In this document: positions 1 through 64,000 of the stretch, piece after piece
How the letters are laid out: each line of letters opens with the position of its first letter
How positions within the stretch are numbered: position 1 is the first letter of the stretch
NCBI GenBank assembly: GCA_001630475.1
Contig: KV419405.1
Location: forward strand, 4,900-68,899
DNA: 64,000 nt
Source of the DNA: Sistotremastrum niveocremeum HHB9708
Taxonomy: Eukaryota > Basidiomycota > Agaricomycetes > Sistotremastrales > Sistotremastraceae
Reading direction: 5' to 3'
Translations under genes and position numbers: made by a program
Notes under the pieces: model-generated
What the model saw: the letters and a program-made list of their open reading frames with translations, nothing else
The model's database searches: none
What the model was told of the DNA's origin: nothing

Positions 1-640
1 AAATAATACCAGGCATAGGAATGACCATGTCAGGCATATTGGGATGCACAGACAATATTCTAACATACCCTTGACTTGCGCCTCACTTACTCCTTCCCTT
101 CCACCTCACCTTCCTCTGAACACTTCCTTACGTTTTCAGATGCAGACCTTGGTGGAGACAAGGATGCAGGCAAGTCCACCTCTGGCTATGTGCTGAAGAT
201 TGGAACAGGTGCATTTTCCTGGAAGTCCAAGCTGCAGACTATTGTTGCCTTGTCCACTTGTGAGTCAGAGTATGTTGCAGCAGTTGCTGCTGGTGCTGAG
301 CTCCTCTGGGTCCGCAACCTCCTCTCTGAGTTTGGCTATCCCACTTCTGGTCCATCCTCCCTCTTCATTGACAACCAAGCCGCCATCTCTGTTGCCAAGA
401 ACCCAGAACACCATGGTCAAGTGAAGCAGCTTGACTTGGATACTGTCTGGTTGCGTCAGCATGTCATGGATGGTGCCATCCTTCCTATTCACATCCCCTC
501 CAACAACAACGCCGCTGATGTGATGACCAAGCCTTTGGAGAAGGTGAAGCATCACAGGGCTCTTGGACTGTTGGGCCTTGTCCCATCAGGTGGGAGTGTT
601 GAAGATGGGCCAGGATGTCCAAACAGGTGGGAGTGTTAGA
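1..640 (+). mobile_element. 3' end of a Ty1/copia LTR retrotransposon (fossil)
   Basis: Reading rightwards from about position 76, the protein matches the RNase H end of a copia-type polyprotein: a DADLGGD-like start, a SWKSK..VALSTCESEYVA block, an FIDNQAAI block and the closing DVMTKPLEKVKHH..LG segment. All are well-known copia landmarks. A purine-rich tract with the repeated phrase GGTGGGAGTGTT (about 589 and 627) precedes TGTTAGAATTGTG at 634, the usual kind of start for a copia LTR. The element enters from outside the window, so only its 3' end is visible and the right edge of the LTR could not be fixed without a second LTR. It is treated as an old copy; its age cannot be judged from one end. 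Confidence 0.85.
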
Positions 641-1845
641 ATTGTGTTCTGACATTGCTTCTTCTTGTTTTCATTTCATTATACCCTTCTTCAAGTTAGT
701 GACACCTTTATATCAAAACCTCTGATACTGATAACCTCAAGGGACTCAAGTCCAAGCCGCAATACTCAGCGTCATCCATTGCCCTCTTCAATGTATGAGT
801 CTCCCATCGAGAATGTCCGTAGAAGCCTTGCTGTCCCGCTGTTGCCCCAATACTCCTCCGTTCTCGCCATCGCCCAGGTTGAATCTACTCACACTGTAGT
901 TAAGATCATATAGGTGAGTACTTGTTGATACCATGAATGCATTTCACTTGTTGACGTACTTCATACACTCAGTGTTCTTTTGCCACAGATATCAGGAGTG
1001 GGATCGCACAAATATGAATGAATTGGAAGGTCGAGATTAATGATGTTGACTTTTTTCGGTGGCGATATCATTATAATTTACGATTCATTGCTGACTCCTG
1101 TCCATTCACTTTCAGTCTTTCTTCTAACAACTTTGTTATGCCCTTTTGTCGCCATTTAGAGTATTCGGTAGCCCCATCCCCATCCTCGATGTCTTCTCAC
1201 CATCCATTAAATGGTCGCATCCGACTCTTTGATTATTCTCCTCACTGGCTAAATGGCAACTCTCATCTGGAATGCGGTGAGCTGTGGGAGTATCTGAATT
1301 ACGAGTTGTAGTATAAAATCCGAAATTGTTATTTCTGGAAGCTGCACCATATGAGTATTGGACACCGCTCAGATGGTCTTGGTAGTGAAGCCTGGCCAGT
1401 GCTCGTGCATTGGCTCAATCACCTCAGAGAAGTTTGTCCAGGACTCGCGGTTTACTAGGCTTAAAGAATGTACTGCATATTATGTAGCCCAGAAGCCATG
1501 AAATTGTCCAATTGACAATTTTGAGGGCTACGGTTGACTTAGATCGAAACCCCGCATACCCATCTCCGGGGCATGCTCGTATTCAAACAATGTGAGGAAG
1601 TGTGACAGTGACTGCGGGTTTAAACACTCGGCAAACTCCAGAAACACTGGCTGTACAGGTTTTCCGGCAACTGCCTCGCTTGCCTTGACCTCTGTTGATC
1701 ACCCTCTATCGAGACCAAGCAATCAAGATCATTTTTGGTTTTCCGGCTCTGCTTTCTGCTTCAATACGTTTGCGTTGGTTTTTCTATGCTTTGCGTACAT
1801 CCTTTCTGCCTCAGAGTGTAAATTGGTCTTTCAGGTGTTCCGTCT
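641..1845. other. stretch without a recognisable gene
   Basis: The first part must be LTR sequence of the copia fossil; the remainder holds only short open stretches that match nothing known to me. A near-perfect palindrome, AAATTGTC-CAATT-GACAATTT, lies at 1501-1521. A splice-like pair (donor at about 912, acceptor at about 989) hints at a decayed or unrecognised transcript. The last 250 bases, up to 1837, may be part of the host gene fragment that continues at 4304, because they end in a good donor context (CAG before GTGTTC). Confidence 0.4.
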
Positions 1846-4235
1846 TAAGGTTTAACACAAATACTAACCTGCCTAACTCAGGTACCTGTTGGCAGGTACC
1901 TACCACTGTTTTATTCAGAAAAGGCCTAACCTGCCACCTGCCAGTGCCAATAGCAGGGAGGTACCTGGCAGGTCTGGCTAGTGTTTCGAAGTCCAGTCAC
2001 GGCGACCGGAAATGACCGGCGACCGTGACCGGACCGATGCGGTCGCAACCGGACCTGCGGTTGCGGTCACGCAAAATCTCAAGGGGTTGCAGTCTACGGT
2101 CAGCTCATCTTTCAAAATTTGCAGCAACCGGTCGTGACCGGTCATGACCGGTCACGACCGACTGTGGAGTACATACCTTGGCATACACCAATATCGTCGA
2201 GAGAGGCGGTGGAAGTGCAGTTGCAATTGTCGGGAGAGGATGATAAAACCAACAGAGAACGGTCGGAACGTAGAGCTAGTGTTAACGATATGGCATTGTG
2301 GCGGCGTAGGGAATCAATACATGTCTATCGAGATGAGCTGGAATGAGAATGAGTTCCTGACTGATACGAAAAAAAAATGTCGTGACGCACGATTGACTAT
2401 CCGAACAACCGGACGATCCCTCAGCATCCTCACGCGCATCACTATATCGTCCGCTCCATCTCATCGCTATCAACTTGTGATCCTGGAAACAACGGATTGG
2501 TGATGAAGTCGTAGAGCGCTGTTTCAAAGGGCTGGTGATGGAGACTCGCGGAATCGAGGAGCGTAGCAGGCAGACACGATGAGAGATAGAAGAGAAGCAT
2601 GAAAGGATGTTGAGGGCAAGATATCATCGCAAAAGTTCGAGACGTTACGCGAATCGTCGCGGTGCAAGAGTGAACCCAGTCGACGTGATGCTGCCAGTGA
2701 TGTCGTATGGAGAAGGTTGACAGAGTGCTTGAATATCCAGATATTCAGAGGCTACGGCACTATTGGACGTCGCTCTCGATGAAACGACGACGATCATGGC
2801 ATGAGCAGTGGTCCTGGACTCCATGCGACTGGCCGCCACGCTGGATGCTCGACGACGACGACGACGCGTTGGCGGAGCTTCAACTTCGCGTCGGTGCTCT
2901 CGGGCGATTTCGGAATGGATCAACGTGATCTCAAACCCTCCGACTCGAACACCTGTCTCGTTCACAATATCTCCAACAGCCTGACTCTGTGTTGAAAGGA
3001 CGGTACCATGCCAGCCAGAATCGTATAGTGAATCAGGATATCGGGTTTTGAGGAAGATTGAACGAGATCGAAAGAACTTTACCAGTCGTGAGTCATGCTT
3101 TCAATGATAAGCTCAGCGTACGCTGACGACTTTTGTGCGAGGGGGCCACAGTCTCGCAGTAGATTTCAAATCTACTTCTGCAATGATTTTCATCCCATTC
3201 GGCCTTCCTTTACTGTATTCTGACCACACTCTCCAATAATCTCGCGCCGGCACGGTCTTTCTGCTATCCCCACCTTCGACTCTTGATCCAGGTTCTCTCA
3301 CCATTTTCGCTCACTCATCTCCTCCATCCAATGTTTGCTGCAAGACGCGCGGGCATCACCAGTGCAAAAGATTGTTGTCATACTGTCAGTGCGAGCGAGA
3401 AGTGCGATTGAGGTGCAATCGAAAGGAGAGTCAGAAGAGACGAGGGTCGGATGCAGATCTCAAACACCGAGGTGTGTCTCCTACGTTTGTCATTTCATCG
3501 ATTCCACTAATGTACACATTTCTTCCCACTCGTAAACTGATCGCCCTCGATCCTCACATTCGCGTTCTAGCTTTCAACGTCACCAACAGCCCCCTTTCCT
3601 CCAAGTTGACTCAACTCTTCCCTCGATTGTTGGCCTGTCGATTTTCCGTTCCTGCTACGATCGACTCGACTCGTGAGTGCTCTTTGGTTCTTAAACCCGA
3701 CTACTGAGAACGTTGGTCCCGACAGTGCTTGATGTGAGGTTTGTTCAATAAGGTAAGTTGGTATGAGTGATAAACGGCAAAACGGAGTTCCACATCATGT
3801 AGCTCTTCGTGTATAGAAATATATTTTGGTAGTGATATACATTCTGTGCAGTCAAAACCTTAGACAGACCGGTTCAGTGACCGGTCAGCCAGATGACCGG
3901 TCCAGCAACTGCGACTGGACCGATGACCGGCGGTTGTGACCGTAGACCGCGGTCACGGTTGCCGGTTAACCCAAATCGGTGCGACCGGCAACCGATACCG
4001 GTCTCCGGTCGGCGCCTGCGGCGGGCCAGGGTCCGGTCGTAACCGGACTTCAAAACACTAGGTCTGGCAGGTCCCCTGCCAAAAATGACAGGTTAACCTG
4101 CCTAAGGTACCTCAAAATGACAATTTTTTCCAGGAAAGCTGGCACCTGCCACCTGTCTCTTGCTTACATAAGGAGGTACCTGGGCAGGTTAACTCACGGG
4201 TACCTGTAAAATGCCGGTATTCGTGTTAAACCTTA
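1846..4235. mobile_element. short non-autonomous hAT element, split by a second hAT
   Basis: The left end reads TAAGGTTTAACACAAATAC and the right end, on the opposite strand, TAAGGTTTAACACGAATAC, so the terminal inverted repeats agree almost completely. Both begin with the Y-A-R-N-G pattern known for hAT elements. The 8 bases TTCCGTCT occur directly outside both ends (1838-1845 and 4236-4243), as expected for the 8-base target duplication of hAT transposition. Removing the inner element and one copy of its duplication leaves only about 300 bases with no reading frame, so this is a miniature (MITE-like) copy. Its inner flanks carry several GGTACCTG-like palindromes, which resemble the sub-terminal transposase-binding repeats described for hAT elements. 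Confidence 0.88.
1979..4060. mobile_element. second hAT element nested in the first
   Basis: The left end reads TAGTGTTTCGAAGTCC and the right end, on the other strand, TAGTGTTTTGAAGTCC. Both fit the hAT terminal pattern. The 8 bases GGTCTGGC flank it on both sides (1971-1978 and 4061-4068). The first and last 180-200 bases are dense in GACCGGTC-like palindromes. The interior (about 2165-3850) has no frame resembling a hAT transposase; the longest open stretches are about 110-120 codons and match nothing known. It is therefore a non-autonomous copy of 2,082 bases. The interior has mixed, pyrimidine-tract-rich composition like host intergenic DNA and could be captured sequence, which is inference. 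Confidence 0.87.
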
Positions 4236-4303
4236 TTCCGTCTTCATGGTCGGACACTCTTGTTCTCCACGATGTTGTCGTTCGCACTTTACGGAATCTA
4301 ATT

Positions 4304-4745
4304 AGGAGGTACACAAGCATCTGATGGCGAAGCTCATCGAGCTCCTCTCGTCTGATGACGCTGTTCAAAACTGGAGTTTTGAAACTGGCAATCAAGCGTA
4401 CATACCCCAAAAGAAGGGTCCATTTCTATCCCAAGTGACTAAAAAACTCTTCGCGGATGATCCCATCTTTGGTGGGCAGTACCACACGCGCTACATTCAA
4501 CTGCTGGAGTTGACCCGTTCTCAAATTTATCAGTAAGTCCAGCCTTGCTTCCCCTGTCCATGATTTCATCATTTTCATGTACTTTAGCCTTCGTGACTTT
4601 TATATCAAATCACACCGTTTCCTGGCCCTGAGTCGCGTCGAGGCCGACGATGCACCTGCGAGCTCAGATGAGGAATCCCCATGGTGTAACCTGAAGGAAC
4701 TCCAATCCCTGTGGAAACCCTCGTGTTTGTGCTATCTTCCTATGT
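4304..4745 (+). pseudogene. fragment of an unrecognised host gene beside the hAT nest
   Basis: After an acceptor-like AATTAG (4298-4303), a clean frame runs through EVHKHLMAKLIELLSSDD.. to ..LELTRSQIY. A donor (GTAAGTCC at about 4532) and acceptor (TTTAG at about 4590) then lead to LRDFYIKSHRFLALSRVEAD and SDEESPWCNLKELQSLW. The composition looks like a real protein, but I do not recognise the family. The frame reaches a truncated repeat at about 4750 and no stop or start could be assigned. Sequence left of the hAT nest ends in ..ECKLVFQ at 1836 next to a donor-like GTGTTC, in a phase that would splice to EVHKHLM. The nest may thus have landed in an intron. The gene looks incomplete because its downstream part is missing. 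Confidence 0.4.
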
Positions 4746-4749
4746 TGAC

Positions 4750-4873
4750 TCAGTGTACCTGTGAAATTTTTGCCAGGTGGTGTACCTGTACCTGTCAAAG
4801 CTGACAAAGACAGGTACCTGGGTAGGTACATCCACGGGTACCAATTTTTTTTGCTATACTCGTGGGCATCCTT
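4750..4873. mobile_element. truncated right end of a GGTACCTG-type hAT element
   Basis: This stretch ends in ..GCTATACTCGTGGGCATCCTTA, the reverse complement of the TAAGGATGCCCACGAG terminus seen at 6296. The whole 124 bases match 6296-6420 in inverted orientation. No matching left terminus and no 8-base duplication were found to its left, so only one end of the element survives. It abuts the unrecognised host coding fragment on the left and an AT-rich repeat on the right. Confidence 0.75.
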
Positions 4874-5159
4874 ACCATGATATCATGATATACTGGAGGG
4901 TATATGTAGATTACAGAAGGATTTGAGAAAAAATTGCAATAAAAACTGATAAAAACTGATAAAAACTGATAAAAACTGATATCAAACTGATTTAAATTGA
5001 TATGATATTTTGATTTTGAAAACAAAATATCGATATTGCGATATTGATATGATATTTCCAAGATTCTGGGATTTGCAATATCGATATCGATATCGATATT
5101 CCAAAATTTGGGGAAAATATCATATCATAATTATAATCATATCATATTTTGCAACACTA
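4874..5159. repeat. AT-rich repeat element, copy 1
   Basis: A very AT-rich block contains CATGATATACTG near its left edge, a perfect tandem array at 4941-4980, alternating GATATC/ATCGAT runs, and an end reading TTGCAACACTA (reverse complement TAGTGTTGCAA, again a hAT-like terminus). A diverged second copy lies at 7583-7804 with the same order of parts. Its left terminus was not found; it may have been lost where the truncated hAT end joins at 4873. Confidence 0.6.
4941..4980. repeat. four tandem copies of AAAAACTGAT
   Basis: The 10-base unit AAAAACTGAT occurs four times without change, followed by degenerate copies (ATCAAACTGAT, TTTAAATTGAT). The related element near 7660 has CAGTTTTTATCAGTTTT, the same unit on the opposite strand, so the unit belongs to the element rather than arising at this locus. 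Confidence 0.85.
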
Positions 5160-5321
5160 GTTGCCGCCGACCTCCAGCATTGCCAAAGTCTAGCAAAAGT
5201 AAGCTTAGTGCAAGATCCAAAGTATCAAATATTTTGGGAGCTGTGTAGCGGCCCATCAGAAAAAATTAGGGATCCTTTTTTGACTTTCAAGTACTCCAAA
5301 GTACTTCAAAGTACTCCAAAG

Positions 5322-5445
5322 TAAGGCCTCCAACGAATATATACTTGCCTTACCTGGGTACCTGCATGCAGGTACCTGCCTGTTTTTTTCAGCCAAAATC
5401 CCATACTTGTACTTGGCAAGTACAGGTACTTACTTGCCTATATAT
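5322..5445. mobile_element. degenerate hAT-like end with GGTACCTG motifs
   Basis: TAAGGCCTCCAACGAATATATACTTGCC at 5322 lines up with the terminus TAAGGATGAACACGAGTATATACC of the element at 5612, with a few changes, and is followed by GGGTACCTGCATGCAGGTACCTG. No right end or target duplication was identified. It is preceded by a short tandem array of the unit CAAAGTACTC (about 5288-5320). A separate inverted pair, CAGAAAAAATTAG (about 5250) and CTAATTTTTCCTG (about 5560), brackets the area and may belong to another, unidentified element. Confidence 0.4.
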
Positions 5446-5611
5446 CTCAGGAAAAATTAAGAATCCTGGAAAGGCTCCATAGGCCTCATAGTACTCTAAC
5501 AGGGCTCAAATAGGACATAAAAAGGTCTCAAAAGCTCTATCAAGGAGGTCCCCCCCCTCTAATTTTTCCTGACGCGCAGCGCCAGCAAGTGGAGGCTCCT
5601 CGTCTGAGGAC

Positions 5612-5901
5612 TAAGGATGAACACGAGTATATACCTGCCCCACCTGAGTATCCACTCATGAGTATTTCAGAGGAGATTCTGGCCAGCCATACCCACTCAC
5701 TTCCCAAAAGACGGGTACCTACCTGAGTAATACCTGAGTAAAATGGCCTTTTTACCCAGGTACCCCAGGTATGGATACCTGTTTTTGACAGCTTTTCTGG
5801 GAAAGCCAATACTCGGTACCTGTAAAAAATGAAAAAGGCAGGTACCTACTCAGGTTTATCCATGGGTACCAATTTTTTTGCTATACTCGTGTTCATCCTT
5901 A
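5612..5901. mobile_element. 290-base hAT miniature element with perfect target duplication
   Basis: The left end TAAGGATGAACACGAGTATA and right end (opposite strand) TAAGGATGAACACGAGTATA form perfect terminal inverted repeats. The 8 bases CTGAGGAC directly flank both ends (5604-5611 and 5902-5909). The inside is non-coding and rich in GGTACCTG/ACCTGAGTA palindromes. Perfect ends and a perfect duplication suggest a fairly recent insertion compared with its neighbours. It belongs to the same terminal family as the outer element at 1846-4235. Confidence 0.92.
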
Positions 5902-6295
5902 CTGAGGACAGCTCCATTTCACTTCAAAGGTTGGCCAAGAATGCCAAATAAAGGGCGTCTTGGAACCACATCTGCCAGAAAATTTCCTGGGAAGCGCAAG
6001 CGACGGCGCAGGCATTCCAGACGTGAACTGGGAGTTCCTCAAAGGGATCCACCAGGATTCCCAAAATGACTGAATGGATTGTATCTTCCTGGCTGCAAAG
6101 CTCCTTGAGGTAATCTTCTTTGTACCCTCCTTGGATATTTGTACGACTAGAAATAACAATTGGAAGATCAGCAGGTCAGATTAATGCTCACAATTGATGC
6201 CAACGGGACTTACTATTCTGGCTGAGGTTTTACCAGCTCACTCCAGATGCGCCCCAGCTTGAAGTTGATTTCAGCCCTCATTTTGGCGCGCCTTG

Positions 6296-7102
6296 TAAGG
6301 ATGCCCACGAGTATAGCAAAAAAAATTGGTACCTGTGGATGTACCTACCCAGGTACCTGTCTTTGTCAGCTTTGACAGGTACAGGTACACCACCTGGCAA
6401 AAATTTCACAGGTACAGGTATTGGAAATCTTGAAATTCCATATACTCAGGTACCCCCCTGAGGTACCTGTCTGAAGGACAGGTCTCCTCAAAGACCTAGA
6501 CCTACCTCTAGATCCAGAAATATATGTACAAATCTCACTTTTATACCACTTATTCCATGAGTATTGAAGTCTCACTTGAGTTCCTAGTACCCATTGAGCA
6601 TCTATTTGGACTTGAGTTGTGGTACTTGGGTCCAATCTGGATACCTAAAAGCATGTAGGTACTTGAGTATGGGTGTTCAAATGGATATTTTTACCATACA
6701 TTGGTACTCAGGTACAGATACTTGAGCCCAATATGGATACCCATTTTACTCAATTCTACTGAGTATCCATGGACCCACAGGTTACTCAGGTAACCTGTCC
6801 AGGTACCTGAGTTGTTTGAAATCAAGTTGCCAAAAAATTTCACAGGTCCGAGTACAGGGCCCTGAGGGCTAGGGTACCTGTTAGAAATATTCCTCGTGCA
6901 CAGCAGTTATCCATAGTTCATGTATGTTTACTATTGTTTGTACAGTCTTCTACTACAGCTGTCACCACAGTCTGTGTCTGTGTCTGTGTTTGAGTCCTTC
7001 TACTAGTAGGCATCCTAGATCACCTCCACTGTGTCTGAGATTGCAACAGTACCTGCCTGTAGGGTACCCATACTCACAAGTATATACTCGTGGGCAACCT
7101 TA
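6296..7102. mobile_element. 807-base hAT-type element of the GGTACCTG family
   Basis: The left end TAAGGATGCCCACGAGTATA and the right end (opposite strand) TAAGGTTGCCCACGAGTATA match. Left flank GCGCCTTG and right flank GCCTTGAC suggest an 8-base target duplication in which one GC has been lost on the right; this is imperfect. The interior has no transposase-like frame. It contains many GGTACCTG-like motifs and a short GTCTGT repeat at about 6973. The first 125 bases are the inverted twin of 4750-4873. Confidence 0.7.
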
Positions 7103-7234
7103 GCCTTGACCAACATGGGTAGATCCTTGTCTACAGCCTTCCCCAGGCCTTCTCATGTGTTCTGCTTGCCATATACATCATATATGAGGTCCAATAACCT
7201 AGTTTAAGTAGTAAAAAGTGGAGATTTATGACTT

Positions 7235-7414
7235 TTTTGAGGTCATAACCGCATTAACCGGTCAAAGTCAGGTCATGGTCACCCAATTTTGGCTTAACCG
7301 TGACCGTTGGCGGTTATAGGTTGCAGCAAAACCCATTAACCATAACCGCAGTTTGGTTACGGTTAGGGCCTCCAAGGTGCCTATAACCTAACTTAACCTG
7401 ACTTTCAAACACTA
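7235..7414. mobile_element. partial element of the GACCGGTC/TAGTGTTT family
   Basis: The right end, read on the other strand, is TAGTGTTTGAAAGTCAGGTT, closely like the termini of the inner element at 1979-4060. The preceding 170 bases hold repeated ACCGGTCA, GGTTATGG and AACCGTGACC phrases. No left terminus or 8-base duplication could be found, so the left limit is approximate. Confidence 0.55.
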
Positions 7415-7582
7415 GTCTCTGTTGTACTATATCAGCCCCAAGATACAGTTGCCAGTGATATTTTGTGACTGAGACACTGAGTGATGACCTCATGGGAAGG
7501 TTCAGCACCTGTGTGACCTGTGATGGAGGGTGACTTAGACATGGGTGACAACTTGGTGGTCCCCAGAGGGTGGGAACTTGCC

Positions 7583-7804
7583 TATATATCATCATGATAT
7601 ACTGAGATATTGAGCCCAAATTGCACCTCAAATTGACCCCAAATGCCTCTAAAATCACATCAGTTTTTATCAGTTTTAATTGATATTTCGCAATATTACA
7701 AAATCTAGGAAGAGTTATATTATCATATCATGATCACCTCCAAGATCAGGATATCATATCATATCTAATATGATATGTTACTACATCTGATTGTTACAAC
7801 ACTA
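7583..7804. repeat. AT-rich repeat element, copy 2
   Basis: It shares with 4874-5159 the order CATGATATACTGAG, an ACTGAT-type unit (CAGTTTTTATCAG), TGATATTTCGCAATATT, ATCATATCATGAT and the end TTACAACACTA. The two copies are clearly diverged, which points to an older repeat family. Nothing in it could be coding. Confidence 0.6.
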
Positions 7805-7956
7805 CTCAAAAGTATTTGAACAAAGTCATAAAGTTCAAGGCTTGGGAGGCAAAGGGTTGTTGTTTTGCATCTCCTTCAAGTTGTACCCAATTAGCAAACA
7901 ATTGGAGGGAGCCAGCTATTATTGATTACCTCTTTGTATTGAATGGCCACATGACT

Positions 7957-9480
7957 TCAACTTTCATTATGCCTGACCTTCACCAATCTCTTTACACCCT
8001 TTTTACTTTGGACATGAGAATTGATCACCCTGTCCTTATCTGGAGATAGAAAAGGTGCTGATTGGCCATTTCTGTGCTGACTTGTTGTTATTGGTTGTGG
8101 GGATGAGGTAGACACACTGGCAGCTGGAATATCAACCTCCACTTGCTGCTGGAGGGGGAAGAGTGTGTCAAGCTGTCTTTGCTCTAGGAATGTAGGTGAG
8201 GAATTATCCAAGTGAATTTTCTTACCAGATTGTGCAAAAGCAGAAAAGCATCTGATTCGCCAATCTGGTTCAAGATAATTGCCATCAAGGAGGATCTCTT
8301 CAAGATTAGGAAGAGATGTCAAGCGACCAATCTCTGAAGATTCTTCAACTTGATTGTTCCGTATGTCCAACCTTTGCAATGCATATAAACCATCAATGCC
8401 CACCAGCGAAGTGAGCCGGTTTTGAGAAAGATTGAGAGTTTTAATGGCTGCAACGGACAACTTTGCACCCAAGGTAGAGTCAATCATGTTATCGCTCAGG
8501 TTCAATACTTGCAGCGATGGAAGTGACGCCGCCATGGATGGAATGGACACGAGTAAGTTTGATGAAAGGTCCAAATGTGTTAGAGCAGGGAGAAAGGGGA
8601 GGGTCGGGATAAATGTGAGACCATTTTCTGCTAAGGACATGGAAAGAAGGAATGCCCAACTGTGTGGAGGCAGGTGTTTGCCTTCTGTGCTTGTCCTATC
8701 CAAGCCGATCCCTTCGACTTCTTCATCAAGAACCCCCTGAGGCGAATGATCAGAGACGACGGCATCGATTAGGACGTGTGCTACGTCCTCGATGCCACTT
8801 CTCCGAATCGTCAAAGACCTCAGGCTCTGAGAGAGCCGATCCCAACCACTTACTAACCTAGGATCTAGATCCAGTATTTCGAGAGTTTGAAGGGATCGGA
8901 ATGCCTTGATAGGCAAGCAAAATGGTTCGCGAACTTGATCAGCGACAGGCGGAAAGCTGGATGACGGACTATGAAGCGATAGACAGGGGAGTTTCGTGAA
9001 TGATGAGAAGAGATATCTCAGTGAGACATCTGTGGGCTGACGAGCCGTCGAGAAAGACAGTGATGACAATGATGTAGGAATGGATAACTTGGTGAAGACG
9101 CTCAGAGACGAACGAAATGACTGGATAGACGTCGAATCCGCATGATCGACAAAGGGTGCATACGACCACGACCGGTGTGAGGACACTCGACGGCTGCTGT
9201 CCAACGATCCTACGTCAAAGCCAAGCCCTTCGAACCGAAGGAGGAGGTAGAGCAGGCGTTCCGAGTCGATTGAGAACAACGTTGGGCGGCGTTGCGATGG
9301 CACAGAACTCAGAGCCCATGGAATCCCGGTGAACGAAAGCCATGAACGTGTGGAAGCTGCTTTCGATCTCCCAACTCGTCTTATACTGCTGCTCTGCGCT
9401 AACTGTGATTCATGATCACGAAAGAACACAGCAATCTTGTCAATGTAAGTGTCTCCTACATCGTTGGTGCTTTCGGCCAT
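7957..9480 (-). CDS. fungal leucine-rich-repeat protein
   Basis: An uninterrupted 507-codon frame starts at an ATG with MAESTNDVGDTYIDKIAVFF. Residues about 270-420 form a run of leucine-rich repeats (LTHLDLSSNLL, LQVLNLSDNMI, IKTLNLSQNRLTSL, LQRLDIRNNQV, LEEILLDGNYLE), followed by a cap-like DWRIRCFSAFAQSGKKIHLD. The order resembles large fungal LRR proteins of the S. pombe SPAC926.06c / STK11IP type; this is family recall, not a search. The C-terminus is basic (KKGVKRLVKVRHNES) and then stops next to repeat DNA, so the usual longer tail may be missing. Function is unknown; LRR arrays usually bind other proteins. No introns are needed. Confidence 0.82.
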   Translation of the reverse strand: MAESTNDVGDTYIDKIAVFFRDHESQLAQSSSIRRVGRSKAASTRSWLSFTGIPWALSSVPSQRRPTLFSIDSERLLYLLLRFEGLGFDVGSLDSSRRVSSHRSWSYAPFVDHADSTSIQSFRSSLSVFTKLSIPTSLSSLSFSTARQPTDVSLRYLFSSFTKLPCLSLHSPSSSFPPVADQVREPFCLPIKAFRSLQTLEILDLDPRLVSGWDRLSQSLRSLTIRRSGIEDVAHVLIDAVVSDHSPQGVLDEEVEGIGLDRTSTEGKHLPPHSWAFLLSMSLAENGLTFIPTLPFLPALTHLDLSSNLLVSIPSMAASLPSLQVLNLSDNMIDSTLGAKLSVAAIKTLNLSQNRLTSLVGIDGLYALQRLDIRNNQVEESSEIGRLTSLPNLEEILLDGNYLEPDWRIRCFSAFAQSGKKIHLDNSSPTFLEQRQLDTLFPLQQQVEVDIPAASVSTSSPQPITTSQHRNGQSAPFLSPDKDRVINSHVQSKKGVKRLVKVRHNES

Positions 9481-9750
9481 GGCATGAAAGTGTTGGAAGA
9501 CAACATAGAAGCCTGAGTCATACTAGGCAGTACGTCGCTGCTCCGCGAACGGATTGCTGTAGCGGCCAAAGTTGGAACATGCAGTGTCAACCGGAAAGTC
9601 CATCGCATATGACTAGCAATATATCATAATGTATCTTGTATCTTCGCTGGTACAAAACACGAATTATATGCACGCCATCAGAGTCGTATGTTTTCGGCGC
9701 TCAACGCTCAACTCTCAGGAAGTAGTCAACGCTGAGTTTGTCACTCTTGC

Positions 9751-11438
9751 ATGCGCCGTCTTACTGGCTCTCCAAAATTACCCAACGGCTGGGGATCAAT
9801 TCAGAGACGCACCGTACATTCTCCAGCATTTATCGCTGCACCTCAGGAAAGAGGTCCATGGAACTTTACTAAAACCTCCAGCCTTCGACCTCACCAAGAT
9901 GGCACAAACCGGTTAGGTCAATGGGTTGATCAGGGAAAAATTGTCCAGGCATTACGGACAAGCCTGACAATGAAACAAGGGCAGAGCTCACCTCCTAGAT
10001 CCCTCCACAATGACTTGATCCATGTGTGTGCCGTCGTGGGCCTCCCTACCGAGGCTCGAGCTTTCCTTCAGGACATGCAAATGATGGGAGAAGAACCCGA
10101 CACTCAGACGTTCGATTCCCTACTTCATGTACGTGACAATCAGCCTAGTTTGAACGCTTGCGAACATTAACATTCTCAAAATCACAGGCCGAGCGCTTCA
10201 GTGATACTCGTGTTCTGTACGAAGTCGTTGACATGATGCGAAAGACAAATACGGGAACGGACGATCGAATTTTCCACCACATCATCAAGCGCAATGCTTT
10301 TCAAGGGCAAGTGGAAATGTGTCTGCAGCTTTTATCAATCATGGAGACGATGAAAATAGAGCCAAGCGCCTCAACCGTCCATCACGTCATCAAAGTCATG
10401 GTGAACAATGAGCTACCGAGATTAGCTTGGGAAGTCGCCCTGGCTTTCGAAGATGCGGGCAGTCGGAGGCTTCAAACAGAATCTTGGCTGAATTGCCTGG
10501 AAGCCTGTGCCGATTCTTTGTTTGTGAGTTGAACCCTTACAACGAGTCCTCAGACCGCCGATTGGTTTCAGTTAGAGGGCACCCTTTCGTGTTGGCAAAA
10601 GCTGACCAAGGATCGAGGTGTCGTCCTCCATGAAGGCTTGTACCTCAAGGTTTTGAACACGGCATCTCGTCATGCGCAGCCGACATTTGCCTTCGAAGTA
10701 TTGGACTCCATGGAAGCGTTGGGCATTGCCCTAGATGAGCACCATTTCTCGCCGCTTCTGGAAGCATGTTGCAAAGATGGACAGCTTGTGGAAGCCTTCA
10801 CCGCTCTGGAGCTCATAGCGTCCAAGGGGCTATTAGAAAGCTCTTCGGAAATTTCTAGGCCTCTTCTGGATTTTGTCGCGGCTGGGTCCAACAGCGTAGA
10901 CGATGCATGGGATATCTTTGAACAATTGCACCGGGATGGACATGGGGTCTCCGTGACTTCGTTCAACTTGCTAATCGAGGCGTCGGTTCGCATCAATGAT
11001 CTTCCGCGAGCACTGGGCATTTTCCAGGCCGCAGATACTCTGGACATAACCCCGAATATCGAAACATACCACGCATTACTGTCCGGCGTCGTCCGTGCAG
11101 GTCATCACGAACTGGGGCGCGAGCTTGTTCAAGAAATGCAAGCAGCGGCTATGGCATTCACCTCAAAAACCTACCGATTACTCATCTCACTATCACTACA
11201 CCGTGACAACTATGAAGAAGTTTTCTTTCTTCTAGAGGAGATGAAAAGAAAGGGGTTTCGGCCTGGGGTTGGCGTCTACGAAGAAATCATCGGCAAATGT
11301 GTTGTGAAAAACGACGCAAGATGGAGGCTGGCCGTGTCAGAAGCAAAGCAACAAGGTTATAAACTCTCCGACTCTCTTCAAGCTTTGATCAATGCAGGAG
11401 GGAAAGAGTTTGAACAAGCGTTAAGTGAGAAGACTTAG
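9751..11438 (+). CDS. mitochondrial pentatricopeptide-repeat (PPR) protein
   Basis: Three exons (9751-10128, 10188-10523, 10572-11438) join in phase to about 526 residues. The N-terminus MRRLTGSPKLPNGWGSIQRR is basic and free of acids, like a mitochondrial targeting peptide. Helical-pair repeats typical of PPR proteins follow: LHNDLIHVCAVVGLPTEARAF, FHHIIKRNAFQGQVEMCLQL, FNLLIEASVRINDLPRALGIF, YHALLSGVVRAGHHELGREL, YRLLISLSLHRDNYEEVFFL. PPR proteins bind organelle RNA and act in its processing, stability or translation. An ATG at 9688 in the same frame meets a stop at 9733, so the start was placed at 9751. The stop lies 7 bases from that of MDM31 on the other strand. Confidence 0.85.
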
Positions 11439-11445
11439 ATCGGTA

Positions 11446-13674
11446 TTACAGGCCATCGGTATACATATTTCGTATATGTACCCCCGCTGGATCCAGGATG
11501 TTCCTTACTGTTGACAATATAGCGCCCGCCGTAATTTGGAGACTCCATAAGCTGACTGTTTGCAGTCGACGCTCGAGGTTGCTTTGAGTTACATGAAGAG
11601 CCAAAGCCTCATAAGTCTATCGGAAGACATGTAAACAAAGCACGTGTAGAGCATGGAGAATGTACCTTCAATGTTATTTCGTCCAACAGGCCAGCTATCA
11701 AGAAGGATTATATTAACCTTACGGTTGGCAAGGCGTGGAATTCAATAACGTACTTTCCCAAAGCTAGAGTTGATTCACCGTTGATTCGATGTAATGAAGC
11801 GTCATAAATGGCAAACTCACAGTCCAGGACCCGTCGAAGTCACTGAGATGTCTGATTACTTGACAGTGAATAGGCACAAGAGTCCGATTAGCGCTGGAAA
11901 TTTGTCAAAACCTTGGGCGTATGGCGATTAAAGGCACGCGTACTTTAAGAAAGCAACAATTGGACGAATCATGGCGCTGTTTACATATGATAATTGATTG
12001 GGAAATAACGGAACAGCCGCTTTGATGTCTCTGAAACGAAGATCAACGTCGACTGACATTATATCGTGTACGGAGGCGTCGTTGTCTAAGGGTTGACGAT
12101 TATCGGGAGGCGCACGCAAAGGTGGCTTCGCCAGAGCACGCTGCCCTGGTAATAGATCAGGATCCGAAAGAGGCTGGCCCGCTGCTGCGTTGCTGATGTT
12201 CGACGCGAGTTCGTTCAAGAGCGCGTTGAAATCGACGTCTTCGGACGGGGTCCTAGGGAATTTAATGTCCAACACTGCATCAACTTTGCCCGATCTAATC
12301 CATGAAATGGGACTGTCGGTTGTCGTCATGGCCTTGACGTGATCGATGTTTATGCCATCTATTCGAAAACGCGACTATTTAATCGCGGTGAGCAAGAAGT
12401 GTTTATTGTAGGAAGGAGGGAACAATGTGTACCTTCTTCAGGTCTGATTTTTGGAAATCTTTTTCTGCCGTTTTTCCAAAACTCTGTGGGTGGTGCAGAC
12501 TGAACAAGCAATTGTCGAACTGACCAACAACACTGTGAGCTGACAGAAGATCATAGCAGAGCCACTGTTTGCGCAGTGCAGGGACATCTGCTCGGAACAC
12601 AGACATCGTGTATGGACGGAATTGGCCCGGTTGGAAGATGGTTATTAGCAGGTCTTCTATCCTCAAAGATTCCAAGGCAAAGTCTCCGGGTTGACTGATA
12701 TGTCGGAAGGAAGCAGGATCGAGGGAAGAATCCCACTGAACAAATCGTCGATCTAAGAGAGTGAGAAGGATGGGAAAAGAGGAGCATACGGAAATTAATC
12801 ACCCCAGACGCCCCTGATCCCCTTAACTACAGCATCTTGCACAAGCCCTCTGCCGTCCAACCAGCGCCAGAGGGAAAGGGTGACATCAATTGAATCCACG
12901 TCCAGATGGAAGCTGGAGTATTTCGTTTCCGGGATAGTGGAAGTAGTATCTGGAGCCCTTGAGTGGCTGGACTGTGAAATATCGACAGTGTCTGGTGAAA
13001 TATGGCCCCGTGAAACGTAAACGTTTTTGAATGAGATTCGCGATTCTTTCCACTTGGGAACGATGGCAGACTCGAAAATAATCGTGATTCCAGTCTCAGA
13101 GGTTAGATAATCGCTGAGAGAGCGAGCGACATATTCTGGATGGAACCATTCAAGACTCTAAGCCGGGTTTATTGAGGGGAAAATCAACCTTGTAGACGTA
13201 GGCTATTCAAGGTAGCAAACATGACCGAGAAAAATGTTGTTCTTTGATGGAGAATAAATATATGCTATGAACGAATGATCAAGATATAGTAGAACTGACG
13301 TACGTCCCAACAAAGATCCAGACGGTTTGGCTCATGAGGAACCAAGTGACAAAGGCAGACATGTCGTCAGCACTGAATTTACGGAAAGACCGGATGGTAA
13401 ACCATTTGAACCTGATGCGGGCGCGAGCCCAAAAGCCTGTTGTGATGTTCAGAAAGTCATCGCGAGTTGGCCGGTGGAGATGGGGAAGAGAGAGCGCGAG
13501 ACGACGGAAGAACCTGGGGTAGTTGTCCAGGGGTTCTGGACGCTTTTTGGACTCGTTCCGGAGGGAGAGCGAGAGGTGGAAGGTGCGGGACGTCGGGAGG
13601 CAGCGACAGAGCGGACGGTGTCGGTGAGGGAGGCTGTCGACGAGAAAGCGGCGCAGGAGACGGTCGGAAGACAT
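11446..13674 (-). CDS. MDM31: mitochondrial inner-membrane protein Mdm31/Mdm32
   Basis: Nine exons join in phase to about 596 residues: 13674-13304, 13241-13189, 13135-12803, 12752-12433, 12374-11944, 11893-11821, 11763-11754, 11694-11666, 11616-11446. Landmarks of the family are present: MSAFVTWFLMSQTVWIFVGT, TTFFSVMFATLNSLRLQ, SETGITIIFESAIVPKWK, SRFRIDGINIDHVKAM, DIKFPRTPSEDVDFNALL, LRFRDIKAAVPLF, MIRPIVAFLNANRTLVPI and DFDGSWTLWETGLLDEITLK. In yeast Mdm31 and Mdm32 act at the mitochondrial inner membrane in organelle shape and mtDNA inheritance, and in phospholipid homeostasis. The arginine-rich N-terminus fits a mitochondrial presequence. The seventh exon is only 10 bases long. Confidence 0.92.
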
Positions 13675-13801
13675 GGCGATAGCGGAGAGAGCGTGCTTGA
13701 CTCAAAAGGCTAATCGGGAAAGAGACGCCCGCGAGTGAGCCTTGCTGCACGTTCGTTCAGTACCTGCTACCCACGCACGTACTCGTCCCCATTCGTTTTG
13801 C

Positions 13802-13808
13802 TATATAA
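13802..13808 (+). promoter_or_regulatory. TATA-like box ahead of BTA1
   Basis: TATATAA lies 40 bases before the BTA1 start codon, in the 173-base gap between the divergent MDM31 and BTA1 starts. Spacing to the transcription start cannot be judged from sequence alone. Confidence 0.4.
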
Positions 13809-13847
13809 TCTTGTCGTCCATGGCGTCCATCTTTGTCCGCACTCGCC

Positions 13848-16800
13848 ATGGCCATCTCAGACCATCGTCTCAAGCTGCTCCTGCTCTCCCTTGCTGGTCT
13901 AAGCTTGTACTTTAGGTTTGCAGCCTTCTATCTTCTCTTCCTTTCTGCCAGCTCATCGCCATTTTCCAGGCCAACAATCAGCGCTATCATCACATCTAGG
14001 CTGACCGGCTCGGCCGCCCTCACCTTTTGGATCGTGTCTGCGACTATCGCCTTCATCCTCTGCCGTCTAGCACTTGTAGAGTTCCAGCCTCAGATCAAGT
14101 TCATCTGGCATTGTTTTTTGCGTCCAATCGGCCAAAATGGCCAGCGGGAACGCCTTGAAAAGGCAAGCGTTTTCTTCCAACCTTTCTCTGCTGAATTATC
14201 TCTCATACTGCGGCTAGTTCTATGAAGGGCAGGCCGATGTTTATGATGCCACCCGCAGTGGTCTTCTCAGAGGAAGGAACACCATGTTGGCACTCTCTGC
14301 ATCTCATTTGCGCCATATACGCAAAAACAAGGATGCAGGCAAACTGATCTGGGTTGACATTGGTGGTGGAACTGGTAGATGAGCTGAAACTACAGCAATT
14401 ACTCAATTGATCATATGCTTTAGGACACAACCTTGAGCTGATGGATAAATACTATCCTATATCCTCTTTCGATCACGTCTACCTTGTGGATCTCTGCGAG
14501 CCACTTCTTCAAGTTGCTCGACAGCGTGTCGCCAAACGCGGTTGGAAGAACGTAACTGTGTTATGTCAGGATGCTACAAATTTCACTCTTCCCATCTGGT
14601 CCGGGTCACATCCGGTTAGAGGATGTTTAGGTTTTGTTACATTAAGCTATTCCCTGTCTATGGTGAGTTTATCCTCGAGGATAGAGATTCCTTTCGCTCA
14701 TTGTTGGTGATTTTTATTAAGATACCCGGCTTTTATACGCTCCTAGACCGGATAGATTATTTACTCCATCCCGATGTGGGTCTGTTGGGTGTCGTGGATT
14801 TTTACACTTCTGGCCGTCAGCTTTCCCTTCACGAGAAGGCAATTGGAGGCTCCAGTAAAGAATGTGGCTGGCTCAGCAGGTGGTTCTGGCAGATCTGGTT
14901 CGATTTTGACCACGTTTCTCTCTCACCACACCGTCGTGATTATTTGGAATATAAGTTTGGAACTGTGCGGGCCCTTTTTTTGCTGCCAATCCCATGTTCC
15001 TAACCAGTTCGCTCAGATTAAAAGCTACAACGGACGCAACCGATTTATTGTTCCTTTCATTGTCAGAATGTGGGTATCGTACCAGATTTATCAAGCACAT
15101 CAGCTCATCATTTTCATAGACCTTATTATATATGGCTGGGCCGCTCTCGCGCGCAAGACGTTTCCAGACTCTCGCACACCTTCCAGGAGGATCTGCCCAT
15201 TGGCACAGTTATCAAGAGCGATGCGACCGAAACATCCCAGCCATCCGCGCCCGGGCTCGAGACGGCTATTGAGATCAGCCCACCGCTTAGTTCATTTCAC
15301 TATCAGGTCCAGCATGTGAGTGAGACCTTCTCGCCACGATCGCCTCATCGAGACCTATTTTTCAGTTCTGGAGAATGCCGTATTATGAGTCTCCGGCGCA
15401 TAAGCAATTCCGAACCTTCATATATTCCTTTACTTGGGTGAGTTTGATGTTCGAGACTGTGAACGTTGTCTGAAAATTTCTTCAGGAAGATCCTGTAGAA
15501 GATATGATGCGTTTAAATATATCGGCCGACGATTCGTTGTTCGTAATCACTTCCGCGGGTGACAATGCCCTTCATTACGCCATCGGGGCTCAACCTAAGA
15601 GGGTGAGTCTCTCGTTCAAACATCGAAACTTCCAATCTGATTTTGTATAGATCCACTGTGTTGATATGAATCCATGGTACCTGGTGTTCTCTGTTGCTCT
15701 TTATCGATGCTAACTGGCCATAGTCAAGGGCATTTACTGGAGCTCAAGTTAGCTGCGATTCAAACCCTAGAATTTGACGACTTCTTTGCTTTGTTCGGCG
15801 AAGGGCGACACCCAGACTTTCGCGCACTTCTGGACAAGAAAATTGCCCCTCTTCTCTCCTCGAGTGCGTATCAGTTCTGGCGGATAAATGAGAAGGCGTT
15901 CTCTTCGTCCTTTTACCTTCGCGGGTACTCTGGTTGGGCGCTCCGCATGGCAAAATGGGCCTTCTGGATCGCAGGGGTATCTGACGACGTGGCTGCGCTG
16001 TGCCGGGCGGCTTCAATCGATGAACAGCAGAGGATATGGGATCAGAAACTGCGTCCCGTGATTATGAACCCTGTTGTCGTCGCTTTGCTCAAGAATCCTA
16101 TTTTCTGTTGGAATGCGCTCGGCGTTCCATTGAATCAAAGGCAAATATTCTTGCAGGAAGGAACTGCATACGATTTCATCCGAGAGACCCTGGATCCCAT
16201 CCCTTCCCATTCATTGTTGTCTAAGGGCGCCTATTTCTATCTGCTAGTACGTATCAATTTTGCATCCGTATACGTGCCGTACTCAATGCCTGTAGGCGCT
16301 ACTCGGGCATTATGAACGAAACTCGTGTCCCGATTACCTCACCCATCAAGGATATCTGAAGCTGAGAGAAAACGACGGCGAAGCTGCTCGGGCTTTCCGC
16401 TTGCACACCGAGCCCATTGTAGAGTGCGTGGCAGCCTGTCTTTCGTTGCTGCCTAATCTTACATCGTTCCAATGATTTAGTGTCCTTCACGGCCTTCAGT
16501 CAAGTTCTCTCACTCGGGCTATCATAATGGACCATTTGGATTGGTTTGGCCCCGGTACCCCTGAGGTGGACGTCGAGATCAGCGAATTATTCCGTGTTCT
16601 GGAGCCAGGTGGGATTGTTCTTTGGCGTTCGGCTGCGAAGCATCCTTGGTATAATAAGAAGTAAGTTTCCATTCGTTATATTCCTATCCGTGCTTACTAA
16701 CGCTCTCTAGCTTCATCGAGGCCGGGTTTTCTGTGTCCTTGATTAATATGCGCACATCAGCGAACAAGGCTATTGATCGCGTTAACATGTAAGCGACATA

Positions 16801-16878
16801 TTTCATCACAGCTACGCTTGCTGATGACAGTATCTTAGGTACGCGTCGTGTTGGAAAGCGGAGAAGCCTAGACTTTGA
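13848..16878 (+). CDS. BTA1: betaine lipid synthase (BtaB-BtaA fusion)
   Basis: A many-exon gene from an ATG at 13848 to a stop ending at 16878. The N-terminus has hydrophobic segments (HRLKLLLLSLAGLSLYFRF; AALTFWIVSATIAFILC). A methyltransferase domain follows with S-adenosylmethionine motif IWVDIGGGTGHNLELMDKYY, FDHVYLVDLCEPLL and FVTLSYSLSMIPGFYTLLDR. The C-terminal half is the BtaA/DUF3419 part: FVITSAGDNALHYAIGAQ, CVDMNPCQGHLLELKLAAI, FWRMPYYESPAHKQFRTF, AIIMDHLDWFG and EISELFRVLEPGGIVLWRSA. Fused Bta1 enzymes build the phosphate-free lipid DGTS from diacylglycerol and SAM in the ER, often under phosphate limitation. The first intron (14163-14217) appears to be GC-AG (AAG then GCAAGC); a GT donor nearby would add two residues. 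Confidence 0.93.
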
Positions 16879-18320
16879 GATGGCATATATGTAAATACTA
16901 CATAATGAGTATTGGCGTGAGCAAGTGACGTACCAGTATATACCAAGAGAATGCAATAGTGCACACTATGTCTGAATCGTAGACAAGAGATCGAAATTAG
17001 CAGGGAAACGCAGTCCGACAGGCAGGTGAATGAGCCTGTTTACTGTCTCTAGACGGATTCAAACTAAGAGCGTTATCCCGCACGTACCGCCCGCACATGC
17101 CGATGAGCTGAGAATGAGCATATGTATGCATATAAGGCTTTGAGGTGGATCACGAGACTGGAGCAAAAAGAGCCGCTGAGTGAACGACGTTTCGCGGCCC
17201 GAGGACATTGATGGTGCGTTCTATGATAGGGTGCTGAGACTGGGCCTGTTACTGGTGACAACTGTCGTGCAACCGTAGCGTGTCCAAATGGTGAGGACCG
17301 GTTCCTAGGACCTCCTACGAACGGAAGCTTGGGAGAGCGGGACAACATTTTCGCAAGCACCGCGGAAACGGAGTCTCTTTGACAGTGGTATACTCGCTAT
17401 GTAAGTTGTTATGTAAGAGTCCTAAGCCTTTTGTCAGAGGCCTTATCCTTGTCAATGAAATTTGAAGGAGTCTTGAAAACCTCCATCCGATATCATCTCG
17501 GAAAAAGTGGCGCTGCATGGCAGCGCTCTGATTGTCCTTCGAGGGATTGAGGACACTTTTCTTCAATCCAATTATTCACTAGCCCGGAGAGACAGCTGTC
17601 AAGGGGTTTCTTGAAAAACACGGACATCGATGCCCTGGCAAGACAGAAAGGCCCAGAAAAACGAACATGAGATCCCAGTTTCGACTTCGGATACCCTTAG
17701 AGAAGGTAGCACAAGTGTCACTGGCAGACTCGAAAGGTTCCAAAGGTTTTCCACATACTGACAGCACTGGATTCGACCTAAAAACCTCGAGGGGAGTACC
17801 GACATTTTCCCATCGTTGTGTTCTCCATTCAGTAGCACTCCCAGTCGCTGTAACATGTCGCGGAGGTGCAGCTAATACAATGCCAGGATGTAGTCGGTTC
17901 AGTTCAAGAGAGCTTCAGTATTAGGAGGAAAGTGAAGTTCTGCCGGACATGCGATCAAATCGAGGTTGGAACCCGTCCCAGTGATCGTTTGCTCCAGAAG
18001 TTAGTTAAAGGCCATCAAACGTTTTGATTACAGCGTCGAAACACAACGAGTCATGTTCGGAGAGAGTAAAGAACGGGACAGCCACTAAGTGGATCGAGGC
18101 GCTTCTGCTAGTTGACGAGTCAAACATAAGTCAAATAGACCGACATGGCGTTCGAAAGTCGAAACACATTATGTAACACGAGCGCCTGAGTCGAGATTGC
18201 CCGATTAGGCTTTGATTTTCAAAAATTATCGATCGTGACTCATGGATGCTAAGGGCGACCTATAAACACTTGACTATCAGACTACCAATCGCTTCCAAAA
18301 CACGCCTCACTCACAGAGTC
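16879..18320. other. 1.4-kb stretch without a recognisable gene
   Basis: No frame above about 95 codons and none with a family match was seen on either strand. No tRNA B-box (GGTTCGAATCC) or other RNA gene signature was noticed. It includes the 3' flank of BTA1 and the promoter of the valyl-tRNA synthetase gene. Confidence 0.5.
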
Positions 18321-21300
18321 ATGTCGTCGTCAGATCCCGCCTCGGCCGCGCCTCCAACAACGAAATCCGCTGGTGTGTTTCCTAGCAAGAATACCATGCT
18401 ATAACTTACACTTTCGGCCCTAGCGAAGAAGGCTGCTAAGCATCTCGAGGCTGCGGCTAAAAAAGCAGCCAAGCAAGCAAAAGAAACTGTTACCACTGGA
18501 TCCGGCGAGAAGAAGGAGAAAAAGAAAGAGAAGAAAGAAGATGAAGAAATAACCTTCGTGGAGACTCCAAAGGGTCATAAGAAAGGTATGTAGTGTCGTT
18601 GTGCCAATTAGATATCTCTGACACCATACATAGATTTGTCGTTACCCATGGCCGCGGGATATAATCCCATCCACGTGGAGTCTGCGTGGTATGACTGGTG
18701 GCAAGAGCAGGGGTTCTTCAAGCCAGCCTTGAAGGCTGACGGAAGTCCAAAGGACGAGGGAACATTTGTCATTTCTATTCCTCCCCCGAATGTCACAGGG
18801 AGTCTGCATATTGGCCACGGCTTGACTATTGCCATTCAAGACACGTTGATCCGATGGCGAGTACCACACGACCTCCCCTCTCTTCAAGAAATAATAGAAC
18901 GCGTTCTCCAGGAATCGAATGCTCGGGAAAACGGTGCTCTACGTTCCCGGCTTTGATCATGCAGGTATCTCGACACAATCCGTTGTAGAGAAACGACTGT
19001 ACAAGTCAAGTGGGAAGACTAGACACGATCTCGGTCGTGAAAAATTTCTCGATCTTGTTTGGGAATGGAAGAATGAGTATGTTGTGTTTCTTTTTCCCGG
19101 ATTGCAATGCTCATTGAGCAGTTATGAGGCTCGGATAACATCGCAACTGCGTCGATTGGGCGGATCCTTGGATTGGGATAGGGTTGCATTTACTTTGAGT
19201 GACGTGAGTGCAATGTTGAATTACAAGGAAGTCCTTACTTATAGCGAAGCAAGCAACTCTCCAAAGCTGTTACCGAAACGTTTTGTCGGATGCATGAAGA
19301 CGGATCGATTTACAGAGCAAATAGACTGGTTAACTGGTGTGTGCGGTTAAATACGACCTTGTCAAATCTGGAGGTGAGATATACTCGATGTCCTCTCCAT
19401 ATTCTCATATTAAACTTTTCCAGGTCGAACAGAAACAACTAAATGGCCGAACTTTACTGAACGTGCCGGGTTATGATGCCAAAGAACGATTCGAATTTGG
19501 AGTGATCACTAGCTTCGCATATCCCATACAGGGGAGTGGTGAGTCAAAAGTCTCTTTTTATACCAGTTAGGAACGTTAAATCCCTGGTATCTGTAGACGA
19601 GAAGATTATCGTTGCAACGACTCGTCCTGAGACGATGCTTGGGGACACTGCCGTTGCTGTGCATCCGGATGATCCTAGATACAAGGTACAATCTTTCCCA
19701 TCTCGGAACTACTTGCATTCAACAGAGATCTAGCATCTCCACGGGAAGTTTGTAGTGCATCCGTTCATCCCAGAACGACGTATCCCTATTGTTACCGATT
19801 CGATAGTTGTCGACATGGCGTTCGGGACTGGTGCTGTAAAGATTACGCCGGCGCATGATCCTAACGACTTCGAAGTTGGCGTGCGTCACAAGTTGGAATT
19901 TCTCAATCTCTTGGAAGACGATGGCACGTACAACGCCAACGCTGGACCTTTCAAGGTATAGATCACTCATCCCGTTGCGTCCTCTTGTTCACTTTTCATT
20001 TTGCAGGGCATGAAACGTTTCCATGTCAGGACAGAAATCATCAAACAACTGAAAGAAAAAGGACTCTATGTAGAGACTAAAGATAACGCTATGACGATTC
20101 CGCTTTGCGCGTAAGGTTCTGATTGTCGCTTCTTCTATGTGGTGCTCACTATCTGCAGAAAATCCGGAGATATCATTGAGCCCGTGTTAAAGCCTCAATG
20201 GTGGGTCGACTGCAAACCGTTAGCAGAGGAAGCCCTGAAGGTGATGTGGACTTGTGAGGGAGTCTGAACTTCGAACTCAATTGTCTGCAGAGAACTCGCG
20301 AGGGCGAGCTCCTCATAACGCCTAAGCAATCTGAGGGAGATTGGTATCGTTGGTTAGAGGGTATCCAAGATTGGTGTATCTCTCGACAGTTATGGTGGGG
20401 TCATCGTATCCCCGCCTACTACGTCAGAATAGAAGGACAAAGCTTCGATGTGCGGATTTCTTTGATTGAAATATGCCACCTGACAATTCTTCCCAGTCGG
20501 CGGATGGAAAATATTGGGTCGTAGGAAGAACGCAGGAAGAGGCCACAGCTCGAGCGGATGTCTTGGCTGCAGGGCGAAAATACTCCCTCGAGCAAGACGG
20601 AGATGTTCTGGACACTTGGTTCTCCTCAGGACTATGGCCATTTTCGATACTGGGGTGGCCTGAGAAGGTATTTTCTCTTTTGCTTTGTGAGTTGTCGTCG
20701 TGTATTGATCAGAGAGCTGGCTTTAGACGTCCGATATGGACCTGTTCTATCCAAATGCCATCCTAGAAACAGGCTGGGACATTCTGTTCTTCTGGGTCGC
20801 TCGAATGGTTTTCTTTGGTAATAAACTGACTGGGAAAATGCCCTTCCGTGAAGTCCTATGCCATGCAATGATTCGCGATGCCCATGGTCGTAAAATGTCT
20901 AAATCATTGGGTAATGTCATCGATCCTGTCGATGTTATCCAAGGCTTGGAACTTGAGAAGCTGCATGAGAAGCTGCTCGAGGGTAACCTCGATGATAAGG
21001 AGGTTGCCAAGGCCAAGGCCGGACAGAAGAAGGATTTCCCTAAGGGCATTCCCCAATGTGGGACTGACGCTCTGAGGTTCGCCCTCTGTGCATATTCGGG
21101 AGGCGGTGAGTAAATGTGGACTCTCGAACCTACCAGCTTTAACAGCATGCAGGTCGCGACATCAATCTCGAGATTCTGCGAGTAGAAGGCTACCGCAAGT
21201 TCTGCAACAAGATCTGGAACGCGACGAAATTCGCCATGCTGAAGCTCGACGAGTCTTTCGTACCTCTTTCTGATCCTGAGGTATGCGTCTTGTACTTTGC

Positions 21301-22460
21301 AGTCCTCTGTGTTTCATCTGTGTGTCTAGCCCACCGGCGCGGAATCTCTTGTCGAGCAATGGATATTGAACAAATTGAACATCGCCGCTGAAGATATGAA
21401 CAAATATTTAGCGGAGCGAAATTTCATGATGGCGACTAATGTAGCCTACAATTTCTGGTTGTACGAGCTCTGCGATGTGTACATTGTATGTGTTCTTCAA
21501 GTTGTGTTGGCCAGATGCTGACAAAGTCGCAGGAAGCAACAAAGCCTATGACGGATCCCTCGGCTTCCGAGAAAACAAGACGATCAGCTCAAAACACGCT
21601 GTACCTGTGTCTGGACTTCGGGTTGCGTCTATTGCATCCATTCATGCCCTTCGTGACGGAGGAGCTCTGGCAGAGACTACCCCGTCGTCCTAACACCGAC
21701 CCGTCTTCCATTATGATTGCCCCTTTCCCAACGTTTGTGAGTTTGCTGCCTTTGCTTGAATTTAGTCGCGTCATTTCTGATGATCATGGGTCAGAGCAAG
21801 AAAAAGACATTCATCGAGGAAGATAAACAATTCGAATTGATTCTAAAGGCGATCCATGCTAGCCGAAGTCTGGCTGCTTCGTATAACCTGCAATCGGATT
21901 TACAAAGTGATCACACCTGTTTTTCCGATATATTTCCCCATGCTCACCCACAAAACAGTCTTTTTACACGTCCAAAATGACGAGGAGGCTACACTCTTTA
22001 CAAGTCAACTACCGACCATCTCTGCACTCATCAAGGGTTGCAAGTCTGTCGATGTTGTTCGCGACGTGGCGAAGATTCCTGCTGGATGTGGGTCAAGCTT
22101 GTTGACCCCAACTGTCACAGTTCACTTGCTCGTCAAGGTATCAATGCCTTATGATGAACCTAGGTCAATGCTGACCTTTCCTACTGCAGGGTCTGGTAGA
22201 TCTCGACCAAGAGATTGCGAAATGTGACAAGAAGCTCGATCTTGCCAAGATGAACGAAGAGAAACTTCTTAAAACTATCAATCAACCAGATTATGAGAAC
22301 GCTGTCCCGGAGAACGTGCGGGCCGTCAACACTGAGAAGGTTAGAACAAAGTCCACATCTCCCTTTTTCGGTATTAATCGTTTATCTCCAGCTTGAAACT
22401 GTCCAAGCAGAGATCAAGACTTTGGAGACCAGTAAAGAAATGTTTTCCAAGTTAAAGTGA
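18321..22460 (+). CDS. VAS1: valyl-tRNA synthetase
   Basis: Starts [16 protein letters not shown], followed after the first intron by a lysine/alanine-rich extension ([20 protein letters not shown]) as in eukaryotic enzymes. The class I signatures are clear: [14 protein letters not shown] (HIGH) and [14 protein letters not shown] (KMSKS). Editing-domain and core landmarks include [64 protein letters not shown] and [13 protein letters not shown]. The tail ends in a coiled coil ([21 protein letters not shown]). It charges tRNA-Val with valine and edits threonine; a single fungal gene usually serves cytosol and mitochondria. More than ten short introns are present. One, 18857-18911, needs a GC donor to give [10 protein letters not shown]. 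Confidence 0.96.
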
Positions 22461-22595
22461 TGGTACAATCAGTATTAGACATGATAGGTTTGACGTTGCT
22501 GTTGGAGATGACTGGCAGTGCAATGATGAAATACATAAGCAGCAGAAACGATGAAAGCATGATAACCCGGATGAGAGATAGATTGAAGATAAGAG

Positions 22596-24235
22596 TTATA
22601 CACCGGAAACAACACCAACTACGACGCTTATATCGTCGCATTTTCCTTTTCCACCAGAGAAAGTGACACCAGCAATTCTGGCACGCATAGAGAAAGGCGT
22701 GTCTGGATCCGAATCGGTGGCGCTTTTGCTGCGTTCGTACGCTCTACGAGCAATGGCTTCACTTAGGAGGCGAGGCAATGCATGCCATTTCGTCTCCTCT
22801 CCTACTTGAGAAGTTTCTAGGGGCAGGCCATGAGCAAGGCCTGGGGCACTGGCTGTCGGAGGTAGTGTGGGGAGACGAACAAGTCTCCCAATCACTTCAC
22901 CGACTTCCCAATCCCAAAGATTGTCCGAAACTCCGTCGGAAGCCAACACGAGAACATCATGGCGTCTGACCGGAATGGAGTAGGGACGCGCATCGTTCAG
23001 TGGTGTGGTTTTGGAATGTGGACCAAGCTGAACGGGGTGATTAAACTGGGATATTCAGTCAGACAAGTCGCGGCTATCACAAAAAGCTCAATGCTTACCG
23101 AGTGCACCATTTCCTCCGACCGGAAAACGAGCCCTACGCCGGGCCGAAACTGGTACAAAGCACAATCACCAAGATGAGCAACTTGAACCCGAAGTCCATC
23201 CTCCTCGGAGATGGTTGATTCTGGGTCCGCCTCAGACGGCGTTTGAGCGGTGGAAGCCGAGAGGACTAGAATAGTTGCAGTTGAAGAGCCATTGGATGAG
23301 TCCAGGCCAAGGTCAGGGGAAGGAGGCGGTGTTGGATACGGGTTGGGTGGGTAATTGGTAGCGCAAGGGCTGCCAATGTGCGACATGGTTTGTAGATACG
23401 CTGTATGAAGGACTTGTATCGGGTCATCCTGATGAGTCACAGGACGTCTGTGATTGGAGGAGTCCCATAAAGGAACGGATTCGGCAGTCGGAAGCGCGAA
23501 ATCAGGAGGATGTGGAGGTGGAGGAGATAGATATTGTGGATAGGAGGAAGAGGAGAAAGCGGAGGAACAGAAATGCATGAGACCCCTGGATATACGAGCA
23601 CTGGGTGTATATGGGTCTGAAGAGTGCTTTCGAGAGCGGGCCCAACCTCCAACGCCATCTGCAACGCCCATTGCATTTTCTCGTATGAAGTAGGCGTCTT
23701 CACCGACCTGGACGGCAAGATCGAGGCCATCGACACGTGCCTGTCCGTCCTTGCTAGATCCTTGCAGAAACTGTGCGCCCGTTGTATCACTTCGTCGCCG
23801 CGTCTTCGGTATCCCAAAAGCGCTGGCACTGAGAGTGAATTTTCTGGGCGAGTGAAGAGCATATTCCTCGACCGTCTCCGGCACGGGAGTTGGGTTGAGG
23901 TGTGGGGCCAAGAACGGCATTAGGGGTAGGAATGGTTGCTGGCCAGACTGAGTAGTAGAGGAGTTTTGAGAAAACGAATTTCGCTGCATGAGAGCTAGTT
24001 GAGGGGACGCATTCGTGCTTCCACCACCTCCAGAGCCCTGGTTCGACGACGAATATGGCTGCGGTGCGTATCGAGGAGTGGGTCTCGAGACTTGAGGAGG
24101 ACCTTCATAGTAGGCAGGTAGAGCACTGAGCGTCGGGAAGGTGTGGGGAGATGGATAGTTGTGGTAAGCTCGCGCACGACGAGGCAGAGGGGTGACTGCC
24201 TTGCAGAGAGTCTTGCGGGACATGGACGAGCTCAT
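22596..24235 (-). CDS. PTC7: PP2C-type protein phosphatase, Ptc7 family
   Basis: An ATG at 24235 opens MSSSMSRKTLCKAVTPLPRR, a basic mitochondrial-type leader, then a long proline/serine-rich stretch. The phosphatase landmarks are VGEDAYFIRENAMGVADGVGGW (metal-binding aspartates), VAHLGDCALYQFRPG, RRHDVLVLASDGVSDNLWDW and GKCDDISVVVG. This GEDAYF / GVADGVGGW pairing is typical of Ptc7/PPTC7 rather than other PP2C proteins. In yeast Ptc7 acts in mitochondria, notably on the coenzyme Q pathway. One intron (about 23046-23097) joins EEMVHS to FNHPVQLGPHSK. The gene is convergent with VAS1, with 135 bases between stops. Confidence 0.9.
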
Positions 24236-24939
24236 CGCGAGCACGACGCCAGCGAGAGGGTGGATGTGGGGTCAGTGACCGTGCAGACCTGAAATCCTGA
24301 CTCGCGGTAATCGCCGACTTCAGGGTCGGAGTCTGAACTTTCCGATCGACGCCGGATCCTTCGCATTTCTTCTCGTCGTCATTTCTTCGCAGAAATGACA
24401 AACATCTTATCAGATTGCGCCGCTGCATCACGACCTTCCCAAGTGCCTTGAAGTGCCCCTCGCCGCCGGATGCAAATGATAGTCAGGACACATGCATGCA
24501 CTAATCAGAGAACCCGGAAACGTGCTTCAAGCTCGTCCTGGCTCTGCATTTTCTTTGCCACGGACTCGATAGCCCCCATTCCAAATTATTTGCTACAGCC
24601 AGGTTACAGAAAAACAACGTATTGGTCTCGCAAGCAAAGCCTTGATACACGTTTCTTTCTCTGCCGCCTTTTGTACTGTCATGCGCGATCACTGAAGCAG
24701 ACTCAAGATGCCCGACCAGACACAGACACTCCTGTGTGCCTTATGTCACCCATTGTGAGAAAAGCTTATGAGATAGCAACAAGGTTTAGTGGAAGTGCTT
24801 GCATTGAACGCAGAGCCCTGTTGTCCTGAATGAATTTGCAAATGCTTAGGGTTTCTCATGTGCAATATCATCTGCGGTTACATGTAGTAATCAAGGATAC
24901 AAAGCGCCAGTCGAACAGTCTGAATACATAAAAGAGGTC
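24236..24939. other. 700-base stretch without a recognisable gene
   Basis: It separates the start of PTC7 from the stop of RAD23. Only short open stretches in several frames were seen, none with a known motif. It should hold the PTC7 promoter (right of 24235, pyrimidine-rich around 24360-24380) and the RAD23 3' end. Confidence 0.5.
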
Positions 24940-26382
24940 TTAGGTAGCATCATCATCAAACCCTCCTTCAAACAAATAGTTTGCTGCCAATTCTTCATTT
25001 TTCTCGCACGCAAAATAAGCTTCGATGACCGCCTGTCTAGGAAAGCCGAGTTCCTGGAGCTGAAGACGCGTTCTCAGTGACTGCAGCGGATGGTCTCGAC
25101 AAGAGCACTTACCCGTTGAATGGCAGCAGCTTCCTCTGGAGTGACACTGATGGTATGAATACCTTCTTGTCCCGCGAGAGCCCCGAGGGCTTCTCCTTCT
25201 TCTCCTGCACCTTCCGCTCCCAAACCTTCACCCAGGAGATGGAAGAGTGCTTCCGGATTCTGGTTGATCATCTGAGCGAATTGAGGATTACTTTGCGCTA
25301 ATTGCTGTATTAATGGCTGAAGAAGGGCAGGGTCGTTCTGCACGAGCTCGCGGATACGAGGGAATTGAGGATGATTTCGAAGGGCCTCGAAGCCCGCCAT
25401 TGAACCTGCACCTGCACCTGCGCCAGGCTGCTGAGCAGCAGCACCGCCTTGGGCTTGTTGTTGCGCAAGCTGGAACAAGTTCTGAGGACCGGTCGCGGGG
25501 GCGGCTTGAGGAAGAGGTTCTGGAGCAGGATTTGAAGCGGTTTCGGGGGCAGGTATTGGGGCAGCTGCAGGTGCAGAGGTGGCAGGTTCGGCCGCTGCTG
25601 CAGACAACTCAGGCGGAATTCCCTAGCCAGGATGTTAGTGAACCAAATGCTAGAAGATAAGGTTGTGCATACATTCATCAGATATTCGACGGCACGATCG
25701 GGGTTGTTATAACTTGCTCTCAAAGCTTGAATCACATCTGATCGAGCGAAACCCATATCGACCATGTTATTGATCGATGACTGGAGCGCGTCGCCTGACA
25801 AGAACGAAGTTGTATCCGAAAATGCCCTTTGAGGTTGAGGTGCAGCCTCGGGAGCTTGACTACTTCCAGGCGCAGGGACCTCCGAAGGAGTGACGGCCGG
25901 AATCGTGGGCGGAACGTTGGCTGGCTCAGGCACAGAGGGAGCGGGAGCGGGAGCAGAGGCGGCCACTGATGTCGACGGGGCCGCGCTCGATGCTGCAGCA
26001 GGTTTCGCCTTGGGCTGATACAACCTGAAATGAGTGCACATCCTCGTTTAGAGATTTCGCCTTACCTTCGAGACCATGAGGACCAAGAAGTCCTTCTCCT
26101 TGATTTCACAAGATGCAACAGTCTTCTCGTCCGTCAAGACCTTGCCTGAAGATCTGACTAAGAATTATGTTTCGACTGTAACGTGAATTTCTACCTGAAT
26201 AAATGATCTTTTGGCTTTCAATTGAGTGGCCTTGGGATTCAGTTATTTTGCGCTTGAGATCTGCAATCGTATCGGTTCCATCGGCGTCAATCTACAGACG
26301 ATGATCAACACGACGCCAGGTTCTAATGGAGATGCAATACCTGAAACGACTTCTGCTGAAGAGTCTTTATAGTGATCTTCAT
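24940..26382 (-). CDS. RAD23: ubiquitin-receptor / repair protein Rad23
   Basis: The exons give the full Rad23 order. First, a ubiquitin-like domain ([47 protein letters not shown]). Second, an alanine/proline-rich linker. Third, a UBA domain ([20 protein letters not shown] and [14 protein letters not shown]). Fourth, an XPC/Rad4-binding domain ([40 protein letters not shown]). Last, a C-terminal UBA domain ([34 protein letters not shown]). Rad23 carries ubiquitylated proteins to the proteasome and stabilises Rad4/XPC in nucleotide excision repair. Its start codon is 78 bases from that of the divergent cysteine synthase-like gene. Confidence 0.95.
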
Positions 26383-26460
26383 GATCTGTGCCTCAATGAG
26401 AGTTGGTCTGAACAGGTAGGGTACGCGTCTGCTTATGTAATCGAATGAGGAAGCTTTTAA
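26383..26460. promoter_or_regulatory. 78-base shared divergent promoter
   Basis: Only 78 bases separate the start codons of RAD23 (-) and the cysteine synthase-like gene (+), so both promoters and 5' leaders must overlap or extend into coding sequence. No TATA box is visible. Either start codon could be misplaced if an upstream non-coding exon exists. Confidence 0.5.
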
Positions 26461-27788
26461 ATGATCTTCTTCACTGCTGCGTCCAAGCACTTGGGGGTGC
26501 GTCGCTTCGCGAGTAGGGCCGTCGATGGTTTCACTGGAGCAGTTGGAAATACTCCTCTGGTATGTTTTACTTAGCATCTATGCCGGCGTTTTCTAAGACT
26601 GTATGTCAGATCAACCTAACGAGTTTGTCTAGAAAAACAGGATGTAACATCCTTGCGAAAGCAGAATTTATGAATCCAGGTGGCAGCGTGAAGGATCGTG
26701 CAGCTCTGGGCGTCATTACGGATGCTGAGCAACGAGGTAGGTATGTATTGGGCACCCGCATTCAGTGACATCACTCATCTTCATAGTTTGAAGCCGGGCG
26801 GTATTGTCGTTGAAGGCACGGCAGGCAATACTGGCATTGGGTTGGCTCACGTCTGTCGTTCCCGAGGATATAAATGTGTCATTTATATGCCAAACACTCA
26901 GGTATGCCCTGACGGCGTTATCTATCTGCTACCTGTGCTAAAGATGCTTAGAGCCAAGAAAAGATAGACCTCCTTCGAATGCTTGGGGCGGATGTTCGCC
27001 CTGTGCCTGCGGTCGCGTATGACAATCCTCTCAACTACAATCATCAGGCTCGAGACTATGCCAAAGGCCTTGAAAATGCTGTTTGGACAAATCAGTTCGA
27101 CAACACAGCCAATGCAAAAGTGCACTACGACACGACAGGTCCCGAGATATGGGAGCAAACTCAGGGCACTGTTGATGTATTCACTTGTGCCACCGGAACT
27201 GGTGGCACCCTTGCCGGCGTCGCCAAATTTCTGCGAGAAAAGAGTAATGGCAGGGTTCAAAGCTGGCTCGCTGATCCTCCGGGAAGTGTCCTCCATAGCT
27301 ACATAAGCTCAGGAGGGCAACTTAAAGAGCGAAGCGGAAGCTCAATTACAGAAGGTACTTATTGACTTTTCTCGAAATGCAATCATGAGTGCTGACTCCT
27401 TTCCTTGGGGAGGTATCGGACAGGGTCGCATAACCGATAACCTGGCAACAGAAATCGCGCACGTTCATGGATCTCTAAACATTCCCGACGAGAAATCAAT
27501 CGCAATGGTGTATGATTTGCTAGACGCAGAGGGCATCTATGTTGGCGCAAGTTCAGCGTTGAACGTGGTGGCTGCCGTGGAATTGGCCGAAAGATTCGGA
27601 CCAGGTACACACAATGTGATCTTTATGGAGCCTCCCTGATCTTTGCCATAGGGAAAACGATTGTCACGCTATTATGTGATGGGGCGTATCGCTATCAGAG
27701 TCGGTTGTTCTCTAAATCGTGGTTGGAAAAGAAAGGACTCTTGTCGGCCATTCCTGAACATCTGATTAAATACGCAGTCTTGGATTAG
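26461..27788 (+). CDS. cysteine synthase-like PLP enzyme (fungal type 2)
   Basis: The start [20 protein letters not shown] is a short hydrophobic-basic leader that could direct the protein to mitochondria. The family core follows: [38 protein letters not shown] (lysine that binds pyridoxal phosphate), [33 protein letters not shown] and [12 protein letters not shown]. The C-terminus is [18 protein letters not shown]. The order fits O-acetylserine sulfhydrylase/cystathionine beta-synthase fold type II enzymes, closest in my memory to fungal 'cysteine synthase 2' (yeast YGR012W). True substrate is uncertain. There are at least five short introns, e.g. joining NTPL to INLTS and FGPG to KTIVTL. 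Confidence 0.9.
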
Positions 27789-27912
27789 TAGTGATCCTAA
27801 ATGAAAACATGAACCTGGATTGATAGTCGCGTTGCATTCCAATTTGTCTGGAGAACGCGTTGACTCGCGCCTCGCTGGTCGCGGAAAGCAGCTACCGCAA
27901 TTGCCAAAGGAC

Positions 27913-30900
27913 ATGCATCCCTACCCTGATCATATCCCTCAACCACCTCACAGTACTGGCAGACGCCTCGAAGGTTGGTGCATCCTCATATTGCTCGTCG
28001 AATACATGTCATAGCAAGCGCAGGACTTCGCCCAGCCATTGATCCCAGTCAGATCCCATCTCCAGTCGAGATCCAAAGCTTTGACCAAGAAAAATGGTTC
28101 CGAGAGTCGTATCTCACTTGTTCCACTGACCAGCCAGTCCCCCTCTCGACTTCTGAATTCCATGCCATCGACCAAGGTACATAGGCATCATGCATTCAGT
28201 TGCTCATCTCATCACACACAGGAAACTCATCTCCTCGATTCATCCGAGCATCCACCTACGCGATTCCTGAGTCCCAGGAGCTCACAAAAGCGTGTCGCAT
28301 TCCCCTAGGCGTCATTGTCCAACCTTTTGCTCAGCTGGAGTCAGAAGATCCTGTACCATTGATCGACTTCGAGCTCTCAGGCCCACCTCGATGTTCTCGC
28401 TGTCGAGGGTATATCAACCCGTGGTGCGCATTCAGCTTTGGAGGCTCTCGATGGACTTGTAACATGTGTAACAATGAAAACGATGGTTCGTCCTCATGTA
28501 TCGACATCTTGATTGATCCTGACGCATTTCGTTCCCTTAGTACCACAATATTATTTTTCTCCTTTGGACGAGACTGGTAGACGTCTTGACTTTGATAATC
28601 GGCCAGAGCTTCGCATTGGCACCGTCGATTTTCTTCTTCCAGAAGACTATTGGTCCCCAGTACCCCAACCCCCTATTGTACCATTCTACTCTACCCCCGG
28701 AACTCCAGTAACACCTGAACTAGGCTCGAAAAAACGACCTGAGCCCATGGATTTCGTGTGGATCATTGACGTTAGCAAACCTTCTCTAGCGTCTGGCTTC
28801 ACGCGTTCTATCTGCTCCTCCATTTTGGAGGCTTTATACGGCCCTGTTGAACAGCTTTCGGAAGACAACAAAAATCTTGTCAACTGGCCAGATGGCAGTC
28901 GGATAGCCATCGTGGCGTTCGACGAGAGCCTCTCCTTTTTCGAATTCTCAGTACGTATGTCGATCAGCTGCATATCCGTAGCTTCCTTTGATCGAGTTGT
29001 TCGCCATGTCAGACCTCTTCAGATACCGCACGCATGCTTGTAGTGGCGGACATTGATGATGTTTGTGTGCCACACATAGGATCACTTTTCGTTGACCCTT
29101 CGAGTTCTCGGTGAGATAACGGTTCATCTCACTGGTTGGCTAAGTTATTCACCCCTTTTTCCAGAGCGTCGATAAGCAAACTACTGCGAAATTTACCGGA
29201 TATATGTGGTAGAAGTTCTTCCAGGCATTCTTCGCTTGGATCTGCCGTTGTGGCCGGGCTCGCCTTATTGGTAGATCTCGTATTGGCGTCCTCTTTGATT
29301 TGCTGATGGGGCGAAAGTCAGGCAGGGGTGGGCAACTAATAGTCTCCGCAGCCCAAGCCCCCGATATCGGGTTTGGCAAGTTGACAAGTAGAGGGAGTGA
29401 AACCAGCGTCAGAAACACTTCTGGGGAGCGACATCTCTTCCTACCCCAGGATACGAAATGGACGGATTTGGCTGAAGAATGCGTTTCACAAGGTGTAGGG
29501 GTGAACCTCTTTCTCTCTTTCTCACAGTCTGGCGACATCGGAACAATAGGCGTCTTGGCGCGCTTGACTGGCGGAGAGGTATTCTACCACCCTCATTTTA
29601 GAGAACACAGAGACTTGTTGGTCTTGACTGGCCAATTGTCCAGACTTGTGAAGAGGGAGGCGGGATACGATTGTCAGCTGCGACTGCGATGTTCTGATGG
29701 TCGGTTCAAGCCCGTTCAAACACCTTTCTTGCTTTTAACAACGTTGTATAGGCTTGAAAGTACATCACAACCTCTCAATAGGCCTGTCTCCTGAAACGGA
29801 TGAAATTCGTCTCGGCTGCCTGGACGCCGACAAAGCACTGGGTTTGTTACTGACCCACTCGCATAAACTACCAAGCACAACTGCATATATGCAGTTTGCT
29901 CTGTTGTATACCTCAAAAGAAGGCAGGCGCAAGTTGAGAGTAATCAATCTGGGCCTGCCAGTGTCCTCTATGGCCAGCAACATATTTCGATTTGCGGATT
30001 TGGATACTTGCATCTGTCTTTGGGCGAGGCAGGCTGCTACCGACCTTGCAACCAAGAATCTGAGCGACATCCGTGCTGGCTTAACACAAAACTGTGTGTT
30101 CCTCTTGTTGGGATATCGAGAACAGTGCTCGGCGTCAACTCCAACGTCTCAGGTTCGTAGTACCCTCCTCATTATACACGTGCTCGCGTTGAGTATCACT
30201 GGGTTCTCTCAGTTAATTCTACCTGAAGCATTCAAATGTCTTCCACTCTATACCCTTGGTCTTCTGAAATCTAAATGCATCAAGGGTGGCGATGTTGCAG
30301 CTGACGTCCGCAATCATTACGCGCTCAAGTTCCTGTCATGTGGAGTTCGGGAGACACTGCTACTCTGTTATCCGAGGTTGATAGCCTTACACCGTCTCAC
30401 GCACGGTGATGGCTTCATCAATACTGACACGAAAAGACTTCAAATGCCCATGTACACTAGAGCTAGTCATCTGTGGATGGAGGGAAACGGTATCTATTGT
30501 CTAGGTAATTCTATTCTCGTTGTCGGACGTATTACTAAGCTACGGATAGATAATGGAGAATTTCTCATATTTTGGATCGGTCAAAACGTGGATTCTCGGC
30601 TACTGACGGATATATTTGGGGCTCAAACACTCTCCTCTTTGTCTCCAGATATCGTGCGTGTATGGGTGCGGGGTTACTCCTTATCTTTCCCTGACAATGT
30701 TCTATCAAGCTACCACCCCCCGATCTAGATACCCGTGTTTCAAAACAGCTCAACAATCTCATTGCGCATCAGCAGCGCCTTTCAACCTATCCTTTCAAAC
30801 TGCTCCTTGCGCGCCAAAACATGGACGGCACGGAATTAGAATTCAGTAATATGTTGGTCGAGGACCAGAATAATGATGCAATGTCTTATGTCGACTGTAA

Positions 30901-31116
30901 GTCTTGGATGGCGCTCCTCGATGTGGTGTTTAATCAATGCATCAAGACTTATGTTACATTCACAAACAAATCAAAGCTTCCGTACGTGCTCCTCGTCATA
31001 GAAAACGGTTTAGAATGCTTACGCCTGTGCTAGATGGAAGATGTAGTTTCGATGTCAAAGATCACAGGAGTCAAGACGCCTTGGTAGAACATGTATTGGT
31101 GGTGGATATCTGTTAG
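27913..31116 (+). CDS. SEC24: COPII coat cargo receptor, Sec24 family
   Basis: Begins MHPYPDHIPQPPHSTGRR; a 41-base intron then leads to SAGLRPAIDPSQIPSPVEIQ. Sec24 landmarks follow: the zinc finger CSRCRGYINPWCAFSFGGSR with WTCNMCNNEND, RPELRIGTVDFLLPEDYW, a trunk start MDFVWIIDVSKPS, SKLLRNLPDI, VNLFLSFSQSGDIGTIGVL, TGGEVFYHPHF, RLRCSDG, a helical part (LPEAFKCLPLYTLGLLKS) and a gelsolin-like part (ILFWIGQNVDSRLLTDIFG). Sec24 selects cargo in ER-derived COPII vesicles together with Sec23. The short N-terminus and the zinc-finger region recall the Sfb3/Lst1 paralogue; which paralogue is unsettled. A final splice gives SYVDYLCYIHKQIKAS, after which the frame runs on some 35 unusual residues, so the exact end is uncertain. 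Confidence 0.88.
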
Positions 31117-31597
31117 TTATACCGTCCCTCAAGCAGACATGTGCATAGTAATGGCGGCATGTTGCAGAGCTCACAGTAAGCTTAAGGATGGGGCCAGTCA
31201 TACACGGCAGGAATTAGTCGAATTTCAGCCTTTTATTGACCTGACTATCAGTTTTTACTTAACGCATCAAATTCGTTCTACCAGCTTTTGGTCTCATTTA
31301 TGGCTTCAACGCTAATGGCATAAGAGTAAAGGGGGTGAACCAATATGTCATTCCCCTCCCCATCACAGGCATACCAAGACCAATTGACCATTGCATCCAA
31401 GGGCAGTGGCCAACAGTAACACGAGCAAATTAAATTATACATTCTAAGAGCTAGACATTGCGCAGTGAACAAGAAACGACAGTAAAATTAAGCTGATCTG
31501 AACCAAAATGACTGACGGCTAAAAAGAGTAAACGTAACAAGGCCTCATTATACCCACAAGCACGCTGCGAATCAGTGGGTGTTGCTCACATTGCGGG
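31117..31597. other. 480-base convergent gap
   Basis: It lies between the stops of the SEC24-family gene and the cortical anchor gene. Nothing beyond short open stretches was seen; it presumably holds both 3' untranslated ends. Confidence 0.5.
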
Positions 31598-34500
31598 CTA
31601 TACATTCCCACGAGCCGACCTCCTTGTACCAAAACGACGACGGCCATCCTCTCCTTTTGACCACCCGAAGAAATTGCCTGTTTCATGCGAATGTGAACTT
31701 CCTGCTCGTGACCTGAAAGACCATCCGGAGGGAGAGACCGGGCGAGTTGGCTCTGATATCTCTCGCTCACGTTCGCGGGCCGCATATCTAGGATAATTCT
31801 TCCCATTCGCCGGTTGTGGTTCATCAGGGACGTGCTGGGTGCGGTCATCTGGATGATGTCCAATCTGGATGATGTTAGCTTTGTAGGGGTCACGAGCTGG
31901 CATCGCTTACGATGTGAGCCCCATTGCAACAGGTGCGGACATTCTCCAGTCCGTCAAATCCCTCATCATTCATTATCTCTTCATGGATCTCGAAGTCAAC
32001 ATCTTCGCCAAATTGATCCGGTATGTGTTCAAATCCTTCTCCGAAGGATCGAGACGGGCTCTGCGGTGCATCAGGACCGACCCAACGCATATATTCGGCG
32101 GCCGGCGTTCCTGAGCGTTTTCCAACCGAACCAGGAGCAGAGAGGTGTGAATGACTTTTTTGAGCCTTCGGAGTAATACTCCATGTATCACCAGTAAATC
32201 CTGAGGCTGCTGTGCGCACACTATGCGGACTGGTGCGATGGTCCCGTGGTAGAGGATGCTCAGAGAATGGACCACGAGGCCTCAGGGTTTCGTCGTGAAC
32301 GCCAGCAGGAGCCGGGGAGGTCGGTGCAGCTGCCGGTCTTGCCAAAAGATATTGTAAGGCCTAAAGAGCATGTAAGGGGGTTGTGACAGATTGAAAATAA
32401 ATCCAAAGTACATTGAACCAAATATCATGCCTTTCCTTAGTTGGTGCGGTAAACTTCATGTCTCGTTGAGGAGTGGAAACGACGACACTGTATTGGTATA
32501 GCCCGGGTGGGGTCGGATTAGGGTCAAGAACCGAGCGAACAGATTGAATGTAAGCTATGGGGACTGTCGTTAGTGGGTCCCCTCAACAGTAGAATAATAT
32601 GATGGCATACCACTCTTGGCATTGGACTCTGCGACATTGGATGCACTAGGGTCTGCAGAACTCCAATATAATGTTTTGGTATAGGGATGAACCCAGAAGT
32701 ATCTTCTATGTCTCCTCTCGCCGTGCCCTTTGCCTATAGCACGTCGCGTATACTTATATAAGAATTCACCAATCATGGTTTGAGTTATGGCATGTATGAT
32801 CTTCGGATCCGTGGACCCTCCTGCAGAAGCACCGGAAATGTCGCCAGGGTGCTGGGGAGCAGAAGATAGACTCTTGCGACTTGTCTGGTTCTGAGAAGGA
32901 TAAGGATCGGAAGATAACGAAGATCGACGCGACGCAGCACTCGAAGGAGCGTCAGACATGTGAGAACCACTTGACTTCGGCTCAATATCCTGGCGAGGGG
33001 ACAATACAGACGGATGTATTTGACCTGCCCGCGAGGCCGCATTGGCAACGGAGCGGAAGCTGCTTGTCGAGGGCACCTCACGTACTCCCTGTTGAGTGGG
33101 TGGCATACTGGCACCGTGAGCTCTACCTGCTGCCCCGCGCAATGTTGGGACGGCCAGCACCTGTCCAAATGTGGGCGTCGTGGCTCGCTGAATGAGCTCT
33201 GGGGGCGGGGGGGAGCTGGGGCGGGGAGGCGGCACATCGCGTCTACGAGGCAATTCCGAAGGCGGCGGCATTGCTCGCGAGGGCAAAGATGACCTATTGC
33301 TCTCAGGGGGCGGAGGTAAGCGAGGAGGAGGAGGAAGCATCATCATCGGAGGTCGCGACTTGTCAACCGGTTTTTGAGGAAGGGTTGTGGACGAATGCCG
33401 CGACCGTGATTCTTCAGTTACTGTGGCTGGAGAAAAGGATGAGTCGATTGACCTACGATCGTGAGCGAACTGTGCTTCGCCCTTGCCAAGGCGTATGGTA
33501 GAAGCGCTGGAGTCTCGGATAGAGTTCATACTTCGGATGCTGTCATCGGGGCCAGGTGATGAGCCAGATGAAATAAATTGGAAATGTTGAGAATGAGGGC
33601 CAACCAGGTAAAGATCGGAGGGCGCGGAGTGACGAATGTTGATCTCATCTGTCTGTATCACAGCATCGGATTTGGAAGGAGGAGGAGACGAAGAGTCAAC
33701 TTGGATTGAGATAGACTCATAAGTGGTTTGTGGCACAGGAAGCTGTGACACTTTGATGCTCTCCTGATCACCACTTGAATATCCAGCTTCCCGGTCAGTA
33801 GCGGCTGAAAGAGAGTGAAAGTCAAGTGTGGAAGCATTTGGTGTTGTCGCAGCAATGCTTTCTCGTGCGTCCTGCCATTCTCCTTCGGTTTCTGTCTCTT
33901 CGTGAGGGTCGGGAGACAAAAATACGCGCTGAACGGCCGCCGTGATTGTGTTCTCACCCATCGACCGATCCACGTCCGTCCCAGAGCTTTGATATGCTAT
34001 CTGTTCAGACGAATGTGCGCGAATAAGCGATGATGGTGAATTGATCATCGTGCTGTCCAATTCCTGGATGGGCACTGTGGACACCGGGAGGTCCGTCTGA
34101 ACAGCTATTGCCACCACCGGGGGATCATCGGTCATGGTTTCAGTGCTCTGCAGGATCGGACGAGGTTCCGGGACGGTTTCGATTAGCTTGTCAGCTCGTG
34201 GAGGTATCACAATGTCATCGGTCTGGATGTCTGCGTGAATCAGCGCAGGAGGAGGAGGAGGGTCCGCTTGGATTGCGATGTCTTGTGTGACGATGATGGG
34301 CGTGAGATCGATGACACTTGGTTTGGGGGTCTCCGGCTCAAACGACATTGGGTCGACCTGGCATGCAAAATCGACTTTTGATACCACGGGTACTGAAACA
34401 TTGTGGCCCATCTCTTCAGGCTGATCGATACCCAGTTCAGCAGCAAGTGCGCTGGGAGGGCCCATCATCGAGGTCGGTCGAGAATCCATCTCCAGGTGAT

Positions 34501-36414
34501 AAGCGGCACCAGCTCTCGAGCGCCGTGGTACTTCAACAGGAGACGATGGTCGCCTATGAAGTTCGGCAAACACAGGGTCCATGCTTTCGAGACTAGCTCG
34601 CCGAGAGTCTACGAAAATGTCTGTCATTGAAGAATCTGGTCGAGCATTATCCAATTGGTCGGTCATTGAGAGGCCGTCGTAGAGGGGATGATCATCATGC
34701 TCCAACTCTGCTTCGTCCGCAGTCTCATCCTCAGATACTTCGTAGCTGAGAAGAGAATTTCTGAGGCCGGATTTTTGCGAAACAGAGTTTTGATGAGATC
34801 GAGGAACACGGGTGTGAGTTTTGTTGACCCCTCGGCGCGATCGACCTGGTTTCGCCGCCGATATCGATTCAAATTCGGCAATCGAGTCGTCGTCGTCGAA
34901 ATCGGAGGCCAGCAAATCGTTTCCTGTCAGGGCAGCGGCATCCATCAGCTTGCGTTTGTACTCTACTCGAAGCTCCTTCTCGCGCTGCAAAGATGACTTC
35001 AGGGTAGAAATCTGTCTTTGAGCATGGCCAAGGCTCTGTTTTAGAACCTCTAACTCGTTGCTGGGATGATTGGGAGCAAGATGGCGCCTAAGAGGAGAAG
35101 GCTCTGGACTCGAATCGGCAAAGTCGCTACCGAGGCTGTCCGGGGAGAACAAGATTGAGGTGTCCACTTTAGCTGCACGGTTGGTTGAAGCCCCTCCAGG
35201 ACCGAAAACATCTCCCTCTTCGTCCATATCAACACCGTTTAAGGGGGTTCGAGGTTCATCAGCGACGGTCGAGGGAGACTCAAACCGTCGGAGAACGCGC
35301 GATTTCTTCTCTGCTTCTGCCTTCAGGGCTTCAATGGAAGACTGCAGATCAGATTTATCACGCTGGAGGCTGGCCGCGTTTTTGCGCAATTGGGCGATAT
35401 CGGTTTCGTGCTTCGCTTGATGTTCTGCTAAGGTTATCCCGAGCTGCTCGTAATCCGACTTGAATTTGTCGGCAGTCTCCCGCGTTTGAGCCAATTGTCG
35501 AGTAATACGCTTCTGTTCGGTTTCGAGCCGCTGGACACTGGACTGAGCTTCTGTGTGCTGAGTGCGGAGCTCCTGCAGAGTAACTTCCAAGTTCCAATTC
35601 TCCTCTTTGAACTTGTCTTTCGAAATGTCAGTATCAGTCGCGTTCAAAGAGAGGTTGGTACACACCTGCATTCTGTTCTTGGGAGCGAAGCGTGTTCCGA
35701 AGACTGTCCAAGGATTTTTCAAGATCATCCTTCTCTTCTTTCATGTCTTGCAGCGCCTTGTCGCGTTCTCCCAGAAGACTCTGGAGCCGTCGCACTTCAG
35801 TCAAAAGACCACTCCCGATCTCAAACGCGAACTCTGCAAGAATAGGTGAGAAGTGGCTACAGGCGAGCGCGTTGATGATCACGCACGGGCATCGGTCTCT
35901 CGATGAGCAGCATTCTTAGCCCGGCGAGAAGATTGAGCAGCAGAAGGACCAGAGGACAACTGGACATGTGAAGTTTCGTGTGACGCGGTGTTTGACGCCT
36001 GACTAGCAGGCCAGTTGTTGGCTGTGCCATTTTGGAAATATGGCTGAGGTACGACAAAACTCAGTGCGGAAATTTGGGGTGAAGCGCAAGAATACTGACA
36101 ATGCTATCGTCCACACTGTTGAAGAGGTCCGTGTTCTCCTTGTCCCATGACTGCACAGAGTCAACAAGCTCCTTCAGTTTGAGTCGCATTTCTGTGGGAA
36201 CGTCATCCATGTCTTGCCCGTTTCGACTGCTTTCGAGCCTAGCAAGTTGACTGATACGTTCCTCGAGGTCCATCTGTTGCGATAAAAGACGTTGGCCTAA
36301 AGTCGAGGCCATCGCGAGTTGTTTTTCCTTGCTGTCCAGCAGCACTTGTAGCCGCAACCGGATATCATCGGTAGAGGGGAAAGAGGTCACATCGCCGTCC
36401 GAGAAGGTCGCCAT
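31598..36414 (-). CDS. cortical anchor protein with coiled coil and Mcp5-type PH domain (Num1/ApsA-like)
   Basis: From MATFSDGDVTSFPSTDDIRL at 36414 the protein has about 1,500 residues. The N-terminal third is strongly coiled coil (LLDSKEKQLAMASTLGQRLL; LQDMKEEKDDLEKSLDSLRN; LQRDKSDLQSSIEALKAEAE). A long acidic and S/T/P-rich middle follows, with repeated IAVQTD / AIQAD / ADIQTD / AVIQTD phrases and polyproline runs. Near the end lies a PH domain: ITQTMIGEFLYKYTRRAIGK, RRHRRYFWVHPYTKTLYWSS, AYIQSVRSV and RHDIWFNALQYLL. That PH type marks Num1, ApsA and Mcp5, which tether dynein and mitochondria to the cell cortex. The serine/arginine-rich tail ends RRSARGNV. About five introns lie near the ends; the central exon exceeds 3 kb. 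Confidence 0.9.
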
Positions 36415-36585
36415 TTTCCTTCTCTTTCGAGCCAACGAAAGAGAAAGGTCTCGTCTACGATATCGGCAGCGTGAAGCTTAGGAGAAGAGGCGCGCTTGTT
36501 ACGCGTGTTGTGTGGGCGCGCCGTTCGAGTTGGTTTGTCACGTTACGGTCACACGATGAAACATTCATGACTTTCCGACTGTCAT

Positions 36586-38395
36586 TCAGACTACATTCCA
36601 TAAATAATCACTCAGAACAACTCCCAAGTCCTCTGCCAGCTCTGCAACTTCCTGATGCGACGCATAACATTTGAAAACAGGAGGACCATCAAGCTTGTCG
36701 TGAGCCCCCACCCTTTGCAATAAACGACACTCGACGAGCTCCGAAATCTGCGATAGAGTAGTTCGACTACGCGACAATCATACGGTAAAAGAAAAATTAG
36801 ACGTACGCTGACGAATACATTAACGCGCCAGGCCTCAACCTCGGGATCCGAACGGTCACCATCCTCCATAGGATTGGTATGACTGTCGGCAAGAAATGAG
36901 CCAAGAATGGCGATCAGCCGATCAAGAGGGAAGCTGTTGGGTCCCATCAAGTGAGTAGAAGCCTATCAGAGGATGAGCTCGTTTTCAAGAAGAAGGCTGA
37001 GCTCAATATACACCTTGATTTTCGCACTGGACCTCGCCTTCCTAGTTCCGCCACCCTTCTTTCGTCCCCCACCTTCAGATTGTTTACCAAAAATTCGCAG
37101 ATCGGTCTTGGCAGCATTATGACTAGCAACATAACTAGCCAAAATGATCCATTTCTGCATGTGGCTCAAGCCACTCGTTCGAAGTGATTCGGCTGGTAGA
37201 CCAGATGGTTCCGACGATGAAGACGAAGATGAAGAATCACGAGAAAGAGAAAACCCAGAAGCTGAACACAAACGCGGATGAACCAGCTCCATGCATGTCC
37301 TCCATGATGGAGAAAACAATTTCATCAAACGCAATCTTGTCTCTTCATCCGGCAAATCAAAAATCACACTATCTGGATCGTTTTGTTCGGAAGCAAGTTG
37401 TTTCGAACGCCAGTCCGCCAGCACAGGCGCGACAAAGCCCGGCCATTGAGCAGCTGCGATGTAGGCCAATTCTTCTGGTTGTCGGATGAAAGTAGAGCAT
37501 ATGGCATAGAGCGCGTTGACGAAGTGGGCATATAAAGGCTTTAAGGTCGTATTGAATGGATTGATGGGGTCAATGTCCGCTGAGTTGCTGCTCGGGAAGA
37601 GGGACAAGAGATAGGATATGGTCTCTTCGAACAAAAATGAATATCTATGACGACGGCACGGAGACAAACTAACCTTGTTGTGATGGTATCGCTAAGGTTA
37701 ACACATACGGTTCGCACGCAGCTCCTCCGGATGGTTTGATTTGGTTCCATGACACTGCAGAGAGAAAGATGACGGTAGCGGGGAGATTAGTCTTGATTCA
37801 ATTGTCAGTCCAAACGAGGGCTTGGGAGTACATATCATCTACTCACCATTTCTCTGAGACGCGTAAAAGGCGCAATTAGCAATGGCAGATTGACCACGAA
37901 TTTCTCCGTGTTGTACACGAAGACGAAAAAATTGGACGCGGCATCTGACTTGTCGGGGTGGCTAGAATTTTCTTTCTCTTTCACAGAGAGGGCCGGGTTC
38001 TGCGTAGATTTAATTCCCTGCACAAAACCGTCCACACTGTCGAGCCACGAAGCCGCGTTGTTGTCGTCAGCGCCAGCAAAATTGGAGCAGCCTTCCTCCC
38101 AAGTAGGTGTCCAGTTGTTCAGTTGGTTCAGGACAGAGTCATAGAATAGTCGGGGGGTAAAGCAATTATAGCCATCTATAACTGCAAAAGAAGTCGACTG
38201 GACGCTACGCAAACCGTCCAAAATATTCACGACCAGTTTTGTCGTGAGGTTTGGACTCAGATAGTCATGAAGATAGAGAAAAGGTGGCGGAGGGTCGAGC
38301 GTCAGGAGTGTGGCAAGATGGCTTATGGCGTCTGATTGCGCAGAATGTGAAGTGGTGAGGTTCGCAACCAATGATTGCAGAGAACTTTCTGCCAT
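36586..38395 (-). CDS. ORC5: origin recognition complex subunit 5
   Basis: The start MAESSLQSLVANLTTSHSAQ replaces an upstream non-ATG reading. Landmarks are FAVIDGYNCFTPRLFYDSVL, FFVFVYNTEKFVVNLPLLIA, SWNQIKPSGGAACEPYVLTL, KWIILASYVASHNAAKTDLR followed by IFGKQ and a basic GGGRKKGGGTRKAR, GPNSFPLDRLIAILGSF, ISELVECRLLQRVG and LDGPPVFKCYASHQEV. The last two match the C-terminal winged-helix of Orc5. The complex marks replication origins in the nucleus. The usual Walker A loop (G..GKS/T) is not recognisable; the matching place reads LYLHDYLSPNLTTKLVVNIL. Introns are short, and the last joins VFVS to ISELVEC. It lies 171 bases upstream of the cortical anchor gene on the same strand. Confidence 0.92.
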
Positions 38396-38739
38396 TCGCA
38401 ATAGAGAGACATGTACATGATCAACGCGTCGTGACGGGATGCAAATATCCGAGGCTGCGCGTCTAGGTAGGTCTAGGTTAGACCCTACAGAGTTTGTTTA
38501 TTGTCGTCTACTCGCAAATACAGGTACTATAGTAATAGTCAATGCAGTCGCAATTGCAATGAAAAGTGCGGATTAGTGGAAGCGACGGGCTTGAGCGAAG
38601 AGTGGGTAACAGTCCCTAGGCGACAGAGGGCGACATGGCTGCCTAAGATCAAGATAATAGGGACTTGCACCGACGAGACGCCGCAAGCATTGGGACCACG
38701 AGGGCGAAGAGGGAAAGGCAAAGACAACCGGAACAAAGG
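38396..38739. other. 344-base gap between ORC5 and RPC19
   Basis: The gap should hold the ORC5 promoter and the RPC19 3' end. Short open stretches on both strands show no recognisable motif. Confidence 0.5.
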
Positions 38740-39276
38740 CTAACTCTGTTCCTCCCATCGTTCGAATGAATCGGACTGCAGACTGCTATTGTATTTGTCG
38801 TTGATCGTCTCGAACAACGTGTCCAGGTCATCAAGGGCCGTAAGCAGAGCGTCTAGAGACGATTTTTGATCTGCAATGGGGTCAGAACTAGACTTGAAAT
38901 CCGATGCGTTGGCCTACTGACCATACATCTGGATGCGAATGTGAATGACTGGCTCTGAGGGATGGGGGACGCTAAAAGCTGGTAAGCGTTGATCTAGAAA
39001 AACAAAACAGTATGTGCCTGTAGCCGCAAAACTCGACGCTAGGGCTGTGGAACAATGAGTGGTCGGCAGGCGAGGAGATTGAGAGCAAACTTTTTCATGA
39101 GCATCCAGCGAACGGCATTGCCTAAAGTGTGAGACTCGTTGCGAATACAATAGCTGGCAGAGGCAAGGTTAGGCTCGGCTCCAGGAAGCTCTAGAAGTGT
39201 TATTGTGAGTGTGAAGGGACGAGAGGAGAGCACGTACAATGGAGAGCTTCGGCAGTTTCGCCTGGTCAGTTGCCAT
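38740..39276 (-). CDS. RPC19: RNA polymerase I/III common subunit AC19
   Basis: The exons give MATDQAKLPKLSI, then LPGAEPNLASASYCIRNESH, TLGNAVRWMLMKN, VEFCGYS, VPHPSEPVIHIRIQMYD and the tail ALDDLDTLFETINDKYNSSL. The block from IRNESHTLGN to the PHPSE..IHIRIQ segment is the signature of Rpc19, a small subunit shared by RNA polymerases I and III that pairs with AC40. The VEFCGY segment comes from an exon of only 21 bases (39018-39038). The next intron (38972-39017) appears to start with GC rather than GT. The start lies 171 bases from that of the divergent small gene at 39448. Confidence 0.9.
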
Positions 39277-39447
39277 AGACAAGTTTGTTGGCGCTTGTTT
39301 GTACACGCGCACAATGCCACTAAACGCGCCAGACGGTCCACAATAGCACCAGCTCGTCTATAAAGTCCAGCTCGTCTCCTGCTATGTTTTCCATCGCATT
39401 TCATCTCTTCCATTGGCGCAGGACCGCCTTGATACCCTGCATTTATC

Positions 39448-40063
39448 ATGTCTTCTAGTGCTCTCCCCCCTCTTCACTCTCTCGGTCTCCCAACGCTTCC
39501 CAAGTCCACCAGCCCAGTCCCGTCTTTGCTAGTCAGTTTGGTTTTCACGCCTCATATTAATTGTGCTAATCGACTTCCAGGTCTCTTCTAATGACATCGA
39601 GTGCGACTTGCCTCGACCCATCCAACCTCCCTCTCTTCCAGCCATCCAAATATATTCCCGTCGCCAGGCTTCCACTCGCCTCTTCGCGCACCGCCATCGA
39701 CCGCGCAATCTCTCCCTTTCCAATTCGGACACATCCTCAGACGGCGAGGACTGCGTGTCGGTTTCGACCGTCTTACGCAACGTCCACATCTCCACAGCCA
39801 TAAAACCCTCACCCGTCCGACGCGGCACCATTGCTCCCGAATTTATTAGTCTTCGCGCTGGACAAAAGCGCAAATTCAGACTTGTGCCCTGTCCTGGAGG
39901 CAAACCACATGTCGTGCTCCTGCAACCACGAACAGGAGCTGACAAAGGCGCCGAGGCTCTGCTGCTCAGCGGCTCCGCCATCTCCAACTACGTGCGCTCC
40001 AAGGAAAAGTTGGAGTCAATAACGAGACGAAAAACCCACCCTTACCGCGTGGTGTTTGAATGA
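39448..40063 (+). CDS. small basic protein of unknown function
   Basis: Two exons (39448-39531 and 39581-40063) give a protein of about 188 residues: MSSSALPPLHSLGLPTLPKS at the start, an S/R-rich middle (SRRQASTRLFAHRHRPRNLS), then DTSSDGEDCVSVSTVLRNVH, RGTIAPEFISLRAGQKRKFR and a basic end (YVRSKEKLESITRRKTHPYR). No family is recognised. Low-complexity basic and serine stretches suggest a nuclear or regulated protein, which is only inference. The intron has good ends (GTCAGT..CCAG), and its reading frame is open right up to the next gene, YVH1, which starts 104 bases further on. Confidence 0.6.
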
Positions 40064-40166
40064 GATCATCTATCTTAACCTTATATTGTATTTCTTCTGT
40101 AATATCATTTGTAATTTGTACTCGGCGTTAACTCTGGTTATTCCCTCTTCCCTTCCGCCCAACACC

Positions 40167-42170
40167 ATGTCGATGGATCAAGTCGTCCCCAATCTCTGGA
40201 TAGGCGATCTCGCCGCCGCTCTCGACGCTGACCTTCTCAGAAGTAATAACATGTATGCGTGCTTTCTTGACGCGTCTGATAAATCATCTCAAGTCGAACA
40301 GTGGCAGCATCCTTACTGTAATGAGAGGCAAAGTCAACATCCCACCCGTACGCCCATCTATACTATCTCTCGATTTGGCTGCAACGGTATCTAGAATTTT
40401 ATTAAATACCAAGTCCCTCTGGATGACACCGAAGATGCTGATGCCTTGTCTGTATTTCCCATGTGCATTGCCTGGATCGACAAAGAACTAGAGAAAGAGA
40501 AAGGTATCCTGATACACTGCCAGGTGAGTCATACCAGTCGGACGCAAGGAGTGGTGACTCCAATGAATGGCAGGCAGGCATGAGTGAGCTCTAATCTCTC
40601 TCCATCTACCCGGGAAGGCTACAATTATTCTTCTAGGTCGAAGCGCAACCATCGCCGCAGCCTATATCATGTGCACAGACAGAATCGACGTCTCTGCTGC
40701 TCTTGCTATCATATGTGCCGCAAGACCAGTTTGCCGGTAATTCGTGCGCATGTCCTCCCGCTCGGACTCCCTCAATGCCCAATACATCACAGCCCGAATG
40801 ATGGTTTCATGTCGCAACTCGAAGTCTTTCAGAAGGCATCCTACAGACTTTCGAGACGAGACAAGTCGACTCGCCGATTCTACTTGGAAAGAGCGATCAA
40901 AGAAGTGCTCAGTACGCCCTCCATTTTATTTGCTGTTAATCGCATTCATTCTAGTCAGACGGAGATGGTTCTGAAATGCCTCTGGACATGTTCGCTAAAT
41001 ATCCACGCACACCTAGTGATTCGGCACCTGCCACCCCCGGGGGCCCGCGAAGAAAGATCAGGTGTCGGATGTGCAGGTCAGTTTCCAAACCTACTCAACA
41101 ATCCTGAAATTCATGTTGTCTGGTAGACAAGAATTGGCAACACGAGAACACATGCTGGATCATAATCAAGGCCCTGCCACGCCTGCGTCGCAAAGCTCCC
41201 TTTCTCCCGCTCCCTCCCGGCGGCCATCTGTTGCTGAACAGCTTATGGGTCGTAGTTCGCTATTGCTCAGCGACGGAAGAATATCAAGACGTACGCAGGG
41301 CGCTCCACACTCGCATCTTCTATTTATTTATTTTCTTTGTTATCAGGTCCCTCCAGCACACTTCCTCTGTCCGAGAGGTCTATTTCTAGCGATGCTGGGA
41401 GTGCAGAATCTTCTTCCCCCGACAGTGTTCAGATCTCGCAGCGATCGCTTTCGAGCCCATTAACGGCGGACTCTTCTGGACTGCCTCGAAGACCTTCCAT
41501 AGGTATAATGAGCGAACCACCAAGAAGACGCAAATCGCTTTTGGGCGAAGTCGCCCGTTCATTTCAATTTAGCGAACCTGATGGCCTTCCGTCTTCGGCT
41601 TTGGAGACCGACGAGGAACACGAATCAGACGACACACAACAAACGACGACCGCCGCGGCCGGGACAACTTCGCCACCTAAACGCGCCTCTCTCGACATTT
41701 CGGGAACATCCAAACCAAGTCCGCTGTCTTCGCCCAGCGAGCTTTTGACACTCCTGAACCTCAAAACAACGGGAGTACGAAGCAACTCAAACTCTTCTCT
41801 GAGCATGACTCCGCTTTCCAAGGCCGGACTGAACTCACCGATCAGCCCCCCTATCCTTGTCAACCCAGGATGTTCTGGTTACTTCGTAGAACCGGTTAGT
41901 ACGACTTCTTCGACGCCATAAGATGCTGACGATACATAGATGAAATGGATGGAACCGATTCTTGCCGGAGGTGCAATGGCGGGCAAGATCATTTGTCCAA
42001 ATAAGAAGTGCGGAGCAAAGTTGGGCAATTTCGATTGGGCTGGTGTCATGTGCAGTTGTAAAGAATGGGTAACTCCGGTACGTTCTATGTAATTTCGCTG
42101 CACATAAGGCTGACAGACTGGATGCTAGGGATTCTGCATAGCAAGGTCAAAGGTGGACGAAATTGTATAA
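40167..42170 (+). CDS. YVH1: dual-specificity phosphatase Yvh1 (DUSP12)
   Basis: Starts MSMDQVVPNLWIGDLAAALD, as expected of a dual-specificity phosphatase. The chain continues through ILTVMRGKVNIPP, NFIKYQVPLDDTEDADALSV and the catalytic loop ILIHCQAGMSRSATIAAAYI (nucleophilic Cys and Arg). A middle CRMCRQELATREHMLDH and the C-terminal cysteine-rich module (KIICPNKKCGAKLGNFDWAG, MCSCKEWVTPGFCIARSKVD) mark Yvh1, which in yeast is needed to release Mrt4 from pre-60S ribosomes. A serine-rich stretch of some 250 residues separates the two conserved parts. The catalytic loop is split by two introns around a 10-base exon (40574-40583) encoding AGM and the first base of the next Ser codon. Confidence 0.93.
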
Positions 42171-42453
42171 TGGTAATACTTTGCATTGCAACCTACGTTT
42201 TACAGTTCCCAGTGGGCTGATCTCTGCACATAATCATACACGGACTTATTCTATAATATATGGTCGGGCTTCTCGTCACACCTGCGGAAACCAATACAGC
42301 CAGTGGTGGTTGATGCCTGAACATCTCAGTGGGGAATCTGGGGACATCTGATGCCAAATGATCGTCGAGTCTACGAGATCATCGTATGGATGCCGTCGCG
42401 AATGTCGGACTCGACTGCATAGCTGTGAATAAGAGAGCGGGGCAAAAACAAAA

Positions 42454-43520
42454 TTACATCTCGTCAACGCTCCATTGATATGCTTCAAGGCCTCGTCGTT
42501 GGCGATCGTTCCCTTTCTGGAACAGTTTCTTCTCAAAGCCATTGCCTCGATCTGGAAACCAAAATCGTCAACCCTTAACTTTTACAATGCTAGGCAGATG
42601 CGACGCACCAACGCCATCCCATCGATAGCCTGGTCTGATCCCAAAACGGTTGGGAGGCGGTGGAGGGCCGTTGTACATTGGTTTGCGAGGGCCCTTACTT
42701 CGATTTTTCTATCAGATTTATTAGATGGGGTATGATGAATATAATGAATAAAGTGTACTGTAAGGAAGGCAGCAGCAGGATCATTCCAACGCTCTTCTGC
42801 TTTCATATGCGCATTGAGATCAGCATCGTCCGCATACCTACAGCGCGATTAGATAGCTGGAAATGCATGTCAAGAACAGACTCACCGAGCAATATCTCTC
42901 GTCTTCTCCAATTCAAGCTCTCGTCGTCGTTTCTCTTCATCTTCTCTTTGGACCAGACCTTTGCCCCATTGCATTTTCTGGGCTTCTTTTTCTTCATTCT
43001 CTCGTTTCTTTCGTGCGGCCTCCGCCCGTTCAGCTTTTGTGTCGATCTTGCGACCTGAAGCGTCACGGTATACGGTCTCCTGCTCCTGCTCGCTGGCCTC
43101 CGTCGGCTTGACAGACTGTGCTCCAGGAAGTCGCCGTTTGAGTTGTGATGAAGTTAATAAGCCTCCTTTAAACGGGGTTTCTTCCTGTTGGTCTACCACA
43201 AGGGGTTTATCCTCTTCTGCTGGGGACGCAGACCTTTGCTTCGGTCCCTCGCCAGGCCAAATAGTAGCCCACTCTGAGCTTCCATCGGTTTTGCGCTTCT
43301 TGAAGCTCCTGTCACTTGCAACAACGGCCTCAGTGGAGTCGTCGACGGTTTGGTCATTGGTTGGCTCTGTACCAAATCCGAGATCATCCTCTTGGATCGC
43401 GGGAGCAAATGAATTCGCCCCATCCTCATTCTTTCTTTTCTTCTTCTTGTGGCCAGTCTTAGCCAAGATGGCGTCTGCCTTTGGACCCGACATGTATTTA
43501 GAAGCGAGATATGACTGCAT
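42454..43520 (-). CDS. BUD13: pre-mRNA splicing factor Bud13 (Cwc26)
   Basis: The start [20 protein letters not shown] and a lysine-rich block ([11 protein letters not shown]) match the family. A middle variable part follows, then the conserved end: [94 protein letters not shown] and AYQWSVDEM. Bud13 is part of the RES complex with Pml1 and Snu17 in the activated spliceosome, where it helps nuclear retention and splicing of pre-mRNA. The gene is short compared with animal homologues and close to the yeast length. Confidence 0.94.
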
Positions 43521-43615
43521 TGTAGTCACTGGAAGAGAAACTGGGCAGCCAGGGTTGAGAGCACAGAAGACACGTGAACGCGTGACTCGCGCCTGGCTTT
43601 CCTATCCTGACCTTC

Positions 43616-44181
43616 ATGGCGACTTTCGGTTTGAACACAACGTCCCTCGTCTTTCTTCCAGAAACACAGTCCGTGACAGGAAAAACTCGCGATCTCGTCG
43701 TTCAAATTGATTTGAAAAATGAAACTGGACGGTTTGCACATCCGGCCTGCTGTGCCTCCAATGATCTTGATTGAACAACACAGTCGACTGGACGTTGGAG
43801 TACGAACGACATTCTTTATATTCAAACAAGACATTTCCGTCGGTTCACCCACATTATATGCTCAATAGACACCCAAAAGTCTCTCGCTCATGTGAACAGG
43901 ATTTAATTTGCTCAATCATTCGAGCCGAAGCTCAGCTCCCACTCTCGCATACCGGTCACGGCCCTGTAACATTGATTTTTGAAGCGGAAGAGTGGAGGTT
44001 GACCGCAGGTCGGTCCGCTTCGAAGGGTATCACATCTCTGCTGATCGACTTGTGTAAGCAGTGCCTTCTCCGTGGCAGGGCTCACAGAAATGGGGATTCA
44101 TGCTCGGAGACCAAGAGATTCGGTGCAATGAATATAAGTGGCAGTTTACATTCCAAGCCAAAGTTCTGTAAAGTCGAGTAG
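43616..44181 (+). CDS. possible unrecognised gene, exon structure unresolved
   Basis: Several protein-like stretches in different frames lie in the 830 bases between BUD13 and the enolase-family gene. They are MATFGLNTTSLVFLPETQSV from 43616; MKLDGLHIRPAVPPMILIEQ..VGVRTTFFIFKQDIS from 43719; GRVEVDRRSVRFEGYHISAD at about 43985; and KWGFMLGDQEIRCNEYKWQF ending at a stop near 44172. Splice-like signals occur (e.g. GTAAGC at 44054 and CACAG at 44088), but no single set of introns joins all parts cleanly. I recognise no family. It could be a real short gene of two to four exons or chance open frames. Confidence 0.35.
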
Positions 44182-44349
44182 CTCGAATGTCCTGACCTTA
44201 ACCCAACTGCTAAACGGGTGACGGTCCGCACGGTCCGTTATACCGTCGTCTGAAGACCCGTGCCTCCAGTTGCTCAGCTACTTAAAGACTAGGCTCTGCT
44301 CATGCATCCGTTGTGATCACCTCGTACTTGCCCCCTCTGACTCTCAGCA

Positions 44350-46303
44350 ATGTCGTCTATCAAAATTACTGGCCATCGAATCAATGGTGATTTGGCTGCT
44401 GACCATCGACGAATCCAACTGAACTTGACCTATGCAGATGTACGCTTCCCTACCAGTCTCACTGGAGACGGAACCGACGCTATGTATGCTATATCTTATG
44501 CACTATTCCTGACAAGTCATCCAGCCTCTCTCCAGGAACACCGAATGCGACTATTCTTCGGCATACGTGACTCTTCTGACGGATTCCTCAGACGGACTGG
44601 TAGGACACGGCATGACTTTCACCATCGGTCGAGGAAACGATATTGTACGTTAATACTCATTGATACCTGGAAATTATCTTATCTCTTTCTTTGAGGTTTG
44701 TACAGCAATCAAGGAAGTGGCGAATCGGTTGGTGGGGAAGGAAATCGAGTCTCTGTTCAGCGATATGGGAAAAGCATGGGATTATATTATGGCAGACCCA
44801 CAGTTACGATGGTAAGTCTATTTATCACGCTTGAGGTTCTTGTTGAGCACGTCGTAACTTGTCTCCCATCTAGGATTGGTCCCGAAAAAGGCGTGATCCA
44901 CATTGCGTCTGGTGCTGTTAACAATGCGTTGTGGGACATGTTTGCACGCTCTCGCAACAAGCCACTCTGGAAATTGGTCGTGGATTTCACACCAGTATGC
45001 ACAAGCCCGTGCTTCTTGTCAAACTCAGGCATTCATCCACGGCTTGTCTGTAGGAGGAATTTGTCAGAGCGACAGCATTCCGCTACATCACAGATGCAAT
45101 CACTCGCGAAGAAGCACTCGCTCTACTGAAAGCGAAAGAACCTACTAAGGCAGAACGTGAAGCATCTGTCAGGTCTACAGGTTACCCCGCCTACGTGACT
45201 TCAGCAGGTTGGCTGGGTACGTATATCGAGCGCTTCATGTCGGATAAACGCTAATCAATTTCGCTCCAGGTTACAGCGATGAGAAGGTAGCCCGATTAAC
45301 CAAGGAGGCAGTAGCAGCAGGATTCAATCATTTCAAGGTCTGTAATCTAATCTCGGTGCATATACGGCGGCAATCTGAGAAAATCAGATGAAAGTGGGCG
45401 CCAATCGTGATTCAGATCTTCGTCGCGGTAAAATTATCCGATCAGTCATCGACGACCCTGCAAATCTTCCCAACGGACACAAACCTCCAAGCCCGGCATC
45501 CTTGGAAGGCAAAAATGCGGGTCCCACAGGAGCGGTGCTCATGATCGACGCGAACCAGGTCTGGGATGTCCCTCAAGCCATCGAGTACGTGAAATCGCTC
45601 GAAGAGATCAAGCCTTGGTACGTTTCGACATCGGGTTCACCTTAGACGAGCTTGATTAATGGTCGCATGTCAGGTTCATTGAAGAACCGACAGCTCCAGA
45701 TGACATTTTAGGTCATGCGGCAATCCGAAAAGCCTTGAAGCCTCATGGGATTGGAGTTGCGACAGGCGAACATGCCCACAATCGAATGGTATTCAAACAA
45801 CTTTTGCAAGCTGAAGCTATCGATGTGTGCCAAATTGATTCCTGCCGGCTAGCCGGAGTGAGCGAGGTCTTGAGCGTATTGTTGATGGCCGCCAAGTTTG
45901 GCGTACCTGTCTGTCCACACGCGGGAGGCGTTGGCCTTTGCGAATATGTGATACATTTGAGGTGAGATATGCCATACGCCATCTCTTAATCACCATCTGA
46001 AGGCCTCGACGCCATTGTTCAGCCTGATAGACTATATCGCGGTCTCCGGCTCCATCGAACGGAATGTACTGGAATTCGTGGATCATCTGCACGAGCATTT
46101 CTTATATCCTTGTTCAATAAACCAGCAAGGAAAATACAACGTCCCCACAAATCCGAAGGAAGGGTATAGGTATGTCGTAGCAATCAAGTTATCCGCAGCG
46201 AGCTGACGCGGCCTACAGCATCGAGATGCACGAGAAGAGCATACAGGAATTTGGCTGGCCCAATGGCTCATATTGGGTCGGGGCTCGTAAAACTGAGAAT
46301 TGA
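44350..46303 (+). CDS. enolase-superfamily enzyme, L-fuconate dehydratase-like (ENOSF1 type)
   Basis: Starts [20 protein letters not shown]; the capping domain holds [20 protein letters not shown] and [19 protein letters not shown]. The barrel shows the expected catalytic and metal sites: [15 protein letters not shown] (Lys), [12 protein letters not shown] (Asp), [15 protein letters not shown] (Glu), [15 protein letters not shown] (Glu/His) and [16 protein letters not shown]. This matches mandelate-racemase-like acid-sugar dehydratases, in particular ENOSF1/L-fuconate dehydratases. The likely reaction is dehydration of a sugar acid to a 2-keto-3-deoxy acid; the actual substrate here is unknown. 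Seven or more short introns are present. Its stop is 58 bases from that of the convergent chaperone gene. Confidence 0.92.
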
Positions 46304-46361
46304 TCGGGATGCGAGCGAATGGGGTTTGAGATGTCGAGCAGACCTAGGAAGTGCCAGTACA

Positions 46362-46856
46362 TCAGGAGATCTCCCGGAGAATGCGAACTAATTGTTTTTC
46401 CATGTGGAGAATGATAGGCGGGATCTGACCCGCTGAGATGAATGCAGGTGGTATATCTACCGCCAGAAATATTTGTTTTTTGAACCGGCGAGCTGTATAA
46501 GATAAATATGATGCTTGATAGTATCGTGTTTTGCGTACCCAATCTAGGAGCCATGCTCATGGCGACGTCTGAATGAGATGCGCGAAGAAGAGAGACGGAA
46601 GGACAGTCTTTCGAACTCTGTGAAACAGTAAGCGATTATAATCAGATAGAACGGATCGTACATCTGAGGACGGCATAGCGCAAGCCCAATCAGAACCTAA
46701 TCGTCCACTCTCGACCACTTTTTCAGCCATTTCTTCAGCCTCTTGAGTGATTCCAATCCATATCATACAAGAATCAACAAGAGTCGTCAGTTGTATCACA
46801 AGAGCTGGCAGACTTGAATCAGGAGGAGCTGCAATATAGCGAGTGCTGACGCTCAT
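46362..46856 (-). CDS. proteasome assembly chaperone 4 (Pac4/Pba4)
   Basis: Three exons. MSVSTRYIAAPPDSSLPALV is followed by IQLTTLVDSCMIWIGITQE and WACAMPSSD. The middle exon encodes a segment ending AMSMAPRLARRFKKQIFLAV, and the last gives DIPPAF and IILHMEKQLVRILREIS. The pattern of a beta-strand with 'IWIG', then 'MAPRLARRFKKQIFLAVDIP' and a final helix fits PAC4 (PSMG4), which with PAC3 helps assemble the alpha ring of the 20S proteasome. The assignment rests on these short blocks, as the family is poorly conserved. The start lies 77 bases from that of a divergent coiled-coil gene. Confidence 0.75.
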
Positions 46857-46933
46857 CGTTGTTGGGAGGCTGAGACGAAACGCAAGCCGAAACCCGGATT
46901 CGGATAACTGTCTTTCCTAACTCTCACTTCGAC

Positions 46934-47596
46934 ATGTCTCGGCCCCCGCCCGACGATGACAACTATCTTGGAGACCATCCAGATTTTCGTGATGTCAAGC
47001 CAATCATCCCGAATACTCCTGTTTCTGTCAGGAGAACAGCTGGCTCTCAGTCTCAACAGGCAACACCCTCTTCAAGCCTGGGCCGAAGTGATCAAGCAAG
47101 AACTCCAGTGCAAACGCCTACTTCACAAATGCGAGCAGATCCTGAGAACCCATTTGATGTTTCTTCAGCGCAAAGACCACCTCACACACCATTCACACCC
47201 GCAACTCCGAGTCTCACAGGGTAAGCAGATCTATGCTACATCGGACTCACGTCGCGCTGAGACCACTGTCCAGGATCTTTGGGACGCCTTCGACGCCCAG
47301 TGACTCACTTGCCCTGTCCCCTGAAAGATTGAATGAAATTGGACAGGAGCTCGTGCGCAGTGTGAGCGGCCAGGCCAGGCTGCACAGGAAGTTGAACGGA
47401 GCCTTGAAGTCTGTCGAGATCAAGGCAGCCAGCATCCAAAAACTCACTCAAGAGCGAGATCAGTCCGTCTAAGTCTTTCTGTATGTAAATCTCGTGGCTG
47501 ACCTGACTGAATAGAGCTCGAGACCGTGTGGCTGCACTGGAGGTCCAGGTGCAGTCTCTAAAGGCCGAAAACGATAGATTGCGATCGCTGCATTGA
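46934..47596 (+). CDS. small coiled-coil protein, unrecognised
   Basis: Three exons give about 180 residues: MSRPPPDDDNYLGDHPDFRD, a disordered P/S/T/Q-rich part with TPSTP-like phosphosite motifs, and then a helical end (LSPERLNEIGQELVRSVSGQ, LHRKLNGALKSVEIKAASIQ, RDRVAALEVQVQSLKAENDR, LRSLH). Heptads of leucine and valine indicate a coiled coil. The last intron is best placed at GATCA/GTCCGT (about 47460) to keep the helix in frame. No family is recognised; partners and place in the cell are unknown. Confidence 0.65.
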
Positions 47597-47720
47597 CGAT
47601 GGACTGTTTTGGATGTTTCTTGGGGGTTTGGGAATCTAAAATGTGTATCTAATTCTTGCAGTGTATCAATTTGTATTTGTATTCGACTCAGCAGTGGCGC
47701 GCCAAACTGTGGCCTGTCGC

Positions 47721-50052
47721 ATGCCTTCATCCACGACGTTGACTGCTCCCGCGTCATACAAAAAACTAGGAGGCACTCTCGAGCTTACATCCTCAGCCTT
47801 AATATGGACGCCAGAAGGAAAGCGCGTCCCCACTGTGCAGGTTCCTCACGCTGAGGCTTCTGGTAAGAATAATCGTATTTAACATCCGGAGTCATTCACG
47901 GAAGGCTCTCAGCCCTCTTTTGCAGCAAAGAAGGCGCAGCTCAAGTTAGACTTAAGCTAAACGTCCTTGGCGATGATCAAGGACATAACTTTACTTTCAC
48001 CTCTCATAATGCCCTCGCCGAGCGTGATAAATTCAAGCAGGAGCTCACCAATATTATTGGTCGGAATCGAGCAAGCACTGTCTCTACTCCCGTTTCTGCT
48101 GCGCCTTCTCCCCTTCCCCTTCCCACAGCCAAACCAAAACCCACTGCACACACGCCGCTGCAACAACCTTCACCACGAGCCATTTCTAGTCCGAGACATT
48201 CCTCGCGTGCGAATTCACGGGCACCCACTGCACCGCCCAGTCGTCCGCCAGAGGACTTTCGGTTGCGTAAAAAGGTCTTGATTAACAATCCAGACCTTGC
48301 GACTCTGCATCGAGAGTTGGTAATTGGAGGTCAAATATCGGAGACGGAGTTTTGGGCAGGTAGAGACGTGAGTGTCTTACCGTCTTCCGTATCTATGTTT
48401 CTTCTGACTCTAGGCATAGCACCTATTGCTTGCCGAATCTGCGTCCGAGAATCAGAAGAAAGGAAAATCTGGGCAGCTCGTGGATCCTCGACCTGAAACC
48501 GTTGCTAGTGGAGAGATTAAGATTGTCATAACACCTCAACTTGTCCATGACATTTTTGACGAGTACCCCGTGGTCGCAACAGCATACCACGAGAACGTCC
48601 CCGACCCAGTAGGTTACTCGCGCACTTCAGATCCTGTAACCCTAACAAGTAGAGTGCAGTTATCAGAAGCAGTTTTTTGGCAGAGATATTTTCAATCCAA
48701 GCTGTTCTATAGCCACCAAGCTTCTATTCGTTCTTCTGCAACTCAACACTTCGTCAAAGACGACCCCATTTTTGACAAGTATCTTCAAGTGACGGATGAT
48801 GGTATTATGAAAGCTTTGTCATCGGGGTCAATGTCGTTTATACGTTCGGACAGGACTGGAGCCATTGCGCCAGAGAAACGAACATGTCGAAAAGATTATC
48901 GATCTGATGGCCACTCAAGAAGATCACGCAGAAGTGTGGTTCATATACAGCGATCCATCCGGCAACTAACTTTGCGTTACAGACTGGGAATGAGAAGGAC
49001 ATGACTATGCAAGCAGGTCGTCAGAAGGGGGCGCTCCCCCTCATTCGGCGCTTTAATGAACATTCCGAGAGATTGCTCCAATCCGCACTGTGAGTGACCG
49101 CTTTCCCTCGTTCTTTCTTAATCTCACATTTTCATAGCGGCGATGCTCACGACGCTAAGCGGAGACGGTTGAATGCATCTGACTCGCTGGAATCCCAAGT
49201 ATGTTGTACTCTTGTCTCGGTCAACAAGCCTGACGCGCATCAGATTTTGCTGGACGATCTTCAAGATCAGAGCAATTCGAATGGCATCAGTTTAGATATG
49301 CAAGATCGCTATCGGTTTTTCGAAGGGCGGTCTGATCGGTCTGCGAAAAATTCGCTGTCTCCCGTACGCGATGATCGTCTTCAGATGTGATAGCTAACAT
49401 CAACTAAGAACAATTCTTCTTCAGGAGGATACGATGGCCGGATTCACCAAGATGACCGAGGGTCTCAGAGGCTGGGAGCCCGCTTTGCAAACTGTACGTA
49501 AAGTGCCCTAGATAGAGAGTGGGCTGTCTTAAGGAATAAGCCCCCAGCTCAAGCTGGATAAAAAATCCACCGATGGCGCTGTAATGGCCATGACGGAAAG
49601 CGTGGCGGCGCGACTGAATTCGAAATTAAGAAAAAGTACGTGATCCGTCCTCTAAATCATTCGAATTCTCACGTCGCAAGTAAGGCGACATCCCAGAGCA
49701 CCTTCTACGCCAGATGACCACGTGTCAAACTGCAGCAAACGAATTTTTACGACAGTTCTGGTCAGCATTCTTCCCTCCTTCTCATGAGCTTCAGACCGCA
49801 GCCACTTCTACGCCGGCTCAACGGGCAGCCAAAGCGACCAAGATGATTGGTTTCCTGAAGAAGACGCCCGAAAAAATAGCTGCGCTTGTACAGGCAGCGA
49901 AGCGGGAGGGAGTCAGTACAACTCGCGTGGAAGCGGTGAGTTACACCAGTTCACCACTTACTCGCAAGCTGATTCAGTTCGCCGAGGCCTTACAACCACT
50001 GTCTACATCCGTTCAAAAAGCCTTGGAATTTTACAATAGCCGAAAGCACTAG
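47721..50052 (+). CDS. TFB1: TFIIH subunit Tfb1 (p62)
   Basis: Starts MPSSTTLTAPASYKKLGGTL; the N-terminal PH-like domain is GTLELTSSALIWTPEGKRVP with QVRLKLNVLGDD and GHNFTFTSHNALAERDKFKQ. Two BSD domains follow: NNPDLATLHRELVIGGQISE with TEFWAGR, and LSEAVFWQRYFQSKLFYSHQ with DPIFDKYL. Later parts are NEHVEKIIDLMATQEDHAE, RRFNEHSERLLQSALGDAHD and the helical end RKLIQFAEALQPLSTSVQKA. This is the p62 core subunit of TFIIH, used in RNA polymerase II initiation and nucleotide excision repair. It lies 125 bases after the coiled-coil gene on the same strand. About nine introns are needed. Confidence 0.92.
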
Positions 50053-50299
50053 CTTCATAATCGCATTTATCCTCATCATCGTCATTGTGTCATAGAATCA
50101 CTCATTCATAGTTCCAATACATATTTTGCATTTTTACCTCGAACGATGAAAAGGATCCATGAACATTGTGGGATCTGAGAGATAAACAGTACAGGTGATC
50201 GATCTATAATGGGATGGGATTGGGGAGTAGCATATATGCGGTTGAATCGGGCGAACTGAGAAGAGAAATGGGATAAGGATAATTGTACGGTTGGGTAAT

Positions 50300-50963
50300 T
50301 CAATTGGAAGATGGTTCGGCAGAGGAAGCTGGAGAGGGAGAACCAGAGTCATGGGAATTGCTGGATGCGGTACCATTCGAGGAACTGAAGTCAGGAGCAG
50401 GTTCTTCACGAGCTACGACGATAGTTTCGCTTTGAGTGTCTCTCTCTCTTTCAACAAGACCATCGAATCTGCGCGAATTGGATCCACTTCCACTACTCCC
50501 AGACGAACCACCGCTGCTGGTGCCATTACCCGAAGATGGCTGGACCGAGGACGAAGGAGGAGATTGAGGGCCACCGTTATAGTCTGCGTCGTGAAATTGT
50601 CTCGAGTCTAAAAGCTCTGAGCGTCGGGAAGTTTGCGAGTTCGTCGACGATGTGTCGTTGGAGTTCTGTGTAGTGCTCGTCGGTTGCCCATTACTGTAAT
50701 TCGCAGGAGGTGGGTTTCTTTCAGATAACTGCCGTGGTTAATGAGTTATGTGAGCTGGATATATGCGTCGAGAATTTCAAACCGTCTGGGGTCTCCTGTA
50801 CGGCTCAATATTTCCCTCATCGCTCGTACTCGATTCTCCTCCCGACGGAACGACAGACCACGATGAATACGCAATACTGAGAAAGAATAGGATGTAAAGA
50901 CTGTTGGCACGCATAAGAGCAGTGTGATAATGAGGCTGTTATTAAGAGAGAGATGGTGGTTGT
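50300..50963 (-). CDS. unrecognised membrane-type protein with S/N/G-rich tail
   Basis: The upstream part reads NSLIITLLLCVPTVFTSYSF, one likely membrane segment, followed by LRIHRGLSFRREENRVRAMR. The downstream exon is low-complexity: NGQPTSTTQNSNDTSSTNSQ, GNGTSSGGSSGSSGSGSNSR, then RRFDGLVERERDTQSETIVV and an end EPSSN. Joining the two in frame needs a 38-base intron with a GC start (50729-50766), so this join is weak. No ATG was found upstream of the membrane segment; the first in-frame ATG is at 50820. A further upstream exon may exist. No family is recognised. Confidence 0.5.
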
Positions 50964-51056
50964 GGTTCAAGTTGTGTTTGGCCGCAAGCGCCGGCAGAAA
51001 CTAGAGTTGGCCGGACTTGCAAAAATTATTTTGACCTTGCCAGACTCCGGACAAGC

Positions 51057-53648
51057 ATGGACGAAGACATTATCTTGAACATTGCAGAAAATTACTCGAC
51101 GAGCTCGAAGAAGAAGGCGACTCCTAAAAGTGGTGGTAGATGGACCGACAGGCATGTCCTCAACCCTTTCTTAGCTTAGTGTTGACCATGAAACTTTAGG
51201 CTCAAAGCTAAACGCACTGCGAAAAGAAAACATCCTAATGATACATCGGCTGCGAGTACCTCAGAGGCTGCACTAGATCGAAGCCCTAGGCCGACGAAAA
51301 GAACAAAGCACGAGCGTTCCAAAGACGACGACCGGACACCAGGGACATTTTCCGTCCCGACCAATCCAGCACCTCAAGCCTCTGGCCAATTCATATCTTC
51401 ATTGTTCACCTTCAACCCATCTGTGTCCAATCCCAAACATGCTGTCCGTGCCCCAGGAGCTCCCAGTAATGCTCCTCTTCGAGATCTATCAACTTTCTCT
51501 GGGCTAGGCCTCAATCCATTAATTGCGGCCCATCTAGAAACAAAGCTGGATATCAAAAAGCCAACGGCGATTCAGAGATCTTCAATACCGGCCATCATCT
51601 CTGAGCAGCCCGATTCCACACAAAGAGACGTATTCATACAGTCACAGACTGGCTCTGGAAAGACGTTATCCTATCTACTTCCCATCATCCACGACCTTCT
51701 TCCACTCAGTTCCTTGTCATATATCGACCGTTCCATTGGAACGCTGGCTATTATCATTGCGCCGACGAGAGAATTGGCAAAACAGATTTCAGACGTCCTG
51801 GAAACGCTGCTCACCCTGCGTCTAAGGCCACAGGACGAAAATCCTGATGGCGAAACCGGCGAGCATTCTGAACGGTTGACCAGATGGCTAGTGTCAGGGC
51901 TTCTCATTGGAGGTGCCACGCGCACACACGAGAAAGCCCGCCTACGAAAAGGCTTGCCTTTCTTGGTTGCTACACCTGGTCGTCTGCTCGACCATTTACA
52001 GAATACCGCATCTTTCAATGTTGGAAAATGTCGGTGGCTTGTTCTTGATGAAGCCGATCGACTGATGGACCTTGGCTTCGAACAAACAATTGACGGCATT
52101 CTGAAGGGGTTGGAGGGTCGAAGGAAACTTGCCCTGACTGCCGTGGAAGAGGGCAAAAGCCATGAGGTTGGCGGCTGGGATTGGTCGAGGAGTAGACGGA
52201 CTGTGCTATGCTCAGCTACTATCCGTGACGATGTCCAAAAACTCGCTGGCGTTGCCCTTCGCAATCCGATCATGGTGAAGGAAGCGACATCTGCATCAAG
52301 TTCAGATCCCGCGCTTTCCGATTCTAAGTCTGGCCAGGATGATCCATTCATGCTCCCTGCTCAACTTTCTCAAAAGTACATCGTCGTGCCATTGAAATTA
52401 CGACTTGTTACCCTCATCGCTCTCCTTCGTTCCATAATTTCGCAGGCGACTCGGTCCACGACCACCAGCTCAAAAGTCATCGTTTTCCTCAGCTGTACTG
52501 ACTCTGTGGATTTTCATTGGCATTTGATGGGGAATCGTGTTCCCACATCAGAATCCGCCTCAGACTCTGAGGATGCCGCAAGCGAAGAAGAAGGCGACGA
52601 CGCTGCAGAAGCCTCTGAAACCAAAGCAGCCCCGAAAACCAAAAGTGCCAAAGATGTAGGGTTGAAATCCCAATTTCTACCCCAAGCCACGCTGTTCCGC
52701 CTTCACGGCTCGCTGCCTTTACGCGTTCGCCAGGAAACCATGAGACAATTTGTGAAGGAACAAGATAAGAGCTCGCTGTCTATCTTGTTATGTACCTCGG
52801 TGGCTTCGCGTGGGCTGGACTTACCGTTCGTCAGAGCAGTCATTCAATATGACCTGCCTACCGAAGGCGGCGCAACCGAATATGTTCATCGAGTAGGACG
52901 AACTGCGCGCGTGGGCAAGAGCGGAGAGGCATGGAGTTTCGTGTCTCCCAGCGAATCCGAATGGCCTGCCTGGTTATCCACCAAGTTGAGGGATGCGCGT
53001 CCCAGTGATTCCGGGAAGATGGAGAAGCCCTCAGTACAACTTGATCAAGTCGGTTATGAGAATGTCCTCAAATCCGGATTCGGCGGATCTGGAACCGAGT
53101 TCGAGGCGAGAGCCACGGATATTCAACTTGCGTTCGAACGATGGGTCTTGAAAAGCCAGCAGGTGTGTTTAGCTTTCTTCCACCCCATGTCAGAACTTCC
53201 TCATTCGTATATTCAGAGTGCAAATATGGCCCGCAAGGCTTTTCTATCGCATACACGGGCCTATGCCACTCATCCATCTGACGAGAAACATATATTCCAT
53301 GTCAAGAAGCTACATCTCGGTCATCTAGCAAAAGCATTCGCTCTGCGAGATGCCCCAGCTGCGGTGTCTGCGACCAAATCGAAGTCGAAACCGTCGAAGC
53401 ATGCTCACACAACCACGACTTCGTCCAAACGAGAGAAGGCGAACGGTAAAGTGGCGAAGAAGCCTGTTCAGTCAGAGAAGTGGATGCATGGCGAGGATCC
53501 CATGGACGCCGAGCACAGAATGAATAAGGTAGTCCGTGCCCAAGGTCGAATGTCGAAGAAGGGCGGCATATCGATTGCCACAGATGCTTCTGAATTCCAG
53601 ATAGCAGGCGTTGGCGATCTTGCTAAGTTGGTCGGAAATTTCCCCTGA
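51057..53648 (+). CDS. DBP7: DEAD-box RNA helicase Dbp7 (DDX31)
   Basis: Exon 1 encodes MDEDIILNIAENYSTSSKKK; exon 2 starts LKAKRTAKRKHPND. The helicase core is complete: Q-motif region PTAIQRSSIPAII, SQTGSGKTLSYLLP (motif I), APTRELAKQIS (Ia), ATPGRLLDHL (Ib), VLDEADRLMDLGFE (II), LCSATI (III), VIVFLSCTDSVDFHWHL, SVASRGLDLPFVRAVIQYDL (V) and YVHRVGRTARVGKSGEAWSF (VI). The C-terminal extension (ANMARKAFLSHTRAYATHPS, FHVKKLHLGHLAKAFALRD) marks Dbp7, a nucleolar helicase in 60S ribosome assembly. The first intron (51152-51199) seems to be GC-AG. A second, 53163-53216, is 54 bases with no stop, so the frame stays open through it. Confidence 0.94.
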
Positions 53649-53752
53649 TCTTCTGACTCTTGCGTTTGGGTTGGTGACACAGTTTAATTTTATTGGTTCA
53701 CAATAATACATATGATGTTTCTCATACTGCTACAAAATACGCCCACTCAGGT

Positions 53753-55250
53753 TCACTTTCGTTGACCGTCTAGTGGCAAGTTAGTTGGGTGATCTGACGA
53801 AGACATAGCAAGGAGACTCACAAGCTTTGGTGGCATAGTCGCCGTTGATGACGATGACGTTGGCGGGGTTCTGCTCCTCACCCTTCAGCCATCGGTCCAG
53901 AATGTCCTTGGTACCGTTTGCATAACGAGCCTGGGCATCCAGAGTAGTTCCAGAATAGTGAGGAACCATTCCGTTACCACCACCGAGAGGGTTCTTGATG
54001 GTTCTCCAGGGGTGGTCGCGGGGAGCAGGCTGGACATCCCAAACATCACCGGAGTAACCTGATATCATCTCAGTCGGTAGTCTAATGAACAACGCTGGTT
54101 GACCTACCATTGAGCTGGCCACTCTCGACAGCCTCCTTGACAGCAATACGGTCGCAGATGGCTCCACGAGCAGTGTTGACCAACCATGCACCCTTCTTGA
54201 AGTGCTTGAGGGTTTCTTTGTTTATGAGTCCGCGAGTTCCCTCGTGGAGCGGGCAGTTCACGGTGACAACGTCGCACTAGCAAGAAAATAGTTCAGCCAC
54301 AACATTTGCTCGCTGGAAAAAAGCGTCATCATACCTGAGAGAGGAACTCGGCGAGATCTTCTACCCGGCGAGCCTTGACGGCTTGCTCGGCATTGGCAGG
54401 GAGGGGAGCGTAGTCGTAGTAGAGGAGTTCCTTGGGGTCGAAAGGCAGGAGACGCTGGAGGACACGGTAGCCGATACGGCCCGCTCCAATGGTTCCCACG
54501 ACCTTACCCTCGAGATCGAAAGCGTTGCGGGCAACCTGACTGACTTGCCAGTCGCCGCGTTCAATCATCTATATGCGTCATCAGTACGATCTCGATCGAG
54601 AGCGGGTGCCGACGCTGACCTCATGGGCGGGAACAAAGTTACGGACGAGGAGCAGAATGCTCATGACGACGTGCTCGGCGACGGAGACAACGTTGGATCC
54701 AGAGACTTCAGCAACGGTGATTTTCTTCTTGTTGGCGGCGTTGAGATCAATGTGATCAGAGCCGACACCAGCGGTGATGCAAAGCTTGAGGTTCTTGGCC
54801 TAACATTACGATATGAGTGACTGGGCGACGTGTTTCATGGAAAGCACACGGACCCTCTCAATCAAGTCTGCGGTCAGGTAGCCAGGGTGGAAGGGAGTAG
54901 TGATGAGAACATCGGCGGTCTCGATCTCCTTCTGGAAGACGCTGTTCGGGCCCTCCTTGTCGCTGCTCACCTGAACAAAAAAGTCAGCTGATGAAATAAT
55001 GACGTGTGAGACATGCGTACGATGAATTCGTGGCCGTTCTCCTTCAACCAGTTGGCGATTCCAAGCTAGTAGAGATGTTAATAGCATATATAGCAATGAA
55101 ACAAAATGTCTCACCTTGTTCTCGGTGGTTCCCAAGAGTCTTGGTTCCTGCTCAGCAGCTGAACCACCGTCGTAAAGAATTGCGAGGACCTGCGAGAGAG
55201 CTATAGCGCACGACGACGAGAGAGACAAGGAGGGTACAGACTTTGACCAT
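53753..55250 (-). CDS. FDH1: NAD-dependent formate dehydrogenase
   Basis: The first coding exon is just ATG GTC AAA (55242-55250). Exon 2 continues [20 protein letters not shown], then [100 protein letters not shown] (NAD-binding fold), [60 protein letters not shown] and the catalytic [15 protein letters not shown]. It ends DYATKAYGQRK. The enzyme oxidises formate to CO2, reducing NAD. About eight short introns are present. It is convergent with DBP7, with 104 bases between stops. Confidence 0.96.
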
Positions 55251-55320
55251 TTTGGCTGGAGATGAGTGGAGTGAATAGGTGAGAAGAGGTGTATGGGTTG
55301 AAAGAGGGGTGCTCACGAGG

Positions 55321-55326
55321 TTTATA
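55321..55326 (-). promoter_or_regulatory. TATA-like box ahead of formate dehydrogenase
   Basis: Read on the minus strand, TATAAA occurs 71 bases before the start codon, followed by a pyrimidine-rich leader (CTCTTCTCACCTATTC-type sequence), a common fungal promoter layout for highly expressed genes. Confidence 0.45.
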
Positions 55327-56768
55327 ACTGAGTGGGCGAGATCCTATTACACGACCGAAAGAGTTCGGAACACCACTTGTCCTGGGAGATGGCATATGAC
55401 CGTGGACGGCCGCCCGGAAGAACGAAAACGAAGTAAGGAGAGGGCGTGAGACGGACATTGAGCACTCGACGATGATGGCAGTCCAAGCTTGTCTTCCCAG
55501 GTCCGCCCGTGCTTTCAGTCGCCCGTTTATACGCTGAGAACTCCATCGCTGGCGAACCACAGTTCAACCGAGCGCTATCGTGACCGTGACGTCACACCAT
55601 CTCCCTCGGCCGGGCTCATCTCTTGACCCTCGTCGCTGCTGCTCTCCTGCAAACGTGTGAAGCCTGCTGGATCGTCGTGGGATCTCCTGTAGCATCGACC
55701 TCTTCTCAATACCACTTCCAGTCCTGTGATCGCACAACAGCAAAGCCCAGTATTCCCCAATACCCCCGTGGAATCTCGGCGAGGGTGTAGCGTGGGCTCA
55801 GAAGGCCTTGCGGAGCCCCGTAAACTGTGTTGAGCAGGGAACACTTTGCGCAATATGATCTCTCTGAATAATCCCCAGCTTTCACCTCTTCCAGATGTCT
55901 GATAAGCTGGCTAGTTTAGTCAGAAACAACTGTGCAACGTACCGGGCTCAAATATACAAGCTCGCCAAATGAATAGATCTCCATGGCCATCCTACGGTCG
56001 TCGTGTGCTGCGCCGAACGTGTCCTGCCCGCACCACCGAAAATCGCCAGGATATTCCGCATCGGAGGGAGCAGAGTGGGTGGTTCGGGGAAAGACGTGCG
56101 GTGGGTTTCGCCACCAGGTCAAGTCTTTAAAGCTACGGTCATGGGTGCACGGCGTCCTTTCGCAGGAAGAAAGAACAGAAGGACGGCCTCCATCGTCATC
56201 AGTCGGTGTGCTGGCAGAGAAGAGTGGCCGAAAAAGTGCTGTCAGGAGCCAACTTTGGAACAAAGTACCCAGGTTCGTCCTTCTGCTATGGAGTCATTAT
56301 ATGGGCGTCACAGGGGCACATCGTGGCTGGACCAGCGCATATTTCTGCTTCTTGTCCCGCAACTCTGGTCTCGCGGGACATGTGGATGAAGCCGTCCAAG
56401 TTCGAAGCGCGTAGGAGGTGTATATTACCCCAGAATCTATACGGTACGGGATCAGTGAGCTTGACTGGGTAGCTTCATGACCAGCCATTCCGAGTCGACA
56501 TCATGAATATATCTTACACTTCCCACATCCACAATGGGCACTATTTCTTGCTCGATCGCAAAGTCGCAAGCTCGAGTTCGGAGATGCCGAGCGGCACGGA
56601 AGCAAACCTGACACGTGATCTTGTTATTTTGTATCACGTGCGCGAATGACTTGGTTGTTTGGGTGTTGATTGGCGTTACTGGTTTCCGTCACAACACGCC
56701 ATTCACGTCTATATACCGCAGCAACGACACGCCTGATACGCACGACACGACCTGCTCTTTCTTTATAA
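55327..56768. other. 1.4-kb divergent regulatory region, no gene recognised
   Basis: It lies between the divergent starts of formate dehydrogenase and WEE1. The longest open frame (+, 55983-56414) starts with an ATG but its protein shows no motif and is cysteine/arginine-rich as expected of chance frames. TATATA-like sequence at about 56709 is 60 bases before the WEE1 start. No RNA gene was recognised. Confidence 0.5.
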
Positions 56769-59618
56769 ATGCTGCCTCAGCGCAGTCCAGCTTCCTATAC
56801 TCAAATGCGCCGCGAACATCCCTCCCCCCGAGTCAGCTGCACACCTAACAAAGTTGCCCGATCACCCAATATGAGCAGATCAAATGCATCTCATATCGAC
56901 GACCCGATCATTCATACTCCCTCTCCTTTGCGAAAGGGCTTGTTCTTGACCCCGCATGATACAGATATTGAGGAGCAGTATGAAGACGACGAGCTTGATG
57001 AGGACGACAGTCCATCCTGTCCTGTTTACAAACGTCTCGAATCCCCTTTCGCTTCCAACTCTCCCAGTCGTCTTTTCAGTCGCTTCAAATCATCCGCTAC
57101 ACGCTCTGCTCCCGGAAAACAGACCATTTTTGGTGCAGAAGAGGAAGAGGACGAAGAGGACGAGGGGGCTTTCATTTATTCCAACACTTCTCCTACATTA
57201 TCATTTACCCCAAGTCGGGTCTCCCGTAATACTGGCACCCGAACTACTCTCGCCATCAACCACTTGCTTACCCCAGCTCCCTCCAGCACTCCATTCCCAG
57301 TCCTAGCACCTCTACCGGCCCCCCGCTTTTTCCCTCAGACCCCCGCAGAGACAGAGCATAGTCTCAAACGTCAATCAGAGAGCATGACTCGATTAAGTCT
57401 TGGTGACGAATCGACAGATGCAGACGATGACGAAGGGTTCAAGATTCACAAACGCAGATTATCGAATTCGCGCCACACTCGGCGAAAAATCAGGACAACA
57501 GGTCCTCCTCAATCCAAAGGCCTCTTTCAATCAATTTTACCGTCCACACCTTCGCCTCCTAATCGCATCAAAGCTCTTGGTACCACGTCCCCGCTCTCAT
57601 CTTCCGCTTCAGCATTCTTTGGGCCTTCTATCTCGTTCTCGCATTCACCACCTACGTCTGAATCAGGCAGACCACGGCATATTCGTCAAGGATCTCATTC
57701 GTCAATCACTTCATCCACTTCAGCTACGTCGACTTCAACAGGTTCTTCATCGAAAGAACTACCAAGAAAATTCAGACCGCGAGATTCGGGCATAGGAGGG
57801 TTATCTGATTCAGAGGAGGGCAGTGGAAATGGACCTCGCGTCGTCGTCTCCGTCGATCGAAGCGCTCTGGATAATAATTTCGGCGCAGCCGATGACGATA
57901 CCGAGCCTCGCTGGTCTGCGGTTCTCGCACCATCAGAGGGAGAGGACGATGAAGATTCATTTATTATGAAGACACTAGCTAATGGAGGAGCAGCTGGTGC
58001 GCTCAGTGTCAAGAAGAAAATGCCCAACACGCCCGTGAAGAGGGCGGCTTTTCTGGCACCGGGCATAAATGCGTTCACTCGTCCATGGATGAGCTCCAGC
58101 AAAGTCATTCCTGGCCCCAGGCGTGAAGGGAACGCGCCAGGACGTCCTCGACAGAGTTTACCCCTCCTCTTGACGAGCCTACCCAACAGATCTTCTTCGC
58201 CTTCGAGTGGCGGAGCAGATTCGCGCATGCAAAGCCCTCTAGCCACAAAGAGCGGACATCTTTATCCCGGACTGGGTGGGGGCCGACCCAGTACTGAAGC
58301 ACGAAAGGGTAAAAGAGAAGGGAGTGGCAGCTCGATGAGCGACATGAGCATCGAGGGTACGCCAACACGGAAAAAAGGACTTGAACGAAAAAGTGCGTCC
58401 GATCGACACGTCGAGAATTACCAACTGACAGAATTACTAGCCTGGGAACTTTCGAAATCACACGGTGACAAAGCAAATGAGGATTCTATCAAGGGGTCTA
58501 ACGAAGAAAGCCGACTGGAACGCGAGTTCGAGGTGCTAGAGACGATTGGGATTGGCGAGTTTGGGAGCGCTGTCAAAGTACGCTATAAGAACGAGGGCTC
58601 TGACAGCCGACTGTATGCTATCAAGAAAACGGCGCAGATCGAGGGAGTCAAGCATCGGTGAGTGAATGCATGGAAGGTGACTAAGAGTTGGCGCGCTAAA
58701 GCTTTATGATAGGGTACGGTTGATGGAGGAAGTGAATATCCTGGCTCATTTGGCGAAAGAGGGCCCACACCCGAATGTGCTCAAGTACGTTGACAGTTGG
58801 GAAGAGAACGAACGGCTGTTTATCCAGACGGAGCTATGTGAACTGGGCAACTTTGGGCATTTCCTGCACGAATACGGACGACGATACGAACGGCTGGACG
58901 AAGGTCGATGCTGGAAAGTCCTGGCGGAGCTGAGCTCGGGGCTGGCATTCGTGCACAAGGCAGGAGTGTTGCATCTGGACGTGAAGCCATCGAATATTTT
59001 CCTCAAGGCCGACGGACGGTTTCAACTTGGAGACTTTGGGATGGCGAGTTTCTGGCCGCGGGACCGGGCAGGCGGGTTCGAGCGAGAGGGGGATCGGATG
59101 TATCTGGCGGCGGAGGTGCTGCAGGGAGTGTACGGGCCGGCGGCGGATGTCTTTAGGTAAGTTGACGGTTGTTTAGCGGCTGTAGTGACGTTGTGTTGAC
59201 GTGTTTGGTCAGCTTAGGGATGACGCTTTTGGAAAGCGCGGCGAATATTGAAGTCCCTGAGATGTGAGTGATGACCAAGAGCTGGCAAGCATGATATCGA
59301 GACTGACAGTTTTGCAGGGGCGAGCCATGGCATCGACTGCGGGAGGGCGACTTTTCGCAGGTGGGGTTGAGACACTCGTCGACGCTGTGCGCGATCATTC
59401 GGGCGATGATGCATCCAGATCCCGCAAGGCGGCCGAGTGCTCAGGAGGTCGGGAGCCATCGGTGCGTGCGGCGGGCGGGAGAGAGCATGGCAGCGCTGCG
59501 GAAGACGCTGGAACGGGACGGGGCGCGGGATGGGGCGCTGTTTGCGGCGAGCGCACTGGCAAAGGGGAATGACGCATTTGTTATTGGGGAGGCAGGGGAC
59601 GAGATGGACTGTGCATGA
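56769..59618 (+). CDS. WEE1: mitosis inhibitor kinase Wee1
   Basis: Starts MLPQRSPASYTQMRREHPSP and has a long, disordered S/T/P-rich N-terminal part of nearly 600 residues with many SP/TP sites, plus an acidic run (GAEEEEDEEDEGAF). The kinase domain holds the glycine loop ETIGIGEFGSAVKV, YAIKKT (Lys), LMEEVNILAHL, LCELGNFGHFLHEYGRR, the catalytic VLHLDVKPSNIFLKADGRFQ, LGDFGMASFWP and DVFSLGMTLLESA. HLD.KP.NI with a short acidic EGDRMYL step is the Wee1 type. It phosphorylates Cdc2/Cdk1 on the glycine-loop tyrosine to delay mitosis. The usual APE motif reads AAE here. Introns lie at about 58659, 59158 and 59264. The last 600 bases are unusually GC-rich. Confidence 0.94.
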
Positions 59619-59832
59619 ATAGGATATTGGATTGGATTAGCATAATCATGTTCGTATTAGAATAGAGTGTGGATAGTGTGCTGATGCCAACGAAGCGAGT
59701 GTGACGGCGAACGCATCAGATTCGCAGAGTTCCCTCACGACCAAGCTTGGGCCATCTCAAATCCAAAGCCGCAATCTCTCAAAGCCGACACATCCACTCG
59801 CTCCTATCCACACTCTCGTTCATAACCATCCC

Positions 59833-62251
59833 ATGCCTCCCCCAGCCATCCCACAGCTCCCCCAGCCGCCCTTTCTCGCCCACCCCCCTGCCCCCATGCT
59901 CCCCACAGCATACATCCCCCAGCCAAAGCAGGACCGTCCAGCTCCCTTCTTCTCCTATTCTCCCAACACCGTCAAGCATCGTCGTCGCACCACCCGTGCT
60001 CAGCGCAAGGTCCTCGAAGATGCCTTCAGACAGAATCCAAAACCATCCCAGTACACCAGGAAGAACATCATGCAGATCACGTCCATGGACAGACGTGCCG
60101 TCCAAGTCTGGTTTCAAAACAGGTCTGTCCTCATCTCTTTTTTTCTATTCGCGTGTAGCCTCGCCTCCTAACTTGCTTTCGCAAAAGGCGTGCAAAAGAG
60201 AAGAAGCAAGCGAATAAGCTCAAAGGCGGTTCGGACGACAAGGAATTCAGCGATGACGAAGACGACGAAGACGACGACGAAGCTCTAACTGCTTCTGACC
60301 CTTCTCTCAATCTTGAGAACCCCCAGCTCAACGCCGCTGCCGCCGCCGAGCACAATACATCTGAAGCACTCGCCCAAAAGCTCACCGCCCTTTCATCAGA
60401 CACCCCTCTTCCCCAGCCATCGCCAGGCCACCTTCACACCCCGTTGACGTCGTCAGACTCCCCGGGTCCATCGACGAATGGCGCTCCTAGCCCGCCTTCA
60501 GCGACCTGGCGGGTCACGAACGCACAGCAGAACGACAAGCAGAACGACTTTGCACTCTCGAATTCCATGTACGCTACACGGAGAGGCAGCGCCCCTCCAG
60601 GTCCCATCGCTACTGGAATCAACATGTCAGCACCGCGTCGTGCAGTGTATCAGCCCACCCCAATCTCGAACACCATGCTTGCGGTTCCCCCAGCGTCGTG
60701 GGAAAGCCAACCTTTGTCGACCACCCCTCCCTCGCCGCTCTCGAACGCTATCGAAGACGAGATCGCCGCTGTATTTCCTCTTCGCCGTGGGAGTCTTCCT
60801 ACGCATATTCCTCATCATCATCCCTATCGTCTCCCTCAACAAGGCAACTCCTCGCTTCCCCCGCTCATCTCCGACCCGCTAGCTCGTAGGCGATCCCTTC
60901 AACATTCTAAGCTGCGTCTCGCTAGCCACCCGCTCGCCGCTCAAGTGGCGGCCGTCAACGGCTCGATATTTCCTGCTGATTTCGAGCAGGAGAGTCTCCG
61001 TCACCAGGGCGCAGAGCAGCGAGACCTTTCCCATCTTCGTCAGCACAGACTGTCCACAAACGTTGTACCGTCAGCTGCAACCCAAAATATCCGCGCACCA
61101 CCCAATATCGCCGCATCAGCTCAGTCTCAGGCCTGGGGAAATGCCCACGATTCTAATTCACCTTCACCATTGGACCGTATGGACCATCTTGCCTATCTTC
61201 GCCCTCGGCACTCAGTTCCAGACACAACTCAAGCATTGTCATCCAACAATCTATATCTCTTCCCTCCTCGCCAGACGCATTACGAACAAGTCCCACCGGG
61301 CCCATTGCCGGCCTCAGACTTCTCCTTCGGCACAGCGACCCCGATGCAAAGGGTCTTTTCGCCCTCGTCTTCTGCATTTGGTCAAAGTACTCCGATTCCA
61401 GAAGATCATGGCGATTCTGTGAGCTCTTACACGGCCAGTACCGAAGATGGCGTCTGGTCGCGTTTCGGAAGTTTCGCTAGCTTGCATAGTGAAGCCAGTC
61501 AGGCCACTAGTCTCAGCATGGCCCCAGGCATATACGATCAGATCAATGCCCATAATGGCGCAACTACCGTCAACTGTGATGATCAGGGTCAACCCTGGGG
61601 ACACCCTGAATTAATCTCCTATATGGCTGATGGCCGGAGAGCTTCCTGGTGAGTTTTACATTTTGTTTTTGTTCTGCACAGAGTTCGAAAGACTCATTTC
61701 CGCTCTTCTTTAGCCCTGCGCCATTCATTCAAGCATTTTCGGGTTTGGCGGTTGATCATCAAAACAACGGTGTTCACACGGCAGACAGTACACCGCATGA
61801 CATCAGGGCGCTAGAGCCGCTTCCAGCGACCGAAGAAGAGTCATACGATCACATCTATGTCTCCCCTCCTTCATCAGATCAGCAACACCCCAGCCCATCA
61901 GATTCATCAGTGAAGATCTCCACGTCCAGCGAATTGGCCTTTGCGCTTGGCCACAATTCTGATCATTCCGATAATTCGCCGCATCATGATCTGCTACAGC
62001 AACAGCAACATCAGGCTCAGACTTCATCATTCCCTCAGCAGTCAGATCCGAACCGTGATCTCGAGCAGCAAATTCACGATGATCTGAATTTCGGTTACGG
62101 GGGCACTGAGCACCTCAACGCCCACACAGCCCAATATGATCTTCATCCAGGACAAAACATTTCACCGTTCAATATGATGCACGATAACCTCTCTCATATC
62201 GACGACGGCTCAACTCCTTTGCCATACAACTTGCCAATGTTCTATGCTTGA
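59833..62251 (+). CDS. homeodomain transcription factor
   Basis: The start was set at the first ATG, MPPPAIPQLPQPPFLAHPPA, because the frame before it has no ATG. A homeodomain occupies about residues 54-115: KHRRRTTRAQRKVLEDAFRQ, NPKPSQYTRKNIMQITSMDR, RAVQVWFQNRRAKEKKQANK. The recognition helix has the invariant W, F, N and R. An intron interrupts the NRR codons of helix 3. An acidic stretch (DDEDDEDDDEAL) and long P/S/Q/H-rich regions follow, typical of activation or regulatory regions. A second intron near 61649 leads to the last exon, ending LPYNLPMFYA. Basidiomycete homeodomain factors of this sort often act in fruiting or growth; which one this is cannot be said. It is not of the mating-type layout with a partner gene nearby. 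Confidence 0.88.
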
Positions 62252-62727
62252 TTGTCCAGGCCTCCATCTACATATTCGGACGTCTTTTGCTTTCTCTGAT
62301 CCACTTGCTTTTTTGTTTGTTAACCGCATTTTCCGAATACTTTGTCGCTTCTTGTTATAACTCCTGACCTTCCATACAGGTTCTAATTAGTAAACTTATT
62401 TTTTGTGGCAGTTACAGGTCCGTTGATTCTTTCCGGTTCTTATTCTCACTGCGTCATAATATGCTCGATTTCCTTGTCTCTCGAATCGTTGTTGTTTTCC
62501 ATTGTGTTTGTACATCAATTAGGGTCCCCGAATTACAACTGTGATATAGCTTTGAGTGATAAAGTATGCAAGTCTACATTCCAAATAGGCTGTCCATCCG
62601 TCATAGTTTGGTTACGGATGTCGTTGGCATGGACTTGGTGAGGGCAGGGTAGGATCCGAGGACTGAGCGAAGATAAGGATTTCCGGAGACTATCATATCG
62701 GGATCTATTCGTTTGTCTCCTATTTCA
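62252..62727. other. 475-base convergent gap
   Basis: It holds the 3' end of the homeodomain gene (T-rich, 62300-62400) and of the zinc-finger gene. No gene or RNA signature was seen. Confidence 0.5.
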
Positions 62728-64000
62728 TTACCTGGTACTCTTTCCATCATGATTCGATGTACCTGGGGGACCGTTCCCGTCAGAATTAGAGAATTTCAAA
62801 TAATAAGCTTTCCGAACCTGTTGACGAATGCCCCTGACCGCAGCCTTTACCCCAGCGAGCTCTTCCGCGACTCGGACATTCTCTGTTGTCAGCGCAATAT
62901 CGTGTCGTCGACCAGTATGTTCAACCGTCTTGGCGAGTGTGACAACGGAATCCCGAAGAGAAGTAAAAGTGTGCTCTAGAGTTCCATCAAGATCAAGTGG
63001 TGCGACACTGATCGAGGTCGGAGGGGCGGTATGATCTGGTGGAAGAAGGTGCGGATATTGGAAGGGTATACGATGGGGAGGGAATAGGGTGTGTTGCGTT
63101 TCTCCCTCGAATATTTCGGGGAAAGGATCGTGCTCATCGGATTGCGATGACGAATGAGGAAAGAAATCTGCCCCATTTAGGGGCATGGTCCCTGTCGGCG
63201 ATGATGTACTTGATGAAACGGCTGCGTTATGACTCGCGTTCGCAGGAAGTTTGAACCAGGGATGAAGAAGATACTTCATCGCATGAACATCATGTCTGGA
63301 CCGGTCGAAAACAAATGCAAGTTCTTCCAGCCGATCTTTCAGTCGCTGGTTTTCGGCTTCGAGAGCAGATATACGCTTTGAGTTCATAAGGAAGAATTCT
63401 TTTAATGGTTCGTAGGGACACCTTTCCAAGTGATCGGGGCGGTCAGCCTGACGTCCTGTCCATCGACAACCGTGCGGTTGATGCTCGCAGGAGACTTGCG
63501 CGTCTGGACAACCAGATGCGTGACTTGCATCGGGAAATTTGAGATCACAGGTGGTGCAGAATTGATCGTCACCACTTGATCTTTCGCTATCCTGAATCCC
63601 ACGAGATAAGTCATGGTTTCGACTCGAGAATTGGTAGATAACGCACCGAAGTCTCATGAGTGAGGTTCACGAGGCGATCATGGCGTGACGGATGAGAATG
63701 GCTCTTGAGATCCTTTCTCTTGATAAATTGATCGCATTTACGCTCCGGACATGGCAGTGGTTCGTAGAGGCACTCGTCCTTGAGATGATGCTCGAGCAGT
63801 TGCCGCTCGCACTGATGATCACACCCTAGGGAGCGATGGGTACAGTATACAGGGAGCTCCGACACCATCTAGAGTATTCCAGTGAGTTAATTAGATATAG
63901 AAGATATCCAGCACGACGCTTACATGACGAACGATGGGACTGGCAAGCGAAACGTCCTCCAGAGACAGCGGTGACCGATCGATTGGACATTGCGGCAGCA
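62728..64000 (-). CDS. RING/TRAF-type zinc-finger protein, 5' end outside the window
   Basis: The window begins, on this strand, with the end of a RING finger (LPQCPIDRSPLSLEDVSLAS, PIVRHMVSELPVYC). TRAF-type zinc fingers follow: CTHRSLGCDHQCERQLLEHH, CLYEPLPCPERKCDQFIKRK with H-SHPSRH, and CSDGDDQFC-like FCTTCDLKFPDASHASGC, SCEHQPHGCRWTGRQADRPD, HLERCPYEP. A coiled coil (LMNSKRISALEAENQRLKDR) and a disordered linker come next. The last part (RDSVVTLAKTVEHTGRRHDI) is again helical, with stop at 62728. RING plus TRAF fingers suggest a ubiquitin ligase; target unknown. The N-terminus lies beyond position 64000. Confidence 0.85.

Follow-up and report, generated by a model that had tools for sequence, protein, structure and literature searches.

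Nested hAT-like insertions in Sistotremastrum niveocremeum and a non-autonomous family with conserved ends and divergent interiors

This locus raises the question of whether the tract at positions 1838-4243 is one hAT element inserted into another, in which order the two arrived and what kind of family the inner one represents. It was addressed by comparing the window (the whole 64-kb stretch of DNA analysed, C12:4900-68899) with the searched genome, 34.7 Mb in 111 contigs; in the style of its genes and introns the window looks fungal. The outer element, a hAT-like MITE with the TIR TAAGGTTTAACAC, occupies positions 1846-1978 (left part) and 4069-4235 (right part) of the plus strand and is flanked by the 8-base TSD TTCCGTCT at 1838-1845 and 4236-4243; its TIRs lie at 1846-1864 and 4217-4235 (19 nt, 95%). 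The inner element, a non-autonomous hAT element of 2,082 bp (1979-4060, plus strand), is flanked by GGTCTGGC at 1971-1978, which are the final eight bases of the left part of the MITE, and at 4061-4068, and its TIRs lie at 1978-2001 and 4038-4061 (24 nt, 88%). With the insert removed, the outer element (1846-4235) measures about 300 bp. An earlier note on this DNA, which had placed the ends at 1846/4235 and 1979/4060 and had given each element its own pair of 8-base duplications, was correct to the base.

Genome searching located seven other copies of the outer element at 84% or more, a count that excludes 24 places matching only parts of it at 73-78% and the relatives L066-L068. Five copies are full-length (C47, C8, C86, C12:484193 and C41), align end to end with the 300-bp MITE of the window and carry the uninterrupted target GGCAGGTCTGGCAGGTCC with one GGTCTGGC each, that is, they are paralogous empty sites. 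The two copies cut at one end (L046, C48:19384-19682, and L047, C5:1207173-1207471) likewise lack the insert, the target there being GGTCAGGC; these two share their flank and probably represent one duplicated region. The single GGTCTGGC in the five uninterrupted copies indicates that GGTCTGGC is a true duplication and that the inner insertion was the later event, the order that the earlier note had proposed. It is near certain that the tract holds two nested elements, the inner younger than the outer, and nesting in itself is ordinary. The same note had named a lack of other copies in the genome as the finding that would speak against it; in addition to the seven outer copies, 13 other places were found to share both ends of the inner element.

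The TIRs of hAT elements start with the consensus [TC]A[AG]NG. The termini of the outer MITE (TAAGG) fit it, and of the six copies that retain both ends four have perfect 8-bp TSDs (those of the window, L042, L043 and L044) and two, L041 and L045, do not. Pairwise identity among these six was 0.957-1.000, gaps not counted, and the element is short, non-coding and represented by several near-identical copies, as a MITE is. It resembles hAT MITEs in its size of about 300 bp, TIRs, 8-bp TSD and near-identical copies, and differs from them in nothing notable. On C83 a damaged hAT domain has one end of the outer type (57 bp, 93%) at a distance of about 500 bp, and no second end was found within 7 kb. 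On the basis of termini, TSD length and this C83 end the MITE appears hAT-like, an assignment weaker than that of the inner element. The earlier note's view that the outer termini fit the hAT pattern is supported.

The inner element has an 8-bp TSD and short TIRs of the same [TC]A[AG]NG type. Fourteen copies, the window's own included, were studied (L022-L035); TAGTG was found at the left end of all 14 and at the right end of 12, the right end of L034 and L035 being TAGGG, and 15-17 of the 18 terminal bases pair in every copy. The genome holds 23 matches to the hAT dimerisation domain. Two complete elements carrying this domain start with the same bases as this family: one of 5,020 bp (C13:655644-660663; TSD AGCGTAGT in element orientation; PF05699 at 3e-13) and one of 7,366 bp with a hAT transposase (C9:16437-23802; TSD AACGGCGC). 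The transposase pieces found on C39, C66 and C9 have about 37-70% of their residues in common with those of C13. The mobilising partner was not found, the ends of the C13 and C9 elements being only 0.51-0.68 identical to those of the inner family. Related ends, 8-bp TSDs and hAT transposase in these two complete elements support the assignment of the inner element to hAT, which the earlier note had suggested from its termini. Fungal hAT7 elements make 7-bp TSDs (PMC12730594), and the elements described here, fungal and hAT as well, differ in that theirs are of 8 bp.

The 14 copies do not include L036 (C54:13961), for which one end only was found, an inverted end piece at C36:75118 that adjoins L029, or weaker end matches on C39, C89, C19, C13, C10, C21:120741, C50, C54:82522 and C63, which were taken to belong to other elements. 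For the comparison one base was removed from L033, and L035 was given a redefined right end. Copy lengths range from 2,063 to 2,419 bp. The conserved ends, which in the window comprise the TIR and subterminal ACCGG/CCGGT repeats at 1979-2161 on the left and positions 3868-4060 on the right (both plus strand), measure about 180 and 190 bp and show a mean identity of 0.817 (range 0.732-0.892; 91 pairs). Perfect 8-bp TSDs flank 11 of the 14 copies, including that of the window, and none was found in L028, L033 and L035, whose flanks match at 1, 3 and 3 of 8 positions and thus are not near-misses. In the 11 perfect pairs all 88 paired bases agree (95% upper limit on divergence, about 3.3%), indicating that those 11 insertions are young.

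The interiors (2162-3867 on the plus strand in the window, where no coding signal was found) are 1.7-2.0 kb long and barely alignable between copies. Their mean identity was 0.448 (range 0.391-0.620; 91 pairs), and when interiors alone were aligned, taking every fourth pair, it was 0.432 (minimum 0.388) against 0.414 (maximum 0.450) for the reversed control. Control families of the same genome do not show this pattern: ends and interiors had identities of 0.976 and 0.995 in the outer MITE (six copies), 0.871 and 0.922 in a 460-bp MITE whose termini are of the same type (six copies) and 0.970 and 0.929 in a 510-bp MITE (three copies). Since the TSDs of the 11 copies are nearly undiverged, nearly all interior divergence must be older than their present insertions. 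Four interiors were searched against the whole genome (E up to 1). Three gave a self-match only, among them the window's copy (query 2310-3840); the fourth, L025, retrieved two relatives (66-68%), and in one of these an additional 40 nt matched at 83%. The search is insensitive: with L025 as query it did not report L027, although the two share about 67% identity across 1.6 kb, and 'single copy' therefore means that there is no relative much closer than about 67%. Judged from these queries, none of the interiors searched has a close sibling in the genome, and the lineages seem to be near single-copy.

Profile comparison nevertheless linked the interiors, in contrast to reversed controls, which gave 8e-4 at best. 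The L022 interior matched those of L034 (8.8e-15), L035 (9.5e-13) and L024 (1.6e-11), and L033 matched L022 at 1e-13, in that direction only. L025, L027, L031 and L032 form one closer group and L034 and L035 another; L026, L028 and L029 had only weak links to the other copies. Inverted matches (L032/L027, 8.6e-7; L026/L028, 1.1e-4) argue against simple collinearity. Several 7-mers are bound to position (GGTGCGT in 8 copies, GACGCGT in 7 and GACGCAC in 7; at most 4 in three shuffles). A central box, ACGCGTTGGCGGAG at 2864-2877 of the plus strand in the window's copy, has the form ACGCGT-N1..5-CGGAG and occurs in 8 of the 14 interiors, always on the plus strand (mean in shuffles 0.023, maximum 2), at 868-902 in element coordinates and at 1072 in L029. 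Its exact 18-letter version occurs four times in the genome, three times in the inner family and once (C12:453976) outside any recognisable element. With up to 2 mismatches the genome holds 110 occurrences against 99 for the reversed control, so that only the place of the box within the family is informative. From sequence, the interiors look related rather than random filler. At about 840-930 (element coordinates) some 50 nt are nearly unchanged among L025, L027, L031 and L032, the rest being mostly diverged; this stretch separates the ACGCGT-like half of the box from the CGGAG half and comprises two hairpins, AGGATGACGCGAAGTCATCC and CGCTAACACTAAGTTAGCG in L027. Strong hairpins are not general.

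Signals resembling introns were found on both sides of the box, facing outwards. GACGCAC reads on the opposite strand as GTGCGTC, a splice donor. In the left arm of the window's copy such a signal runs on the minus strand (2338-2390; GTGCGTC donor at 2390, YAG at +53, CTCAT and no good branch site), and in the right arm on the plus strand (3472-3570; GAG/GTGTGT donor at 3472, CTAAT at +35, first AG ending at 3570). Among the 14 copies the left donor was not found in L033 nor the right one in L032. Counted from the donor, a branch-like [CT]T[AG]A[CT] falls at +31..40 in 11 left arms (minus strand) and in 10 right arms (plus strand), out of 13 each, the background at random places being 286/4000 and 289/4000, respectively; a YAG ending at +58..63 was seen in only 8 of the 13 left arms. 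GTNCGT followed after about 30 nt by CTRAY and then YAG is the ordinary layout of a fungal intron. The strict motif GTNCGT-N27..33-CTRAY gave 22 hits in the 14 copies against 6 in the entire 64-kb window. Of the 22, 11 fall in the left zone on the minus strand, 9 in the right zone on the plus strand (eight copies) and 2 elsewhere; the zones were picked after seeing the donor-branch result. Two of the nine right-zone hits, that at 1407 in L026 and one of the pair in L030, do not coincide with the aligned site, and the strict motif is absent from both arms of the window's copy and of L033. Of the 13 copies with a right donor, 12 have it 541-662 bp from their right end and L033 has it at 744 bp. 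No weight was given to an AG-free zone that follows the right donor, since it is uneven and partly owed to pyrimidine richness.

A related question is whether these interiors encode a protein. No significant window of 3-base rhythm was detected in six interior pairs, in which 45 of 234 gaps were divisible by 3. The longest ORFs averaged 101 aa against 95 in shuffles, and in 12 of 26 arms a frame stayed open through the 90 nt preceding the donor, less often than at random places (0.70). Peptide conservation between copies was strong only within the group of the four closest, where both strands showed it, as DNA similarity would lead one to expect; elsewhere it reached E 0.001 or worse. Transposase remnants in the interiors were rejected, tblastn giving no better than E 0.04. 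Searched against Rfam, the 14 loci gave seven matches at E values of up to 5, every one to a microRNA model and well short of its gathering score; these were rejected as well, two (L025) lying in the flank, five (L032 and L029) in the repeat-rich ends and none in an interior. By these measures the interiors look non-coding, and the missing rhythm, ORFs near shuffles, closed frames and lack of transposase or Rfam matches make non-coding transcription units the preferred reading.

A second hAT-like family was also found, consisting of three elements of 3.33-3.37 kb with TAGAG termini on C63, C21 and C10 (L061, L062 and L063) and with perfect 8-bp TSDs (GCTAGAAG, CCAGTGTA and ACTTTGAC). Their ends are roughly 81-93% alike, and among the matches listed only the ends are similar to the inner family. 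The C63 and C10 interiors are 77% identical over most of their length, and the other pairs are hardly alignable save short islands. Between C63 and C10 identity falls abruptly from about 80% to 40% near 2,500, which suggests that these interiors may be mosaic. Outward signals were present in the right arm of all three elements (601-673 bp from the right end) and in the left arm of two, with one extra hit in C21, and ACGCGT lies at 2535-2560 in all three without adjacent CGGAG. This family behaves like the inner one, with conserved ends, divergent interior and similar layout.

The events at the locus could be explained as follows. A 300-bp hAT-like MITE inserted at TTCCGTCT and, later, the 2,082-bp non-autonomous element inserted into it at GGTCTGGC, both presumably moved in trans by a hAT transposase with an 8-bp staggered cut, as suggested by the TSDs. 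The inner family would be long-lived, its ends, with many ACCGG/CCGGT repeats, staying similar presumably because the transposase must recognise them. The interior, without a recognisable protein, would drift almost freely, many copies keeping the central box and the outward intron signals, a layout that we infer to represent a pair of spliced, non-coding transcription units that diverge from the centre. Since the interiors searched (L025 apart, with its relatives at 66-68%) gave no genome match but themselves, the lineages seem to move without building up copies. We consider it probable that this is a long-lived non-autonomous hAT family in which the ends, and perhaps two divergent non-coding spliced units, are kept as the sequence drifts near single-copy; transcription and splicing of the interiors are putative, being read from motifs. 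It is conceivable, but distinctly doubtful, that it stands for a class of non-autonomous hAT elements that carry as cargo a divergent pair of spliced non-coding units, kept for its layout rather than its sequence, and in which interior turnover and near single-copy state aid persistence.

Several other explanations have to be weighed against this one. That the whole tract is a single chimeric element could be argued from the one outer TSD pair that bounds it; this can be regarded as already refuted, since uninterrupted outer copies carry a single GGTCTGGC and independent inner copies own their TSDs. It might also be that all inner copies are simply old and that their interiors, now near saturation, drifted after insertion. 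The 11 perfect TSDs and ends still about 0.82 identical speak so strongly against this that it is highly improbable as a whole, and it was counted as refuted for those 11 copies, not for L028, L033 and L035. More of the data could be accommodated if the interiors were unrelated filler or captured host DNA with the ends alone shared, as in maize Ds2 and Ds-l4, whose interiors are described as unrelated or filler DNA (PMC3260210). Most interior pairs barely exceed the reversed control and some, L026 above all, are linked weakly to others, but the profile matches reach 8.8e-15 (L022/L034), the box and donor-branch signals lie at similar relative places and the three interiors that matched only themselves hit no host sequence, which makes unrelated filler very improbable. 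A single ancient host capture in the ancestor of the family is possible.

The intron signals, the purine-rich stretches that precede the donors and the scattered weak peptide matches outside the four closest copies (E 0.001-0.009) would suit a protein-coding gene with several introns that evolves extremely fast; with no significant 3-base rhythm and gaps mostly not divisible by 3 in the six pairs, ORFs about as long as in shuffles and pre-donor frames open less often than at random places, such a gene is improbable. The interior motifs might instead be DNA sites, bound by the transposase or a host factor or forming a replication or chromatin element. The ACGCGT half of the box, which resembles the fungal MCB cell-cycle box, would fit this, as would the mirroring of the two arms and the 5 of 13 left arms without YAG at the expected place. 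The succession of donor, branch-like site and, in 8 of 13 left arms, YAG argues for putative introns of the ordinary fungal layout, and DNA sites are, on balance, an unlikely account of these motifs.

The preferred reading, a long-lived family with kept ends and drifting, presumably non-coding interiors, finds its closest precedent for variable interiors in the Ac/Ds classes Ds2 and Ds-l4 of maize, which are likewise non-autonomous hAT elements with 8-bp TSDs, shared ends and differing interiors (PMC3260210). The inner family is unlike these classes, as there described, in that many of its interiors hold motifs in the same order, within a narrow range of element length (2,063-2,419 bp) and with a common layout. 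In the open-licence literature no description of this family or of its interior pattern was found. Pack-TIR elements, too, are non-autonomous and have conserved ends and differing interiors; the pattern is alike, but with the four interiors queried no captured host fragment was found here, and the motifs are in place.

The usual picture of non-autonomous DNA transposons is one of short-lived bursts that yield near-identical copies. The two related families described here combine young insertions with old, mutually hardly alignable interiors and a common layout of signals. They allow two questions to be put to the test: which features other than its ends a transposon has to preserve, and whether turnover of its sequence makes homology-based silencing easier to escape. 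If the proposal is true, homology-dependent silencing might spare a copy that shares only about 200 bp per end with any other. RNAi is reportedly connected with stalled spliceosomes in Cryptococcus, which bears on this silencing speculation only.

Two further features of the window lie outside the nested tract. An open frame at 76-639 reads like the RNase H end of a Ty1/copia element and had no Pfam match. The sequence at 7399-7414 is like one end (TAGTGTTTGAAAGTCA) of the 460-bp hAT-like MITE; the six copies of that family examined elsewhere in the genome all have perfect 8-bp TSDs.
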